Below are positions 1 to 61,415 of a stretch of 61,415 bases of DNA, one piece after another. A model generated the notes under the pieces. That model was given only the letters and a program-made list of their open reading frames with translations, was not told the DNA's origin and did not search any database. A program made the position numbers and the translations under genes. Each line of letters opens with the position of its first letter. The first letter of the stretch is position 1. The stretch spans positions 1-61,415 of the forward strand of contig CALXYM010000013.1 in the NCBI GenBank assembly GCA_944392965.1, given 5' to 3'. This DNA comes from an uncultured Spirochaetaceae bacterium. Lineage in GTDB: Bacteria; Spirochaetota; Spirochaetia; Sphaerochaetales; Sphaerochaetaceae.

Positions 1-204
1 ATAGCCGTAAGGGTGAGAAAAGGGCTTGTGTACATAATAGAGCTGAAGCTCGATGAGAGCGGGGATAAGGCCCTGAGTCAGATAAAGGAGAAGAGGTATT
101 ATGAGAAGTACACGTCCGAGGGATGTAGGGTACACCTTTTAGGGATAAACTTCTCTTCAAAAGAGAGGAACATCTCAGACTGGAAGGAGGAGATCATCTC
201 TTGA
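1..204 (+). CDS. C-terminal end of an AAA-ATPase/PD-(D/E)XK nuclease-like protein (partial)
   Basis: The gene enters from outside the window; the frame is open from base 1 and stops at 202-204. The visible 67 residues contain VYIIELKLDE followed by a basic helix (QIKEKRYYEKY) and the end HLLGINFSSKERNISDW. This matches the C-terminal nuclease-like domain (DUF1703 type, PF08011) that follows an AAA-ATPase-like domain in a large paralogous family common in anaerobes. The E-x-K of IELK is the core of the PD-(D/E)XK fold. The function of the family is not established. A strong hairpin terminator follows 40 bases downstream. It could also be a remnant, because the start is not visible. Confidence 0.75.
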   Translation: MAVRVRKGLVYIIELKLDESGDKALSQIKEKRYYEKYTSEGCRVHLLGINFSSKERNISDWKEEIIS

Positions 205-244
205 GACTTCTTATCGTCTGTTTTTTCTTTGTTCTCGATGTCTG

Positions 245-271
245 CTGACGTGTTTCTCACGTCAGTTTTTT
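245..271 (+). terminator. Rho-independent terminator
   Basis: CTGACGTG (245-252) and CACGTCAG (258-265) form a perfect 8-bp stem with a 5-base loop, followed by six T (266-271). It ends the nuclease-like gene upstream. Confidence 0.85.
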
Positions 272-550
272 GAGATCTAAATATTGATTCATATTTGGAC
301 TCAGGCTATAGAAATGTTCCAAAAATCCATCGGCTTTCTGATTGCTCATGAGATGTCTTGCCTTCTCAGATGTGCGGTATGCCGACATCCATATCTTTCT
401 TATTCCATCATGCGAGATGACATCGATTGCGACAGGACGAGGATATTCATCTTCATCAACTGTAGAGAGCGTGTCATCCCCATTCTGCTCGCCACCGCAA
501 TCATCATCACTGACATCTTGTGTTCGCTCCATCTGGGATTCATCCCTCAC
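257..550 (-). CDS. Small hypothetical protein
   Basis: An open frame of 97 codons from GTG at 550, or 91 from ATG at 532. The N-terminal third is very acidic. The C-terminal two thirds (VISHDGIRKIWMSAYR, then GFLEHFYSLSPNMNQYLDL) have the amino-acid balance of a real protein. I do not recognise a family. There is no convincing Shine-Dalgarno, and the stop codon lies inside the terminator hairpin of the opposite-strand gene, so it may be the remains of a gene rather than an active one. No + strand gene competes for the space. Confidence 0.35.
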   Translation of the reverse strand: MRDESQMERTQDVSDDDCGGEQNGDDTLSTVDEDEYPRPVAIDVISHDGIRKIWMSAYRTSEKARHLMSNQKADGFLEHFYSLSPNMNQYLDLKKLT

Positions 551-600
551 ATTCCATCTTCAATCGCGTTGCTGTAACCGAAGATGAAGTACATTATTTT

Positions 601-639
601 CAAGTAGTACTTGAAATCTCCGTACTTATTTTTTATCAA
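601..639 (+). promoter_or_regulatory. Promoter with palindrome upstream of the split ATPase gene
   Basis: TTGAAA (611-616), a 17-base spacer and TATCAA (634-639) lie exactly six bases before the ATG at 646, with no Shine-Dalgarno. A 13-bp palindrome, CAAGTAGTACTTG (601-613), overlaps the -35 box, and half-site-like copies TACTT (623) and CAAGTA (637) follow. The layout suggests a repressed promoter producing a leaderless transcript. Confidence 0.5.
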
Positions 640-843
640 GTATTCATGATAGGACGTTTGATTGAGCCATCGATACGACGTGCGATGGAGATATATCCGG
701 CGGTCACCCTGTTTGGTCCTCGACAGTGTGGGAAGACCACGCTTGCACGCTCCATGTTCTCTGGGGTTTCATATGCGAACTTGGAGGAATCCCGGACAAG
801 GGAGCTTGCCTCTTCTGATCCGAACGAGTTTTTCCATGTTTAT

Positions 844-1057
844 CAAAAAAAATCGAGAAGACTCCATATCACTATAGAATGGAGATGAATCGTATGGTAT
901 ACTCCAATTAGCTGCTTGCAGGGCAGGAAAATCTCTGCACGTATGTGGGACGCATATGTACTCCGGTGGAGCTAACGTAAGACTTGAGCAGGTTTTCCTG
1001 AGCAAGCAGCTGGTGCTGAAGCCGGAAGCCCGCTCTTCTTAAGTGTGGGTAGTTCAC
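844..1057 (+). mobile_element. 214-bp transposase-less IS200/IS605-like element (omega-RNA MITE)
   Basis: The insert begins right after TTTAT (839-843) and ends with TTCAC (1053-1057), with no target-site duplication, as IS200/IS605 elements do. The left end has a bulged hairpin: CTCCA (862-866) pairs with TGGAG (880-884), with an inner TAT/ATA, loop CACT and bulge GAA. The right end has the hairpin 1029-1037/1041-1049 just before TAGTTCAC, the usual form of IS605-family right ends. No TnpA or TnpB coding sequence remains. TTTAT is of the kind used as target site and TnpB-adjacent motif in this family (family knowledge). Boundaries are ambiguous by one C (844 versus 1058). Confidence 0.8.
910..1057 (+). 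ncRNA. Probable omega-RNA (reRNA) scaffold of the IS605-like element
   Basis: The segment is highly structured. AGCTGCTTGC (910-919) pairs over 10 bp with GCAAGCAGCT (1002-1011), and CAGGAAAA (924-931) pairs over 8 bp with TTTTCCTG (993-1000), making one long interrupted stem. Inside is a small hairpin CTCC/GGAG (961-971). The terminal hairpin 1029-1049 and TAGTTCAC abut the right element end, where TnpB guide RNAs pass into the guide. The guide would then be the ATPase sequence starting at 1058. Transcription is not shown; the start of the RNA is a guess. Confidence 0.6.
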
Positions 1058-2056
1058 CCTGAACCTGTGATAATCGATGAGATCCAGCGTGTCCCGGAAC
1101 TGCTGAGCACCATCCAGTATAGGATTGACGAGAGGAAGTTGAAGGGGCAGTACCTTATCACGGGAAGCCGCCAGATGGCACTAAAGAGCTCAGTAGTGCA
1201 GTCTCTGGCCGGAAGGACTGCAGTCATAGACATGCTCCCTCTTTCCTTGAAGGAATTGGCTGATGCGGGCATAAGGCTTGGCAGGGAGGAGCAGATACTC
1301 GCAGGAGGGATGCCTTTCCTCTATGGACAGGATGGCATTGAGCCTTCAAGGTATTACTCTGATTACATTGACACATACATAAGTCGGGATATCGCGGACA
1401 TGAGCCAGATTCATGATATGGGCAGGTTCATGTGCTTCCTGCGCCTTCTGGCTGGACGCACCGGACAGCTTGTCAATGCATCGGCACTGGCAGGGGATGT
1501 CGGGGTGTCAAGCACCACCATAGGAACATGGATATCCCTGTTGGAGGCTTTTCATCTGATATACGTCCTGAAGCCATGGTACAGGTCCAGGACGAGTCAG
1601 GAGGTCAAGACACCTAAGATTTACTTCACAGATACGGGGGGTGCGTGTTTCCTGCTGGGGATAACAACACCTGTGCAGGTCCTCCGTGATCCGCTTGTTG
1701 GAAGCCTTTTTGAGAACATGGTTGTCATTGAGGCGTTGAAGGCAAGATACGATTCGTATGCTGTTAATGACGAGTTGTTCTTCTATAGGACAGGCAATGG
1801 TACAGAGATTGACCTGCTACTTGACAAGAGGGACAGGATGGAGCTTTTCGAAATCAAGTCAGGACAGGCGGTTGACGGTTCATATCTGCGTGCGATGAGA
1901 GCGTTCATCCAGAAATATGGAGATGCTGGGATGCATGTTGTTTTCTCTGGACAGGGCTGCGGGTATCTGGGGGCAGATTTTCTGAACTACATGGATGTCT
2001 ATGCCATGTTCCGTGAGACGGAGAAGCCATATAAACTGAGTTTTTCCAAGTCGTAA

Positions 2057-2491
2057 CTTGGACTTTTTGATAGTGATTGCAGAGTATAAGCCGGCTGGAG
2101 AACCGGGCTTTGTGGATTTTAATGGGAGAGGATTCTATCAGAGCTGATGAAGGTTGTCGACCAGCTTGCGAACCTTGCACCCTTCGCATGGGTTTTCTGC
2201 ATCCGGATGGAGGTAACCGCAGTCGGAGATGTCGTAGCGGGCCTTGGTGTCATAATCAGTCGTGTCGGTCAGTGTGTTGCAGGTCTTGCAAGACCCTCAG
2301 ACAGCATCAGGATAAGATAGGGGATGAGTCGGCGAGACTTGTCATCAGCCTGATCAGGTCGGTAATCCTCGATACAGAGCTCGTCATAAGGGAATCGATT
2401 GCATTATGACGGACCTTTTCTTCAGAAAAGGGATACTCAGATTGAAGCAATCGTCATTGTGTGCTAGAACATCTGCGTATTGGAGGTTCAT
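2057..2491. other. 435-base gap with a possible decayed reading frame
   Basis: No convincing gene. A frame from about 2117 to 2329 reads ELMKVVDQLANLAPFAW and, near its end, VIISRVGQCVAGLARP. It stops at 2327-2329, and a different frame then carries SARLVISLIRSVILDTELV to a stop at 2409. Together they look like one small protein broken by a frameshift, but I recognise no family. GGAGG at 2482-2486 belongs to the next gene. Confidence 0.3.
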
Positions 2492-3664
2492 GTGTCACTC
2501 TCATCTTTTCTTGACATAAAGAACGATAACAGCTCTCTTGTTTATAGGATTTATTACATCTTCCTCTGCTCGGGGGCGATGACCACACTTCTAGGTGCGA
2601 TTCTTCCTGCGATGCAGGCTGAGTACGGTATGAGTTATGCATTAAGAGGATATGTCCTCTCATCTCATCAGATCGGTAATTTCTTTGCCGTGTTCCTGGC
2701 GGGTTTCATTCCCTATGCCATAGGAAGGAAGAAGAGTACGCTTCTTCTCGGCTCCCTGATCGTTCTCGGACTTCTTCTGATGACTGTGACTGCTAATCCC
2801 TTCCTCCTCATTGTGGCCTTCGCATTCACGGGCATGGGCAGGGGAACGCTGAGCAATATCACGAACGTCGTCGTTTCAGAGAACACCGGCAATAAGACTG
2901 CAGGACTGAATCTCTTGCACGCCTCTTTTGCTATCGGTGCATTCATCTCCCCGTTTGTCGCCGTGTTCGCGACCCGGATTGAATGGAGGATAGCCGCATG
3001 GATATTCGCCCTCTTCATGTTCTCAGCTCTGATCCTCATTGGACGAAGCACGCTCTCCTCAACACCTATGGGGAAAAAAAAGGACAGTGCGGAGATCCCT
3101 TTCCAGAAAAGTTTCTCCTTCTGGCTCAACACTTTCATAATGTTCTTCTATCTTGCAGGAGAAGCCTCTCTGACTGGATGGCTCGTGACGTATTTCAATG
3201 ATACGGGGCTTATGAGCACCTCTCTTTCTCAGACTATGCAGTCCGTCCTGTGGATCATGATCCTTCTTGGAAGGCTCTGCTGTGCGAGCATCTCATCCAG
3301 GATGAACAAGAACCTGCTGATTCTGATAATGGGAATCATGATGACCTTCTGCTTCATCTTCATGATAAGCGCGGATACGACGGTGATGATCGTGGTCGGG
3401 CTTCTCGGGCTCGGCTTCTTCATGAGCGGGATATATCCGACGACGCTCTCTACGATGGACAGCCGTTATAACAACTCTACGGTGGCTACGGGAACGTGTA
3501 TCGCAACCGCGACTGTGGGCGGGATATTGATGCCGATAATAATCGGACAGGTTGCGGAGGTAAGCGGAATAGCTGGTGGGGTTGCCACGATCTCCGTTGC
3601 TCTTTTCTTCATGGTCCTGCTGATGGTTATCAAGCTCATCAGAGCGAAAAAAGGCCTTGTATAA
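2492..3664 (+). CDS. MFS transporter, sugar permease-like
   Basis: A 390-residue major facilitator with about 12 hydrophobic segments, a GRKKSTLLLGS loop between segments 2 and 3, and the motif GMGRGTLSN. The topology and the pairing with a sugar kinase resemble the fucose-permease/MFS sugar group, so proton-coupled uptake of a sugar is the best guess (inference). GTG at 2492 is chosen because GGAGG (2482-2486) sits five bases upstream; a TTG at 2480 is less well placed. The kinase at 3742 follows in the same direction and probably acts on the imported sugar. Confidence 0.8.
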   Translation: MSLSSFLDIKNDNSSLVYRIYYIFLCSGAMTTLLGAILPAMQAEYGMSYALRGYVLSSHQIGNFFAVFLAGFIPYAIGRKKSTLLLGSLIVLGLLLMTVTANPFLLIVAFAFTGMGRGTLSNITNVVVSENTGNKTAGLNLLHASFAIGAFISPFVAVFATRIEWRIAAWIFALFMFSALILIGRSTLSSTPMGKKKDSAEIPFQKSFSFWLNTFIMFFYLAGEASLTGWLVTYFNDTGLMSTSLSQTMQSVLWIMILLGRLCCASISSRMNKNLLILIMGIMMTFCFIFMISADTTVMIVVGLLGLGFFMSGIYPTTLSTMDSRYNNSTVATGTCIATATVGGILMPIIIGQVAEVSGIAGGVATISVALFFMVLLMVIKLIRAKKGLV

Positions 3665-3741
3665 TGATGTAATTTCTTATACTTTCCTGTTTTAATCATT
3701 TTTCCTTTGCAGAAACTCAATTTGTATTGGACAATAGAATC

Positions 3742-5106
3742 ATGAGATACTTGGCATTGGATATTGGAGCAGGAGGGGTAAAGTACGCTCTTGCAGAGAA
3801 AGTAAGCGGGAGCCTTAGAATAGAAAAGGCGCAGCAATTCAGAATCAACATTGAGAGGATGAACGGGCATCTCTTCTGGCCGATAGATGCCATATTCTCC
3901 TCCCTTGTCGGGGCAATAAGGGAAGCCGGTCCTGTGGATGTGATCTCACTTGATTCCTTCGCCTCTGATTTCGTCCTCCTTGATGAGAAGGATGAGATCA
4001 TAGGAGGGGCTGTGAGCTACCTTGATGAGAGGACAGACCGTATAGTAGGCCAGCCTGACAGGGCTTGGATCTTCTCCCGTACCGGCTGTCATGGCAGGAC
4101 AACCTCCACTTTATATCAGCTTCTTGCCATCAAGGAGGAGGAAGGGGAGATCCTGGATAGGGCAGTATGCCTCATGTTTCTTCCTGATTATCTGAATTAC
4201 CTTTTGACAGGAGTGAAGAAAACGAGCCTCAGCATGGCTCTTACGAGTTCCCTGATTAACATTGAGAGCCTTGACTGGGATGATGAGATAATCGCCTCTC
4301 TCGGTTTCAAGAGAAGCCTCTTTTTGCCTGTCTCAAAAGATGGGGAGAGCGTTGGAATGCTGAAGGATGATGTGGAGAAGGAGGTCGGATTCTCTGCCGA
4401 GGTCCTTCTCTCCGGACATGACACGTCCCTTGCATACATCGCAGCGGCAATGGATAGTGAGACCATCATGCTCTCCGTCGGAGGCTTTGCCCGCATGGGT
4501 ACGGCTGTAGATGATTTCCTCCTTTCAGAGGAAGCAAGAGAGAATGGTTATACAAATGCCGTCATCCCCGGAGGAAGAAAGAGCCTTACTAAATACCTCA
4601 TGGGAACGTATCTGATACAGCTTTTAAAAGGAAGGATGAAGGAAGGTACGAGCTATGATGAGATAATGAGAAGGGCAAGGGGTGTCAGATATCCATATAC
4701 GATAGATGTAGCAAAGCTGGATTTCAAAAATGGGGACATCCTTGACGGCCTTAATAAAATGCTTGAGGAAAAAGGCCTTCCCTCTCTTGCAGATGAATTT
4801 GAGGCCGCATCTTTAGTCTATTCCAGTCTCGCATCATACTATAAGAGGGAAGTGGATGTTTTTGAGAACACGCTTTCCAGGAGATTCTCAAGGATATTCC
4901 TCCTTGGAGGTGGAGCTAAGGATTCCTATCTTGCGATGCTCATAGCCATGAAAACGGGAAAGGAGGTCATCGCCGGTACCGTGAATGCCGCCCTTGTCGG
5001 GAATCTCGTGTTCCAGATGCTGCAAAAGGGTGAGATATCTCCAGAGGAAAAGGATGAGGAGATAAGAAAGGCGGTAGGCCGCACCATCTACAGGATAGCA
5101 AGGTGA
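3742..5106 (+). CDS. FGGY-family carbohydrate kinase, rhamnulokinase-like
   Basis: A 454-residue FGGY kinase that would phosphorylate a ketose or related sugar with ATP. The first phosphate-binding loop is LALDIGAGGVKYAL at the N terminus; SGHDTSLAYIAAA (about residue 225) is the second, and FLLGGGAKDS (about 385) the adenosine loop. The GHDT signature and the lengths of the two actin-like halves are closest to rhamnulokinases, but the substrate is not certain. The ATG at 3742 has no Shine-Dalgarno; TTGCAG (3707), 17 bases, and GACAAT (3730-3735) end six bases before it, so the message may be leaderless. It follows the MFS gene by 77 bases. Confidence 0.85.
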   Translation: MRYLALDIGAGGVKYALAEKVSGSLRIEKAQQFRINIERMNGHLFWPIDAIFSSLVGAIREAGPVDVISLDSFASDFVLLDEKDEIIGGAVSYLDERTDRIVGQPDRAWIFSRTGCHGRTTSTLYQLLAIKEEEGEILDRAVCLMFLPDYLNYLLTGVKKTSLSMALTSSLINIESLDWDDEIIASLGFKRSLFLPVSKDGESVGMLKDDVEKEVGFSAEVLLSGHDTSLAYIAAAMDSETIMLSVGGFARMGTAVDDFLLSEEARENGYTNAVIPGGRKSLTKYLMGTYLIQLLKGRMKEGTSYDEIMRRARGVRYPYTIDVAKLDFKNGDILDGLNKMLEEKGLPSLADEFEAASLVYSSLASYYKREVDVFENTLSRRFSRIFLLGGGAKDSYLAMLIAMKTGKEVIAGTVNAALVGNLVFQMLQKGEISPEEKDEEIRKAVGRTIYRIAR

Positions 5107-5116
5107 GAAAGTACGT

Positions 5117-5138
5117 ACAGGCGGGAATCCCCGCCTGT
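5117..5138. terminator. Hairpin between convergent genes
   Basis: ACAGGCGGG (5117-5125) and CCCGCCTGT (5130-5138) make a perfect 9-bp GC-rich stem with a 4-base loop between the convergent kinase and hydrolase genes. The T tract is weak on both sides, but position and strength fit a shared terminator. Confidence 0.7.
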
Positions 5139-5154
5139 ATTCTTAATTTCTCTT

Positions 5155-6033
5155 TTAAATGAAACGCTCAATGAACTCATGACAGCGTATTCTGTATTCA
5201 TCCTTATAATCGGTCATGGTGAGGGCATGTCTTACCCCTCTGCTTATCCAGAGATCTTTTTGGCCCTTATGATTTTCATAGCATTCGTAAACCATTCTCG
5301 TTGGAACGAAAGTATCCTCATCTCCATGAATGAAAAGCATCGGGATGTCCGTCTTTTTCACCTCTTCTGCAGGTCTTATCTCCTTGAAAGAAAAACCTAG
5401 CCTTATCTTGCACCATATGTCTATGATGTCGAGTATGGGGTGATGTGGAAGGTGGAACATCGCTTTAAGCTGTTCTCGGAACTCATCATACACGTTTGAG
5501 TACCCGCAATCCTCGACTATTGAGGATACTCCTTCAGGATTCTCACCGCTGGCCATCATCACAGTTCCTCCTCCCATGGATACGCCGTGAAGGGCGATGC
5601 GGGCATCGGGGGTGATCTTCCTCACTTCTTTAATCCATAAAAGGAGGTCATTCTTCTCCCACTTGCCCATGCTGAGCCATCTGCCTCCGCTCTTTCCATG
5701 TCCCCTCACATCAGGGGTGAGGATGTTGTATCCCATTCGTGCCATGTAACGATAGAAAGGTGCGTTGTCAGCGGCACTTCCCCTGTAGCCATGGAGGGAG
5801 ATCAGGTATTTATTTGAATCTTCTTTTTTCAGATAGGCATGCAGTCTTGTCCCGTCAGTGCTTCTTATCCAGAGATCCTCGCACTCTGAGAGGAATATAA
5901 GAGCCTTTTCCTCTTCTTCTGCATTCCTTTTTCCTTGTGCCGTTTTTCTTGCCAGAAGGGCGAAACGGAGGAAGAACTCGCAGATGGAGAGTGTGATGAG
6001 CGTGATAAGAAGGAGTACAATCAGGAGAACCAT
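5155..6033 (-). CDS. Membrane-anchored alpha/beta hydrolase
   Basis: A 292-residue serine hydrolase. Residues 1-25 form one hydrophobic membrane segment. LISLHGYRGSAADN gives the oxyanion region, HGVSMGGGT (about residue 150) the nucleophile elbow, HGDEDTFVP (about 235) the acid, and VRHAL (about 268) the histidine, so the triad is complete. The family includes cell-envelope peptidases and lipases with an N-terminal anchor; the substrate cannot be predicted. It is convergent with the FGGY kinase, with a shared hairpin between them. Confidence 0.85.
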   Translation of the reverse strand: MVLLIVLLLITLITLSICEFFLRFALLARKTAQGKRNAEEEEKALIFLSECEDLWIRSTDGTRLHAYLKKEDSNKYLISLHGYRGSAADNAPFYRYMARMGYNILTPDVRGHGKSGGRWLSMGKWEKNDLLLWIKEVRKITPDARIALHGVSMGGGTVMMASGENPEGVSSIVEDCGYSNVYDEFREQLKAMFHLPHHPILDIIDIWCKIRLGFSFKEIRPAEEVKKTDIPMLFIHGDEDTFVPTRMVYECYENHKGQKDLWISRGVRHALTMTDYKDEYRIRCHEFIERFI

Positions 6034-6103
6034 ATGACTATATTAATACTTTCACCTTCACCTTACCAGAACGTGTCTTATACATGTAATGATAAAGTGG
6101 AGC

Positions 6104-6143
6104 TTGACTAAAATCACAAATTGAGAATAATTCCCAATTTGTG
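6104..6143 (+). promoter_or_regulatory. Fur-type box over the promoter and start codon of the Fur-family gene
   Basis: CACAAATTG (6115-6123) and CAATTTGTG (6135-6143) flank GAAT-A-ATTC centred on 6129, a 29-base palindrome with one mismatched pair (6124/6134). Its core TGAGAAT-A-ATTCCCA fits the 7-1-7 form of Fur-family boxes. It covers the -10 (AATAAT, 6126-6131) of a promoter with TTGACT at 6104-6109, and the GTG start (6141). Tight autoregulation of the regulator and the znu genes follows as inference. Confidence 0.75.
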
Positions 6144-6518
6144 AAAGAATATAATACAAAGCAGAAGGAGAGCCTTCTTTCATTTCTCAAGGATAACAGT
6201 CATAAGTGTTTTACGACGGAGGAGCTTTTGATCAATCTTCCCGATGTCGGGAAATCGACGCTTTATCGTCTCCTTGCCCATCTTGAGGAGGAGGGGATGC
6301 TCACTTGTAGTCTCAAGGGACGGTGTAAGACGTACTCTTACAGGAAAGGGGAGTGTGAGGGACATCTCCATCTAGTATGCAAGGACTGTGGATGTTATAC
6401 CCATCTTTCTCATGAGGCAACTGCGGAGGTTTTGAGGATAATAGCAGCTGATACAGGATTCGATGCCTCCCTCATCGACTGGGAGATCAGGGGAAGGTGC
6501 AAGGAGTGTCTGAAATGA
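6141..6518 (+). CDS. Fur-family transcriptional regulator, probably zinc-responsive (Zur-like)
   Basis: A 125-residue metalloregulator. An N-terminal winged helix (residues 1-75, with VGKSTLYRLLAHLEEEG) is followed by the dimerisation domain with HLHLVCKDCGCYTHL and a final CKEC, the two CxxC pairs of a structural zinc site. Its position in front of zinc-type ABC transporter genes makes it Zur-like rather than iron-sensing (inference). The GTG start has no Shine-Dalgarno and lies at the end of the Fur box, so the mRNA is probably leaderless. The stop overlaps the ATG of the lipoprotein gene (ATGA). Confidence 0.85.
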   Translation: MKEYNTKQKESLLSFLKDNSHKCFTTEELLINLPDVGKSTLYRLLAHLEEEGMLTCSLKGRCKTYSYRKGECEGHLHLVCKDCGCYTHLSHEATAEVLRIIAADTGFDASLIDWEIRGRCKECLK

Positions 6519-7459
6519 GAAAGATGATCCTGCTTCTGTTGATACTGCCATTACTCTTTTCCTGCACAAAGGAGGCTGAGATCTCCGATGACAGGTTGAA
6601 AGTAACAGCGTTGAACTTTCCCTGCTATGACGCGGCCCGTGCCGTCCTTGCCGAGAGTGCAGACCTCGTGATGCTCACCCCTCCTGGAAGTGATGTCCAC
6701 AGCTGGGAACCAAGTCCGGAGGATGTGATAAGAATCCTCTCAAGTGACATCTTCATCTATACAGGGGGAGAAAGTGATAGCTGGGTCGAGGGCCTTCTTA
6801 CCGATGTAGGTGATGATACCCTCGTATTTTCTCTTCTTGATCATTCTCCATCCCTTTTTGCGGAGGAAGTGGTGGAAGGGATGCAGGAGGAGCATGATCA
6901 TGAACATGAGGCCATCGCACAGCTGGACAGCGAGTATGATGAACATGTCTGGACAAGCTTGGAAAACATGGCCTCGATTATCGAAGCACTGAAGGATGAG
7001 ATAATCGCGATAGACCCCGGAAGGAAGGATTTCTACGAATCTAACGCATCTGCCTACACCGCATCGATTCTTGATATAAAAACAGAGATAGAGAGTGTTG
7101 TCGAGAGTGCCAGACGTCATCTCATCGTGGTCGCCGACCGTTTTCCCTTCCTCTACTTCGTCAGGGAATTCGGGCTTTCTTATTATGCCGCATTCCCCGG
7201 CTGTGCAGGAGGAACCGAGCCCAGTGCCCGTACCGTCTCATTCCTTATTGACAAGGTGAAGGATGAGGCTATTCCCGTAATACTCCATATAGAGCTGTCA
7301 AATACGATGCTCTCATCCCTCATAAGTGAGGAGACGGGAGCCAGGGTCATGGAATTAAACAGCGCACAGAACATAAGCATGAGAGATTTTAACAGGGGGC
7401 GTACTTATCTGGATATCATGAGGACGAACCTGGATGTTTTGAGGGAGGCACTTAATTGA
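6515..7459 (+). CDS. znuA: Zinc ABC transporter substrate-binding lipoprotein (ZnuA type)
   Basis: A 314-residue metal-binding protein of cluster A-I. The signal peptide ends in the lipobox LLFSC, so it is a lipoprotein. Metal ligands are visible: DVHSWEPSPEDV (first His, about residue 60), a His/Asp-rich loop EEHDHEHEA typical of zinc rather than manganese binders, EYDEHVWTS (second His) and a later HIELSN. Start ATG 6515, eight bases after AAGGAG (6501-6506), overlaps the regulator stop. It captures zinc for the ABC transporter encoded by the next two genes. Confidence 0.88.
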   Translation: MRKMILLLLILPLLFSCTKEAEISDDRLKVTALNFPCYDAARAVLAESADLVMLTPPGSDVHSWEPSPEDVIRILSSDIFIYTGGESDSWVEGLLTDVGDDTLVFSLLDHSPSLFAEEVVEGMQEEHDHEHEAIAQLDSEYDEHVWTSLENMASIIEALKDEIIAIDPGRKDFYESNASAYTASILDIKTEIESVVESARRHLIVVADRFPFLYFVREFGLSYYAAFPGCAGGTEPSARTVSFLIDKVKDEAIPVILHIELSNTMLSSLISEETGARVMELNSAQNISMRDFNRGRTYLDIMRTNLDVLREALN

Positions 7460-8166
7460 GTTTTCTGATCAAAGGTGAGCATATAGATCTCGGTTATGAG
7501 GGACAGAGCATCATAAGGGATATCTCATTCGAGGTGGATGAGGGGGATTATCTCTGCATACTGGGAGAAAATGGTGCAGGAAAGAGCACCCTGGTGAAGG
7601 CTATTCTCTCTCTGCATGCGCCATTGAAAGGCAGGATAGAGTTCTCTCCTCTTATCAGAAAGAATGAGATAGGTTATCTTCCTCAGCAGTCAAGTGCACA
7701 AAAAAGCTTTCCTGCGAGTGTGGAGGAGGTCGTGCTCAGTGGCAGGGTGAACTCCCTTTCCCGCCGTTTCTTCTATGACAGGGAGGACAGGAGGATAGCA
7801 GATGATAACCTCAGACGGCTTGAGATAGCCGATCTTAAGAAGAAGTCGTTCTCCTCCCTCTCCGGAGGGCAGATGCAGAGGGTCCTCCTTGCCCGTGCCC
7901 TCACCGCATGCAAGAAGCTTCTTCTTCTCGATGAACCTGTGACGGGACTTGATCCCCATACGACGAGTGAGTTCTATCATATAGTGGAAGATCTTAACCG
8001 TGAGGGCCTCACGATAATAATGGTGACCCATGACGTGCATCCTGCTCTGAACTCGGCAAGTCATGTGATGTATCTGGGCAGGGGCTATTTCCATGGGAAG
8101 AAAGAAGATTTTTTCACAAGCGAAGAGGGCAGGGCGTTCTTAAAGGAGGTCGGACATAATGATTGA
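7456..8166 (+). CDS. znuC: Zinc ABC transporter ATPase (ZnuC type)
   Basis: A 236-residue ABC ATPase: Walker A GENGAGKST (about residue 37), signature LSGGQMQRV (about 134), Walker B LLLLDEP and switch THD. It powers zinc import with the neighbouring permease. TTG at 7456 overlaps the previous stop (TTGA) and has GGAGG seven bases upstream, so the unusual start is well supported. The next gene starts inside its 3' end. This is translational coupling in a fur-znuA-znuC-znuB operon. Confidence 0.88.
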   Translation: MSFLIKGEHIDLGYEGQSIIRDISFEVDEGDYLCILGENGAGKSTLVKAILSLHAPLKGRIEFSPLIRKNEIGYLPQQSSAQKSFPASVEEVVLSGRVNSLSRRFFYDREDRRIADDNLRRLEIADLKKKSFSSLSGGQMQRVLLARALTACKKLLLLDEPVTGLDPHTTSEFYHIVEDLNREGLTIIMVTHDVHPALNSASHVMYLGRGYFHGKKEDFFTSEEGRAFLKEVGHND

Positions 8167-8968
8167 GATGCTTTCTTATCCATTCATGCAGAGGGCTGTC
8201 ATAGTAGGCCTTCTGGTTTCTCTTTCATCATCCCTTCTCGGGGTATCCCTTGTCCTGAGAAGATTCTCAATGATCGGAGACGGACTTAGCCATGTGGGAT
8301 TCGGGGCCCTGGCCATAGCGAGCGTGCTGGGCTTTGCTCCCATGGCCGTGACGATTCCCGTCGTTGTCGCCGCTGCCATCCTTCTTCTTCGGTTAAGTGA
8401 GAAGAGCAGGATCGGTTCTGAGAGCATGATCGCCCTGATCAGCTCCTCATCCCTTGCCATCGGTGTAATGGCGATCTCCTATGTGAGAGGAACTAATACG
8501 GATATAAACAACTTCCTTTTCGGTTCCCTTCTCGCAGTTGGAAAGGATGATGCCGTATTTTCAATAATACTCTCATCCCTCGTACTTCTTTCATACATCC
8601 TTCTTTATCCGAGGATGTTCGCGATAACATTCGATCAGTCGTTCTCCCGTGCAAGCGGAATACATACAGAGCGCTATTCCCTGATGCTTGCCATCCTCTC
8701 TGCCCTCACGATAGTCCTTGGCATGAGGATGCTCGGTTCTCTTTTAATAAGTGCTCTCATAATCTTTCCTCCCCTTACTGCGATGAGGGTTTTCAGGACG
8801 TACAAGGCGGTGACCATTTCAAGCGCGCTTATTTCCGTGATTGCATTCATGATTGGAATCACCTTCTCGTATGAGGCGGGAACTCCTGTGGGAGCGAGCA
8901 TCGTCAGCGTCAACCTCGTCCTTTTCCTTCTTTTCTCTGTTTGCAGGATCGTATTAAGAAGACAGTGA
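8159..8968 (+). CDS. znuB: Zinc ABC transporter permease (ZnuB type)
   Basis: A 269-residue permease of the ABC-3 family with about eight membrane segments. The segment LVLRRFSMIGDGLSHVGFGA is the conserved early motif, and LIIFPPLTAMRVFR lies near the end. It forms the membrane channel for zinc. AAGGAGG at 8143-8149 precedes the ATG, which overlaps znuC by eight bases. It ends the operon. Confidence 0.88.
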   Translation: MIEMLSYPFMQRAVIVGLLVSLSSSLLGVSLVLRRFSMIGDGLSHVGFGALAIASVLGFAPMAVTIPVVVAAAILLLRLSEKSRIGSESMIALISSSSLAIGVMAISYVRGTNTDINNFLFGSLLAVGKDDAVFSIILSSLVLLSYILLYPRMFAITFDQSFSRASGIHTERYSLMLAILSALTIVLGMRMLGSLLISALIIFPPLTAMRVFRTYKAVTISSALISVIAFMIGITFSYEAGTPVGASIVSVNLVLFLLFSVCRIVLRRQ

Positions 8969-9017
8969 TTAGCAATATGTTTTTACTGTCGGGTTATTTT
9001 ATACATGCTTTTTTAAG

Positions 9018-9109
9018 CAGACAAGTTTTCTAATTTTATCAATTAATAGACAAGTTTATGATTATAATACGAGTTATTGTATTGAATGGAAACTTGTCTG
9101 TTTTATACT
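9018..9109 (+). promoter_or_regulatory. tct promoter with three operator-like boxes
   Basis: AGACAAGTTT occurs at 9019-9028 and 9048-9057 as direct copies 29 bases apart, and inverted as AAACTTGTCTG at 9090-9100. The inverted copy lies in the 16-base spacer of the likely promoter TTGAAT (9082-9087) and TATACT (9104-9109). A second -10-like TATAAT is at 9063. The boxes are probably the operators of the GntR-type regulator encoded at the end of this operon (inference). Confidence 0.6.
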
Positions 9110-9135
9110 CTATTTCAAAATAAGGAGTAGTACAT

Positions 9136-10104
9136 ATGAGGAAGCTGATAATGACTTTCTCAATGGCGTTGATTGTCCTGTTCAGCGTTTTTTCTTTGCC
9201 CAGCGCAGAGGAGTATGATGCGGACCTGTGGCCAGAGAGGGAGATAACAGTGATTTGTCCCTGGGCTGTAGGAGGGGTTGCTGATATCGTGAACAGGAGT
9301 CTCTCTCCTTATCTGCAGGAGGAACTGGGGGTTCCAGTCCTTGCGACGAATGAACTTGGTGCAGGGGGAAATGTCGCACTTACAAACTACATAATGGGAG
9401 ATAGTGATCCATATGAGCTCATTCTTGGAGGAGAAGGGGGATTTGCAATTTCTCCGAACATCGAGGGCTCTGATGCCATTGCGTTCTCATATGATGATTT
9501 TGAACCTGTGATAAACTTCTACTCCGCCATAATGGTATTGACTGCGGATTCATCTCTTGGCATAAGCAATCTTGAGGATATTAAAGAGTATGCGGCTTCA
9601 CACAGGCTCACGGTTGCAGTAAACGGCGTCACAGGAGCCGAAGGCTTTTTGGTCAGAGCCCTTTTCGATGAGCTCGGACTTGATTATGTGCTTGTGAACT
9701 ATAACGGTGCGAACCTTGCCCTGGCCGCGGCAGCTAGGGGGGAGACGAGTCTTGCCGTCTCCCATCAGAGTCAGGCCCTTGCGAGTGTGGAATCGGGTGT
9801 TCTCACCCCGGTTCTCGTTTTTGACGGCAAACGTTCGGATAATCCCCCGTTCCAGGATGTGCCATGTCTGGGAGAACTAGGTTACGATACTTATTATCCG
9901 AATACGTGTGAGCTCCTTGTGAGAAAGGGGACGGATGAGGGTATAGTGAAGAAACTGCAGGATGCATATCTTGCGGCTTTTGAACGTCCTGAGATGAAGG
10001 AGCTTTATGATACCCTCCTTATTGAGATGGATCCGATGCCTGGTCATGAATATGACAAGCATATCGAGAATGTCCGAGAAATCGTAAGAGGTACGCTTGA
10101 ATGA
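9136..10104 (+). CDS. tctC: Tripartite tricarboxylate transporter substrate-binding protein (Bug/TctC family)
   Basis: A 322-residue periplasmic solute receptor. Signal peptide residues 1-24 (ends SLPSAEE). The mature part begins WPEREITVICPWAVGGVADIVNR, the typical Bug opening in which the loop after the first strand holds the carboxylate ligand, and includes ELGAGGNVAL. It binds a di- or tricarboxylate for the TctAB permease. AAGGAG lies before the ATG. The tctB gene overlaps its stop by ATGA. Confidence 0.87.
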   Translation: MRKLIMTFSMALIVLFSVFSLPSAEEYDADLWPEREITVICPWAVGGVADIVNRSLSPYLQEELGVPVLATNELGAGGNVALTNYIMGDSDPYELILGGEGGFAISPNIEGSDAIAFSYDDFEPVINFYSAIMVLTADSSLGISNLEDIKEYAASHRLTVAVNGVTGAEGFLVRALFDELGLDYVLVNYNGANLALAAAARGETSLAVSHQSQALASVESGVLTPVLVFDGKRSDNPPFQDVPCLGELGYDTYYPNTCELLVRKGTDEGIVKKLQDAYLAAFERPEMKELYDTLLIEMDPMPGHEYDKHIENVREIVRGTLE

Positions 10105-10577
10105 GTAGTGGCAAGAAGTTTTCTGACAGGAACGTCTCATTCTCTCCCAATCTGATAGGTTCCATCTTTTTCATAGTCCTTTCAATCTTCTTTCTTCTGA
10201 CAATGGAAAGGGAGGTCTATATAGGCTCTGATGAGGGGGTGAATGCGAGGACATTTCCTTCCATAGTGCTATGGATCATGCTCTCTCTATCTCTCTTCAC
10301 ATTCATAAGGGAGATGGTGTTCATCTTCATGAAGAAGGAGAGGCGTAAAAAGGATCTGAATCTGGGAAAGGAGGCAAGAGCTCTTCTTCTTTTTCTGATA
10401 ATGTTCCTATATGTTACATTCATTCCTCTGATCGGTTTTTTCCTCTCTTCCATCATATTCAGCGTCATATTGGCGTATTGTCTTGGTGCAAGGAGGATCT
10501 CATATTTCCTGATAGTCGCATCGTCAGCCCTGGCCATCTGCCTCATATTCAGATATCTGTTGCACGTGAGGCTTTAG
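10101..10577 (+). CDS. tctB: Tripartite tricarboxylate transporter small membrane subunit (TctB)
   Basis: A 158-residue protein with four predicted membrane segments (residues about 12-32, 55-75, 93-120, 127-150), the usual TctB architecture. The family is poorly conserved in sequence, so the call rests on length, topology and the position between tctC and tctA. The start overlaps the tctC stop, and tctA begins at the base after its stop. Confidence 0.8.
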   Translation: MSSGKKFSDRNVSFSPNLIGSIFFIVLSIFFLLTMEREVYIGSDEGVNARTFPSIVLWIMLSLSLFTFIREMVFIFMKKERRKKDLNLGKEARALLLFLIMFLYVTFIPLIGFFLSSIIFSVILAYCLGARRISYFLIVASSALAICLIFRYLLHVRL

Positions 10578-12065
10578 ATGATTCTTGACGCTCTTAAACT
10601 TCTTTTTGACATTACAAATTTCATCTACATGAATATAGGGCTTCTTCTGGGAATGATCTTCGGTGCGATTCCCGGTCTCACGGTACTCTTATGCATCGTG
10701 ATATTCCTGCCTGTGACATATACTCTTGAGCCGATCCCATCCTTCATGTTCCTTCTTGGAATGTACTGTGCGGGCAGTTATGGAGGAAGCATCTCCGCAA
10801 TACTCATTCATACCCCTGGAACTCCGCATGCGACGGCGACGATGCTTGACGGCTATCCCATGACAGAGCGCGGGGAGAGTAAGAAGGCTCTTCATATAGC
10901 ACTCTCTGCATCGACTTTCGGCGGTCTGTTCTCAGCATTCATCCTTCTCTTATTCGCCCCTCAGGTTGCACGCCTTTCCGAGAATCTCGGGACTCCTGAT
11001 TATTTTCTTGTATGCCTGCTAGGTCTTACAATAATCGCTGGTGTGTCGGGAGAAAGTCTTATGAAGGGGGTCGTCTCCGGTGCTTTCGGCCTTTTCATCG
11101 CGATGATCGGCCTGGATCCGATGACAGGTACCACGCGATACACTTTCAATAACATAAATCTTTATTCAGGATTCAACCTTACAGTATGTCTCATCGGGCT
11201 TTTCGCTCTGAGTGAGGTGTTGAAAAAGGGAAATGACTCAGGAATTAAGACGGGAAAACCTGGAAAAGAGGACAAAAGCTGGAAGATAAGCCGTCCAGAG
11301 TACAAGAGGATGGCCCTGCCGTCCCTTCTCTCGGCTTTGATCGGTGTCGTGATAGGAATCATTCCCGGTACCGGCGCATCTGAAGCATCGTTCTTCAGCT
11401 ATAATGCGGCAAAGAACATCTCAAGACATCCAGAGGAGTTCGGACATGGCTCTATTGAGGGGATCGCGGCTGCCGAGACGGCGAACAATGCCGTCACCGG
11501 TGCGACGCTTATTCCTCTTTTGACCCTCGGCATTCCCGGGGATGCATGTGTCGCAGTCCTTCTCGGTGCGCTCATGATAAACAATCTCACTCCAGGGCCC
11601 AGACTTTTTCTGGATCATGGTTCCATCGTCTATGCGATTCTCTTTGGCCTTATCTTTGTAAATATCTTCATGTATCTGCAGGGACGCTATCTTACAAGTC
11701 TCTTTGCCCGTGTTGTAAGCGTTCCCCTCGCGATTCTGACGCCGATAATCGTAGTATTCTGCTTTGCAGGGGCTTTTAGCGTCAGCTCCTCCCTTTTCGA
11801 TGTAAAGGTAGCGCTCTTCTTTTCGCTGCTTGCTTATATCCTGATAAAACTTGATTACCCCGTGGTTCCCGTCCTTCTTGGTCTCGTTCTCGGGGATACC
11901 ACAGAGGAGAATTTCCGCCGCTCTCTGATAATATCGGATGGATCCATCTCGATCTTTTTTGAAAGCGTCTCATCGCTCATTCTCATCTTCATGCTTGTCA
12001 TAGTTCTTATTCTCATAGTCACTCAGAAATATTTCTCGAAAAAAAGAGGAGGGGAAAATGGCTAA
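10578..12065 (+). CDS. tctA: Tripartite tricarboxylate transporter large permease (TctA)
   Basis: A 495-residue permease with about 11-12 membrane segments and the two repeated glycine/proline-rich signatures: GMIFGAIPGLTVLL near residue 25 and GVVIGIIPGTGASEASFFSY near 260, the latter followed by AAETANNAVTGATLIPLLTLGIPG. It is the sodium- or proton-coupled translocation subunit. The 3' end overlaps the regulator gene by eight bases. Confidence 0.9.
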   Translation: MILDALKLLFDITNFIYMNIGLLLGMIFGAIPGLTVLLCIVIFLPVTYTLEPIPSFMFLLGMYCAGSYGGSISAILIHTPGTPHATATMLDGYPMTERGESKKALHIALSASTFGGLFSAFILLLFAPQVARLSENLGTPDYFLVCLLGLTIIAGVSGESLMKGVVSGAFGLFIAMIGLDPMTGTTRYTFNNINLYSGFNLTVCLIGLFALSEVLKKGNDSGIKTGKPGKEDKSWKISRPEYKRMALPSLLSALIGVVIGIIPGTGASEASFFSYNAAKNISRHPEEFGHGSIEGIAAAETANNAVTGATLIPLLTLGIPGDACVAVLLGALMINNLTPGPRLFLDHGSIVYAILFGLIFVNIFMYLQGRYLTSLFARVVSVPLAILTPIIVVFCFAGAFSVSSSLFDVKVALFFSLLAYILIKLDYPVVPVLLGLVLGDTTEENFRRSLIISDGSISIFFESVSSLILIFMLVIVLILIVTQKYFSKKRGGENG

Positions 12066-13170
12066 GAGTTCAAAGCAGAAAATAGTTCTTGATTACCTTC
12101 TGACATACATCGATCAGAACAAGTTCACGTCCAATACCAAGCTGCCAAGTGAGATATTTCTCACGAAAAGGCTCTCTGTATGCCGTGAGACAGTACGCAG
12201 GGCCATAAAGGCTCTTACGGATGAGGGGCTTGTATATGCTATCCATGGAGGGGGAACGTATTTTGATAAGCAGATGGCCCTGTCAATGAGCTCTGTCGAC
12301 AGTACCGCTGATTTCAGGATCGCCATAATAATCCAGGGAACTGACAGGGGGGCGAATTCAACCCTCATATCCTCCGTGAAGGATTATTTCAGTTCAATGA
12401 AGGTTGATATCAGGATATTCTATACCGATAACAAGCTCTCGAATGAGAGGCGATGCCTTCTTTCCTGCCGCCAGGGATTTGACGGGATAATAATAGACGG
12501 TGTCAAGGCAAGCATGGCCAATCCTAATCTTGACGTGTACGCATCCCTCTATCAGAAAAACATCCCGTTCATCTTCTATAACAACTACTACAGTGAGACG
12601 AGTTATCCGAAGGTCTTGAATGATGATGAGGAGGCTGCGGAGAATCTGATAAGCACCCTTCATGAGAACGGGCATACGAATATCGCAGGCCTTTTCCTCT
12701 ATGATAACTATCAGGGGGTTAAGAAGTATCTCGGGTATGCGAAGTCAGTGTTCAAACATGGCTGCACCTTCGATGATGATTATGTCCGCTTCTTCCTCAC
12801 CCATGATCTTGAGGTGAAGGAGAGGCTGGAGAAGCAGATATGGGCTTTTTTGAAGACCGTCCCGAAGTGTACCGCCGTCTGCTGCTGCAACGTCATGCTC
12901 TATGAGGCGCTGAAAGAGGTTTTAACCCGTCATGGCATGGTGATCGGAAAGGATATCTCCGTCGTCTGCTTCGACTATTCGTTCGAAGATTATGACAGGG
13001 AGGGGATAACCTGTACGGTAAGCAGGAGCTATGATATGGGAAAGACTGTCGCGGAGAGGCTTTTGAACATGATGAGTGATCCCGATTACAAGAAGAAGGA
13101 GTACTCTGCCGTGATCTCCTGTCAGTTCCATAGAGGAACTTCTGTAAAGGACATCAGAATGTCCCACTAA
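12058..13170 (+). CDS. GntR-family regulator with LacI-type sensor domain (AraR-like)
   Basis: 370 residues. The N-terminal winged helix (residues 1-75) carries KLPSEIFLTKRLSVCRETVRR and GLVYAIHGGGTYF. The rest (about 85-365) is a periplasmic-binding-protein-like ligand domain (FDGIIIDG, PFIFYNNYY, and VVCFDYSFEDYDREG). This architecture is that of AraR-type regulators. AGGAGGGG precedes the ATG inside the tctA end, so it is co-expressed with tctCBA and is likely their repressor, acting at the AGACAAGTTT boxes near 9018-9100. The effector is unknown. Confidence 0.85.
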   Translation: MAKSSKQKIVLDYLLTYIDQNKFTSNTKLPSEIFLTKRLSVCRETVRRAIKALTDEGLVYAIHGGGTYFDKQMALSMSSVDSTADFRIAIIIQGTDRGANSTLISSVKDYFSSMKVDIRIFYTDNKLSNERRCLLSCRQGFDGIIIDGVKASMANPNLDVYASLYQKNIPFIFYNNYYSETSYPKVLNDDEEAAENLISTLHENGHTNIAGLFLYDNYQGVKKYLGYAKSVFKHGCTFDDDYVRFFLTHDLEVKERLEKQIWAFLKTVPKCTAVCCCNVMLYEALKEVLTRHGMVIGKDISVVCFDYSFEDYDREGITCTVSRSYDMGKTVAERLLNMMSDPDYKKKEYSAVISCQFHRGTSVKDIRMSH

Positions 13171-13180
13171 GAGACTTTTT

Positions 13181-13209
13181 ACACGGCCCCGTTTTTTTCG
13201 AGGCCGTGT
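13181..13209. terminator. Inverted repeat between convergent genes
   Basis: ACACGGCC (13181-13188) and GGCCGTGT (13202-13209) form an 8-bp stem with a 13-base T-rich loop. No clean T tract follows on either strand, so termination is likely but not certain. Confidence 0.45.
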
Positions 13210-13213
13210 TCTG

Positions 13214-13867
13214 TCATGTCAGGTAATAGAGTATTCCGACATAGAAGAAGAGGGATCCGAGGAGCACGAATACGTGCCATATCCCATGATAGTGAGGAAT
13301 CTTCTTTACCGCATAGAATATAAGCCCCACCGTGTAGCTCAGTCCTCCGAAGAGGAGGAATTTTATTAGCCCAGATGGTATGAAGGGGAATATCTCGTCT
13401 GAGAAGAACACGCAGAGCCATCCCATTGCAAGATAAAGCAGCACATGGACGACCTTGAGCTTTTCCCAGAAGAGGATCGTGACCGTTATTCCGAATGCCA
13501 CGATCACCCACATCAGGGCAAGCAGCATATAACTCTCTCTCCTTCCTATGTAAGTGAGAAGCGGGGTATACGTTCCTGCGATGAGGATATATATGTTGCT
13601 ATGATCCAGTATTCTGAACACCCTTTTTGCATTTCCCTCTCTCAGCCCATGATAAAGGGTGGAGGAGATGTAAAGGAGTATGTTCGAGAGTGCGTATATG
13701 ACCATTCCTCCTCTCAGTGAGGGCTCTATCCTCTCACTGATTCCGAGCACCGCGATGAATCCGGCGAGGGCGAGAAATGTTCCAAACAGGTGCGTGTTCA
13801 TGTTTATCTTCTCATCTATCGGATTCTGATAGGTGGGAAGGGGTATTTTCCTTTCTAACCAGCTCAT
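13214..13867 (-). CDS. PAQR-family membrane protein (hemolysin III/YqfA type)
   Basis: A 217-residue protein with seven hydrophobic segments. The family signatures are present: an N-terminal EKINMNTHLFG, SSTLYHG with its histidine, ILDHSNIYILIAGTYTPLL, and a C-terminal HYHGIWHVFVLLGS with paired histidines. These His and Asp residues form the metal site of PAQR proteins. Bacterial members are linked to membrane-lipid homeostasis; haemolysis is not a safe inference. It is divergent from the J-domain gene. Confidence 0.85.
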   Translation of the reverse strand: MSWLERKIPLPTYQNPIDEKINMNTHLFGTFLALAGFIAVLGISERIEPSLRGGMVIYALSNILLYISSTLYHGLREGNAKRVFRILDHSNIYILIAGTYTPLLTYIGRRESYMLLALMWVIVAFGITVTILFWEKLKVVHVLLYLAMGWLCVFFSDEIFPFIPSGLIKFLLFGGLSYTVGLIFYAVKKIPHYHGIWHVFVLLGSLFFYVGILYYLT

Positions 13868-14014
13868 GCCTCAAGACTAAGGGGGAAGGAAGGGGAAAAC
13901 AAGAGTCAATATTTTCTATTTCGACGTTTTGGATGGTTCTTACCATGGATAGTTAATGATTACTATCGTATTTTTCTCTTTAACTAGGGATTGTTCTAAT
14001 GTAGAATCTGGATT

Positions 14015-15130
14015 ATGGAAAAGAGCTTTGAAGAAACGCTCAGGCGTCGTTTTGAACACAGCCTCTCTGCTATAAGCATCAAGGCGGTTGAGAGGATGGA
14101 GATGGATGTGGAGGTCGATGGCAGGAAGAGGAGTGCCGAATACTTCGAAGCTGTCATAAAAGGGGATATTATCAGGCTTTATGTCAGAATCGTCCGGGTT
14201 CATAAGACGTTCTTCAAAGGTGAGGAGGTCTTTGCGACTTACGAGATGGACAGGGTCCCATGCCCTTCATTCTCCCTTAAAAAGGTCTTATCAATGATAA
14301 GGGATGCCGGTTATGCCGTTCCTTCAGCTCTTTTTGAGAAGGAGAGGGAGAACTATGCCGTTGAGAGAACACTGGTGCATAGGGATGATGGCGGGGTAAA
14401 CCGCTTCTTCTCCTCTCTGAGGACGTTCGGCATTGAGAGTCTCCGTCTCACCCTCAATTATGATTCAGAGGGGGAGGGCTTCTTTTCTCTTTCTCTGCTC
14501 TTAAAAGCTCCTGAGGCGGTGGACACTGGAAACCTGAGGCATCTTGATCTTGGAATACATGATTATGCAGGCGAGGTCTCAAGGGATAAGAGGGAGGCGA
14601 TAATAAAATACCTCCGTCTCCTTTCCACATTTTCCATGCATGCAGGACTTGAGATCTTCAACATCGTTGATTACATGAGCATCATAGAGGTCATGCAGGA
14701 GAGGGGAAGGGATGAGGATTACTCATTCTCCATTGAAAAGCATAGATCGTCATTCTCCCTTTCCCATCCCAACTATGGTGGAGAATCCTATGCCGATTAT
14801 GGGCTTTCTCTCACCCCTCTGGATTTCGCATGGTATATGAACGGCTTTACCGATACCGATAACCAGAGGGCTGTGTTCTTCTCCTATTATGATGTTCATG
14901 CAGGAAGGAGTGAGAAAGGGGAGGATGAGTATTATCTTGAGGTTCTTGGCCTGAAGAAGGGCGCACGGCTTGAAGATGTCCAGAAGGCGTATAAGAACAT
15001 AGTCCAGCGCTTTCATCCTGATAAGATATCATCCCTCGGACTGGATCCCGCGTTCATCGATTTCGCAAACTGTCAGATGCAGAGGGCAAATGAAGCATAT
15101 GAGAATCTGAAAAGGATTCTCACTTCTTAG
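14015..15130 (+). CDS. Protein with C-terminal J domain
   Basis: 371 residues. The last 65 form a J domain (EYYLEVLGLKKGARLEDV, FHPDK, then MQRANEAYENL) with an intact HPD motif, so it should stimulate a DnaK-type ATPase. Residues 1-300 match nothing I know; they are mixed alpha/beta without membrane segments. Normal DnaJ has the J domain at the N terminus and zinc-finger and substrate domains after it, so this is not DnaJ. TAGAAT (14002-14007) lies seven bases before the ATG with no Shine-Dalgarno. The stop overlaps the convergent gene by 11 bases. Confidence 0.75.
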   Translation: MEKSFEETLRRRFEHSLSAISIKAVERMEMDVEVDGRKRSAEYFEAVIKGDIIRLYVRIVRVHKTFFKGEEVFATYEMDRVPCPSFSLKKVLSMIRDAGYAVPSALFEKERENYAVERTLVHRDDGGVNRFFSSLRTFGIESLRLTLNYDSEGEGFFSLSLLLKAPEAVDTGNLRHLDLGIHDYAGEVSRDKREAIIKYLRLLSTFSMHAGLEIFNIVDYMSIIEVMQERGRDEDYSFSIEKHRSSFSLSHPNYGGESYADYGLSLTPLDFAWYMNGFTDTDNQRAVFFSYYDVHAGRSEKGEDEYYLEVLGLKKGARLEDVQKAYKNIVQRFHPDKISSLGLDPAFIDFANCQMQRANEAYENLKRILTS

Positions 15131-15539
15131 TACTTACCTTGCTGTTTGCCCTGATCTTTCCTTTCTTGCTCTGTATGATGATGGATCCGGGCATGCCTGA
15201 GTTCTTTATATGGATGCGTGCCTGTTCGACAGCCTCCTTCTGCGTCTTGTAGTATTTTGTGACCCTCACATTGTCCCTTTCCTTCTCGTACCAGCCTTTC
15301 TCACTTTTGAAGATGTATCTTACCTGCTTGGTCTTCGGTTTTACCTCTACGCTCCCATCATCCTCGATGATCTCCTCGATTACTCCCTCCGTCTCTGTTT
15401 TCATCGGAAGCTTCTTCTCTTCATCTTTTTTAACAATATCCTTTTTTTCCTTCTCTTTTACGGCGGGAACCTTCTTCTTCGTGTCCTTTATTGCGGGAAC
15501 CTCTTTCTTCTTCTCTACGATCTCCTTCTGTTTTTCCAT
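15120..15539 (-). CDS. Lysine-rich protein with DUF2188-like C-terminal domain
   Basis: 139 residues. The first 75 are low-complexity Lys/Glu/Val (KKKEVPA and KDTKKKVPA repeats, probably disordered or helical). The last 60 (RYIFKSEKGWYEKERDN, a YKTQKEAVEQARIHIKNSG segment, IIIQSKKGKIR) resemble the short DUF2188 domain, whose role is unknown. ATG at 15539 has AAGGAG six bases upstream. It is divergent from mnmA, 59 bases away. Confidence 0.7.
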   Translation of the reverse strand: MEKQKEIVEKKKEVPAIKDTKKKVPAVKEKEKKDIVKKDEEKKLPMKTETEGVIEEIIEDDGSVEVKPKTKQVRYIFKSEKGWYEKERDNVRVTKYYKTQKEAVEQARIHIKNSGMPGSIIIQSKKGKIRANSKVSTKK

Positions 15540-15598
15540 ATTTTTCTCCTTTTTCCCTTGATATACCCCAATGTTACCACATTTGCTATCATGGCAGT

Positions 15599-16666
15599 AT
15601 GAAAAAAGTTTTAGTAGGACTATCTGGTGGAATAGACTCATCGGTTGCGGCATATCTTCTGAAGAATGCCGGCTATGATGTCATCGGCGTTACCATGCTT
15701 ATCTGGAAGAAGGACAGCCCCTATCCGGCACCGGTCTCTCCCAACAGTTGTTATAACCCGAATAAGGCCGAGGAGATGGATGAGATAAGAGCAATCGCGG
15801 ACAAGATAGGGATAAGGCATCATGTCATCGACTGTTCTGAGCTGTATGAGAGGAATGTCCTGGATAATTTCAAAAATGAATACATGAATGCACGTACTCC
15901 AAATCCGTGTATCTGGTGCAATGCCCTGATAAAATTTGGAGCAATGGTCGAAGAGGCGAGGCGGAGCATTGATTTTGATTATTTCGCTACCGGGCATTAT
16001 GCCAGGATAGAGAGGATAGGTGATCGCTATGCGATTGCAAAGGCCGTCGATTTGAAAAAGGACCAGTCATATTTCCTATCCCGTCTCAGTCAAGAGCAGC
16101 TTAAGACCACGCTCTTTCCTCTTGGACATCTTACCAAGGATGAGGTGAGGAAGATAGATGTTTCCCTCTCCCTTCATGAAGAAGGCCAGAGCGAGAGTCA
16201 GGATTTCTACGGTGGAGATTATACCGATCTTCTGCAGCAAAATGATGAGGAGGGGGACATAGTATTCAAGGATGGAAGGAAGGTTGGCTCCCACCGGGGA
16301 TTCTGGCACTATACGATAGGACAGAGGAAGGGGCTGGGAATCGCATATAGTGAACCACTTTACGTGATCTCCCTGGATCCTGAGAGGAATCTCGTCATCG
16401 TCGGCACGAAGGAGGATACGATGAGGAGCAGGGCTCTCTGCTCATCTGTCAATTACATGGCATGCCTAGGATTCGAGGACAAGGAGTACAACATAAAGAT
16501 CAGGAGCACTTCTCCCGGCTCTTTAGGCAGGGTGAGAGCAGTCGGTCCGGACAGCCTTGAAATAGATTTCGCATCGTCAGTGAATGCAATAACTCCCGGC
16601 CAGAGTGCGGTGATCTACGATGGAGATGTCGTCGTCGCATCCTCAATAATAGAACGTGTTCTCTGA
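15599..16666 (+). CDS. mnmA: tRNA 2-thiouridylase MnmA
   Basis: A 355-residue enzyme that thiolates U34 of Lys/Glu/Gln tRNAs. The PP-loop GLSGGIDSSVAAYLL is at residue 7. TPNPCIWCNALIKFG (about 100) has CxxC where the E. coli protein has DxxC. The later catalytic cysteine position of the E. coli type is replaced (ESQDFYGGDY), so this is the CxxC form thought to use an iron-sulfur cluster (family knowledge plus inference). The beta-barrel domain follows (SHRGFWHYTIGQRKGLGI). The start has no Shine-Dalgarno; extended -10 TGC-TATCAT (15584-15592) is six bases upstream. Confidence 0.9.
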   Translation: MKKVLVGLSGGIDSSVAAYLLKNAGYDVIGVTMLIWKKDSPYPAPVSPNSCYNPNKAEEMDEIRAIADKIGIRHHVIDCSELYERNVLDNFKNEYMNARTPNPCIWCNALIKFGAMVEEARRSIDFDYFATGHYARIERIGDRYAIAKAVDLKKDQSYFLSRLSQEQLKTTLFPLGHLTKDEVRKIDVSLSLHEEGQSESQDFYGGDYTDLLQQNDEEGDIVFKDGRKVGSHRGFWHYTIGQRKGLGIAYSEPLYVISLDPERNLVIVGTKEDTMRSRALCSSVNYMACLGFEDKEYNIKIRSTSPGSLGRVRAVGPDSLEIDFASSVNAITPGQSAVIYDGDVVVASSIIERVL

Positions 16667-16729
16667 TTCTCCATTTGCCATTTTGTTACAAACTATATTA
16701 TCATGATAAAAAAGCACGAGGAGGATGAG

Positions 16730-17536
16730 ATGCGTGTAATTATCGAACCGGATTATGAGAAGATGTCCCTATGGGCAGCAAGGTATATCGCATCGAGGAT
16801 AAAAGAACACAATAGGAAGGAGAGCCGTCCTTTCATTTTAGGGCTTCCGACAGGATCAAGTCCCATCGGCACGTATAAAGAGCTGATCAAGATGAACAAG
16901 AACGGTTTCCTGTCGTTTAAAAACGTCGTCACGTTCAACATGGATGAATATGTAGGTCTTCCAAAGGACCATCCCCAGAGCTACTGGACGTTCATGCATG
17001 AGAATTTCTTCAACCATATCGACATTCCTCAGGAGAACATAAACATCCTAGATGGAAACGCACCTGATCTGAAAGCCGAGTGTGAACGCTATGAGGAGAA
17101 GATAAAGAGCTATGGAGGGATAGACCTCTTCATGGGAGGTATCGGAGCTGACGGGCATATCGCATTCAATGAGCCGTTCTCATCACTTTCTTCCAGAACC
17201 AGGGAAAAGAGCCTCACATACGATACGAAGGTGATGAATTCCCGTTTCTTCGACAATGATATCACGAAGGTTCCTTCAACTGCTCTTACCGTCGGTGTTC
17301 AGACGGTTACCGACAGCAGGGAGGTTCTTGTCCTTGTAAACGGACACAATAAGGCCCGTGCTCTTGCTGCGACCGTTGAGGGGAGCGTGAGCCAGATGTG
17401 GACGTGTTCCGCACTCCAGATGCATAAAGCTGCGATCATCGTCTGTGATGAACCTGCCTGTGGAGAGCTTAAGGTAGATACCTATAAGTACTTCAAGGAC
17501 ATAGAGCAGTCACATCTGGATCCGATGTCGATCTGA
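16730..17536 (+). CDS. nagB: Glucosamine-6-phosphate deaminase
   Basis: 268 residues, matching the usual 266. It converts glucosamine-6-phosphate to fructose-6-phosphate and ammonia. Visible motifs: [16 protein letters not shown] (phosphate loop), [11 protein letters not shown] (catalytic Asp, about residue 72), [14 protein letters not shown] (about 137) and [10 protein letters not shown] near the allosteric region. ATG at 16730 is preferred over 16703 because GAGGAGG (16718-16724) lies five bases before it and homologues start at this point. A strong terminator follows. Confidence 0.92.
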
Positions 17537-17545
17537 GTTTGATCT

Positions 17546-17573
17546 TGCCCGCTTCTTGCGGGCAGTATTTTTT
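17546..17573 (+). terminator. Rho-independent terminator after nagB
   Basis: TGCCCGC (17546-17552) and GCGGGCA (17558-17564), 7 bp, 5-base loop, followed by GTA and a run of seven T. Confidence 0.85.
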
Positions 17574-17594
17574 TGACTTTTGAGGAGAACTTTG

Positions 17595-18626
17595 GTGGAT
17601 AAATTGAAATTTGGAATAGTAGGGCTTGGAAGCATTGCAAAAAACCATGCGGAGGTCATTACATCGCTAGATGGTGCAGAGCTTGTAAGCTGCTATCATA
17701 AGAATAGTGATAAGGCTGCGGGTTTTGCCTCCCTTTATGGAGCGAAAGGATATTCAGATCTCGATTCTTTTCTCTCATCAGGTCTTGATGTTCTTGTAAT
17801 CACGACCCCGAGTGCGATCAGGTGTGAGTATGCCATTCCTGCGATGAGGCGGGGGATAAACGTCCTTGTTGAGAAACCGATAGACACAGATCCTTCTCGG
17901 GCAATGGAGATGATAAGGGAGAGTGAGAAGAGCGGTGTGAAGTTCGGTGTCATATTCCAGAACCGCTTCTCTCCTTTAAATGAGGAAATTAGAAAAGCTG
18001 TTGAAAAAGGTCGTCTTGGAAAGCGGATACTTTCTTCCTGTTATGTCAAATGGTTCAGGAGTCAGGAGTATTATGATTCAGGTGCATGGCGAGGAACAAA
18101 GGAGATTGATGGAGGAGGATGTCTTATCAATCAGGCAATACACGGACTTGATCTTCTTCTATCTCTTTCTTCTCCTCTTGATAAGGTATTCTCCTTCTCC
18201 GCACTCCGTGATCACGTGAGGATCGACGTTGAGGATACGATAGTCGCCTCTCTCAAGTTCTCAGATGGAAGTATTGGTGGTTTTGAAGCCTCAACAGCTT
18301 CCTATCCTGGGTGTAATAGGAGAATAGAACTTACAGGAAGTGCTGGGACCATAGTCGCAGAGGATGATCATCTCATTTCATGGAGTTTCAAGGATATGGA
18401 TGATAGAGATGATGAAATAATAAGAAAATTCGCCTCCTCATCTGTTAATTCAGCCTCCTCTCCCGCGGTTTCAAATGATAACCACAGAAAGGAGTATGAG
18501 GATTTCATTCAGGCCATAAGGGATGATAGAAAACCCCTCATAGATGGATATGAAGGGCTTAAGTCGTTGAATGCCGTAGCTGCTATATATAAAAGTACAA
18601 AAGAGGGCAGGGCTGTTACGCTTTAG
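17595..18626 (+). CDS. Gfo/Idh/MocA-family oxidoreductase
   Basis: 343 residues. An N-terminal Rossmann fold (FGIVGLGSIAKNHAEV) is followed by the EKPID motif (about residue 95), whose lysine is catalytic in the family, and the C-terminal mixed sheet with GGGCLINQAIHGLDLLL. It is probably an NAD(P)-dependent sugar or inositol dehydrogenase; the substrate is not predictable. GTG 17595 is chosen because GAGGAG (17582-17587) ends seven bases before it. The stop overlaps the convergent GDPD gene by 11 bases. Confidence 0.83.
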   Translation: MDKLKFGIVGLGSIAKNHAEVITSLDGAELVSCYHKNSDKAAGFASLYGAKGYSDLDSFLSSGLDVLVITTPSAIRCEYAIPAMRRGINVLVEKPIDTDPSRAMEMIRESEKSGVKFGVIFQNRFSPLNEEIRKAVEKGRLGKRILSSCYVKWFRSQEYYDSGAWRGTKEIDGGGCLINQAIHGLDLLLSLSSPLDKVFSFSALRDHVRIDVEDTIVASLKFSDGSIGGFEASTASYPGCNRRIELTGSAGTIVAEDDHLISWSFKDMDDRDDEIIRKFASSSVNSASSPAVSNDNHRKEYEDFIQAIRDDRKPLIDGYEGLKSLNAVAAIYKSTKEGRAVTL

Positions 18627-19428
18627 CCCTCAGGTTCATGTCGGTGGCTACCTTTATCACAAGTGCTGGATCATCCGTCATTACTGAGTCGACGCCCATC
18701 GAAAAGAGCTCTCTCATGCTCTCCTCGTCGTTTATCGTCCAGACCATGATGACGGCCCCTCTTTTGTGCATTTCCTTTACGAATGACGGAGTGACTATGT
18801 TTATTCCCGCCTTTCTGGGAATCTGAAAGATTATCTTCCTCTTGAACTTGCTTGGAAGAAGGTGTGCTTTCTCTCTCAATACAAGAGGCACGACCTCTGC
18901 TGTAGTGATGCTCGTCATGATATCAGGAGCTTTTTTCCTCATCTCCTTGAGGTTCTTATAGTGGAAGGAGGCGCATACGACCCTTCCTTCTGCTTTGTTA
19001 TCTCTTATGACGCGGATAAACTCATCTACGATGGCAAGGTTCTTGCTTTTAAGGTCGACATTGAAACGCTCCTCAGGACAGGTCTTTAAAGCCTCGTCAA
19101 GGGTGCATAGCCTTATGCCCTTACCTCTGAAAGGAAAAGTCTTTCCTCCGTCTTTCGTGAACGTATAACCCGCATCGTATTTCAAAAGCTCCTCGTATGT
19201 GTGGCTTTCAATCGTACCTTTCCCGTCAGTATTCCTCTCCAGCGTCGGATCATGCCATATGACGAGGACCCCGTCCTTGCTCAGATGGACATCGGTCTCT
19301 ATCACGTCAATTCCCATTCTTACCGCACTTAAGAACGCCGGCAGGGTGTTCTCCGGGTAGTTCTTGCTATCTCCTCTGTGTGCGATCACCCGTGGCATCG
19401 GATCTAAAAAACTCTTAAAGCTGCTCAT
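18616..19428 (-). CDS. Glycerophosphodiester phosphodiesterase
   Basis: 270 residues. The GDPD core is clear: RVIAHRGDSKNYPENTLPAF (residue 12 on), IETDVHLSKDGVLVIWHD (metal and catalytic His), KSKNLAIVDEF, and the ending MVWTINDEES with GVDSVMTDDP. It hydrolyses glycerophosphodiesters to glycerol-3-phosphate and an alcohol. No signal peptide, so it is cytoplasmic. ATG 19428 has GAGGG upstream and overlaps the 3' end of trmJ, so the two genes form an operon. Confidence 0.85.
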   Translation of the reverse strand: MSSFKSFLDPMPRVIAHRGDSKNYPENTLPAFLSAVRMGIDVIETDVHLSKDGVLVIWHDPTLERNTDGKGTIESHTYEELLKYDAGYTFTKDGGKTFPFRGKGIRLCTLDEALKTCPEERFNVDLKSKNLAIVDEFIRVIRDNKAEGRVVCASFHYKNLKEMRKKAPDIMTSITTAEVVPLVLREKAHLLPSKFKRKIIFQIPRKAGINIVTPSFVKEMHKRGAVIMVWTINDEESMRELFSMGVDSVMTDDPALVIKVATDMNLRAKA

Positions 19429-20179
19429 CTTTTCCCTCTTCATCCCTAGAATTGCTGTCCCTGTATATCTTGATCTTCTCAACTTTCCTGAATATCTTCT
19501 CGAAGCGTTGAAGCTCACTTTCAGAGAGCCCGGCTCTCTCGACGATGTCCTCAAGAAGCTGGCGTGTCCACTTCTTCTCCTCATCCCATTTGAAATAGGA
19601 GATGGCATCAAGGTGTTCAACCATCTCACATCCTGCTTTTCCGATTCTCTCATGATTTACTGCAACAAGACCGTCTTTATAGGGTTTTGATGCCAGAAAC
19701 AGTTCATATGCTATTATCTGAACGGCCTGTGAGAGATTAAGGGATGGAAAGAGTGGGCTTGTCGGAATCGTAACGATGGCAGAGAGCATGTTCACCTCAT
19801 CATCTCTTAAGCCGTCGGCCTCCCTTCCGAATACTATCGATACCTTTCCAGCGGGGTAGGATGAGAGTTTCTCTGCAAGCTGGGACGGGCTGTATGCACT
19901 CATCTTCCTCAGCTTTCCCCTTCTTCTCGTCGCTCCTATCGTAAGAGAGCTGTCCTTGATTGCCCCTTCAAGGCTTTTGAACTCCTTCCTGTTAAGGTAT
20001 ATGTCCTTCGCATGCAGGGCAAGTGTTGAGACCCTGTCCTCATCGTATCTCCTGTCCGTCACCAGTGTAAGGTGAGTCAGTCCCATGGTCTTCATCGCAC
20101 GGCACACGGAACCTATGTTGGCCCCGTCCTGCGTATCGACCAGTATTATTTCAATCCTGTTCAGATATGATTCTTCCAT
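19415..20179 (-). CDS. trmJ: tRNA (cytidine/uridine-2'-O-)-methyltransferase, TrmJ family
   Basis: 254 residues, the TrmH-like SPOUT methyltransferase of TrmJ type that methylates position 32 of tRNA. Knot motifs: DGANIGSVCRAMKTMGL (motif 1, residue 15), IVFGREADGLRDDEV (motif 2, about 110) and SLNLSQAVQIIAYEL (motif 3, about 140). A C-terminal helical extension follows, as in TrmJ. The ATG at 20179 has no Shine-Dalgarno; TATTAT (20187-20192, minus strand) is seven bases upstream. It is divergent from the AI-2E-family gene 55 bases away. Confidence 0.85.
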   Translation of the reverse strand: MEESYLNRIEIILVDTQDGANIGSVCRAMKTMGLTHLTLVTDRRYDEDRVSTLALHAKDIYLNRKEFKSLEGAIKDSSLTIGATRRRGKLRKMSAYSPSQLAEKLSSYPAGKVSIVFGREADGLRDDEVNMLSAIVTIPTSPLFPSLNLSQAVQIIAYELFLASKPYKDGLVAVNHERIGKAGCEMVEHLDAISYFKWDEEKKWTRQLLEDIVERAGLSESELQRFEKIFRKVEKIKIYRDSNSRDEEGKDEQL

Positions 20180-20199
20180 ACACTGGATAATAGTCAATA

Positions 20200-20228
20200 T
20201 TGAGTTTTTTCGCCATAGAAGATAACAT
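20200..20228 (+). promoter_or_regulatory. Promoter of the AI-2E-family gene
   Basis: TTGAGT (20200-20205), 17 bases, TAACAT (20223-20228), then six bases to ATG 20235 and no Shine-Dalgarno. It interleaves with the divergent trmJ -10 (20187-20192). Confidence 0.5.
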
Positions 20229-20234
20229 TTACAC

Positions 20235-21428
20235 ATGGAAAAATGGGACACGCACTATCTGAGGCACATAAGGAATATCCTCGCGCTGTTTTCTGTCGCG
20301 CTTTTGATTTTCGTCTTTAAAGCTGGTCAGGAGATTATTCTGCCGTTTGTGATTGCGGTGTTCATATTCCTCTTATTCAATCCTATGCTCAACAGGCTTG
20401 ATAAGCTGAAAGTCCCGAACATCCTCTCGATAATAACCGTCCTTGTCCTTGTTGTCCTCATATTCGTCGTGCTCGTCTATACGATATTCCAGATGGTCAA
20501 CACCCTCTTGAGCCGGATTGGGACGTATTCCGATCGCGTTGCCGAGCTGGATGCCTTCGTCAGCATCTATCTGGCACGGCTTTTCGATGTGGAACCTGAA
20601 GGTTATTCGTTCCTGGCATCGCTGAACATTGACTGGCTTTCCCTCCTCAGGGGCTATCTGACATCGTTTTCTACGAGATTTCTGGGGATAATGAGCGATG
20701 TGATGATGATCCTCGTCTATCTCTTGTTCCTGCTCATGGAGAGAAGGAGCTTCGGACCTAAGATGATGGCGATCCTTGCAAGGGATAAGGGGGAGAGATT
20801 TTCGAAGCTTGCGATGAAGATGAACCGTCAGGTATCAAAATACCTGCTGCTCAAGATCATCATAAGCGGAGTCACGGGTGTGATGTTCTATCTTGTGGCG
20901 GTCCTCACCGGTCTTGACTTTGCCCTTGTTTGGGGCGTCCTCGCATTCGTTTTTAATTTCATTCCGACCATTGGAAGCATCATAGTCACCGTCGGTACGA
21001 TAATCATGGCGATAATCCAGTTCATGCCGGAGTGGGGAAGGATCATCTATGTTGGAATAATGATGATAAGCATTGAGATGGTGATAGGAAACATCATAGA
21101 TCCGAAACTGCAGGGCGTACAGCTTAACATTAGTCCAATCGTCATCCTTATCTCTCTTGCGATCTGGGGTTATATCTGGGGACTTGTCGGAATGTTCCTC
21201 GCCGTTCCCCTTACATCGATGATGCAGATCGTGTGTGCCAACATCCCCTCGCTGAAACCTGTTGCGATCTTCCTCTCCACGGGGAAGTTCCTGACCATCA
21301 ATAAGAAGAAGGGAGAGGAGCGAAAGAGCAGGAAAAGGAAGAAAGAGGACGGAGAGAGCGACAGTTTTGACATCGAGATGCCCATAGGAAGGAATCCCGA
21401 GGATGTAGATGATGACTTCAATGACTAG
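20235..21428 (+). CDS. AI-2E family transporter (PerM/TqsA type membrane protein)
   Basis: 397 residues with about eight membrane segments: two hydrophobic pairs near the N terminus, a soluble middle (about 95-150), then LALVWGVLAFVFNFIPTIGS, the best conserved family segment, and LSPIVILISLAIWGYIWG-like ending segments. The last 60 residues are a charged Lys/Arg/Glu cytoplasmic tail. Members export autoinducer-2 or act as sodium/proton exchangers; the substrate here is unknown. It overlaps the convergent DMT gene by 11 bases. Confidence 0.82.
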   Translation: MEKWDTHYLRHIRNILALFSVALLIFVFKAGQEIILPFVIAVFIFLLFNPMLNRLDKLKVPNILSIITVLVLVVLIFVVLVYTIFQMVNTLLSRIGTYSDRVAELDAFVSIYLARLFDVEPEGYSFLASLNIDWLSLLRGYLTSFSTRFLGIMSDVMMILVYLLFLLMERRSFGPKMMAILARDKGERFSKLAMKMNRQVSKYLLLKIIISGVTGVMFYLVAVLTGLDFALVWGVLAFVFNFIPTIGSIIVTVGTIIMAIIQFMPEWGRIIYVGIMMISIEMVIGNIIDPKLQGVQLNISPIVILISLAIWGYIWGLVGMFLAVPLTSMMQIVCANIPSLKPVAIFLSTGKFLTINKKKGEERKSRKRKKEDGESDSFDIEMPIGRNPEDVDDDFND

Positions 21429-22320
21429 CTTCTCCCTTTTTCTCAAAAGATAGCAATATTCCTGCAAGTGTTATGATGGTACCATAGAGAAGGGCGGGGG
21501 TGAATGTATCATAGAGCACGTAATCTATTAAGAGTGCGGTGAGAATTTGTCCTGATGAGAGTAGAAGTGCCGAGTAGACTGCTGGAATCCTTGGGATTAT
21601 CATATTCGTGTTCACGACTACAAGGCATGCGAGCAGACCTCCTCCTACCATTATATAAAACGGAATGGTGTTAAGTACCCTAAATCCCTCTAAAGTTGAA
21701 GAGGGAAAGAGTATTAACGCGTAGAATAGTGCTCCGCAAAGCCCGGAGATCACGTTCATCCTCGCAGAGTAGAAAGCTCCCTTCTCTTTTGCAAGAGATG
21801 AGTTGTACACCATCTGTATCATCGTAAGGATTCCTGCAAGGATGGATGGAAAGAGATAGAAGTTCAGTCCCTCCCCTCCAAGGAAATACGTTACTATTCC
21901 AGCAAGACATACAAGCAGGCTTATCTTCCTTCTTTTCGATATCCTCATCCTCGTCATTCCCATTAGTCCCGTGAGGTCGAAAACAAGCCCCATCAGGGAT
22001 TGTCCGAACACCGCACCTGCCATGGCTATCGTTGCGCCTGCTCCTGTAATGCTTATGTAGTTGAGGGAGATTATGGCAACACCGAACAGACCTCCAAAAT
22101 AGTGCCGGTACCATCTCACCGGACGTCTTGGAGGATTGATGAGCGGATTCTTATATCCGAGTAGCATTATCACTTCAAGGGTCACTATACCTACTACCTG
22201 GTTTATGATGAGGCTTACCTCACTTGTACTAAGACGTCCGAATTCCGTATTGAACGTCACCATCACGGAGATTATCCCGCCCGTTAGGAATGATATGATG
22301 TAGCAGAGGCTTTTACGCAT
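21418..22320 (-). CDS. DMT-superfamily transporter, DUF606/YdcZ type (two-repeat)
   Basis: 300 residues with ten hydrophobic segments in two five-helix halves. Each half carries the GG(L/G)xGxxxxxxN pattern of DUF606 (YFGGLFGVAIISLNYISI and MVGGGLLACLVVVNTNMI). Many bacteria encode a single-repeat version; this is the fused form. Function is undetermined, with small-molecule export likely. ATG 22320 is chosen because TATACT (22327-22332, minus strand) ends six bases before it; there is no Shine-Dalgarno. Confidence 0.75.
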   Translation of the reverse strand: MRKSLCYIISFLTGGIISVMVTFNTEFGRLSTSEVSLIINQVVGIVTLEVIMLLGYKNPLINPPRRPVRWYRHYFGGLFGVAIISLNYISITGAGATIAMAGAVFGQSLMGLVFDLTGLMGMTRMRISKRRKISLLVCLAGIVTYFLGGEGLNFYLFPSILAGILTMIQMVYNSSLAKEKGAFYSARMNVISGLCGALFYALILFPSSTLEGFRVLNTIPFYIMVGGGLLACLVVVNTNMIIPRIPAVYSALLLSSGQILTALLIDYVLYDTFTPALLYGTIITLAGILLSFEKKGEASH

Positions 22321-22399
22321 GAATAAAGTATAGCTTAATGGAGATGAGCTTACTACAAGCATGTAGAAAAAAGGTGGCTTATTATTCTATAATCTGTGC

Positions 22400-23002
22400 A
22401 TGACCGTAGTATGTTTGGACCTTGAGGGGGTACTTGTACCCGAGATATGGATCGCTTTCGCGGAGAAAACCGGACTTGAAGAATTGAAGAGGACGACCCG
22501 GGAAGAGCCTGATTATCATAAGCTGATGAATTACAGGATGGACATCCTGCGCCGTGAAGGACTTGGCTTAAAGGACATTCAGGATACGATAAGCCAGATA
22601 AGACCACTGGAAGGGGCAAAAGATTTTCTCGATGAGCTGAGAGGGATGTGTCAGGTCATCATCCTTTCTGATACGTTCGAGGAGTTTGCAAAACCCCTGA
22701 TGCGTCAGCTTGGATGGCCAACGATCTTCTCAAACAGCCTTCTTGTAGATGATGATGGCATGCTCAAGGATATCGTGATGAGGGCAGAGGATGGGAAGAG
22801 GCGTGCGATAGAGGCTCTTTCATCAATAGGATTCAGAACCTTTGCCGCCGGAGACAGTTATAACGATCTCTCTATGATAAGGAAGGCCGATGCCGGATGT
22901 CTTTTCCGTGCACCGAAGAACATCCTTGAAGAGAACCCTGATCTCAGGATTTTTGATGACTATCCATCATTCCTCGATTACATAAAGGAAAACCTGAGGT
23001 GA
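22400..23002 (+). CDS. thrH: Bifunctional phosphoserine phosphatase/homoserine phosphotransferase ThrH
   Basis: 200 residues, HAD superfamily. The start CLDLEGVLVPEIWIAFAEKT, the segment IILSDTFEEF and the end AAGDSYNDLSMI match Pseudomonas ThrH almost motif for motif; PLMRQLGWPTIFSN is also typical. It dephosphorylates phosphoserine and can transfer phosphate to homoserine. TATAAT (22388-22393) lies six bases before ATG 22400, without a Shine-Dalgarno. The next small membrane gene overlaps its stop. Confidence 0.9.
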   Translation: MTVVCLDLEGVLVPEIWIAFAEKTGLEELKRTTREEPDYHKLMNYRMDILRREGLGLKDIQDTISQIRPLEGAKDFLDELRGMCQVIILSDTFEEFAKPLMRQLGWPTIFSNSLLVDDDGMLKDIVMRAEDGKRRAIEALSSIGFRTFAAGDSYNDLSMIRKADAGCLFRAPKNILEENPDLRIFDDYPSFLDYIKENLR

Positions 23003-23199
23003 AAAAGAGTACCCGGCTCAGACTGTCCATAGCCTTTCTCATCATTTTCATGACAATAGGCTATCTTCTTCTACTTCTTGCCTATTCCGGCCCTCGTTGG
23101 GTGATCTTCATTATTTTCCTCATCTATCTCTTCGTCCTCTATTTTTTGATTGTCACCGTGCACAGGCTTGTGAAAGCTCTGAAAGAAAAAGAGGAATAA
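22999..23199 (+). CDS. Small two-helix membrane protein
   Basis: 66 residues with two membrane segments (about 10-28 and 34-54) and a charged end KALKEKEE. GTG 22999 overlaps the thrH stop (GTGA), which suggests coupled translation. No family recognised; the function is unknown. Confidence 0.6.
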   Translation: MKKSTRLRLSIAFLIIFMTIGYLLLLLAYSGPRWVIFIIFLIYLFVLYFLIVTVHRLVKALKEKEE

Positions 23200-23213
23200 G
23201 AGACTCTTTTCCC

Positions 23214-23247
23214 TTGACCCGAAGTAAAACCTATTGTATTTTACTTC
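23214..23247 (+). promoter_or_regulatory. Promoter and 27-bp inverted repeat before the DksA-type gene
   Basis: TTGACC (23214-23219), 17 bases, TATTTT (23237-23242). GAAGTAAAA (23221-23229) and TTTTACTTC (23239-23247) are a perfect 9-bp inverted repeat with nine bases between them, covering the spacer and -10. It looks like an operator; the regulator is unknown. Confidence 0.55.
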
Positions 23248-23305
23248 AAAGAAGCAAAAGGGTATCTACCCGGAAACGTTGGCTTTGGTAAAGGGGGCTA
23301 ATACA

Positions 23306-23659
23306 ATGGATGCTTTTACACAGGAAATGCAGGAGAAACTCCTGAAGGAGAGGGATGAGCTTCTCGCGAAGCTTAATGCCGAGGAGAATAATTTCCGCGA
23401 AGAAGCTCTCTCCGCATCAGGCAGGGACTCAAGCGATTTGGCAAGTGATGATGCATCATACCGAAAGATGGAAGCACTCAATGCTATGGATGCTAAGAGG
23501 CTTAAGGCAATAGAAGGCGCGCTCAAAAGGATTTCAGATGGGAAATACGGTATTTGCCTGCAGTGTGGCAAGAAGATTCCCGAGGGCAGACTCAGAGCGA
23601 TCCCCTCTGCCGTGCTCTGCATAGACTGTAAGAGTGAGAATGAGAGATTAGGTGTTTGA
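23306..23659 (+). CDS. DksA/TraR-family zinc-finger protein
   Basis: 117 residues. An N-terminal helical hairpin (about 1-75: MQEKLLKERDELLAKLNAEE, and later ASYRKMEALNAMDAKRLKAIEGAL) is followed by the C4 zinc finger YGICLQCGKKIPEGRL with CIDCKSENE. Family members bind the RNA polymerase secondary channel; the spacing and length fit the DksA-like stress-regulator group. AAGGGGG lies about nine bases before the ATG. It is convergent with the MBL gene across a shared hairpin. Confidence 0.82.
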   Translation: MDAFTQEMQEKLLKERDELLAKLNAEENNFREEALSASGRDSSDLASDDASYRKMEALNAMDAKRLKAIEGALKRISDGKYGICLQCGKKIPEGRLRAIPSAVLCIDCKSENERLGV

Positions 23660-24295
23660 TTAAAGGCCGTAAAGGGCCTTTTCATCTTTAATCCTGGTGA
23701 ACTCTCCATGCCCGGGGAGCACCAGGGCATCGTCAGAGGCGAGAGAAAGAAGTTTTTTTATTGAACTGAATAGCTCTCCCTGATTTCCTCCAGGAAAGTC
23801 GGTTCTTCCATATGATGCTTTGAATATCGTATCGCCTGAGAAGAGTATGTTTTCCTTATCATCATAAAGACATACTGAGCCTTTTGTATGTCCCGGTGTC
23901 CTTATCACTTTGAAGCTTAAAACCCTCTCTCCATAGAACGAGTAATCAGAGGGAAGATCATCAAGATATTTTTTGAAAGCACTGAGCATGAATGGAAAAC
24001 CCTGCCTGAGAAGCTCGATGTTTCCCTCTCCTCTGTTTCTGAGGAAGAAGTCGTCATTCTCTTCCACATAGATTTTTACATCGGGAAAGGCTCTTCTCAC
24101 TTCCCCGAGTCCCATTACATGGTCAAAGTGTGCGTGTGTAAGTAGTACGTGACTAAGATTCAGTCCATTCTCCCTGATGAATTTCAGAGCCTTCTCAATA
24201 CCGTCTGGCGCATCTATGAGGATCGCGTCTTTTTCCTCATAGACCACGTACGTATTGGTCGAAACCTGTCCAAGGCAGAACGGCTGTATCCTCAT
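23660..24295 (-). CDS. MBL-fold metallo-hydrolase (glyoxalase II-like)
   Basis: 211 residues. LLTHAHFDHVMGL (HxHxDH, about residue 55), TPGHTKGSVCLY (third His), FSGDTIFKASYGRTDFPGG (bridging Asp) and LPGHGEFT (last His) give a complete dinuclear metal site. It is of the GloB-like hydroxyacyl-thioester hydrolase group; the exact substrate is uncertain. ATG 24295 with AGGTGA upstream is preferred to GTG 24304, which overlaps the previous stop. Confidence 0.85.
   Translation of the reverse strand: MRIQPFCLGQVSTNTYVVYEEKDAILIDAPDGIEKALKFIRENGLNLSHVLLTHAHFDHVMGLGEVRRAFPDVKIYVEENDDFFLRNRGEGNIELLRQGFPFMLSAFKKYLDDLPSDYSFYGERVLSFKVIRTPGHTKGSVCLYDDKENILFSGDTIFKASYGRTDFPGGNQGELFSSIKKLLSLASDDALVLPGHGEFTRIKDEKALYGL
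23662..23684. terminator. Bidirectional hairpin terminator
   Basis: AAAGGCC (23662-23668) and GGCCTTT (23675-23681) form a 7-bp stem with a 6-base loop, T-rich beyond it on the + strand and A/T-rich on the other. It lies in the last codons of the convergent MBL gene. Confidence 0.65.
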
Positions 24296-24300
24296 GTCAA

Positions 24301-24861
24301 TCACCTGTTTGAATAGTTGATCTGGCAGACCCTGCCGTTTATCTCCTTTCCGTTGAGAAGTTCAATCGCCTTGTTGCAGTTCTCCTCGCTCATTGTGATG
24401 AATGAGTACTTATCATGGATACGGAGACTGTAAATGTCATCCCTTGTTATTCCGAGCTCAGTCTGCAGGAGCTGAGAAAGGTTCTTCGCATAGAGGTGTT
24501 TCATCTTCCCGACGTTGAGATAGAGCGTTCTTGCCCCTTCTGGCAGGATTCTCTCCTCTTTCTTCTGAGGAGCGGAAGGAGCTGCCTCCTCCTTCTTCAT
24601 CTGTTCACTCTTAACGCTCTTTTCCTTTCTAAATTCACTGTTTCTCTGTCTTCTCTCTCTTGAGCCACCATTGGCAACCTCTCTGAGAAGATAAGCGGAG
24701 AATGCGCTTCTCGTGAAGAATGGAACGTTTTTCTTAATAAGTTTCTTTATCTCTTCAAGCTCTTCCGGCCTGCTTGCTGCATCATTGTTGATCTTGTTTA
24801 CGATGTCTTGGATCTTAGACTCTAGCTCTCCAAGATTAAGCTCGTTGGATTCCCTGTCCAT
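24301..24861 (-). CDS. Orphan DbpA-type RNA-binding domain protein
   Basis: 186 residues. The N-terminal 65 are helical (ELESKIQDIVNKINND, then a basic stretch), residues 65-105 are charged linker, and the last 80 (TLYLNVGKMKHLYAKNLSQL, LGITRDDIYSLRIHDKYSFI, ELLNGKEINGRVCQINYS) are an RRM-like domain of the DbpA C-terminal type. Normally this domain ends a DEAD-box helicase; here it stands alone. It may bind structured RNA and partner with a helicase in trans, for example the one at 37295-39100 (inference). Its operon partner is the MBL gene. Confidence 0.7.
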   Translation of the reverse strand: MDRESNELNLGELESKIQDIVNKINNDAASRPEELEEIKKLIKKNVPFFTRSAFSAYLLREVANGGSRERRQRNSEFRKEKSVKSEQMKKEEAAPSAPQKKEERILPEGARTLYLNVGKMKHLYAKNLSQLLQTELGITRDDIYSLRIHDKYSFITMSEENCNKAIELLNGKEINGRVCQINYSNR

Positions 24862-24958
24862 AAAAATTAATTAAATACTCCTAACCTGATTGAATTAGCC
24901 GGGCTTTACCGTAGATTTCATGGATAACGGAACTTACACCCAGTCTCAGAAAGGATAT

Positions 24959-25058
24959 AATTTCTCTTCTCTCTTTGTCAATTTCCAAAATCGCATTATT
25001 TCGGCCCCTTGTTTCCCTCTTATGGTCCTATTCCCGATGAACGGGATTAATGATGAGT
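24959..25058 (+). repeat. Degenerate copy of the 27008-27100 upstream region
   Basis: The stretch TTTCTCTTCTCTCT..., CCAAAATCGCATTATTTCG, CCTATTCCCGATGAACGGGAT parallels 27008-27100 (CTCTCCTCTCT..., CCAAAACGTATTATTTCG, CTTATTCACGATGAGCGAGAT) in the same order and spacing. The copy is not followed by an open frame. The 273-base gap before cstA holds nothing else recognisable apart from the cstA promoter. Confidence 0.5.
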
Positions 25059-25134
25059 TTTTTTTAGATAATCTTTCCAAATTCCACCGTAAAAACACTT
25101 TAACGAAATAAAATAAAGCGGTAGAGTTTTGGGC

Positions 25135-26829
25135 ATGAATACTCTTGTAATAGTTTTAATCGCGGCTGTGTGTCTCATAGCGGCTTATATCCTCTATGGA
25201 CGCTGGCTGGCAAAAAAGTGGGGAATCGATCCAAAGGCAAAGACCCCCGCTGTTGTTCATAATGACGGGCAGGACTATGTTCCTACTGATGGATGGACGG
25301 TATTTGCACATCAGTTCTCATCGATAGCAGGTGCGGGGCCTGTAACAGGTGCGATACAGGCGGCGGTTTTCGGCTGGGTCCCGGTTCTTCTGTGGATCTT
25401 GATCGGAGGAATATTTTTCGGAGCGGTAACGGACTTCGGAGCGCTGTATGCAAGCGTGAAGAACGATGGAAAGTCGATGGGGCTGCTTATCGAGAAATAC
25501 ATCGGAAAGACAGGAAGAAAGCTCTTTCTTGGCTTCTGCTGGCTTTTCACGCTTATCGTAATGGCAGCCTTTGCCGATATGGTAGCCGATACGTTCAACG
25601 CATATACAATTGTCGATGGAGCAAGGACACTTGTAGCGGGTGCTGATATCAATGGAGCGGCGGGAAGCATCTCCATCTTCTTCATCCTCTTTTCCATCGT
25701 TGTCGGCCTCATACAGCATAAGATGAAGCTCACAGGCTGGAAAGAAGTCCTTCTCGGCCTTGCATTCACTGTTCTTTCCTTCATATGCGGAATGAACCTT
25801 CCTGTCCATATGGATAAGCAGTCATGGGTGCTTTTCGCTTTCGCCTTCATCTTTGTTGCCGCTGTCCTCCCGATGTGGCTTCTGATGCAACCAAGGGATT
25901 ACATGTCGACATTCATGTTCATCGGTATGATAATCGGTGCTGTCCTCGGCCTTATCTTTGCTCATCCGACCATGAATCTCATGCCGTTTACAGGCTTTAC
26001 AAACCCGCAGCTGGGAACGCTGTTTCCTATTCTCTTTGTAACTGTGGCATGCGGTGCGGTCTCCGGCTTTCATAGCCTTGTCTCATCCGGTACGTCATCC
26101 AAGACGATTTCGAACGAGAAGGATATGCTCAAGGTCGGCTATGGTGCCATGGTGCTGGAAAGCCTTCTTGCGACGATCGCCCTCTGTGTTGCAGGTGCAG
26201 CTGCATCGGCAGATGGTACGGCTGCCGCCGGTACTCCGTTCCAGATTTTCTCATCTGGCGTCGCTGGCTTTTTAGAGATGTTTGGCATTCCTGTATTCGT
26301 AGCCCAGAGCTTCATGACGATGTGCGTCTCAGCACTTGCTTTCACTACTCTTGATTCCGTTGCTAGGATAGGACGCATGTCCTTCCAAGAGCTTTTCAGC
26401 GTCGATGATATGAAGAATGCTGCAGTCTGGAGGAAAGTGCTCTGCAACAAATATGTGTCGACACTTATCACGCTCGCATTCGGATATCTTCTCACACAGG
26501 TCGGATATTCCAACATCTGGCCTCTTTTTGGAAGTGCGAACCAGCTGCTTAGCGCACTTGTTCTCATTACGCTTTGCGTGTTCCTGAAAGTCACAGGAAG
26601 GGAGATGAGAACGCTCATTCCACCATTCGTGATCATGCTGATAGTAACTTTCACGGCTCTTGTGCAGCGTTTTATCGCTCTTGTAAGGGCTTTTTCTGCT
26701 GGTACCGGCGTATTCATGATCGAAGGGCTTCAGCTCATCGTTGCCGTTCTTCTGATGATTCTCGGCGTTACGATCGTCGTGACATCGGGTAGGGAACTTA
26801 TAAGGAAGAAGGCCGGTCAGCATATCTGA
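25135..26829 (+). CDS. cstA: Carbon starvation protein CstA family transporter
   Basis: 564 residues with about 15-16 membrane segments. The opening YGRWLAKKWGIDP, DGWTVFAHQFSSIAGAGPVTGA (about residue 55) and FHSLVSSGTSSKTISNE (about 320) are the family signatures. CstA proteins take up peptides or pyruvate under carbon limitation. It is shorter than the roughly 700-residue E. coli form, lacking part of the C-terminal extension. TAGAGT (25122-25127) with TTTAAC 17 bases upstream ends seven bases before ATG 25135, without a Shine-Dalgarno. Confidence 0.88.
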   Translation: MNTLVIVLIAAVCLIAAYILYGRWLAKKWGIDPKAKTPAVVHNDGQDYVPTDGWTVFAHQFSSIAGAGPVTGAIQAAVFGWVPVLLWILIGGIFFGAVTDFGALYASVKNDGKSMGLLIEKYIGKTGRKLFLGFCWLFTLIVMAAFADMVADTFNAYTIVDGARTLVAGADINGAAGSISIFFILFSIVVGLIQHKMKLTGWKEVLLGLAFTVLSFICGMNLPVHMDKQSWVLFAFAFIFVAAVLPMWLLMQPRDYMSTFMFIGMIIGAVLGLIFAHPTMNLMPFTGFTNPQLGTLFPILFVTVACGAVSGFHSLVSSGTSSKTISNEKDMLKVGYGAMVLESLLATIALCVAGAAASADGTAAAGTPFQIFSSGVAGFLEMFGIPVFVAQSFMTMCVSALAFTTLDSVARIGRMSFQELFSVDDMKNAAVWRKVLCNKYVSTLITLAFGYLLTQVGYSNIWPLFGSANQLLSALVLITLCVFLKVTGREMRTLIPPFVIMLIVTFTALVQRFIALVRAFSAGTGVFMIEGLQLIVAVLLMILGVTIVVTSGRELIRKKAGQHI

Positions 26830-26851
26830 TGAATAGTTGAGACTGCATTGG

Positions 26852-26881
26852 CTCCCCTCATAAAAAGGGGAGTCTTTTTTT
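26852..26881 (+). terminator. Rho-independent terminator after cstA
   Basis: CTCCCC (26852-26857) and GGGGAG (26867-26872) with a 9-base loop, then TC and seven T. Confidence 0.85.
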
Positions 26882-27007
26882 GCTGCCTCAGGCCCTCTCC
26901 TGTCCTCTATTTAGTTCCAGAGCAGAGAGTCTTTGTGGACAATTCATCGCATAGAATGATGAGGCTTCGTTTCATTTAATTCATTCTTTCACGATGGTGG
27001 AATCTGA

Positions 27008-27100
27008 TGAATTCTCTCCTCTCTATCACTTTTCCAAAACGTATTATTTCGATCCCGATGTATTTGTGCTATAGTCTTATTCACGATGAGCGAGATGAAG
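27008..27100 (+). repeat. Second copy of the region found before cstA
   Basis: This copy contains the promoter and start of the coiled-coil gene, with extended -10 TGC-TATAGT (27067-27075). It matches 24959-25058 over roughly 90 bases by eye, so one is likely an old duplication of the other around cstA. Confidence 0.5.
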
Positions 27101-28060
27101 AGGGTCCTCCTTGATAAACGAAATGAACTCTTTACACACCTTTCCATTGCCACGATAGAAGACTCCTATGAGCCGAAGGTCGGCATGAGTCTCAGGCGGG
27201 AGCTTTTGAGTCTGATCAGGGAAAACGGGAAGGTGGAGGAAAGAAGCCGGGATGCCGTCTCTTCTGCTGCCCGTAGAGAGAAGATAGAGGCCTTATTGGC
27301 CAATACGGAGAGAAAGAAGCAGGCACTTAAGGAGAACCTTAACAGGAATTACACCCTTCTTGGCGAATTGATGTTCGAGCAGAGGAAGATGAATGTTCTT
27401 TCTGAGAAGATAGATTTCCTTGAAGACGATTACAGACAGTATCTGAGGATGCAGGATGACGGGACGCAAGGGCCACTGAGGAGAATGCTCTCAAGACTGG
27501 ATCAGTCATCATTTGAGAAGGATGGTCCACGGCGATATCTTAATTACGCGAGAAAACTGTATGAGGAAGGGAAAGAGGATCTGGTGACAGGGGAGAGAGC
27601 AGAGGCGATAAAAAGGGAGATTGAAACGCTTTCATCCCGTCTTGATGCTCAGGAGAACGCATATTCGGTGCTGCGTGGAAAACTGGAAGGGGAGGGCATC
27701 CCCTTGGAAGAGGGGGTAAATAATACTACCTCTGATTTGAAAAAATTCCTGATAGGCTATGGAACCTACCTCTTTGAGAATGGACAGAAGTGGATAGATG
27801 AGAATACTCCGGATGATATACTGGATCTCATCAGTGCTCTTTTGGAGAATGAGAAGGTTCTGGATGCCGAGGAGCGCAGGATAAGAGCGGAAGAGGGAAG
27901 GGCGAAGGCTAAGGAGATTGATGCTTTGATAAAAGAGAATCGCATGCGCATTGGTGCTCTTGAGGCTGAGCTGGAGAGGCTGGAAGGTAAGATAAGCACG
28001 CTTCGCCATGAGATAATGGAACTGGAAAAAGAGAAGGAATCGTATACGTTTGATAACTAG
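27086..28060 (+). CDS. Coiled-coil protein of unknown function
   Basis: 324 residues, soluble, very rich in Glu, Lys and Arg. Long heptad-like stretches occupy residues 50-125 (KIEALLANTERKKQALKEN) and 250-320 (RIRAEEGRAKAKEIDALIKE, LEAELERLEGKISTLRHEI). No signal peptide or membrane segment. No family recognised; a structural or adaptor role is possible. The start region repeats the degenerate sequence in front of cstA. The stop overlaps the convergent rluA-type gene by four bases. Confidence 0.7.
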   Translation: MSEMKRVLLDKRNELFTHLSIATIEDSYEPKVGMSLRRELLSLIRENGKVEERSRDAVSSAARREKIEALLANTERKKQALKENLNRNYTLLGELMFEQRKMNVLSEKIDFLEDDYRQYLRMQDDGTQGPLRRMLSRLDQSSFEKDGPRRYLNYARKLYEEGKEDLVTGERAEAIKREIETLSSRLDAQENAYSVLRGKLEGEGIPLEEGVNNTTSDLKKFLIGYGTYLFENGQKWIDENTPDDILDLISALLENEKVLDAEERRIRAEEGRAKAKEIDALIKENRMRIGALEAELERLEGKISTLRHEIMELEKEKESYTFDN

Positions 28061-29304
28061 AAGGGAACTGGAGCGGAGAAGCTTATCACTTCTTTCGTCC
28101 TTGGATGGTTTATCGTAATCTTTGCTGCATGAAGCATGAGCCTTTCGTTTTCGATATAGTGCCCATAGAGCCTGTCTGAGAGTATCGGATGCCCGATATA
28201 CGCTGAATGTACTCTCAACTGATGGGTTCTTCCTGTTTGAGGAAAGAAGCGCACCCTTGAACAGAGAATCCCGTCCTTCCATTCATAAGAGAGCACACTG
28301 TAGCCGGTCACAGCCTTTTTACCCAATTCAAAGTCTATTATCTGGTATGGCCTGTTATCGACGTCAAGGCGCATGGGAGCATCAATCACACCCTCCTTCT
28401 GTTCAATTCTTCCCTCAAGAAGTGCCTCATATTCCTTTCTCACGTTTCTTCTTTCAAAATCCATTGAGAGAGTCCTGTGTGCCTCCCTGTTGAGGGCAAG
28501 GACCATGATGCCGGAAGTATCCATGTCGAGACGGTGTACGAACGGGCTTACCGGAACATGGGGAAATATCTTTTTCAGTCTTTCGGATGCGCTGTCGAGT
28601 TTCTCTATCCCCTTTCCCGGAGCAGAGAGCAGGCCTGAGTCCTTGTTTATCACGGCAATGTCCTCATCAAGGTATATGAAATCAAGAGTCAGCATCCTCT
28701 TTATTATCTTCTCACACCTTTCCCTGCATGGCTCATAGCACTCACCGCATCTTCTTTCCTTTGTATCAAGGCCGTAGTAGAATTCGGTGAAACCAAGTAT
28801 CTTATAACCCTTCCTCATCGCATGGTTAAGGACTTTTATCCCCGCACAGTCTCCGCTTCCTGTACCCATTCTCCCTTCTTTGACATCTTTCAGTGTGAAC
28901 TCGTTCCCATTTATATCAGTGAATACATGGAGGTCTGCGAATTTCTCAGCATAGAAGGATGATCTTCTTTTTCTCTCTTCTTCGGAGATGGAGGGGTCTT
29001 TCACCATCCTATCACTCTCCTCCTCAAGGGCCTTGAAGCTGTTTATGCTGTATGTCGGATTCACATATCCGGGGACCTTGTGGCATCCCTCCGCAAGACC
29101 TGAGTAACCACGCAGCGTGATCTTCTCTCCCTCCTTCGTCTCTGCGATGAGGATGGCAAACATCAGGCCCTTCCTCTCATGAAAGAGATTCCTGCTCTTG
29201 AATTTCTCAGATGGGGGAAATGAATAACTTCCAGATTCCTCGAAATGCCTTATCATGTCGTCTTTCTCTTTAAGGACTTCTTCTGTCACGAGTGAAAAAG
29301 GCAT
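28057..29304 (-). CDS. RluA-family pseudouridine synthase with long N-terminal domain
   Basis: 415 residues. The C-terminal 210 are a typical RluA catalytic domain: IAVINKDSGLLSAPG, then FVHRLDMDTSGIMVLAL with the catalytic Asp of HRLD, and TGRTHQLRVH. The N-terminal 190 residues are an extra domain seen in long RluA relatives of anaerobes, ending in a Cys-rich stretch RRCGECYEPCRERCEK that could bind metal. It modifies rRNA or tRNA; the site is not predictable. AGGAGATGA lies before the ATG. Confidence 0.85.
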   Translation of the reverse strand: MPFSLVTEEVLKEKDDMIRHFEESGSYSFPPSEKFKSRNLFHERKGLMFAILIAETKEGEKITLRGYSGLAEGCHKVPGYVNPTYSINSFKALEEESDRMVKDPSISEEERKRRSSFYAEKFADLHVFTDINGNEFTLKDVKEGRMGTGSGDCAGIKVLNHAMRKGYKILGFTEFYYGLDTKERRCGECYEPCRERCEKIIKRMLTLDFIYLDEDIAVINKDSGLLSAPGKGIEKLDSASERLKKIFPHVPVSPFVHRLDMDTSGIMVLALNREAHRTLSMDFERRNVRKEYEALLEGRIEQKEGVIDAPMRLDVDNRPYQIIDFELGKKAVTGYSVLSYEWKDGILCSRVRFFPQTGRTHQLRVHSAYIGHPILSDRLYGHYIENERLMLHAAKITINHPRTKEVISFSAPVPF

Positions 29305-29797
29305 TTGTCATCTCCTGTTCTGAAAACTGGGTATCGATAATAATTACTTATATTATATAAAATAAAATATACCAGCAATCGATATTTCTTATTCAAATAT
29401 AACATACTATTATCATTTTTTTTGTGAAAAGGCTATGGAAATCGTCTTTTTTCTCATTTACGTTTCCTTCTAGTTTGATTTTAGTACAATACGGGTACAT
29501 TCTCATGTGATCTACTCTCCATGCTGTCCCATACTATATGACTGAAGATGGAGCTTCCTCTCGCTCAAGACGCCTGCTGGCATCAGGAATGGCGAACTTT
29601 CACCACTGGCCTCGCGACATATTTATAATGATCTTATCGCAAAAGACGTGGAAGTTTCTCAAAAATATAAAGGAAATTACACCTTTTGTCTGATACCCGA
29701 GAATGCAAATCTATTTTTCTCTTGCTAGTTTTTTCAAAGTGAAGTAAACGACATAACAAGAATTGATAAGTACCCAATTTTGCTTTATATTAACATC
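29305..29797. other. AT-rich gap with possible coding remnants
   Basis: No intact gene. The first 150 bases are very AT-rich. From about 29510 the composition becomes gene-like (for example a frame reading KDVEVSQKYKGNYTF and PENANLFFSC to a stop at 29727-29729), but no frame stays open. It looks like the remains of a gene beside the toxin-antitoxin module. A tRNA-end-like repeat is at 29364-29382. Confidence 0.35.
29364..29382 (+). repeat. Copy of the tRNA-Leu 3' end (possible attachment site)
   Basis: AAAATATACCAGCAATCGA matches 30520-30538 at 17 of 19 positions. The latter spans the 3' end of tRNA-Leu(CAA) and its flank. The pair brackets the toxin-antitoxin module, as attL/attR of a small integrated element would. 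Confidence 0.45.
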
Positions 29798-30068
29798 ATG
29801 GAAGGATACGAGGTTGTAATCAGTCGCAAGGCTTTAAAAGACATAGATAAGCTAGGAAAAAAAAGAGAAGGAAGTTCTTGCAAAGCTGATTACAGATCTT
29901 CGCATTTCAGGTCCAGTACAGCCGAGCTACCCGCATTACAGCTCACTTGGAGGAAATAGATACCATTGCCACTTGAGCTACCATTGGGTGGCCTGCTGGA
30001 ATTTGGAGAAAGGACAGTTGAGAATAGAGGTATATTATGTTGGTAGTCGTGAATCAGCCCCTTATTAA
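29798..30068 (+). pseudogene. RelE-like toxin gene with a +1 frameshift in an A8 tract
   Basis: The first frame from ATG 29798 reads EGYEVVISRKALKDIDKLGKK. After the run of eight A (29857-29864) the homologous reading moves by one base: KEVLAKLITDLRISGPV, then YSSLGGNRYHCHLSYHWVACW, then LRIEVYYVGSREDAPY-type ending (here SRESAPY), stop at 30066-30068. Removing one A restores a toxin of about 90 residues of the RelE/HigB fold, which cleaves mRNA at the ribosome. The gene overlaps the antitoxin start by 32 bases. Slippage in the tract could still make some active toxin. Confidence 0.8.
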
Positions 30069-30408
30069 TGATTTTAAAATCGAAGGTACTCTTTCCAGTA
30101 CTTTCCTTGATAATCTCAAGAAAGAGTTCGGTGATTCGATGAAGATCATCCATCAAGATGAGGATGAGAGATGGGTGAATGTAAATGACATGGATTGGTA
30201 CAAGGAAGAACTAGCAAAGGAAACCCCGGGGAGTAATCTTAGGTTTTACCGCAAGCTTGTAGGTATGACACAGAAAGATCTTGCCGATAAGCTTGATATG
30301 AGCAAACAGCATGTATCGGACATGGAAAGGGATAAGAGAGCGATTAGCAAAACGACAGCGAAGAAACTCGCGAAGATATTCAAGGTTTCCGTGGCAAGGT
30401 TCATCTGA
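30037..30408 (+). CDS. Xre-family antitoxin
   Basis: 123 residues. An N-terminal 65-residue part is probably the toxin-neutralising region. The helix-turn-helix (FYRKLVGMTQKDLADKLDMS, HVSDMERDKRAISKTTAKKLAK) occupies residues 70-120. It should bind DNA and repress the module. Order toxin then antitoxin, as in HigBA-type systems. AGAGG lies about six bases before ATG 30037, inside the toxin frame. Confidence 0.8.
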   Translation: MLVVVNQPLINDFKIEGTLSSTFLDNLKKEFGDSMKIIHQDEDERWVNVNDMDWYKEELAKETPGSNLRFYRKLVGMTQKDLADKLDMSKQHVSDMERDKRAISKTTAKKLAKIFKVSVARFI

Positions 30409-30519
30409 TACTTGTTATGAATACTGTTCATGCTCTTACACGGAGTGCAAAAGCATTTCTCTAGAACAGTTTGAGTTCTGTTAGGTTACTCCCGTGCCAT
30501 GAGAGTATGTATAAGTTTA

Positions 30520-30538
30520 AAAATATACCGGCAATCGG
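30520..30538 (+). repeat. tRNA-Leu 3' end, partner of the repeat at 29364
   Basis: AAAATATACCGGCAATCGG, with two mismatches to 29364-29382. It lies at the 3' end of the tRNA gene, the usual integration site of tRNA-targeting elements. Confidence 0.45.
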
Positions 30539-30608
30539 ACTTGAACCGATACAGGATCGCTCCCGGTAGATTTTGAGTCTACTGTGTCTACCATTCCACC
30601 ATGCCGGC
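30526..30608 (-). tRNA. tRNA-Leu (CAA)
   Basis: On the minus strand the acceptor strand GCCGGCA pairs with TGCCGGT (one G-T pair). The anticodon stem GTAGA/TCTAC holds loop CTCAAAA, anticodon CAA at 30573-30575. A long variable arm (GGGAGCGATCC region) marks class II leucine tRNA, and the T loop is GTTCAAGTC-like. Length 83 bases with discriminator A; CCA is not encoded. It decodes UUG. Confidence 0.92.
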
Positions 30609-30658
30609 TAAAAGCATTCCTATATTAGCAAAAAGGTTCTTTTAGGTAAAGTGAAAGA

Positions 30659-30688
30659 TTGAATAACCTTTAAGCTTTGCAGTATTCT
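30659..30688 (+). promoter_or_regulatory. Promoter of the patatin-barrel gene
   Basis: TTGAAT (30659-30664), 18 bases, TATTCT (30683-30688), then six bases to ATG 30695 and no Shine-Dalgarno. Confidence 0.55.
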
Positions 30689-30694
30689 ATCTGT

Positions 30695-32698
30695 ATGTTT
30701 AAACGCGTGCTGATTTTTTTTCTGATAATGCTTTCATCCTCCTTACTTTTTGCAGAAGAATCATTACCATCCAGTGATGATTATTTTTTCATAAGTGACA
30801 TTCCCGTCACATATGGGGATGAAGGCTTCAGGGAGAGGATACTTGTACGTACTAATGGAGAGAGGGATCCGATAGGACTTGTCCTGACTGGAGGGAGTGC
30901 CAGGGCGATCGCACATCTTGGGGTTCTCGCATATCTTGAGGAGAACGGGATCATTCCCGATTTCATAATAAGCAATTCGATGGGATCGATAATCGCACTG
31001 CTTTATGCTGCGGGGCTTGAACCTGAGCAGATAGCAGAGTTTCTCATGATTGGGGACCTGTCAAGCTATTTTAACGTAACACTGCCATTATATGGCGGTC
31101 TGCTCGATCCAACAGGTTTCAAAAGCCTGGTGGAGTCCGTAGTCGGCGAGGATCTTCGTCTTGAGGATCTAAATATTCCTGTGATGGTCGTCTGTGATGA
31201 TCTTGTTACCAAAAGGGAGATCCGGATTGCTGAAGGTGATTTCGCAGATGTCCTCATCGCGTCCTTTGCACTTCCCGTATATTTCCCTCCAATGGAGTAT
31301 AATGGACATCTCCTTCTCGATGGGGGTGTTAAAACGCTTGCTCCGATATCCATCGCATATGAGTATTCGGATACGGTTGTAATCTCCACGACTTTCTATG
31401 ATCTGGATACCCTTAATCTTCTTAATCCAATAACCATTTTAAACAGTGCTTTCGATATCGGTAAGAGGCAGAAGGCTGCATCCGATATGAAATCTCATCC
31501 CGGGTACATCTGGATAAGATGCAATGTCGAGCAGTTCTCCTTCATGGATTTTGCAGCCGCAGAGGAGATGTTGGTTATCGGGCATGAGTCTGCGAAGGCG
31601 CAGAGCGAAGCGCTGAACAAGCTTTATAAGAGGGGTACGGATGAGTTCGATGAGCTCAGGGCCTCCTATAAGGAGAACATCGAGAGGGCGAGAAACAATC
31701 TCTATTACTTTAACAGGGTAGAGACTAATAGCGTATCAAACATCCTGTCTTTAGGTTACAAGAGCTACCAGGGGGATGACACATATCTGAATGAGGAGTT
31801 CGCCTTAGGTGTGGAATATCGTCTCCGTTATCGCATGGTTGAGATGGAAGCCATAATCGGTTATGCCTTCAACACACATAGCTCCACCTTTGACAAGGAT
31901 GGGCTCATCGCGGATTTGGCTTTCAATATATATCCCCTTCAACGTCTGAGGTTCTCATTTGAAGGCAATGCCACATGGTACAGCGTCAGGTGGACGCCGT
32001 CTTTATATGCCCGACAGGGAATGGATTTCAGACTCTTGATGATCCCAGATACGTTCTCCCTGAGCCTGAGAGAAGGCTTTGAGTATTTCCGTACCCCCGA
32101 TGATATGCGTACGCATGATAGTACTGCATCTAATTCAATCTACCTCTTCAATACCGCATTTGATCTCAATTATAAGATGAATCCTTGGCAGATGGATGCT
32201 TCACTGGGCTATATGTTCACATCTGAGAAGAACGTGGGAGATTTTAGGCAGTACATTGAGTTCAATATGGACAACCGTTTTTCCCTGCCTCTCTCATTCT
32301 TCCTCGAGGCCTCTGTATTCACGCGTATCGCCATTGATGGACGGACAGGAGTTCCGATCTTCTTCCGTGACGGTTTTGAAAGTAATGTAATCGATCCCTG
32401 GTTCGGATACAGGCCTGAGAAAAACGAGGCATTTGCCGCGATAATCAATCTATCTGCTGGATACGCGCTTCCCATTTCCCCGACGATCGCCGAATTCCTC
32501 ATATTCGATGATACCGAGTTTTCAGCCTATTTTGATATGTATCTCAATGGCCTTTTGTTCAATTTCTCGACAGGCGTCGACATTCAGACGAGGATGAGCC
32601 TGATCGGACTTATAGATCTTCCTGTAAAGATCCGTCTTGGCTATGACAGCATATCCAAGTCCTTCCTCGGCTCGCTCCTTTTCACGGTCGATTACTGA
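30695..32698 (+). CDS. Patatin-like phospholipase fused to an outer-membrane barrel (type Vd/PlpD-like)
   Basis: 667 residues. Signal peptide 1-20 (ends LLFAEE). Patatin domain about 45-240: LVLTGGSARAIAHLGVLAYL (oxyanion loop, with S where G is usual), ISNSMGSIIALLY (nucleophile Ser) and LLDGGVKTLAPI (catalytic Asp), so the dyad is intact. From about 330 alternating aromatic beta-strands run to the end, closing with SFLGSLLFTVDY, a barrel-type C terminus. No clear POTRA domain is seen between them. It is likely a surface or periplasmic lipase. Confidence 0.82.
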   Translation: MFKRVLIFFLIMLSSSLLFAEESLPSSDDYFFISDIPVTYGDEGFRERILVRTNGERDPIGLVLTGGSARAIAHLGVLAYLEENGIIPDFIISNSMGSIIALLYAAGLEPEQIAEFLMIGDLSSYFNVTLPLYGGLLDPTGFKSLVESVVGEDLRLEDLNIPVMVVCDDLVTKREIRIAEGDFADVLIASFALPVYFPPMEYNGHLLLDGGVKTLAPISIAYEYSDTVVISTTFYDLDTLNLLNPITILNSAFDIGKRQKAASDMKSHPGYIWIRCNVEQFSFMDFAAAEEMLVIGHESAKAQSEALNKLYKRGTDEFDELRASYKENIERARNNLYYFNRVETNSVSNILSLGYKSYQGDDTYLNEEFALGVEYRLRYRMVEMEAIIGYAFNTHSSTFDKDGLIADLAFNIYPLQRLRFSFEGNATWYSVRWTPSLYARQGMDFRLLMIPDTFSLSLREGFEYFRTPDDMRTHDSTASNSIYLFNTAFDLNYKMNPWQMDASLGYMFTSEKNVGDFRQYIEFNMDNRFSLPLSFFLEASVFTRIAIDGRTGVPIFFRDGFESNVIDPWFGYRPEKNEAFAAIINLSAGYALPISPTIAEFLIFDDTEFSAYFDMYLNGLLFNFSTGVDIQTRMSLIGLIDLPVKIRLGYDSISKSFLGSLLFTVDY

Positions 32699-33762
32699 TC
32701 ATGCCTGCTCAGCCATTCCTCATCCTCTGCAGTAAGGTCCGTGCTGACATCTTCCTCATACTCTTCCACCTCTTCTTCCTTCATTGAGCTGTCATCATGG
32801 AAGTCGGGCATCTCCTCGTAGCCGGGGATGATGTCATCTTCAGAGCGTACTGTCTCAATTTTTCTTATCTTTGGAAGGCTGGATTTCAGGGCAAGCGTCC
32901 TGTCATTGTTTATCGCATCCACCCATTTGAGCCTCGTCTCCGGGTTCTCAAGACCTTCTATCATGGTCTCTATCTCATCTTTCTGCAGAAGAGAGGTGTT
33001 TGAGAATGATGTGTAAAGGGCATCATGGAGTTTTTCTATGGCATCCCTGACATGCCCGTATTTCAAATACACCATAGCGTAGTGGATATATGGATCAGGG
33101 TAGGTCGGATCAATCTGCGAGAAGAGCTTTTCAAGGGTGATTCCCGCCTTCTTATAATCCGAGGAGAGGATGAAGTATACGGCCTGTATGTCTATCAGGG
33201 CGATGCTTGTCGCATTATAGTGGAACGCTTCTGCCAGCGTTTTCCGGTAATTCTTCTTGTCATTCTTTGCCAGGTAATATGTGCAGAGATTTGCGTACAG
33301 ATTCGCACTCTTGGTTTTTTCCTTCTTCACATCTTCTGCAAGTGCGATGGCCTTATCCACGTCACGGATCATCCAGTAGTACATGGAAAGAGAGAGCTTT
33401 GCCCCGTTACGGATGTTCTTTGAACTGCTTGCAGTCATCTCTTCAAGATTTTTCCTTGCCTTCTCTATATCTCCATGTTGCAGGACGAGGGTCGCTGCAA
33501 TCACGGTATTGTTCTCTGAACATCCGAGATCCAGGGCTTTTTCCATCATCTTCACGCCCTTTTCCAGCTCAAGAGGGTTCTTTCTCGCTATTATCTTGGT
33601 CGCTTTCGCATAGACCTGGTTTCCCCTGTTTAAAAAGGCGAGTACAAGAAGTCCCACTATGAGGACGATGAATTTTGTTTGATTGGATGCCTCGACAAAG
33701 AGGATGAATGCGGCCATCAGCACGATCAGAATGAGGCAGAGCGCCATCTTATATTTTCTCAT
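32692..33762 (-). CDS. Membrane-anchored TPR protein
   Basis: 356 residues. Two adjacent membrane segments (residues 5-22 and 28-45) are followed by tetratricopeptide-like helical repeats (about 55-290: KGVKMMEKALDLGCSENNT, AKLSLSMYYWMIRDVDKA, YIHYAMVYLKYGHVRDAIE). The last 60 residues are acidic and probably disordered. It may scaffold an envelope complex; no specific role is visible. ATG 33762 with AGGTGA upstream. It overlaps the patatin gene end by seven bases and is divergent from queH. Confidence 0.75.
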   Translation of the reverse strand: MRKYKMALCLILIVLMAAFILFVEASNQTKFIVLIVGLLVLAFLNRGNQVYAKATKIIARKNPLELEKGVKMMEKALDLGCSENNTVIAATLVLQHGDIEKARKNLEEMTASSSKNIRNGAKLSLSMYYWMIRDVDKAIALAEDVKKEKTKSANLYANLCTYYLAKNDKKNYRKTLAEAFHYNATSIALIDIQAVYFILSSDYKKAGITLEKLFSQIDPTYPDPYIHYAMVYLKYGHVRDAIEKLHDALYTSFSNTSLLQKDEIETMIEGLENPETRLKWVDAINNDRTLALKSSLPKIRKIETVRSEDDIIPGYEEMPDFHDDSSMKEEEVEEYEEDVSTDLTAEDEEWLSRHDQ

Positions 33763-33809
33763 AAAGTCACCTGTGAAAAACTCAAATTTTATTCTATTAT
33801 ATGAACTAT

Positions 33810-34364
33810 ATGCAAAAAGATGAAAATATTCTACTTCATGTATGCTGTGGTCCCTGTTCAACCTCATCAATCGAGCGTCTGCTCTCGGAGGGATGGAGAC
33901 CCGTGCTGTATTTCTCAAACAGCAACATAGATACGGAAGAGGAATTTGAGAAGAGGTATGCAGAGCTTTTGAAAGTCGCAAAGGCAAATGACCTTGAGGT
34001 TCTGAAAGACCATTATGACCATCCATCCTGGCGTTCTGCTGTCTCTGGCTATGAGAAAGAAAGGGAAGGAGGAGAGCGCTGTTCTAAGTGCTTTGCCTTC
34101 AATCTTGAAAGGGCATATATGAAAGCCAGGGAGCTGGGTATTACTCATTTTACCACGACTTTGACTGTCTCCCGCTTCAAGAACTCGGCGAGGATATTCG
34201 CCATTGGAGAGGGGTATGAGGGGTTTGAGAAGATAGATTTCAAGAAGAAGGACGGCTTTAACCGTTCCATCGTCCTCTCAAGGGAGATGGGGCTATATAG
34301 ACAGAACTACTGCGGATGTGAGTTCTCTAAGAAGGAGCGTTCAGATAGTGCGGAAACTGTTTAA
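33810..34364 (+). CDS. queH: Epoxyqueuosine reductase QueH
   Basis: 184 residues, the last step of queuosine synthesis in organisms lacking QueG. The family cysteines are visible: LLHVCCGPCSTSS at the start, GGERCSKCFAFNLERA (about 87), and the end YRQNYCGCEFSKKE, which together bind an iron-sulfur cluster and a second metal. STTLTVSRFKNS-like FTTTLTVSRFKNSARI is also diagnostic. ATG 33810 is nine bases after TATTAT (33795-33800); ATG 33801 is an alternative. It overlaps the cardiolipin synthase gene by 17 bases. Confidence 0.88.
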   Translation: MQKDENILLHVCCGPCSTSSIERLLSEGWRPVLYFSNSNIDTEEEFEKRYAELLKVAKANDLEVLKDHYDHPSWRSAVSGYEKEREGGERCSKCFAFNLERAYMKARELGITHFTTTLTVSRFKNSARIFAIGEGYEGFEKIDFKKKDGFNRSIVLSREMGLYRQNYCGCEFSKKERSDSAETV

Positions 34365-35871
34365 AATCCTCACGTCACGACTTTTCTGGTCAGTCCTCTT
34401 TTTTGCCCTGGAATTTGGCATCATGGTCTATTTCGTATTCTGGGCAGCATATGCGAGAGGCTATTATTTCTATTTCTACATTCTCAGTGCCGCAGTGACC
34501 CTTTTCGTCCTTACCCGTAAGGAGAACCCTTCTTATAAAGTAGTATGGATCGCTCTTGCCTCCATATTCCCAACCCTTGGAGGACTCTTATACCTTATTT
34601 GCGGGAATAAGAAGATAGGCCACAGAGCAGAGAGAAGGCTCCATGATTACATCAACAGCCATCTCACGCTCTCAAGGGACGTTAAGGAGATGGAGGAGGC
34701 TAAGAACCAACTTGTTAAGGACGGGGATGTGCGTCTTGCCACCTATATCTACAATATGACGGGGCTTCCAGCTTATAACAACACGGAGGTTGTTTATTTT
34801 GCTACAGGCGAGGAGTTCTTCGCAGATGTCTATAAGGAATTGGAGAAGGCTGAAAGGTACATATTCCTCGAGTATTTCATAATCGGTCTCGGTGAGGTCT
34901 GGGATAAGACGCTTGACATCCTGAAAAGGAAGGTACAAGAAGGTGTGGATGTCCGTCTCATCTATGATGATATGGGATCGATCAATGCCATTCCCATATA
35001 TTATGATAGGACGCTCAAGAACTATGGTATAAAGACGAAGGTGTTCAATCCTGTGCGGCTTCACCTGAATCCGCGACTTAACTTCCGTGACCACCGTAAG
35101 ATCCTCTCCATAGACGGGGAGGTGTGCTATACCGGAGGGCTTAATCTGGCAGATGAGTATGCCAACAGGGAGATCCGTTTCGGCTATTGGAAGGATAATG
35201 CCATAAAACTGAAAGGGGAGGGATGCTTCTCTCTTACAAGGCTTTTTCTTGAAACGTGGTGCAGTCTGGGAAAAGAGAATATCGATTTAGAATCGTACAG
35301 GCCACAGAAGGCTGCCAGGAACGACGGACTCGTACAGATATTCGGTACCAATCCGTTCTTTCCGGAACCCATGGGAGAAAATGCATATCTTCATATCATA
35401 AACAGTGCACGGCGTTATGTCTGGATAACGACACCATATCTGATTCCTGATGATAAGCTCACAGATGCCCTCTGCATGGCCTCTGAGAGTGGGATAGACG
35501 TGAGGATCGTGACTCCGAATTATCCTGATAAACCGCAGGTGCATGAGGTGACGAGGAGCAATTACGAGGACCTGATCCAGGCGGGTGTGAAGATTTATGA
35601 GTTCACTCCGGGCTTCGTGCATTCGAAGATGTTCCTCTCCGATGATGAGCGTGCGATAGTCGGGACCACGAATCTCGATTACCGTTCGTTCTTCCTGCAT
35701 TTTGAGCTCTCTGTCGCATTCTATGGCTCAAGCGTGATACGCGATGTGAAAGATGATTTTCTTAAGATATTCGATCTTTCCAAGCTGATGAAGGCGGGGG
35801 CTAATGAGAAGATCAATCCGATAAGAAAGGCTTTCAGATATTTTTATAAACTTTTTTCACCTGCGCTTTAA
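34348..35871 (+). CDS. cls: Cardiolipin synthase, phospholipase D type
   Basis: 507 residues. Two membrane segments (about 10-30 and 35-52) and a short third precede two HKD catalytic motifs: NFRDHRKILSIDG (about 250) and FVHSKMFLSDDERAIVGTTN (about 425), each HxKxxxxD. It condenses two phosphatidylglycerols to cardiolipin in the inner membrane. GTG 34348 is used because GGAG (34334-34337) lies ten bases upstream. Confidence 0.9.
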   Translation: MRKLFKILTSRLFWSVLFFALEFGIMVYFVFWAAYARGYYFYFYILSAAVTLFVLTRKENPSYKVVWIALASIFPTLGGLLYLICGNKKIGHRAERRLHDYINSHLTLSRDVKEMEEAKNQLVKDGDVRLATYIYNMTGLPAYNNTEVVYFATGEEFFADVYKELEKAERYIFLEYFIIGLGEVWDKTLDILKRKVQEGVDVRLIYDDMGSINAIPIYYDRTLKNYGIKTKVFNPVRLHLNPRLNFRDHRKILSIDGEVCYTGGLNLADEYANREIRFGYWKDNAIKLKGEGCFSLTRLFLETWCSLGKENIDLESYRPQKAARNDGLVQIFGTNPFFPEPMGENAYLHIINSARRYVWITTPYLIPDDKLTDALCMASESGIDVRIVTPNYPDKPQVHEVTRSNYEDLIQAGVKIYEFTPGFVHSKMFLSDDERAIVGTTNLDYRSFFLHFELSVAFYGSSVIRDVKDDFLKIFDLSKLMKAGANEKINPIRKAFRYFYKLFSPAL

Positions 35872-35892
35872 AAGGTATGGTATAAGATTTCT

Positions 35893-36213
35893 ATGAAACA
35901 GAACGATGTGATGACTAAGGAGGAGGGGAGACTGGCATATGAGGACATCCTCTCCGTCATAACCTCCATTGATGATAAGGAGACGCTTAGAAGTCTCTTT
36001 GATGACCTCTTTACAGAGGCGGAGATCTCGGATTTCGTGCTCCGCTGGCTCCTGATGGATGATCTGAAACGCGGTAAGAGCCAGAGGGAGATTGCAAAGA
36101 ACAGGAATATAAGCCTGTGTAAGATTACGAGGGGAAGCAAGATGCTGAAAAAAAAGGACGGCTTCATGCGCGCCCTTCTCTCAAAACGGTATGACGATCA
36201 TCTGCATCTCTGA
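35893..36213 (+). CDS. TrpR/YerC-family DNA-binding protein
   Basis: 106 residues, all helical. The segment VLRWLLMDDLKRGKSQREIA, then ISLCKITRGSKMLKKKDG is the Trp-repressor helix-turn-helix. No trp genes lie nearby, so tryptophan sensing is not assured; YerC-like members have other or unknown roles. Extended -10 TGG-TATAAG (35878-35886) ends six bases before the ATG with no Shine-Dalgarno. The stop overlaps the convergent glf gene by 16 bases. Confidence 0.78.
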   Translation: MKQNDVMTKEEGRLAYEDILSVITSIDDKETLRSLFDDLFTEAEISDFVLRWLLMDDLKRGKSQREIAKNRNISLCKITRGSKMLKKKDGFMRALLSKRYDDHLHL

Positions 36214-37298
36214 TAGCACCTGAGTGCGGCTTCTATGCTCTTGTCCATGTCGTAATATTTATACTCGGCTAGGCGGCCTCCGGTGATGAGGCGCTTATCC
36301 TCATCGGCAAGAGCACGGTAGCGCCCGTAAAGCTCAGTGTTCCTTGTATCCGATACGGGGTAGTAGGGCTCTCCCGTCTCCTCATAGCTGACAGGGTATT
36401 CCTTGCTTATCCAGGTCACGGGACTCTCCTCCCTTAGAAAGTGCTTGTGTTCGATGATCCTCGTATAGCTCTTCTCATGGGATGTGTAATTGACGACGGC
36501 GTTCCCCTGATAGTTCTCGCATTCGATCCTCTCATGGTCGAATATCTCTGAGCGGTACTCGAGTTTTCCGAACTTGTAACCATAGAACTCATCAAGACAT
36601 CCCGTGTAGAGGATGCGGTCTGCAAGAGCATCCCATCTTTCTCTCTCTACAAGGTAGTCAGTGCCGAGGATGATATCTGCACCATCGAGCATTTTGTCGA
36701 TTATGGCATTATAACCTTCTTCAGGAATCCCCTGATAGCGGTCATTGAAGTAGTTGTTGTCGTATGTGAAACGCACTGGCAGACGTCTTATTATCTCAGG
36801 AGGAAGTTCCTTGCAGTCTCTTCCCCACTGCTTTTCCGTGTACTCTTTCACGAGCTTTTCGTATATCGTTCTTCCAACGAGGCTTATCGCCTGCTCTTCA
36901 AGATTCCTCGGTTCTCCTTTGATCTCCTTTCTCTCCTCATCAATCCTCCGCTTCGCCTCTTCTGGGGTGAAGATTGAGAACATTTTTGAGAATGTGTTCA
37001 TGTTGAAGGGCAGATTGTAGACCTCTCCGTGATAGTATGCTACTGGACTGTTGATATAGTTATTAAATGATGTGAACTGGTTCACATAGTCCCATACCTC
37101 CTTATTCGAGGTATGGAATATATGTGCTCCGTATTTATGGATGGAGATCCCGTCCCGTCTCTCCTGATAGACGTTACCTCCCGTATGCTCCCTTTTCTCT
37201 ATGATCAAGACCGTCTTTCCATCCCTGATCGCCTCGTAGGCGAACACGGAGGAGAACAGACCTGCTCCGACCAGCAGATAATCATAATGGCTTCTCAT
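36198..37298 (-). CDS. glf: UDP-galactopyranose mutase
   Basis: 366 residues, usual length. An FAD-binding start (YLLVGAGLFSSVFAYEAI, then IEKREHTGGNVYQ) is followed by HKYGAHIFHTSNKEVW, YTEKQWGRDCKELP, RLPVRFTYDNNYFNDRYQG and the ending GGRLAEYKYYDMD, all diagnostic. It interconverts UDP-galactopyranose and UDP-galactofuranose for surface glycans. The start overlaps the DEAD-box gene stop (ATGA), so they are one operon, although functionally unrelated. Confidence 0.93.
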   Translation of the reverse strand: MRSHYDYLLVGAGLFSSVFAYEAIRDGKTVLIIEKREHTGGNVYQERRDGISIHKYGAHIFHTSNKEVWDYVNQFTSFNNYINSPVAYYHGEVYNLPFNMNTFSKMFSIFTPEEAKRRIDEERKEIKGEPRNLEEQAISLVGRTIYEKLVKEYTEKQWGRDCKELPPEIIRRLPVRFTYDNNYFNDRYQGIPEEGYNAIIDKMLDGADIILGTDYLVERERWDALADRILYTGCLDEFYGYKFGKLEYRSEIFDHERIECENYQGNAVVNYTSHEKSYTRIIEHKHFLREESPVTWISKEYPVSYEETGEPYYPVSDTRNTELYGRYRALADEDKRLITGGRLAEYKYYDMDKSIEAALRCYQRCR

Positions 37299-39100
37299 CT
37301 CTTTCTCTTCTTGCTTTTTTCCTTTTTACCCTTTCTCTTTTCATTTACCCTGGGCTTTGGGGTACCGTCAAGCCTTACATCCTTTCCGTATGGCTGCTCT
37401 TCCTCCCTTCTGCCTCTCTTACGGGACCTTGCCCTCTCGCTTATGCCCTTCTTTTTCCTGGATGCGGGTATCTCATCCGTATGGGCCTTCGTCACAAGTG
37501 GTCGTCCCTTTCCCTTAGAGAAGTATTTTAATATCTTTTCAGCGACTGCAAAAGGTGCATTGACGAATGAGAAGTCCTCCATGACCTCTATTCCCATCAG
37601 GTCCTCATCTCTTACTCCAACCTGGTCGATAAGGGTATTCGCAAGGCTTCTCTTTGTAAAACCATCCCTTCTTCCACGTGCGATGAAGAGCCTTGTAAGA
37701 CCTTCCTCATCGATGCTGGCACTATTGACCTTGTCGTATCTTCCCCTGTTCTTCTCAGTCTTTTCATCCCTTACCGGGGTTATCTTCTTATACTGGCTCT
37801 TATCAAGCTCGTCCTTGTAGATAGATTCGATGATGGCGGCAAACGCCTTCAGAGGATCCCTTTCCTTTCCAAGGATCGCATAGGCGATGTTCATGTAATC
37901 CTCTTTAGGTTCGATTGCGACCTTCTCCTTGAGATCAAGGAGGATCTTTCTTCTCTTTGCCTGGATAACCTCTTCCGGTTCTGGGACTCTCTCCTTCTCA
38001 ATCTCCGAGGATGTCGCCTTCTTGATGAAGTTGAATCTTCTTCCTTCCCTGGGGGTTATGAATGTTATCGCGGTTCCCTCATGACCCGCTCTTCCCGTCC
38101 TTCCTACGCGGTGAATGTAGATCTCCGGATCCTCGGGGATGGAGTAGTTTATGACGTGAGTCAGTTCCTGTATGTCGAGGCCACGGGATGCAACGTCGGT
38201 TGCAACGAGGATTGAAAGGCGTTTCTCCTTCATCCTTTTCAGTATGACCTCCCTCTCCCTCTGCGAGAGATCTCCATGAAGTGCCTGCGCGTCATAGCCG
38301 CGGCTTATGAGCTTGTTCGCAATCTCCTCACACTGGACTTTCGTCCTGCAGAAGATCACACCGTAGAAACTTACCTCCCTGTCTATGATCCTTGTAAGGG
38401 CTTCGAGCTTATCCGATTCCCTCACCTCGAAATATATCTGATGGGTGTTCCTGCTGGAGATGTCCTTTATCTCGGTTCTCACTAGCTTGTAGTCGTGCAT
38501 GAATCGCTCTGCGATCGAGAGGACCGGTTTTGGCATCGTCGCACTGAACATCAGCATCCTCTTGGACTCGGGAGTCGCCTTTAATATCTCTTCTATGTCC
38601 TCGATGAATCCCATGTCGAGCATCTCATCAGCCTCATCAAGAACCGCGAATTTCAGGTTTTCCAGTTTCAGCGTCCCTCTCTTGATGTGATCCAGGATCC
38701 TTCCGGGGGTTCCCACTACGACATCTACGCCCTTTCTGAGCCTCTTGAGCTGGTTTTCCATGCTCGCACCGCCATAAATAGGGGTAACCTCGATCTTCTT
38801 CTCTCCCTTGAGACTCGTTATCTCTTCCGATACCTGTATCGCAAGCTCTCTCGTAGGGCAGAGGATAAGTGCCTCAGGTTCTCTCGCTCCACCTGAGATC
38901 GTCTCTATTATCGGAAGCGCGAACGCCGCGGTCTTTCCCGTTCCCGTCTGCGCTTGTCCTATGACTTCCGTATTCTCTTCTAAAAGCAGGGGGATACACA
39001 GTTTCTGTATCTCCGTCGGTTCTTCAAATCCCTTAGCCTTTAGGGCCTCAATGGTCTTGTCGCTTAGACCCAGTTTCTTAAATTCCTCTAAATTTTCCAT
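37295..39100 (-). CDS. deaD: DEAD-box RNA helicase with DbpA-type RNA-binding domain
   Basis: 601 residues. Motifs: Q motif region GFEEPTEIQKLCIP, I AQTGTGKT, Ia PTRELAIQ, II VLDEADEML, III FSATMP, and motif VI HRVGRTGRAG. The C-terminal DbpA-like RRM (about 470-545: LTRLFIARGRRDGFTKRSL, then GIEVMEDFSFVNAP) is followed by a Lys/Arg-rich tail. CsdA/DeaD-type helicases unwind rRNA and mRNA structure, especially in the cold. It heads the operon with glf. Confidence 0.9.
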   Translation of the reverse strand: MENLEEFKKLGLSDKTIEALKAKGFEEPTEIQKLCIPLLLEENTEVIGQAQTGTGKTAAFALPIIETISGGAREPEALILCPTRELAIQVSEEITSLKGEKKIEVTPIYGGASMENQLKRLRKGVDVVVGTPGRILDHIKRGTLKLENLKFAVLDEADEMLDMGFIEDIEEILKATPESKRMLMFSATMPKPVLSIAERFMHDYKLVRTEIKDISSRNTHQIYFEVRESDKLEALTRIIDREVSFYGVIFCRTKVQCEEIANKLISRGYDAQALHGDLSQREREVILKRMKEKRLSILVATDVASRGLDIQELTHVINYSIPEDPEIYIHRVGRTGRAGHEGTAITFITPREGRRFNFIKKATSSEIEKERVPEPEEVIQAKRRKILLDLKEKVAIEPKEDYMNIAYAILGKERDPLKAFAAIIESIYKDELDKSQYKKITPVRDEKTEKNRGRYDKVNSASIDEEGLTRLFIARGRRDGFTKRSLANTLIDQVGVRDEDLMGIEVMEDFSFVNAPFAVAEKILKYFSKGKGRPLVTKAHTDEIPASRKKKGISERARSRKRGRREEEQPYGKDVRLDGTPKPRVNEKRKGKKEKSKKRKR

Positions 39101-39422
39101 AACCCGTGAAGTCTATAGTATTAAAGAAGTTAATGCAATATGGAGAAAACGGATAAATTCATATAATCTTGTATTTCTATCGAGGCGGAGGACCTTATGC
39201 GGATCTCCTTGACACAGATGGATTCCTCTTTATTTTTTCTCTCGTTCAATCTTATTTTGCCATTCGTTTATTTTCCTGGTATGAGAAATATGAAAATATG
39301 CTCTGATGGTACATATTTCGTTATAAAACTTAAAGTTGTAGTATAAAAAATATATTGACTTATAGTTATTTGTATTGGTAATATATCCGTAACCGAATGC
39401 TATATTAATTTTGGGGGAAATT
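39101..39422. other. Intergenic region with the promoter of the lipoprotein gene
   Basis: 322 bases between divergent genes. The only clear element is TTGACT (39355-39360), 18 bases, TAATAT (39379-39384) for the gene at 39423, which has GGGGG as ribosome site. The rest is AT-rich and holds nothing I can name. Confidence 0.5.
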
Positions 39423-40004
39423 ATGAAAAACAAAGTGAGATTTGCTGTTTTCATGGCACTTGTGGTTGCTCTTATCACAGGATGTTCAATCTTCGGCGGT
39501 GGAGACTGGAAGAGTGGGGTTGTCGATACCCTGTCCGTCAAGCATGATGAGTTCACGATGGAGACGGAGTATTCCATGCAGGATGCTTCGGGATTCTATT
39601 ATTCAGTTCTTCCTGTTAAGCTCTCATATACGACGGGAGATGAGGATATCGGAGGTGATCCGGATTGGAGAATGACGATAACGCAGTATGAGACGATGGG
39701 CCTTGGTCGCTCCTTCTCCGTCGATAATGTCGCCATCCTCAACAGCAGGGGAGATCGCTTCTTCACTGATATCAACGGACGTCTTGATTTCTACTCCGGT
39801 GATGCCACAGGTGGAGTGATCCTTAATGATGAGGAGATTGCACAGCTTTATCAGGTGTTCACGGATCCGGACAATCTCGAGTATATCAGGATCAGGTTCA
39901 ATGAGGATGATGATCTCGTTTATGACATGACACAGCCACAGGCATATGCAGTGACGTATTTCATCGATTACATCAGGAACACGGTCCAGCCGACGGAAGT
40001 GTAA
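39423..40004 (+). CDS. Hypothetical lipoprotein
   Basis: 193 residues. A signal peptide ends in the lipobox LITGC (Cys at residue 21), followed by a Gly-rich linker. The mature part is acidic, beta-rich and unrecognised, with FYYSVLPVKLSYTT and YIRIRFNEDDDLVYDM. No membrane segment besides the signal. It stands alone, with its own promoter and terminator. Confidence 0.75.
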   Translation: MKNKVRFAVFMALVVALITGCSIFGGGDWKSGVVDTLSVKHDEFTMETEYSMQDASGFYYSVLPVKLSYTTGDEDIGGDPDWRMTITQYETMGLGRSFSVDNVAILNSRGDRFFTDINGRLDFYSGDATGGVILNDEEIAQLYQVFTDPDNLEYIRIRFNEDDDLVYDMTQPQAYAVTYFIDYIRNTVQPTEV

Positions 40005-40026
40005 TAATACGGATTACCGGTAAAAT

Positions 40027-40057
40027 AGGCTATTGGAGCAATCTAATAGCCTTTTTT
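40027..40057 (+). terminator. Rho-independent terminator
   Basis: GGCTATT (40028-40034) and AATAGCC (40045-40051), 7 bp, followed by six T. Confidence 0.8.
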
Positions 40058-40087
40058 GTTGATTTATATGTCAGAAAACAGGAAAAT

Positions 40088-42253
40088 ATGTGCATGGATT
40101 TCACTTATGGGAAAGATGAACTCGTCCGAAAAGGTTTGAACGAGGATCAGATTGCTGCAATAACCGATTTCTCAAGCGATCTTTTGGTTCTCTCTACCGC
40201 GGGATCGGGGAAGACTAGGGTTATTACTGAAAAGATAGCGTATGCATTGGGTGTCCTCAGATACTCTCCTGATTCGATTCTTGCCATTACTTTCACGAAC
40301 AAGGCAGTCGATGAGATGAGGAATAGGGTGAGGACTTTATGTGGAGAGAGGTTTGATTTAAGTAATCTTACGATCTCGACATTCCACTCCTTTGGGCTGA
40401 GCATAATAAAGTCTTATCTGGGGAAGGAGTATGAGGATTATGAGAAGAAGGATGAGAACGAGAGGTTTTCTATAATCCAAAGGTTGTTTGATGTTGAGAA
40501 AAAAGAGGCTAAGAATATCGGATCTCTGATAGAGATGGCGAAGAACAATGAGATATTCCCCTCTGATAGGGATGATGTTGAGGCGATGGCTGCAGAAGGC
40601 AACTGCCCTGATTTCCCCCGTTACTATAGCCAATACGAGGATGAGTTCAGAGCCCATAAATATTTTGATTACGAGGACATGATCATAAAGGCAGATAATA
40701 TCCTCGAAGAGAATCCAAAGCTCAGAGCATATTATAACAACAGATATAAGCTGATACTTGTTGACGAGTATCAGGATACGAACAAAATCCAGGACTCATT
40801 TCTAAAGAATGTGAAAGGCCCAGACTGCCAGCTTGTCGTCGTCGGAGATGACGATCAGGGGATTTACGGTTTCAGAGGTGCGAGGGTGGAGAACATCCGT
40901 TCCTATCATGAGAATGGGGATGTGAGGACGATAAACCTTGGTTGTAATTACAGGTCCACCAAAGCCATATTGAATTTAGCAACCGCAATAATAGAGAAAA
41001 GCACGGACAGGATTTCAAAGAGAATATTCACGAAGAACGAGGAAGGGGAGAAGCCTCTTGTCTTCAATGCCTATGACAGGGATGATGAGATAAGGAAGAT
41101 CATCGAGATCATAGAGGAGGATCCCGATATGGATACCGCGATCCTTGCAAGAAAAAATAGCATCATAAACAATTTTATCTATCCACTGCTTCATAGAAAT
41201 CTTCCTCTCGACATACAGGATGGTGGATTGTCCCTGCTTAAGGGTGATGTGGTGAAGAAGGCTTTCTACATTCTATTGTTAATGGATGAACCTCTTAATG
41301 GGGAGGCGTTTGTAGGATGTCTTCCTTCAGAAGATGATTTGAGTGATGATGATGTCGAGGCGATATGTCTTACCGATTATTCCGATTACATAGACGCGAT
41401 TGAAAAGGCTCTGAGAGGAGGTCTCTTATCAGGAAGAGGTAGAGTCTGGGCCTCTCGTTTCCTTGAATTCTATAAGAGGGCGGAGAATCTGAAGGATGAA
41501 AGGGTATCTACTGCTTTTGAGAATGCCATCATACACCTGATACTCGGGGAGGACGGGTTTTCTAAGAAGAAAAAAAGTAGTGATAAGATAAGGGAATTCT
41601 TACAGTTGAAAAATACATGTTTCGTCCGTTCCGGAAGTACCTTACTTCATGATTTCCTCGCCGTTTTCAAACGTTCAAAAAAAGATGAAACCGATAATAA
41701 GGATGAAGAGGCCGTCAATACGATAAAACTTCTTACCATCCATAAGGCGAAAGGTCTTGAATTCGACAGGGTCTTCGTTGTTGGAGTAAATGATGATGTC
41801 ATTCCCTCTGCCAAGGCAGAACGTCTTGATGAAGAGGAGGAAGAGAGGAGACTCTTTTACGTGGCACTTACGAGGGCTAAGAAGAGACTTTACGTAAGTT
41901 ACTGCGACCAGGATAACAAAGGAAATGATTGTGTTCCTTCCCGATTTCTATGGGATGTAAATCCCGCTCTGTACAATGGAACAGTTGAAGGAGCCGATGA
42001 TTTTATACCATTCATACCTGCAGATGATATCATCCTTACAAATAAGGTCGCAGAACCTGCCCCTGAAAAACCTCATCCAAAGGATGTTTTCAAATGTGGG
42101 GATGTTGTCATCACACCTAAGGGGTATAAGGCTGCCATAACACATATCGATGATAGACTGCATTTACGTATCTTAGATAAAGGAATAAACATTTATTACG
42201 ATATTGGAAGGGCTGTTAAGGAACTGACTTTTTATAAAAAGGAGGAAGAATAG
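40088..42253 (+). CDS. UvrD/Rep-type superfamily 1A DNA helicase
   Basis: 721 residues. LSTAGSGKTRVITEKI (motif I, residue 35), AITFTNKAVDEMRNR (Ia), LILVDEYQDTNKIQ (II), VVGDDDQGIYGFRGA (III), LGCNYRSTKAILN (IV), TIHKAKGLEFDRVFVVG (V) and RLFYVALTRAKKRLYVSY (VI) are all present, so it is an active 3'-5' helicase by motif. The last 60 residues (DVVITPKGYKAAITHID) look like a small beta domain as in PcrA/UvrD tails. Only one base separates it from the Pif1-like gene. Confidence 0.88.
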   Translation: MCMDFTYGKDELVRKGLNEDQIAAITDFSSDLLVLSTAGSGKTRVITEKIAYALGVLRYSPDSILAITFTNKAVDEMRNRVRTLCGERFDLSNLTISTFHSFGLSIIKSYLGKEYEDYEKKDENERFSIIQRLFDVEKKEAKNIGSLIEMAKNNEIFPSDRDDVEAMAAEGNCPDFPRYYSQYEDEFRAHKYFDYEDMIIKADNILEENPKLRAYYNNRYKLILVDEYQDTNKIQDSFLKNVKGPDCQLVVVGDDDQGIYGFRGARVENIRSYHENGDVRTINLGCNYRSTKAILNLATAIIEKSTDRISKRIFTKNEEGEKPLVFNAYDRDDEIRKIIEIIEEDPDMDTAILARKNSIINNFIYPLLHRNLPLDIQDGGLSLLKGDVVKKAFYILLLMDEPLNGEAFVGCLPSEDDLSDDDVEAICLTDYSDYIDAIEKALRGGLLSGRGRVWASRFLEFYKRAENLKDERVSTAFENAIIHLILGEDGFSKKKKSSDKIREFLQLKNTCFVRSGSTLLHDFLAVFKRSKKDETDNKDEEAVNTIKLLTIHKAKGLEFDRVFVVGVNDDVIPSAKAERLDEEEEERRLFYVALTRAKKRLYVSYCDQDNKGNDCVPSRFLWDVNPALYNGTVEGADDFIPFIPADDIILTNKVAEPAPEKPHPKDVFKCGDVVITPKGYKAAITHIDDRLHLRILDKGINIYYDIGRAVKELTFYKKEEE

Positions 42254-42254
42254 G

Positions 42255-43904
42255 ATGGGAATACCTTTCACGTATCAGGGGAAGGAATACTCTATTCCAG
42301 ATAAGTATGATTATGTGAAATTGGATGATGAGATGTTCAGGAAAGCGTTGGCCGTCTGTTATGACGGGGAATATCCCATCGTCACAATCTCTGGAGCCGG
42401 AGGTTGCGGAAAGAGCGTGATATACCAAATCATCTATGACTCCTTTCCTGGCAAGTGCCTTGCCATGGCAAGTACAGGAGTTGCCGCGTTCAATATCGCG
42501 CAGCATGGTATCAAATGTTCGACCATACATTCTGCGCTGCGTTTAAGCGCACTTCCGATATACAACTGGGACCAGATCAATCCAGGCGTGCTTAAGATAC
42601 TCGACAAATACGAATACCTCCTGATTGATGAGATAAGCATGGTGGATTGCAATCTCCTAGATTATATCCTGAGTAATGTGAGATATCTGAATGGAAAAAG
42701 GCCGAAGGGTGGGAAATTGAAGGTGATCCTATTTGGGGATGTCTTACAGCTGCCCCCTGTTTCCAGCGTACCTTCGAGGGAATATGGCATTAGCAGGCAG
42801 AGAAGGGAGATTCAGGAGAAATGGAGAGGCCGTTATGGAACTGCTGAGATAGGCTACTGGTTCTTCTCTCCCGTATTCATGGCTACTAAGAGGATCACGA
42901 TAGAACTTAAAGCTGTGTACCGTCAGGAGGATGGATCATTTAAGTCGATGTTGGAAGCTATCCGTTTTGCTAAAAAGGACGAGCTGGAAGTGGTATTGAA
43001 GAAGATAAACGAGAGGGTTGTAGACGAGGAGGAGCACAGGAAGAAATATGAGAGGGACAACATGCCGCTGTTGTTCCTAACAGGAAGAAATGATGACGTG
43101 AAGGCCTATAACGAGAGGCAACTTGAATGTTTCAGTCGTGATGGGGTAGAAAAACATGAGTATTCATCCGTTGTCGCGGGGCCCTTCACCGATGATAAGT
43201 TCTATTCCAAATACGATAATAAGGATAAAGAAGGGAGGGAATGTATCTTCAAGGATTTCTTTCCCACTCTGGAGGACAGTCAGTGTCTTTACCTAGGGCA
43301 GCAGGTGATGTGTCTTTGCAATGACAGGGAGAGGGGATTCCAAAACGGAACCCTTGGAAAGATAATTGATTTCAGATACTCTGCTGAGGACGATATTTAT
43401 CTGCCATATGTGAAGACGTTCGATGACAGGAAACCTTTCCTCGTTCCTTATCATGAATTCGAGTACTATGCTGCATACATGGAGAAAGGTGAGATCGTCT
43501 ATGACAGGATATTCACCGTCAAGACGCTTGCATGCAAGAGCGCGTATGCCGTTACGTTTCATAAGGCGCAGGGGTTAACTCTGGATGCCGTCTATATCGA
43601 TACGAGACATAAGGACAGTGAGAGTGATGGAGGAGAGAGCTACATACCGGATTCGGGGATATATCTAGGACTATCTAGATGTCGGACGCTGGAGGGAATC
43701 GGACTGAATGACACGATCACTCAGGATCAGGTGAGGGTGAACGGGTATGCCACCCTCTTTTTCCTTCCAACAAGGGATGATATCGTAGAGGAGGGGAAAA
43801 GGTCTCCGGATTTCGAAAAGAGGATAAATGCGAAGAACATAATAAGAATGCGAAGGCACCCTCTTAGGCCCTCTTTCTTACTGGATGATGATGAGGAGGA
43901 TTAA
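42255..43904 (+). CDS. Pif1/RecD-like superfamily 1B DNA helicase
   Basis: 549 residues. Motif I SGAGGCGKSVIYQ (about 45), LAMASTGVAAFNI (Ia), YLLIDEISMVDCN (II), VILFGDVLQLPPV (III), and near the C terminus CKSAYAVTFHKAQGLTLDAV with YLGLSRCRTLEGI, the SH3-containing Pif1/RecD2 ending. It is probably a 5'-3' helicase. GGAGG (42240) precedes the ATG. The tight pairing with a UvrD-type helicase suggests that the two act together. Confidence 0.85.
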   Translation: MGIPFTYQGKEYSIPDKYDYVKLDDEMFRKALAVCYDGEYPIVTISGAGGCGKSVIYQIIYDSFPGKCLAMASTGVAAFNIAQHGIKCSTIHSALRLSALPIYNWDQINPGVLKILDKYEYLLIDEISMVDCNLLDYILSNVRYLNGKRPKGGKLKVILFGDVLQLPPVSSVPSREYGISRQRREIQEKWRGRYGTAEIGYWFFSPVFMATKRITIELKAVYRQEDGSFKSMLEAIRFAKKDELEVVLKKINERVVDEEEHRKKYERDNMPLLFLTGRNDDVKAYNERQLECFSRDGVEKHEYSSVVAGPFTDDKFYSKYDNKDKEGRECIFKDFFPTLEDSQCLYLGQQVMCLCNDRERGFQNGTLGKIIDFRYSAEDDIYLPYVKTFDDRKPFLVPYHEFEYYAAYMEKGEIVYDRIFTVKTLACKSAYAVTFHKAQGLTLDAVYIDTRHKDSESDGGESYIPDSGIYLGLSRCRTLEGIGLNDTITQDQVRVNGYATLFFLPTRDDIVEEGKRSPDFEKRINAKNIIRMRRHPLRPSFLLDDDEED

Positions 43905-43907
43905 AGA

Positions 43908-44303
43908 TCAGTCCTCATCGATCCTTTCAGAGAGGAGGTTTATACCTATTATCATGATGATCGCTCCGATTGCGGTTAAAAAGAGTGTGTAGTACCTGTC
44001 GAGAAACGAGCGCTGGTCATTTTCCACATAGCCCGGACCCGAAAGGTATACCTTCGCATGTACCGCGTCGATATCCCGTGCCCTCATGTTTCCTGCTTCT
44101 TCTTCTGCAAATACGAATATGTCTGAAAAGTAGTTGTCCACAGCCTCTCTCGTCTTTTCTTCATTAAATGTATATGCATATATCGTTATGTGTTCTGTTT
44201 TCTCGATGTTGGAGAAACCAAACATGTAGCACTTTAGGAATAAAGAGAATACTATCAGTGCCAACCCTATGATTATCGTTATGATGCCCACTGTCTTTTT
44301 CAT
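43908..44303 (-). CDS. Two-helix membrane protein of unknown function
   Basis: 131 residues. One membrane segment at 7-27, an extracytoplasmic region of about 70 residues with YAYTFNEEKTREAVDNY, and a second segment at 102-122 (LTAIGAIIMIIGINLL). No family recognised. TATATT (44310-44315, minus strand) is six bases before the ATG and no Shine-Dalgarno is seen. It ends four bases from the Pif1-like gene on the other strand. Confidence 0.65.
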   Translation of the reverse strand: MKKTVGIITIIIGLALIVFSLFLKCYMFGFSNIEKTEHITIYAYTFNEEKTREAVDNYFSDIFVFAEEEAGNMRARDIDAVHAKVYLSGPGYVENDQRSFLDRYYTLFLTAIGAIIMIIGINLLSERIDED

Positions 44304-44354
44304 ATTCTTAATATAATACGAAAGATGTTTGTTTTTTATTTGAGCTTCTTCTTT

Positions 44355-45305
44355 TTAGATTGAGAAGGTTATCTTTCTCTCCGGATCGTCAGGGGAGGGA
44401 TTATCGCTGTCGATCTGATATGCTTTGATCGTAACCTCTCCCGTTCCCTGGTCCAGTGTGACAAGATGGTACCATCCTTCACTCTCGAGATCTCCTATCA
44501 CCTCCCTTCCATGGAAGGCTGGAAATATGTACTCCTTATGATGTGCTGACCAGGAGTTTAATACCTCTCCCTTGTGATGGTGCCCGGAGAGGGTGAACGT
44601 ACTGCCTCCTTCTGCGATTGTTTTCAACATCGCATTCCTTTCATCCGCATCTGCGATCGTGAACTCGAAAAGACTCTGATCCAGGCCTTTTGCTCCAAGG
44701 GGAACATGTGTGATCACGAAGTTGTATCTCGTTCCGTATTTCTCAGAGTTCTCCCTCATCGCGTATTCCAGGGCGTTTATCTGATCAGAACCGAAGATGC
44801 GGTAGGCACTGTTCAACTTATAGATCATCGTATCTTCGAAGATGAAGGCCTCCATCGAAGAAATATCGAACTCCTTTTCCCAATCTTCTTCCGTGGAGCC
44901 TTTGTTTGGTTCATGGTTTCCAAGTGCATAGATTATCTGGATGTCCTCTCTCGTATGAGATCTCAGATCATCGAGAAAGACATGCATCCTCTCATAGTCC
45001 ATCTCCTCGCCATCATCTATCATGTCACCCAGCAGCAGTATTGCGTCGATATCATCCTTGTTCTGATCTAGGAAATAAAAGAGATTATCCTCGTTCCTGT
45101 GGATGCCACTGTCTCTGTATTCCCTGTTAAGATGAGCATCTGTGAGGACGATGAAAGACAGCGTGTCATCTTCATCCGCATCCCTCGTGATCTCCATCGG
45201 ATTCAAAAACGGGTTTTCTCCATTCAAGCTCAGCTTCTCATCGAATATTGCGATATCACAGGATATCAGCATGGTTATGAGTAACAGAAGATACATTTTT
45301 CTCAT
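44355..45305 (-). CDS. Calcineurin-like metallophosphoesterase, lipoprotein
   Basis: 316 residues. The signal peptide ends in lipobox MLISC. The metal-site motifs are all present: VLTDAHLN (D-x-H), LLGDMIDDG (GDxxD), YALGNHEP (GNHE), ITHVPLG and LSGHHHKG (GHxH). It is likely a periplasmic or surface phosphoesterase of unknown substrate. The start overlaps the stop of the preceding barrel gene, with GAGGTGG upstream, so the two are co-transcribed. Confidence 0.83.
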   Translation of the reverse strand: MRKMYLLLLITMLISCDIAIFDEKLSLNGENPFLNPMEITRDADEDDTLSFIVLTDAHLNREYRDSGIHRNEDNLFYFLDQNKDDIDAILLLGDMIDDGEEMDYERMHVFLDDLRSHTREDIQIIYALGNHEPNKGSTEEDWEKEFDISSMEAFIFEDTMIYKLNSAYRIFGSDQINALEYAMRENSEKYGTRYNFVITHVPLGAKGLDQSLFEFTIADADERNAMLKTIAEGGSTFTLSGHHHKGEVLNSWSAHHKEYIFPAFHGREVIGDLESEGWYHLVTLDQGTGEVTIKAYQIDSDNPSPDDPERKITFSI

Positions 45306-45958
45306 AATTCCACCTCATAGCTTACGCGCATTGCAATATCACTTAAGAGTATCGTCGGTCCTTCCATGTAGTCTGCTAGTTTCACATAGCAGTCAAGGCA
45401 GATGCGTTGATCAGAGAATCCGATCTCCGTCTTTAAGCCTATTATCGGAACGCTCTGGAAGGTTGTCTCATAGAACCTCTCTCCTGTCGCATATAGAAGA
45501 AGGGAGAAATCCTGTATCGCATATCCTATCTCAAGGAGGATGTTAGGGGAGAAAGAGAAGTGGAGCTCATCGGAATAGAGGGAGTAATTCAATCCTGCGA
45601 TCACACCTATCCGGTAATTGAATGCGAACCCAGACAGGTTGATATCCTGCCCGATGTTGAATGATAGTGATCCTGTTCCCCCTGCTAGGGGGAAAGCATG
45701 GTAGTATGATGAGAAGAGATCCATCCTCATTGTTCTATTGGGAATGAACGTGTATCTGCCAGAAAGCCGGATGTACTTATCGAATGCCGAGAGAAGCCCC
45801 ACCTCGTAGCTCTCGTCTCCTGCATGCAGATCTATCTCATATGCGTCCTTGAATACAGAATCATAGCGGAGGGCAAAACCACCTCCTACCATAAGAGATG
45901 CATTAAGAGATGACAATAAAATGAAGATCGCCACACAATAACTTACTACCCGTTTCAT
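45302..45958 (-). CDS. Small outer-membrane beta-barrel-like protein
   Basis: 218 residues. Signal peptide 1-20 (ends SLNASLM). The mature part is a series of amphipathic strands rich in Tyr, Phe and Ser (RMDLFSSYYHAFPLAG, NLSGFAFNYRIGVIAGLNYSLY), with a final strand IAMRVSYEVEL. This fits an 8-10-strand barrel, but the family is not recognised. TAGAAT (45965-45970, minus strand) lies six bases before the ATG with no Shine-Dalgarno. Confidence 0.68.
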   Translation of the reverse strand: MKRVVSYCVAIFILLSSLNASLMVGGGFALRYDSVFKDAYEIDLHAGDESYEVGLLSAFDKYIRLSGRYTFIPNRTMRMDLFSSYYHAFPLAGGTGSLSFNIGQDINLSGFAFNYRIGVIAGLNYSLYSDELHFSFSPNILLEIGYAIQDFSLLLYATGERFYETTFQSVPIIGLKTEIGFSDQRICLDCYVKLADYMEGPTILLSDIAMRVSYEVEL

Positions 45959-46012
45959 GCATACATTCTAGGTGTAAAACGGAAAAAGATAAAGGTGGCG
46001 GTACTTTTCTCG

Positions 46013-47449
46013 CTATTTTTCTACTTCATAAGCACTCGGAGCAGAGGGTATTCCCATCTTCCATTCAATCACGTTTACAATGAAGAATGTGAGAGTCCCT
46101 ACGGCACATCCGAATACCACAGGAAGAATTCCCATGTAGAAATCTCCTCCTGAGAGGAGCTGCCATATGATTACTCCTATTGTTCCTGTGATGATGGATA
46201 TCTGACCTGAGTGCTTCGTTGCACGTGGAACGACCATTCCAAGACCGTAGGCGGCGAATGGGCCTGCACAGCGGATTGCAAATGCGAAGGTGTTCATCGT
46301 CACGATATCTATTCCCAGAAGGCTTATGAGCATTGCAATGACGCAGAATATGACATTGCAGAGCCTTGTCGTGAAGATTATCTGTTTGTCATTAAGCTCC
46401 TTTCCTTTTTTGAAATATTTCAGGTATATGTCGTTCATCAGCATGGTGGACATGCAAAGCAGATTTGAATCCGCACTGCTCATCGTGGCACTTATTATAG
46501 CAGCTGAGATTATTCCAGTGACTATGGCTGGTGCGAAATGGTTCGTGACCATCATCATGGAACTGCCGGCGTTTATCCCCGGAATCTGATCCGCCATAGC
46601 AAGGGCGGTCAGTCCAAGAAGTGTCGGGAAGATGGCCATGGCCGCCATTAACACCGCTGATAGAAGGGAGGCGTATTTCGCGGTCTTCTCATCCTTCGCA
46701 CTCTCGAATCGGCTTATCATCTCCGGTCCGGAGAGGAAGGTGCAGAAGTAGTTGAAGATGTATCCTATGATGACTACCCAGCCAATCTTATCGATTGACA
46801 GCTGCTCCCCGGGGAGTTTTGATGCCACGGCATCCCAGCCTCCGGCTCCGTGTATGACGATGGGAGTTGCGATTGCAAGACCCGCAAGGATTATGATGAA
46901 CTGTACTAGATCCGATATCTGGTCTGCAATCATACCTCCAAGTGTCGTATAGATTATGATTACAAGTCCCGCCACTACAAGACAGACGTTCAGAGGAATG
47001 CCTGTAAGAGAATAGATGACGCTTCCAGAGGCAGCGACCTGGCTGCTGGTAAGACAGAACAGGGCAAGTATGTTGAGGACTGCGGAGAATATGCTGCTTG
47101 TGTTTCCGAATCTCCTGTCTATGACCTCAGGTATCGTAAGGGCCATCGTCTTACGAATCTTCGGCGCAAACCATGCCAGGGGTATCATCGCAACCGATGC
47201 TGCAAGTACGTACCACACGGCACTCATTCCCCATTCTCCGAAAGCTTTGCCCGCAAGGCCTGTCGTGCTTCCTCCTCCGATGTTGTTCGCTGAGAGGCTG
47301 AATGCGACCATGAATAGTCCCATTCTCCTTCCTGCCACCATATAGTCCTCGCTGTCCTTGATCTTGAACTTTCCAACTAGATAACCCACGAGGAGCATTC
47401 CCAGAAGGTATGCCCCGGTAATAATTAAAGCTCCGATATTCAGCGTCAT
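46013..47449 (-). CDS. Sodium:solute symporter (SSS family)
   Basis: 478 residues with 13 membrane segments. Family motifs: DYMVAGRRMGLFMVAFSLSANNIGGGSTTGLAGKAF split over segments 1-2, IYTTLGGMIADQISDLVQF in segment 5, and ISATMSSADSNLLCMSTMLMND (segment 8, sodium-site Ser/Ala). It imports an organic solute with sodium; the substrate is not predictable. GGAGGG lies before the ATG. A 13-bp palindrome is in its upstream region (47495-47507). Confidence 0.87.
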   Translation of the reverse strand: MTLNIGALIITGAYLLGMLLVGYLVGKFKIKDSEDYMVAGRRMGLFMVAFSLSANNIGGGSTTGLAGKAFGEWGMSAVWYVLAASVAMIPLAWFAPKIRKTMALTIPEVIDRRFGNTSSIFSAVLNILALFCLTSSQVAASGSVIYSLTGIPLNVCLVVAGLVIIIYTTLGGMIADQISDLVQFIIILAGLAIATPIVIHGAGGWDAVASKLPGEQLSIDKIGWVVIIGYIFNYFCTFLSGPEMISRFESAKDEKTAKYASLLSAVLMAAMAIFPTLLGLTALAMADQIPGINAGSSMMMVTNHFAPAIVTGIISAAIISATMSSADSNLLCMSTMLMNDIYLKYFKKGKELNDKQIIFTTRLCNVIFCVIAMLISLLGIDIVTMNTFAFAIRCAGPFAAYGLGMVVPRATKHSGQISIITGTIGVIIWQLLSGGDFYMGILPVVFGCAVGTLTFFIVNVIEWKMGIPSAPSAYEVEK

Positions 47450-47494
47450 AAGCCTTATTCCCTCCGTTATTATGTTTTTTAATTCTATTATGGG

Positions 47495-47507
47495 ACGGTG
47501 ACACCGT
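47495..47507. promoter_or_regulatory. 13-bp palindrome upstream of the symporter gene
   Basis: ACGGTG-A-CACCGT is a perfect palindrome between trkH and the symporter gene. No T tract follows it on the minus strand, so an operator is more likely than a terminator. Confidence 0.4.
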
Positions 47508-47537
47508 AAACAAAAAACGGTTTATCTTGATGCTCTT

Positions 47538-48989
47538 CTATTTCGTCCAGAATTTCTTTGTAAAAAGCGAGAATACTGTGAAAAGTTCAAGTCTTCCGAC
47601 GAGCATCAGTATTGAGAGTACCCACTGGAATGGGGGAGCGAAATCATGGAATGATGTGGTTACTCCCATGCCACCTATCGCGATACCTATGTTTCCAATG
47701 GCCTGCATCACGCTTGTAAGGCAGGTCACGAAATCCATGTCCGAGAGGGATATTATCACGGTACCGATCAATGCTGTTATAAGGTAGAAGCATACGAAAC
47801 CTGCGATGGAAAGGCAGGTATCCGTATTGTACGTGTCATCTCCGATTCTGACGTTCGTGATCGCCGCTGGATGGTTTCTCTTTATCATGGCATTCGTTCC
47901 CATTTTGAAGAGAACCCTTATCCTTATTACTTTTATTCCTCCTCCCGTACTTCCTGCACATCCTCCGATGAACATCATGAGAAACATGAGCATCTGAGGG
48001 AACATTGGCCAGATGTTGTAGTTCGTACTATAGAATCCCGTTGTCGTTATTATCGAGATTATCTGGAAAAAGGCATGACGGATTGAGTCATGAAAGTTGT
48101 AAAAACCCTTGAAGAATAGGTTAAGCCCTGCAAGCAGACTGGAAATGGCAACAATGGAAAAATAAAGTCTGAGCTCTCCATCTCTAAATACTCTGCTGAA
48201 CTTCTTCTGCAAAAGCTTGAAGTATAGGGCGAAGTTTCCTCCTGCGAGGAACATGAATATTATGCAGATCCATTCAACGTAAGCACTGTGATATGTCTGT
48301 ATCGAGTTGTTCGTGGGGGTAAACCCTGCCGCACCCATCGTTCCGAACATTACGGTAAGGGAATCGAAGAGGGAAAGACCGCCAAGAAGGAGTAAGATTA
48401 CCTGTATGGCGCTTATTCCGAGATAGATTAGCCAGAGCGACATAGCCGTCCCCCGTATCTGAGGTGTGAGCTTGTCCTTAGTCGGACCTACGGACTCGGC
48501 CCCTACTAGTGCCGTCCCCTTCACTCCGAATACAGGAAGAACGGCGACGAAGAGAACAACTATTCCCATTCCTCCCAGCCAGTTCGTGAGGTTCCTCCAG
48601 AATAATATCGACCTCGGATGGTCCTCAACTATTGAAAGCGCGCTTGCTCCCGTGGTCGTGAAGCCGCTCATTATCTCGAAAAAGGATTCGGCATATGAGG
48701 TGGTTGTCCCTGTAAAGTAGAGGGGAAGGCATCCGAAGAGGGTCGCCACCACCCATGTGAGCGTGACGAATATGTAGCTGTCTTTCACTGATATGTCCAG
48801 GATCTTCACCTTACGTGTGAAGATGAGGATCAGCAGGCAGAAGATGAGTATCAGTATCTCCGTCTCTACAAATGCGATGAGGCTTTCCGTCTCTCCCATA
48901 TAGAGAGCCATCACCGTCGGGATGAGAAGTATCCCCCCGATGAAGAGCATTATGTAAGATAACAGTTTGAAATCGGCCCTTAGATTCAT
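47538..48989 (-). CDS. trkH: TrkH-family potassium uptake membrane subunit (copy 1)
   Basis: 483 residues. Four M-P-M repeats with selectivity-filter segments: SGFTTTGASALS (about 113), GTMGAAGFTPTNNS (about 218), ITTTGFYSTNY (about 318) and AIGNIGIAIGGMG (about 435). GGCAGSTGGGIKVIR is the TrkH intramembrane loop. It forms the potassium channel gated by TrkA. It is the last gene of trkA-trkH-trkH and very similar along its length to the gene before it, a tandem duplicate. Confidence 0.9.
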   Translation of the reverse strand: MNLRADFKLLSYIMLFIGGILLIPTVMALYMGETESLIAFVETEILILIFCLLILIFTRKVKILDISVKDSYIFVTLTWVVATLFGCLPLYFTGTTTSYAESFFEIMSGFTTTGASALSIVEDHPRSILFWRNLTNWLGGMGIVVLFVAVLPVFGVKGTALVGAESVGPTKDKLTPQIRGTAMSLWLIYLGISAIQVILLLLGGLSLFDSLTVMFGTMGAAGFTPTNNSIQTYHSAYVEWICIIFMFLAGGNFALYFKLLQKKFSRVFRDGELRLYFSIVAISSLLAGLNLFFKGFYNFHDSIRHAFFQIISIITTTGFYSTNYNIWPMFPQMLMFLMMFIGGCAGSTGGGIKVIRIRVLFKMGTNAMIKRNHPAAITNVRIGDDTYNTDTCLSIAGFVCFYLITALIGTVIISLSDMDFVTCLTSVMQAIGNIGIAIGGMGVTTSFHDFAPPFQWVLSILMLVGRLELFTVFSLFTKKFWTK

Positions 48990-49000
48990 ATTCCCTCCCT

Positions 49001-50455
49001 CTAACGTGTCCAGAACCTTCGTGTGAATAAAGAATAGACTGTGAATATCTCAAGCCTCCCAACAAGCATTAAAAATGAGAATACCCACAGGAAGAATGAT
49101 GAGAACTGATCGAAGCACTCAGTGGTACCGAGAGTGCCTATTCCCACCCCGTTGTTGCCAAGCGTGAGCAGGACACCTGTAAAGCAGGTGAGAAAATCCC
49201 TCCCTGAAAGACTTATCACGAGCGTTCCTCCGAAAAGGGTTATGAGGTAGAGCCCGATGAAGCCTGCGATGGATGAGCCTGTCTGGGCGTCGATGGCGTT
49301 ATCTCCGACTTTTATGTTTGTTACGGCATTTGGATGTATCCTTTTTGTCATCGCATTTACACCCATCAGATAAAGGACTTTCACCCTTATTACCTTTATC
49401 CCTCCACCTGCGCTTCCTGCACATCCTCCGATGAAGAGGAGGATGAAGAGGACGATCTGCGAGAACATCGGCCAGGTAGAGTAGTTAGTGGATGAGAATC
49501 CAGTCGTGGTTATGAATGATACCACGTGAAAGAATCCAAGCCTTATGGAATCCGTGAGGTTTGCAAGACCGTTCATGAAAAGATTTATTGACACGAGTAT
49601 GGAGAATACCACTATCAGCTCAAGATAGAGCCTGAACTCCCCATCCCTGAGAACCCTTTTATATTTACGTTGCAGGAGTTTGAAGAAGAGTGCGAAATTC
49701 GTACCAGAGAGGAACATGAAGATCGTACAGATCCATTCGACGTAATGTGAGTCATATGCCGCGATGGATCCGCTTCTGGGTGCAAATCCTGCAGCTGCGA
49801 TCGTTCCAAAGGATATCGTCGAGGCATCGAACAGGCTCAGTCCCCCTAGAAGAAGAAGGAGGGTCTGAGCCAAGGTGAGAACAAGATATATGAGCCACAG
49901 TGCGACTGCAGTGCTATGTATCTGAGGTGTGAGCTTATCCTTTGTCGGTCCTACCGTCTCAGCTCCAACAAGAGCTGTTCCCCGCACTCCAACCGCAGGA
50001 AGAAGCGCGACGAAGAGGACGATTATTCCCATTCCTCCGATCCAGTTGGTCATATTGCGCCAGAAGAGGATTGACATGGGCTTTTCATCTATGTTCGGTA
50101 TTGCCGTCGCTCCTGTCGTCGTAAAACCGCTCATCGTCTCGAAAAAGGATTCGGCAAAGCTCATCGTCTCTTCTGTCATGAAGTAGGGGATTGCACCAAA
50201 GAACGTGACGGTTACCCAGGTGAGCGTGACGAATATATAGCTATCCTTTATCGAGAGCTGTGATACGCTCTCCTCTCCTCTTAAATAAAGGAGGATGAGT
50301 ATTGCAGTGAATGCCAGGAAAGCCTCTGTCGTGAGAAATGCGTTATATGCCTCCTCCTCTCCATGATAGTGCGCAATCAGAAGTGGAAGGATCATTAAAA
50401 GCGCCATGAAGAGCATTACATACGATAGGAGCTTTATGACGGTCTTTGGATTCAT
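49001..50455 (-). CDS. trkH: TrkH-family potassium uptake membrane subunit (copy 2)
   Basis: 484 residues. Same architecture as the adjacent copy: SGFTTTGATAIPN, GTIAAAGFAPRSGS, ITTTGFSSTNY and TLGNNGVGIGTLG are the four filter segments; GGCAGSAGGGIKVIR is the loop, with A for T. The filters differ mainly in repeats 1, 2 and 4, so the two copies may differ in ion affinity or preference (inference). It starts three bases after the trkA stop. Confidence 0.9.
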   Translation of the reverse strand: MNPKTVIKLLSYVMLFMALLMILPLLIAHYHGEEEAYNAFLTTEAFLAFTAILILLYLRGEESVSQLSIKDSYIFVTLTWVTVTFFGAIPYFMTEETMSFAESFFETMSGFTTTGATAIPNIDEKPMSILFWRNMTNWIGGMGIIVLFVALLPAVGVRGTALVGAETVGPTKDKLTPQIHSTAVALWLIYLVLTLAQTLLLLLGGLSLFDASTISFGTIAAAGFAPRSGSIAAYDSHYVEWICTIFMFLSGTNFALFFKLLQRKYKRVLRDGEFRLYLELIVVFSILVSINLFMNGLANLTDSIRLGFFHVVSFITTTGFSSTNYSTWPMFSQIVLFILLFIGGCAGSAGGGIKVIRVKVLYLMGVNAMTKRIHPNAVTNIKVGDNAIDAQTGSSIAGFIGLYLITLFGGTLVISLSGRDFLTCFTGVLLTLGNNGVGIGTLGTTECFDQFSSFFLWVFSFLMLVGRLEIFTVYSLFTRRFWTR

Positions 50456-50458
50456 ACC

Positions 50459-51823
50459 TTATGCGTTTGCCCCGAAGAGCTCCTGTACCGTCTGCTGGTC
50501 CCTATGTGCTGCTGCTACGATGACAGTGTCATTGAGCGTGAAGGAGTAGTTTCCTCCTGGGATGAAGTTCTCCCCATCGCCTCTTTTTATTCCAGCTATT
50601 ATCACCTTGCCTTTCAGATTGACGTCTTTCAATGCCTTGTTCAGATATCTGAAATCCTTTCCGATTACGAACTCATATACCTCAAGAGCTCCATCAAAGA
50701 GGCTGTGCAGGGTCTCTATCGTACTGCCTCTCAGGTGTTTTACAAGGGTATCAACAGTTGCGTTCGTGGTACTTATCGCGGCATCGATATCCAGGTGTGA
50801 AGCCAGCTGTATGTAGTTATTATTCGTTTTTATTAGTGCGATGACCCTCTTTGCTCCGAGCCTCTTGGCGTAGAGTGATGTGATGATGTTCAATTCGTCA
50901 TTCTCTGTAACGCTGATTACGAGATCCGAGTCATACAGTTTTTCATCATCCCAGATTGCCTCATCGGTGACACTCGCATTTATAATAAGAATATCAGGAA
51001 AGAGATCAAGAAACTCCCTTGCTATCTTCTCATCCCTTTCAATGAGCGTGACCTTCCTTCTCTCTTGCGAGGTAAAAGATGAAAGCAGATAGCGTGTTAT
51101 CCTCGTTGCTCCAATCAGAAGCATCCTTTTAATCCTTGAATTGTCAATAGGACCACTTAATTCGGTGAAGATGTCCTTGCTCTCCTCCTCATCAACTATG
51201 ATCGCTATCTCATCCCCGACCTTGATTATGGAATCACCATACGGGGTAAACACCTTGTTCTTTCTTCTTATGCCCGCGATGACATATTGTCCTGGGATCT
51301 GTTTTCTCGCCTCTATGAGGGTCTTATCCTTAAAAGGGCTGTCCTTTTTAATACTTGTCGCAAAAAGCATGAAATGTGCGTCAGGAAAGGATATTACGTC
51401 TTTATATAGGCCGCTGCGTATTATACCTATTATCCTGTTAGCCGCTTCCTGATCAGGATTGACTATATATGATATTCCTAGAATAGGGTGGTGTGAGCCT
51501 TTTCCGAGGTAGCTTATGCTTCTTATCGCAGCTATGGTCGTCTTGACCTGCGGAAATTCGGATGCGACAATGCCACAGCTTACGAGATTTGTCTCATCGT
51601 TGTCCGTGACGGCGATCACGGCATCCGCTTCACTAACCTGTGCTTCAATAAGCTTATCGACATCCGTGGCACTGCCACAGACGGCAAGGCAATCAAGCTT
51701 CGATACTGCCTGCTGACATCTTTCTGTGTTGGAATCGAGGAATATTACGTTTTTATTTTCTTCGATCAAATGTTTTGCAAGACGGAGTCCTCTCCTGCCT
51801 GCACCTATTATGACGACATTCAT
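50459..51823 (-). CDS. trkA: TrkA potassium uptake regulatory subunit
   Basis: 454 residues, two RCK_N/RCK_C units in tandem. First nucleotide fold NVVIIGAGRRGLRLAKHLIE, with ID SNTERCQ-type acidic strand end; second fold KRMLLIGATRITRYLLSSF at about 232 (a variant glycine pattern). RCK_C parts contain VKVGDEIAIIV-like IIKVGDEIAIIVDEE and FTLNDTVIVAA. It binds NAD(H)/ATP and gates TrkH. ATG 51823 follows TTGAAT-17-TATAAT by seven bases, with no Shine-Dalgarno. Confidence 0.9.
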   Translation of the reverse strand: MNVVIIGAGRRGLRLAKHLIEENKNVIFLDSNTERCQQAVSKLDCLAVCGSATDVDKLIEAQVSEADAVIAVTDNDETNLVSCGIVASEFPQVKTTIAAIRSISYLGKGSHHPILGISYIVNPDQEAANRIIGIIRSGLYKDVISFPDAHFMLFATSIKKDSPFKDKTLIEARKQIPGQYVIAGIRRKNKVFTPYGDSIIKVGDEIAIIVDEEESKDIFTELSGPIDNSRIKRMLLIGATRITRYLLSSFTSQERRKVTLIERDEKIAREFLDLFPDILIINASVTDEAIWDDEKLYDSDLVISVTENDELNIITSLYAKRLGAKRVIALIKTNNNYIQLASHLDIDAAISTTNATVDTLVKHLRGSTIETLHSLFDGALEVYEFVIGKDFRYLNKALKDVNLKGKVIIAGIKRGDGENFIPGGNYSFTLNDTVIVAAAHRDQQTVQELFGANA

Positions 51824-51830
51824 AACATCG

Positions 51831-51859
51831 ATTATATCTAGGGGGTAAATGTAATTCAA
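51831..51859 (-). promoter_or_regulatory. trkA promoter
   Basis: On the minus strand TTGAAT (51859-51854), 17 bases and TATAAT (51836-51831) end seven bases before ATG 51823. This is the clearest example in the window of a consensus promoter placed for a leaderless mRNA. Confidence 0.7.
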
Positions 51860-51937
51860 GAAGAGCAGAACAGACAAGTGCGGTAAAAATTGTATGTTTC
51901 TATAATTATATATAATATAAATATTTATATAACAATA

Positions 51938-52039
51938 TGTGTAAAAATGACACATCGTTGAATAGTGCCATTCTCTAACAGGGAGAAAAAATGGCCCACC
52001 ATTCCAGCTTAATTCAAATCTGTGTATCAAAATGACTCA
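51938..52039 (+). promoter_or_regulatory. Possible enhancer sites for the sigma-54 hsp20 promoter
   Basis: TGTGTAAAAATGACACA (51938-51954) is a TGTGT-N7-ACACA dyad. A related site, TGTGTATCAAAATGACTCA, is at 52021-52039. A GGG-N11-CCC dyad with the same AAAATG core is at 51981-51997. Positions 80-180 bases upstream of the sigma-54 promoter suit an activator. The rest of the 341-base gap is AT-rich. Confidence 0.4.
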
Positions 52040-52104
52040 TTAGAAAATATGTAATAAGTATTAATTAATAATCAATTATTTATAATATAATAAATTATAA
52101 AAGT

Positions 52105-52120
52105 TGGCACGCCTTTTGCG
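52105..52120 (+). promoter_or_regulatory. Sigma-54 promoter of the hsp20 pair
   Basis: TTGGCACGCCTTTTGC: GG at 52106-52107 and GC at 52118-52119 are ten bases apart, and the flanks match the TGGCACG-N4-TTGC consensus almost exactly. The hsp20 ATG is 45 bases downstream of the GC. No sigma-70 promoter as good is seen before it. Confidence 0.8.
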
Positions 52121-52164
52121 ATCTATGTTGTACAAACAAAAAAGAAATTTAAGGAGGCCCTAAA

Positions 52165-52569
52165 ATGGCAATAATGAGATATCAGAAACACTACAATGAT
52201 TTGGACGGATTGATTGATTCCATCTTCACGGGAGTCAAGATCCCACCAGTAGACATCAAGGAGAATAAGACAGGATATGCTATAAGCGCAGAGATTCCTG
52301 GATATAAAGAAGATGAGATAAACCTTTATGTTGAGAACCATGTTCTTACACTTGAAGGTAAGAAAGAGGAGAAGGAAGATAAAGCAGAAGATGGAAGGAA
52401 GTACCTTATTAAAGAGCGTGTGGTAAGGAACTTCAAGAGGAGCTTCACCCTTCCTGAGGATGCGGATGAGGAGAAAGTAAGTGCTACGTTCAAAAATGGA
52501 GTACTTGAAATCGATCTTCCAAAGACTGAGAAGGCTCAGCCAAAGAGGATTGAGGTGAAGGCTAACTGA
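52165..52569 (+). CDS. Small heat-shock protein Hsp20 (first of pair)
   Basis: 134 residues. The alpha-crystallin domain occupies about 28-125: PPVDIKENKTGYAISAEIPGY, INLYVENHVLTLEGKKEE, and the hallmark FKNGVLEIDLPK. It holds unfolding proteins. AAGGAGG lies before the ATG. It is driven by a sigma-54-type promoter and co-transcribed with the second hsp20, 13 bases downstream. Confidence 0.92.
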   Translation: MAIMRYQKHYNDLDGLIDSIFTGVKIPPVDIKENKTGYAISAEIPGYKEDEINLYVENHVLTLEGKKEEKEDKAEDGRKYLIKERVVRNFKRSFTLPEDADEEKVSATFKNGVLEIDLPKTEKAQPKRIEVKAN

Positions 52570-52582
52570 GGAGGTGAAGAAA

Positions 52583-52987
52583 ATGAGATACTATATTGAG
52601 AGGAATTTCCCGAGTCTTTTTGATTTTGACAACTTCTTCAATGATTTCTTCGAATCGAACACCGACCGCTTCCCACCGGTTGATGTATATGAGAATGATG
52701 GATCTTACGTGATAGAAGCTGAGGTTCCTGGATATGATGAGAACGCTATAAAGATCTATTGCAAGAACAAAGTTCTTACGATATCTTCCGAAGCGGTTGA
52801 GAAGAAGAGGGAGCATGGATTCATCACAGAGGAGATAGCTCTTCCTTCTTTCACAAGAAGTTTCCAGCTTCCTGAGGATGCGAATGAGGATGAGGTGAAC
52901 GCTTCAAGCGCAAATGGAATCCTTACTATCACGATCAGTAAGAAAGCGAAGGTGGAGCCGAAGAGGATCGAGGTGAAGATCAATTAA
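52583..52987 (+). CDS. Small heat-shock protein Hsp20 (second of pair)
   Basis: 134 residues, same length as its neighbour. The crystallin domain has PPVDVYENDGSYVIEAEVPGY, IKIYCKNKVLTISSE and SANGILTITISKK; both copies end PKRIEVK, so they are tandem duplicates that have diverged. The N-terminal arm is richer in Phe (SLFDFDNFFNDFF), typical of substrate-binding arms. ATG 52583 follows GGAGGTGA by about seven bases. A strong terminator ends the operon. Confidence 0.92.
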   Translation: MRYYIERNFPSLFDFDNFFNDFFESNTDRFPPVDVYENDGSYVIEAEVPGYDENAIKIYCKNKVLTISSEAVEKKREHGFITEEIALPSFTRSFQLPEDANEDEVNASSANGILTITISKKAKVEPKRIEVKIN

Positions 52988-53020
52988 GGCTCTTTATATA
53001 ACATAGGCATCACACACGAG

Positions 53021-53049
53021 AGGGCTGTCAGAGATGATAGCCCTTTTTT
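53021..53049 (+). terminator. Rho-independent terminator after hsp20 pair
   Basis: AGGGCT-g-TCA (53021-53030), loop GAGA, TGA-t-AGCCCT, then T-rich. The stem has a single mismatch. Confidence 0.82.
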
Positions 53050-53222
53050 GCAACTCCGTGAATTTAACTCAGTTTGCAATGTGAAACTTTCTCTATAAGT
53101 AATTAATTACCGGCAGGCTGTTCGCCAAACAAAAAGATGTGCTGACATCAGTATTTTGTTGGATTTATCACAATAATTCATACATGTTGAACAATGTTTG
53201 TTCTATTTGTATGGTCTTTGTC

Positions 53223-53251
53223 TTGAATTACATATATGCCTCTGTTATGAT
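53223..53251 (+). promoter_or_regulatory. ktrB promoter
   Basis: TTGAAT (53223-53228), 17 bases, extended TGT-TATGAT (53243-53251). The ATG at 53261 is nine bases after the -10, without a Shine-Dalgarno. Confidence 0.6.
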
Positions 53252-53260
53252 ATTTCGAGT

Positions 53261-54553
53261 ATGAAAAGCAGAAAGAAGATCCAGCCCGGATTGCAGCTTG
53301 CTCTGGGATTTATGTTGATTATCGTGATAGGGGCCGTTCTTCTCTACCTGCCGGTTTCTCATCAGGAAGGGGTTTCTATGTCCTTCCTTGATTCGTTTTT
53401 CGTCTCTACCTCGGCAGTATGTGTGACCGGCCTTACTCCTGTCGATATATCAAAGACGCTTTCGGATTTCGGCTCATTTGTGTTAATGCTCCTTATCCAG
53501 CTTGGAGGCCTTGGCTATGCGGTGATAGCCGTTCTCATAATCCGCCTCGCAAGTGGTAAGATCGACGCTTCAAGCGGAAATCTTCTCCGTGATTCCCTTG
53601 GAGCTGACCATAAGATGGGGATAAAGAAGCTTCTGACGCTCGCACTTTCAGTGACGGCAGTGATAGAGCTTATCGGGGCAGTTCTTTTGTTTACCTCCTT
53701 TTCTGAGCGTTATCCTATTGGAAGGGCGATATATCTTTCGATCTTCCATTCTGTATCGGCATTCAATAATGCAGGGTTCGACCTCTTTTCAGACAGCATG
53801 ATGAAGTGGAATTCCGATCCGCTTGTTCTTATAACAATCGCATCTCTTATTGCACTTGGAGGTCTTGGTTTCATCCTCTATGGTGATGTGATAGATCATT
53901 TCAGGTCGGGTAAGAAGATAACAGTACACACGAAGATCGTCCTTTCGACAACAGCTTTTCTTATCATAATGGGAACGGTGCTCTTCCGTCTTATTCTTCC
54001 CGGCATTGATTGGAAGAACGCTTTCTTCCAGTCCGTTACGACTAGGACCGCAGGATATTTCTCCTACGATCAGTCGATACTTCCTCCCGCAGGTGTTGCT
54101 CTGACGATAATACTCATGTTCATAGGTGCCTCTCCCGGTTCGACCGGAGGTGGTGTGAAAACGACATCTTTCTTTACCGCTGTCAAGGCATCGTTTTCCC
54201 TGCTTCTGGGGAGGAATCCCGTCGCGTTCAAGAGGGAGATAAGCTCTGAGTCCGTCATGAAGGCGTTCTTCGTCATAATAATCTCGGTCCTCCTTGTTGC
54301 GGTCGCAGCATTCTTGATCACAATCACGGATCCTCAGTTCGGAGCGGATGAGATTCTTTATGAGACGGTTTCCGCGTATGCCACTGTTGGTCTTACGATG
54401 GGTATAACTCCATCGGTCTCATCTGCGGGAAAGATCATTCTGATAATCATGATGTATCTCGGTCGTGTCGGCTTCATGACGATAATCTCAGCATTCGCAC
54501 GTCGCCGTACACCGGGAGCAAGATATATAGAGGAGAAGGTAATAATAGGATAG
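53261..54553 (+). CDS. ktrB: KtrB-type potassium transporter membrane subunit
   Basis: 430 residues with eight main membrane segments and four pore loops: VSTSAVCVTGLTPVD, SVSAFNNAGFDLF, SVTTRTAGYFSYD and VSAYATVGLTMGIT, each with the central Gly of KtrB filters. GASPGSTGGGVKTTSF is the intramembrane loop. It mediates sodium-dependent potassium uptake with KtrA. It is distinct from the two TrkH copies upstream. ktrA follows after two bases. Confidence 0.9.
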   Translation: MKSRKKIQPGLQLALGFMLIIVIGAVLLYLPVSHQEGVSMSFLDSFFVSTSAVCVTGLTPVDISKTLSDFGSFVLMLLIQLGGLGYAVIAVLIIRLASGKIDASSGNLLRDSLGADHKMGIKKLLTLALSVTAVIELIGAVLLFTSFSERYPIGRAIYLSIFHSVSAFNNAGFDLFSDSMMKWNSDPLVLITIASLIALGGLGFILYGDVIDHFRSGKKITVHTKIVLSTTAFLIIMGTVLFRLILPGIDWKNAFFQSVTTRTAGYFSYDQSILPPAGVALTIILMFIGASPGSTGGGVKTTSFFTAVKASFSLLLGRNPVAFKREISSESVMKAFFVIIISVLLVAVAAFLITITDPQFGADEILYETVSAYATVGLTMGITPSVSSAGKIILIIMMYLGRVGFMTIISAFARRRTPGARYIEEKVIIG

Positions 54554-54555
54554 TT

Positions 54556-55227
54556 ATGGGTAAAAAGGATGGTAATCAGGTTTTTGGAGTAATAGGTACA
54601 GGACGCTTTGGAATGGCTGTCGCTGAGGAGCTTCTTGCAAGAGGTAAGTATGTCATTGCAATAGATCAGGATCAGCAGCGGCTTCGTCCCCTTTATGAGA
54701 CGGATGCGGAGGTATTCGTAATCAACGATATCTCAAAAGAATCCCTGCTCGATACCGGCATACAGGATGCCGATACCGTGATAGTGGGAATCGGAAAGGA
54801 TGTCGAAAGCTCAATTCTTGCTGCACTCAATGCAATTGAACTCGGGGTGAAGCGTGTCATCTGCAAGGTCATAAGCGAGGATCATGCTAAGATTCTTAGA
54901 AAGATTGGAGCGGATATCGTATTCCCTGAGACCGAGATTGGAAAGAGGACTGCTATAAGGCTCTGTGAGCATCTGGCAGAGGATATCCTTCCTCTTTCCG
55001 AGGAGTTCTCAATAATCCAGATAAGGACTCCACAGGATTTGGATGGTAAGACGGTCAAGGACAGTAAGATCCGAGAACGCTTCGGCATCTCCCTCATCGC
55101 AGTCGTGAAGGACGGAAAGGCGAACGGTAGCGTTGGTCCGGATACTGTGCTTCATGCGAATGAGATAATGGTTCTCTCTGGAACAAACAAGGACCTGGAT
55201 AAATTCAACCGTGCTTTTGACTATTGA
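54556..55227 (+). CDS. ktrA: KtrA-type potassium uptake regulatory subunit
   Basis: 223 residues, a single RCK_N/RCK_C unit. The Rossmann start is FGVIGTGRFGMAVAEELLARG with acidic IDQDQQR, the nucleotide-binding signature; the C-terminal RCK_C contains KANGSVGPDTVLHANEIMVLSG. It forms the octameric ring that gates KtrB. Stop at 55227, followed by a hairpin terminator. Confidence 0.9.
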   Translation: MGKKDGNQVFGVIGTGRFGMAVAEELLARGKYVIAIDQDQQRLRPLYETDAEVFVINDISKESLLDTGIQDADTVIVGIGKDVESSILAALNAIELGVKRVICKVISEDHAKILRKIGADIVFPETEIGKRTAIRLCEHLAEDILPLSEEFSIIQIRTPQDLDGKTVKDSKIRERFGISLIAVVKDGKANGSVGPDTVLHANEIMVLSGTNKDLDKFNRAFDY

Positions 55228-55249
55228 GTATGGTCATAAATTTGAAGAT

Positions 55250-55286
55250 CAGGGGTGGTAAGGAGTATAGTTTGCCACCCTGTTTT
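55250..55286 (+). terminator. Hairpin terminator after ktrA
   Basis: CAGGGGTGG (55250-55258) pairs with CCACCCTG (55275-55282) with one bulged G, followed by TTTTC. It touches the stop of the convergent ATPase gene. Confidence 0.65.
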
Positions 55287-56503
55287 CAAATCATGGATAC
55301 GGGAATAACTAATAAATCCTTTGCCAGAATTGTTTTCTTACTTGCCATGCAGACTATCGTACCCATTTCCCTTTGTGGTAATGATGAAAAATGTCGTGCC
55401 ATCGATGATGACGGGCTTGCACTCATTTTGATTTCTATTGGATATAGCTTCCCTCCCGATTCTTTTATCAAATCTATTTCTCGGACAGTTTTATTATCCT
55501 CTTTATTCCGCTTTCCTTCTTCCCTATAGAAATAAAATGCTGCGTCATCCCCATTGTTTCTAGTATTCCTTATGATTTCACTCACGGCATAGGATTCAAA
55601 TATCTTTCCGCAGAGGGGATGATTGATTAAATCCTCTACGGTATGAATTCCTATAAGATGACAGCATAGGCCGGAGTCCGTAAAATGAAGACGCGGGGTT
55701 TTTACAAGAGATTTCAGCGAATTTCCTGAATATGGTTCAAGAAGATATATAATACCGTATGATATCAGGAGATTGATTATAGCTTTGACTTTATATGTAC
55801 TGATGCCTGCGTCATTTGCAATAGCGGTATAATTAAGGTTCTCTGCTGTCTTTAAAGCTAGAATGCGGAGAAGACGCAGAAATGTCACATCATCAATTTT
55901 TTCTCCTTCTTCTCTGATATCTCCGAGAATATAGGTACTTACATAGGAGCGGAACCAGGCACTCCTGTTTTCAGGTTTTATTGATAATAATGCGGGATAC
56001 CCTCCAAGTATTATGTTTTCAATGGTTTCCTTATAACTCCAAGGAGAGTCCTTTTCTCCATCGAAAGAAGGGTAGAATGAGAGACGGAAGGGATCCAGCT
56101 GTTTTTCAGCCTGCGATAGGGGGTACATTCCTACTTCTACGACCCTTCCTGCAAGGGTATCTCCGATATTTTTCATTAATCTTGGTTTCTGACTGCCTGT
56201 GATCCATATGAGGTTATTTTTTTTCCTTTCATCTACCAGTTCTTTTATTTTTAGGAATATCTCTGGAGCCCTTTGTACCTCATCGATCATACAAGGAATA
56301 GGGTGTAGAATAAAAAACGCTTCGGGATCATTTATTGCCATTTCCCTGTCCTGCTTATTATCCAAGGTTACATAATTCCTCTCTTTTTCCATCATTTTTT
56401 GAAGGAGTGTTGTTTTTCCTACCTGTCTTGCTCCTGAGGCAAGAATGACTTTAAAATCGTCAAAATAAGAGTATACTTGTTTAGATATTGTTCGTTCCAA
56501 CAT
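55286..56503 (-). CDS. DUF4143-type AAA ATPase (intact)
   Basis: 405 residues. Walker A SGARQVGKTTLLQKM (about 28), Walker B CMIDEVQRAPEIF (about 80), sensor ITGSQKPRLM; then the DUF4143 region (YVSTYILGDIREE, TYKVKAIINLLISYGIIYLLE, TPRLHFTDSGLC) and a nuclease-like end with REIDLI and PIEIKMS. It is the complete counterpart of the interrupted gene at 646-2056. The role of these ATPases is unknown. CATAAT (56510-56515, minus strand) ends six bases before the ATG, and four spaced repeats precede it. Confidence 0.85.
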   Translation of the reverse strand: MLERTISKQVYSYFDDFKVILASGARQVGKTTLLQKMMEKERNYVTLDNKQDREMAINDPEAFFILHPIPCMIDEVQRAPEIFLKIKELVDERKKNNLIWITGSQKPRLMKNIGDTLAGRVVEVGMYPLSQAEKQLDPFRLSFYPSFDGEKDSPWSYKETIENIILGGYPALLSIKPENRSAWFRSYVSTYILGDIREEGEKIDDVTFLRLLRILALKTAENLNYTAIANDAGISTYKVKAIINLLISYGIIYLLEPYSGNSLKSLVKTPRLHFTDSGLCCHLIGIHTVEDLINHPLCGKIFESYAVSEIIRNTRNNGDDAAFYFYREEGKRNKEDNKTVREIDLIKESGGKLYPIEIKMSASPSSSMARHFSSLPQREMGTIVCMASKKTILAKDLLVIPVSMI

Positions 56504-56509
56504 GTTTGT

Positions 56510-56538
56510 ATTATGAATTTATTTCAAATTTTCCTCAA
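56510..56538 (-). promoter_or_regulatory. Promoter of the intact DUF4143 ATPase
   Basis: On the minus strand TTGAGG (56538-56533), 17 bases and CATAAT (56515-56510), then six bases to ATG 56503. The first repeat box (56521-56534) lies in the spacer. Confidence 0.5.
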
Positions 56539-56600
56539 TAAAATTTTAAATTTTCCGCGATTCTATTTCAGATTTTCCTCATTGTTATTTTAAATTTTTT
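56521..56600 (-). repeat. Four direct repeats with exact 22-bp spacing
   Basis: In + strand reading: ATTTCAAATTTTCC (56521), ATTTTAAATTTTCC (56543), ATTTCAGATTTTCC (56565), ATTTTAAATTTTTT (56587). The starts are exactly 22 bases apart, about two helical turns, so all boxes face the same side. The 8-base intervals are not conserved. They look like protein-binding sites. The remainder of the gap to 56820 is AT-rich with nothing else clear. Confidence 0.7.
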
Positions 56601-56820
56601 CATATTATTTATTCCTTGAATATCTTTATTTTTAATGTTTTACCCGAAAGAGAAATGGATTTGAAGTGATATCCTTTGTCGTGTTTTCCGCTCCTTTATT
56701 CCTTCAGATAGGTATGTACGTATTTCATCTAATCTGCTTATTTTTTTATTTCAGACTTTTTTCTTTTTCTTTTATCATATACATTATATTCGATTTTAAC
56801 TGACAGGAAGGTTATGCTTT

Positions 56821-57669
56821 ATGTATAAGATACTGAAGAAGGAGAGACTTTCTAAAGAGGTGTTCCGTTTCACGCTTTCAGCTCCGATGATAGCCCGGGA
56901 GAGGAAGGCGGGGCAGTTCGTCGTCGTGCAGAAGGGCGGGGATTTCGAGGAGAGGATACCGCTTACGATAGCGGATGCCGACGAGGGAGAGGGGACGATC
57001 ACGATCGTGTTCCAGGCAGTCGGAGAGGGGACTCACCGCCTTGCGATGATGGAGGAGGGAGATTCCATAGAGAACGTCCTCGGACCTCTTGGACGGCCAA
57101 CCCACATAGAGAAGTATGGGCGCTGCGTATGCGTGGGAGGAGGAATCGGAGTAGCACCACTCTATCCGATAGCGAAGGCGCTCAAGGAAGCGGGTAACGA
57201 TGTCAGGATAATAATCGGGGCGCGAAACGAGGGCCTTCTGATAGAAGAGGAAGAGATGAGGGCGATAGACCCCGGCCTGATCGTAGTGACGGATGACGGG
57301 TCAAGGGGGAGGAAGGGTGTGGTCACCGAGCCCTTGAAGGAGCTTTGCGAGGAGTGGAGGCCGGATTTCGTGGTCACGATCGGGCCGACTGTGATGATGA
57401 AGTTCTGTGCCGCGACGACCGCGCCTTACGGGATAAGGACGCTAGCCTCCCTGAACACGATCATGATAGACGGGACGGGCATGTGCGGAGGCTGCCGCGT
57501 GTCGGTAGGAGGGGAGACGAAGTTCGTATGTGTGGACGGGCCAGAGTTCGATGCGCATGAGGTGGACTGGGACAACATGATGATAAGACAGCGCACGTAT
57601 TCCTCCTACGAGAAGGAGGCCCATCACAGATGCCATCTGGAGAGCGGCATAAAAGAAGGGGAGGCATGA
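56821..57669 (+). CDS. nfnA: NADH-dependent ferredoxin:NADP+ oxidoreductase subunit A (NfnA-like)
   Basis: 282 residues. A ferredoxin-reductase-like FAD domain (SAPMIARERKAGQFVVV) is followed by the NAD-binding domain (CVCVGGGIGVAPLYPIAKAL) and a C-terminal 2Fe-2S site (GTGMCGGCRVSVGG, KFVCVDGPEFDAHEVDW). With NfnB it catalyses flavin-based electron bifurcation between NADH, ferredoxin and NADP in anaerobes; it was often annotated as sulfide dehydrogenase subunit. The nfnA-nfnB stretch is visibly more GC-rich than its surroundings. Confidence 0.87.
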   Translation: MYKILKKERLSKEVFRFTLSAPMIARERKAGQFVVVQKGGDFEERIPLTIADADEGEGTITIVFQAVGEGTHRLAMMEEGDSIENVLGPLGRPTHIEKYGRCVCVGGGIGVAPLYPIAKALKEAGNDVRIIIGARNEGLLIEEEEMRAIDPGLIVVTDDGSRGRKGVVTEPLKELCEEWRPDFVVTIGPTVMMKFCAATTAPYGIRTLASLNTIMIDGTGMCGGCRVSVGGETKFVCVDGPEFDAHEVDWDNMMIRQRTYSSYEKEAHHRCHLESGIKEGEA

Positions 57670-57670
57670 T

Positions 57671-59146
57671 ATGGCGGGTATAGAAGAGCTGGATAGGAAG
57701 GCGAAGGAGATACTTAGGACGCTGCCGGAGAATCTGACGGTGAAGGACAGGATGGCTATTGAGCATCAGGAGATGCCGAGCCAGGACGCGAAGGAGAGGA
57801 TCCACAACATGGGGGAGGTCGCACTCGGCTATACGGAGGACATCGCGGTGCTCGAGGCGACGAGGTGTCTCAACTGTAAGAACAAGCCGTGTGTGAACGG
57901 CTGTCCCGTATCGATAGACATCCCCGCGTTCATAGAGAAGGTTCAGAAGAGGGATTTCAAAGGGGCACTCTCCGTAATTCAGGAGGAGAGCATCCTGCCG
58001 AGCATATGCGGCCGTGTCTGTCCCCAGGAGTCGCAGTGTCAGAAGTACTGCACCGTGGGCAAAGCCCTCAAGGATGTTGATAAGGCGGTGGCAATCGGTC
58101 GTCTTGAACGCTTCGTAGCCGACTATAACGCTGATGATGAGAGCCTTCCTGAGATCAAGGCGGAGACGGGGAAGAAGGTCGCCGTAGTAGGATCCGGACC
58201 GGCGTCCATCGCCTGTGCCGCGGATGTCAGGAGGGAAGGGCACACCGTCGTGATGTATGAGGCCCTTCATAAGACCGGAGGCGTGCTCAGCTATGGAATC
58301 CCCGAGTTCCGTCTTCCAAAGCACCTCGTAGACAAGGAGATCCGGAAACTTGAGAAGATGGGGGTTGACATCGAGAAGAACGTGCTCATCGGAAGGACGA
58401 GGACGATAGAGGAGCTTAAGAGCGAGGACGGATTCGATGCCATCTTCGTAGGAACCGGGGCCGGACTGCCGAAGTTCATGGGGATACCGGGGGAGAACTA
58501 TGTCGGAGTGCTCTCCGCGAATGAATATCTGACGAGGAGCAATCTGATGAAGGCGTATGACACCAGGAACAGCCATACACCCGAGTACATCGGCAAACGC
58601 GTTGCAGTCCTCGGAGGAGGAAACGTCGCAATGGATGCGGCCCGTACCGCGCTGCGTCTCGGTGCGGAGACTGTGGACATCATCTACAGGAGGACCCGTT
58701 CTGAGATGCCGGCGAGGAAGGAGGAGGTCGAACACGCGGTCGAGGAGGGATGCAACATCAGGATGCTCAGCCAGCCGGTGGAGATACTCGGAGATGAGAA
58801 CGGCAGGGTGAGGGCCCTGGTGATAAGGAAGTGTGAACTCGGAGAGGTGGATAAGAGCGGAAGGAGAAGTCCCGTTGAGATCCCGGGAAGCGATGAGGAG
58901 GTTTCTTATGATGAGGTCATCGTCGCCATTGGAAACGCGTCCAATCCTCTGATAAAGCTCACGACGCCGGAGATCGAGGTGAACAAGAGGGGCAATTTCA
59001 TCGTCGATGATAAGACCAACCAGACGAGCATCGAAGGGGTCTATGCAGGTGGCGACATCGTTCTTGGAGCTGCGACAGTAATCCTTGCCATGGGACAGGG
59101 AAGAAAGGCTGCCAGGGCCATAAACGAGTATCTGAAGAGGAAATGA
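57671..59146 (+). CDS. nfnB: NADPH-binding subunit B of the Nfn complex (glutamate synthase small-subunit-like)
   Basis: 491 residues. The N-terminal 4Fe-4S domain has RCLNCKNKPCVNGCPVSIDI and CGRVCPQESQCQKYC; FAD site VAVVGSGPASIACAADVRR (about 170); NADPH site VAVLGGGNVAMDAARTALRL (about 315); end GVYAGGDIVLGAATVI. It matches the GltD-like family. Directly after nfnA (one-base gap), which marks it as Nfn rather than a glutamate synthase. It ends overlapping the PTS-like gene. Confidence 0.9.
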   Translation: MAGIEELDRKAKEILRTLPENLTVKDRMAIEHQEMPSQDAKERIHNMGEVALGYTEDIAVLEATRCLNCKNKPCVNGCPVSIDIPAFIEKVQKRDFKGALSVIQEESILPSICGRVCPQESQCQKYCTVGKALKDVDKAVAIGRLERFVADYNADDESLPEIKAETGKKVAVVGSGPASIACAADVRREGHTVVMYEALHKTGGVLSYGIPEFRLPKHLVDKEIRKLEKMGVDIEKNVLIGRTRTIEELKSEDGFDAIFVGTGAGLPKFMGIPGENYVGVLSANEYLTRSNLMKAYDTRNSHTPEYIGKRVAVLGGGNVAMDAARTALRLGAETVDIIYRRTRSEMPARKEEVEHAVEEGCNIRMLSQPVEILGDENGRVRALVIRKCELGEVDKSGRRSPVEIPGSDEEVSYDEVIVAIGNASNPLIKLTTPEIEVNKRGNFIVDDKTNQTSIEGVYAGGDIVLGAATVILAMGQGRKAARAINEYLKRK

Positions 59147-59610
59147 TGAAGGGGCTGGAAAGGGTCTTTACTCACCTTGTAAGTACTGATAAATACGAAG
59201 CCATTGACGAGGTCATCTCGAAGTGTTCCGTATTCGATGAACTTGATGATAAACAGAAGTTCATCAAGGCGGTACATAGGAGGGAGAGGATCCAGTCAAC
59301 AGGAATAGGACATGGGGTGGCCATCGCTCATGGAAAGATGAGCCACCTTGATCATTGCCGTATCGCCTTGGGCTATTCGGACAGGGGTATAATCTTTGAT
59401 GAGCATTACCCTGAACCCGTGCAGCTTGTGTTTGTGATAGCCTCAAGCCAGAGTAGGCAGGCTGAGTATATACATGCGGTGTCGAACATCCTTTCCTGGG
59501 TCCATGATGAATCATTCCGTGAGGATTTAAGAAAGGGGCGGATGACGGAGCAGGTGACGACGTTTCTGAACCTGCTTACGAGGCAGGAGTTCTCTCCCCG
59601 CCCGATATGA
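59146..59610 (+). CDS. PTS fructose/nitrogen-type EIIA-like protein
   Basis: 154 residues. The segment STGIGHGVAIAHGK (about 50) carries the phosphorylated histidine of EIIA-Fru/Ntr domains, and AIDEVISKCSVFDELDDKQ is the preceding helix pair. No EIIB or EIIC lies nearby, so it is more likely a regulatory PtsN-like protein. ATG 59146 is five bases after GAGG; ATG 59143 is a weaker alternative. The last 35 bases overlap the convergent folate gene. Confidence 0.78.
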   Translation: MKGLERVFTHLVSTDKYEAIDEVISKCSVFDELDDKQKFIKAVHRRERIQSTGIGHGVAIAHGKMSHLDHCRIALGYSDRGIIFDEHYPEPVQLVFVIASSQSRQAEYIHAVSNILSWVHDESFREDLRKGRMTEQVTTFLNLLTRQEFSPRPI

Positions 59611-60103
59611 CCATGTCAAGCTTCTGATCATCTACCTCCACGGGCAGAGATGAAAAGAGCTGTACGGAGTAACAGACTCCTATCGTATATAGTTTTTCCC
59701 CGTTTTCTTTGATGTATCTGTCATAATACCCTCCACCACGCCCAATTCTCTCATTTTTAATGCTTAATGCTCGGGCAGGGGCTATCATGAGGGCTTTTTC
59801 GTAAACATATTCTTTTTTTATTGCAGGTTCAGGAATACCGTATCTGCCTTTCTTGAGTGGAGGAGGAGCAAAATACATGCGCTCCCCATCTAAGTATGGA
59901 AAAAGGAACGTCTTTCCCTTATCTTCCAACAGCTGACATAGATCGACCTCATCATCTAAAGCTGAATATAAAAGTACGATCCCTGCTCTCTTATATACGT
60001 CCAGTTCCTTGATAGAGGACACGATTGAAGAGCTTTCCTCCTCTTTTGAATGGAAGCTTCTCAGCCTTTCTCTCACTTCTCCTCTTATCGCAGCCTTGTC
60101 CAT
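59576..60103 (-). CDS. 5-formyltetrahydrofolate cyclo-ligase
   Basis: 175 residues. It converts 5-formyl-THF to 5,10-methenyl-THF using ATP. KTFLFPYLDGERMYFAPP, then GRYGIPEPA, and the P-loop-like RIGRGGGYYDRYI (about 120) are the family signature; the end has VEVDDQKLDMVISG. The start lies within the 3' end of the EcfT gene (19-base overlap), so it is part of the ECF operon. Confidence 0.88.
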   Translation of the reverse strand: MDKAAIRGEVRERLRSFHSKEEESSSIVSSIKELDVYKRAGIVLLYSALDDEVDLCQLLEDKGKTFLFPYLDGERMYFAPPPLKKGRYGIPEPAIKKEYVYEKALMIAPARALSIKNERIGRGGGYYDRYIKENGEKLYTIGVCYSVQLFSSLPVEVDDQKLDMVISGGERTPAS

Positions 60104-60792
60104 ATGATGAGTGTAATTGAAAGGATGATTATTGCATAGTCTCTTCTTCTATATGGGCATCTGAGACGTTCCTTATCCTCGTCATAAAGACGTGCTGAGA
60201 GTGCCTGGGAAAAGTGTCTGAGATCTTCAAACAGGGCCAGGATGAGTGAGAGTACATATTCCGATATGCTTTTTACCGGATGAGGAAAGAATGATCCGAG
60301 GCGGGAACGCCGCGCATCCAGCATCTCTGATGATATCGTGAATATTCGGCTGATGAGGGTGAGCGTGAGACGAACCATGGAAGAGAAACGCCATGCGTAC
60401 TTTCCACATATGTGGGAGAGGACACCCCCGACGCTTGATGCAAGCTCTCCGGGGCTTGTCGAGTCCAGAAGCAGAGCCGAGAGTATGATCAGAAGAAAGA
60501 ATTTCCCGCTCTCATAGAGTGCGAGGGCCATGTTCCTTGATACCAGTATCTCTGTGATGAATATGAGTACGAGAAGAAATATGAGTGATTTGCTTTTTCT
60601 CAGATATGATATTACCGGCAGTCGTACTGCCACCATCATCAAAAGGATTATCGCCAATGCAGAGAGGAAGAAAGGTATCTCGTTATCTGTGATCATGAAT
60701 GAAAGGGCAATGAGAGCTATGAGCTTTGCCAGCGGATTCACAGCACTTAAAATCGTCCTCTCCTTCCTTTTTGTGAATATCATCTGAGCCAT
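60085..60792 (-). CDS. ecfT: ECF transporter transmembrane subunit EcfT
   Basis: 235 residues with five or six membrane segments. NPLAKLIALIALSFM at the start is the CbiQ/EcfT opening; the coupling helices carry LDARRSRLGSFF and ALSARLYDEDKE, the two A-R-x motifs that dock on the ATPases. It links the substrate-specific S component to the EcfA ATPases. The start overlaps the ATPase gene stop, with GAGG seven bases upstream. Confidence 0.82.
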   Translation of the reverse strand: MAQMIFTKRKERTILSAVNPLAKLIALIALSFMITDNEIPFFLSALAIILLMMVAVRLPVISYLRKSKSLIFLLVLIFITEILVSRNMALALYESGKFFLLIILSALLLDSTSPGELASSVGGVLSHICGKYAWRFSSMVRLTLTLISRIFTISSEMLDARRSRLGSFFPHPVKSISEYVLSLILALFEDLRHFSQALSARLYDEDKERLRCPYRRRDYAIIILSITLIIWTRLR

Positions 60793-61415
60793 GTCAGATC
60801 CTCAAAACTGATAGATGATGGAACGTAGATATCGTTCCTTCTCAGTTCCTCGATGGAGACCCTGCTATCCCTGTCACTTACAACCTTCCCCTCTTTTAAT
60901 ATTATGGTCCTGTCCGTGTGTGCCAGAAGCTTTTCCGCCTCATGAGAGACCAGGATGACGGTCTTTCCCATCTCCTTGAGCTGTATGAGTGTTTTTATCA
61001 CAAGGATGGTGGACGGGTAATCAAGTGAGGATAATGGCTCATCAAGAAGTATGATGTCAGGTCCCATGGCAAGGACGGCGGCTATTGCGACCTTTCTTTT
61101 CTCTCCTCCTGAGAGGATCCTTGGATTTTCTTCTGCAAGTTCTGTCAGGGCGAAAATGTTAAGATACCGCTCCGTTTCACTCTCTATCTCATGCCGTTCC
61201 TTTCCCTGGTTCTCTAATCCGAATGCGATATCCTCCCTGACGCTTTCTCCTACGATTTCAAGTGCTGCATCCTGGAATACGAGTGCGACCTTTCTCATTC
61301 GCTCTTTTCTTCCACACTCCCTGCCATCAATCAGGATAGTGCCACTGCTCTCCTTCTCAAGTCCTTTTATCAGTTTCAGGAGCATCGACTTTCCCGACCC
61401 GTTCAGGCCTGCGAT
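60780..61415 (-). CDS. ECF transporter ATPase (partial, continues beyond the window)
   Basis: 211 residues visible, open to the window end. It begins inside Walker A (IAGLNGSGKSMLLKL), then signature LSGGEKRKVAIAAVLA and Walker B IILLDEPLSSLD with switch VSHE. The first 30 or so residues are missing. It powers vitamin or metal uptake with EcfT; the S component is outside the window. Confidence 0.87.
   Translation of the reverse strand: MAGLNGSGKSMLLKLIKGLEKESSGTILIDGRECGRKERMRKVALVFQDAALEIVGESVREDIAFGLENQGKERHEIESETERYLNIFALTELAEENPRILSGGEKRKVAIAAVLAMGPDIILLDEPLSSLDYPSTILVIKTLIQLKEMGKTVILVSHEAEKLLAHTDRTIILKEGKVVSDRDSRVSIEELRRNDIYVPSSISFEDLTWLR

Follow-up and report, generated by a model that had tools for sequence, protein, structure and literature searches.

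The DNA analysed here (the window) is a stretch of 61,415 nucleotides from an uncultured Spirochaetaceae bacterium, whose genome is available as a 2.43-Mb draft of 38 contigs. Near its start, and on the forward strand like all features described below, an ATPase gene of the AAA_14/DUF4143 type is split into a 5' part with the Walker A side (646–843) and a 3' part (1058–2056). Between them lies a non-autonomous element of 214 bases (844–1057), whose limits are set by its copies at unrelated sites and by empty sites in relatives. As found, the ATPase gene is broken: the first frame runs into a stop within the element, and the Walker A part is missing from the second. A sequence-only reading of this DNA had stated that excision of 844–1057 restores the frame, and 646–843 and 1058–2056 indeed join into a single frame of 398 amino acids, in which Pfam places AAA_14 at residues 18–133, across the junction, followed by DUF4143. 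We then have the empty sites that this reading proposed to look for: uninterrupted orthologues with 87–88% amino-acid identity are found in three sister species (G042, G048, and G067), their DNA aligns gap-free through the junction, and none has the segment as normal coding sequence. In G067, which has copies of the element at other places, the empty site reads GTGTTTAT-CCTGAACCC, the two flanks being joined without gap or duplication. The host motif TTTAT, the target and transposon-adjacent motif (TAM), occupies 839–843 and occurs once in this empty site; it precedes nearly all copies of the element whose left flank is known. The right end terminates in TTCAC (1053–1057), which differs from TTTAT, so that the filled site has no TAM. 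TTTAT on the left, TTCAC on the right, and no target duplication, as first read from the window, are thus borne out by the window and by the empty site of G067.

The element belongs to an interspersed family that is mobile or recently so. Searching its own genome gave 11 matches (E 1e-4 to 1e-108), including six full-length copies (five at 94–100% identity and one at 74%), and the remaining matches are mostly fragments that end at contig ends. Copies at 96–98% identity occur in two sister species (G055 and G067) and diverged ones, at 76–79%, in G036 and G038; no copies were found in phage, plasmid, or viral collections. The sequence-only reading had made its case depend on similar ends existing elsewhere, and the family is multicopy at home and present in relatives. 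Relatives that share the tnpB family of this genome belong to the uncultured Spirochaetales of the gut, Candidatus Ornithospirochaeta among them. On one contig of the genome of the window (C2:234776-236910), a mini element (L003, 1501–1714) and a full tnpB element (L019, 374–1832) lie about 0.5 kb apart.

The left end has a hairpin, CTCCAT...ATGGAG (862–884), followed by a conserved ATGAAT, and folds as DNA. The same motif is found in tnpB elements of the family and in a tnpA-bearing element of the same genome (L012), whose hairpin CTCCAT...TGGAGATGAAT has the same pattern. The right-end hairpin (1029–1033 with 1045–1049) shows covariation. Both of these hairpins, noticed at the outset, are real but weak as DNA (z −1.27 on the left, −0.47 on the right), whereas the equivalent hairpins of a tnpB-bearing element are strong (z −3.2 and −3.1). 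The tnpB end of L019 and L020, in the same genome, shares 77% identity with positions 68–129 of the element. Elements of this type have no tnpA beside tnpB; their left end reads CATAGAATCGGCAAGAAGACTCCATCC after TTTAT, and their right end consists of CCGGAAGC, a hairpin, and TAGTTCAC. At its left end, the mini element most resembles another tnpB subfamily, L050/L051 (CAGAAAAAAAGCGAGAAGACTCC...GATGAATCG), and a tree of the right-end tails also places the mini elements with this subfamily (support 80/95). On this evidence, an internal deletion in a TnpB-only, IS1341-like IS200/IS605 transposon gave rise to the mini element, which makes it a palindrome-associated transposable element (PATE). It has the properties of one: it lacks tnpA and tnpB, its near-terminal palindromes resemble those of the IS605-type elements of the genome, it is multicopy and mobile, and it inserts beside a fixed short target without duplication, with precise empty sites. 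That it is a PATE moved by TnpA is almost certain on these grounds, and the copies, relatives, and empty sites support the earlier proposal of a transposase-less IS605-type element mobilised in trans into the ATPase gene.

The deletion spared both ends of the element and the complete omega-RNA, with an extended −10 box joined to its start; the body of the omega-RNA corresponds to the former last ~50 codons of tnpB. The earlier description of an element with only ends and an omega-RNA was therefore right about these parts but too narrow, for it also has tnpB-derived sequence and the extended −10 box. Other rearranged members of the family were seen in relatives. In L221 and L225 (G036), the tnpB 3' end near the omega region is replaced by other repeat-like sequence, at contig ends. 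Three loci of G032 (L211, L226, and L227) and G031:C90 have near-identical omega-like tails with a different right-end hairpin, at several contig ends; they probably represent a further multicopy element of this family that the assembly has broken up.

The extended −10 box, TGGTATACT (consensus TGNTATAAT), lies at 895–903, 6 nt before the omega-RNA. Of the 10 mini lineages compared, most match the consensus perfectly, and the others, among them the copy in the window, have one mismatch. A sigma-70 scan for two hexamers misses this predicted promoter, which is of the extended −10 type and has no −35. Full elements have such a box (TATGATAYAAT and variants) a few bases 5' of the tnpB start codon, and we infer that the deletion brought a promoter of the tnpB type to the place where the omega-RNA begins. 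In L018–L020 and L088–L163, the box is only ~5–9 nt before the start codon, which suggests that their tnpB mRNA is leaderless.

The omega-RNA scaffold, predicted by a covariance model and by covariation, covers 910–1057 and derives from the tnpB 3' end and the right end. To describe its fold, we used two alignments, one of 34 tails of tnpB-bearing elements (A2) and one of 12 tails of protein-less elements (A3). Both have a common nested fold: the hairpins H1 (917–922 with 934–939) and H2 (940–945 with 953–958), a long-range UCCGG/CCGGA helix (962–966 with 1022–1026) around H4 (983–986 with 1003–1006 and 989–992 with 997–1000), and the right-end hairpin. All these helices show covariation, which is strongest in H2, where five of the six pairs change on both sides among the tnpB-linked tails. 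In A2, 96.0% of the cells pair, with 78 double-change cells against 22.8 after shuffling (0/500); the protein-less tails alone give 97.4% and 10 double-change cells against 3.8 (0/500); and sliding the partners by 1–3 columns destroys the pairing in both alignments, these controls somewhat favouring the fold because it was picked after both had been viewed. A pseudoknotted alternative with a 5' helix, P1, was dropped because the nested fold scores better on both alignments. One mini element of G067 (L055, 560–840) has an internal duplication and an insertion, so that its H1/H2 region occurs twice, split by unrelated sequence.

We then compared the upkeep of the helices in five diverged protein-less copies with a neutral null, in which as many transitions and as many transversions as they have are placed randomly on helical positions. 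These copies keep 131 pairs where 112.6 are expected (P about 5e-5), a figure to be read knowing that L041 alone is not significant, that L007 lacks most of H1/H2, and that the five are not fully independent lineages. The helices of protein-less elements thus outlast divergence beyond the neutral expectation, and, as no protein is encoded in these copies, what is constrained is the structure of the nucleic acid. Raw variability of the left end and of the omega part did not differ significantly among near-identical copies (P 0.29); if the 7-nt deletion of one copy is treated as a single event and the terminus of L004 is omitted, P becomes 0.025, which is too weak and too post hoc to build on.

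The sequence-only reading had suggested a covariance search. No Rfam omega-RNA family matched at E up to 1, and since the tnpB-linked tails of the same family are unmatched too, the family is absent from Rfam. Our own model, made from tnpB-linked tails only and built before the fold was refined, found every mini element tested (49.9 to 90 bits, E 1e-12 to 6e-24), and scored 87.9 bits (E 2.2e-23) on 907–1057 of the window. As expected of an omega-RNA, the segment thus derives from the tnpB 3' end and the right end and has the structure conserved in the family. The interrupted 18-bp stem first seen in the window (910–931 with 993–1011) is also real, being the minimum-energy fold of this copy, but it shows no covariation and is not the conserved fold, so we rejected it as a functional structure. 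As a competitor of the nested fold, it counts against the explanation that we favour. The element probably carries an omega-RNA that is transcribed and properly folded. By analogy with TnpB systems, the guide would be the host sequence in the 3' end of this RNA (1058–1077, for an inferred length of ~20 nt).

In the tree of right-end tails, 14 of the 15 protein-less rows form one group from six genomes, each a different species (support 95/92), with branches that reach roughly a quarter of a change per site if the long one of L234 is set aside; the fifteenth, L223, is itself a long branch placed elsewhere. With tails this short and a bootstrap that had yet to settle, a single origin of most protein-less elements is likely but not certain. 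Across the genus, 34 of 48 genomes match the omega model and 34 of 48 match TnpB, so that their co-occurrence is not informative by itself.

The genome of the window has candidate partners for both steps that the element would need from others. It has two Y1 tnpA genes with open frames and three intact tnpB copies of 444 amino acids. The latter belong to a sister of the subfamily nearest to the mini elements, and TnpB of that nearest subfamily (L050/L051) was not found in this genome. The RuvC-II motif of the TnpB of the genome is QDEN, against ED in solved TnpB relatives. With Q at the position of the usual glutamate and E two residues on, the nuclease activity of the TnpBs of this family is uncertain, and the displaced glutamate might take over. 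Rearranged TnpB active sites have been reported. In L050/L051, the motif is QDDN, without the glutamate seen in L019, and the nuclease of these proteins may be altered or lost.

These observations can be joined in the following scenario. In a TnpB-only element, a deletion would have removed the stretch of tnpB that separated the promoter of the element from the omega-RNA in the tnpB 3' end. A Y1 transposase from elsewhere in the genome, e.g., that of L012, would peel off the element and paste it as a single strand. The promoter of the element would drive the omega-RNA through the right end into host DNA, the flank becoming the guide, and a TnpB made elsewhere would bind this RNA and cut the chromosome copy emptied by excision, at TTTAT plus the flank (at the empty ATPase site, the proposed target is TTTATCCTGAACCTGTGATAATC). 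Repair from the filled copy would then restore the element. The filled site should escape: a search of the genome for TTTAT plus the guide, allowing up to three mismatches, matched only the filled site, where TTCAC stands instead of TTTAT, so that cleavage would be directed at the empty site and not at the element itself. We give the whole of this explanation, in which 844–1057 is a PATE acting as a mobile guide-RNA gene, a probability of roughly 0.5. Its central step, also proposed by the sequence-only reading, that the RNA guides TnpB in trans and thereby aids retention, is plausible, if not quite an even bet. More tentative still is the broader picture of an RNA-only selfish lineage, a promoter and an omega-RNA between IS605 ends, which would persist and spread across species of one spirochete genus by using the TnpA of others to move and their TnpB to be copied back into empty sites.

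The strongest competitor, which we nevertheless consider unlikely, is a passive PATE that TnpA moves by means of both ends, the omega part being a functionless leftover spared by the deletion. PATEs with a tnpB 3' tail are known from accounts that, in the parts consulted, claim no such function for it. The family also includes internal-deletion derivatives without a full omega-RNA, as they lack the 5' hairpins H1 and H2, and some copies have a damaged omega part, end, or promoter: the long-range helix of L005 has a 7-nt deletion, the terminal TTCAC is missing from L004, and the −10 is weakened in L002 and L004. Such damaged copies and omega-incomplete derivatives count against a function. However, helices 60–150 nt from the right end, which TnpA would not be expected to need, are kept with compensatory changes in protein-less lineages, and diverged ones still have an extended −10 close to the consensus where the omega-RNA begins. 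A second alternative, which we consider improbable, accepts the promoter-driven omega-RNA and makes it a decoy that titrates TnpB off the guides of full elements, or a regulator of tnpB, with no guiding to empty sites. The helix layout common to the element and the tnpB-linked omega-RNAs would suit it, as would the several tnpB copies alongside the element in one genome, but the 3' end and target motif still suit guiding (the empty site has TTTAT, the filled one TTCAC), and a decoy gives no selective reason for staying mobile. Finally, a normal coding insertion or an assembly artefact in the ATPase gene, which a draft in 38 contigs with several contig ends inside element copies might suggest, is refuted by the multiple copies at unrelated sites in several species, the uninterrupted orthologues, and the in-frame stops.

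If the RNA of the element works as in the mobile guide-RNA scenario, TnpB-guided retention would be a service that other elements can steal, and transposon retention could be tested with separate loci supplying the nuclease and the guide. Such a function would also point to a natural path by which cis-encoded omega-RNAs could become stand-alone guide RNAs, as in the evolution of CRISPR. Paired elements with and without tnpB, with the same ends and a defined empty site, make the gain that a PATE draws from its tnpB 3' end directly testable.

IS605 derivatives that encode no protein but keep a tnpB tail are already known as PATEs (PMC7290912, PMC3119063). We found no description of a promoter-to-omega fusion, of compensatory upkeep of the omega-RNA in protein-less copies, or of a multi-species clade in the parts of the open-access literature searched. 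The PATEs of Haloquadratum walsbyi, e.g., HqIRS71, likewise have no transposase, IS605-type near-terminal palindromes, and no target duplication (PMC3119063); they were described before the function of TnpB was known, and the parts of that account consulted analyse no guide RNA, promoter fusion, or structural conservation. A PATE-like element of 271 nt in Halanaerobium hydrogeniformans follows the same plan, with 28 nt of left end, the last 58 nt of tnpB, and the right end, and was proposed to be mobilised in trans; it is a single copy, described without omega-RNA or promoter analysis in the sections consulted (PMC7290912). The TnpB-only, IS1341-like elements of the genus (L018–L020, L050, and L051) agree with the mini element in left-end hairpin, right end, target (TTTAT or similar), omega model, and type of promoter box, but encode a TnpB of ~440–450 amino acids, whereas the mini element encodes nothing. 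In ISDra2 (PMC8612924) and in the model of TnpB-driven retention (PMC11870625), an RNA from the right end guides TnpB to a site beside the TAM, as proposed here; there, nuclease and guide come from one element, whereas the mini element would supply the guide only.
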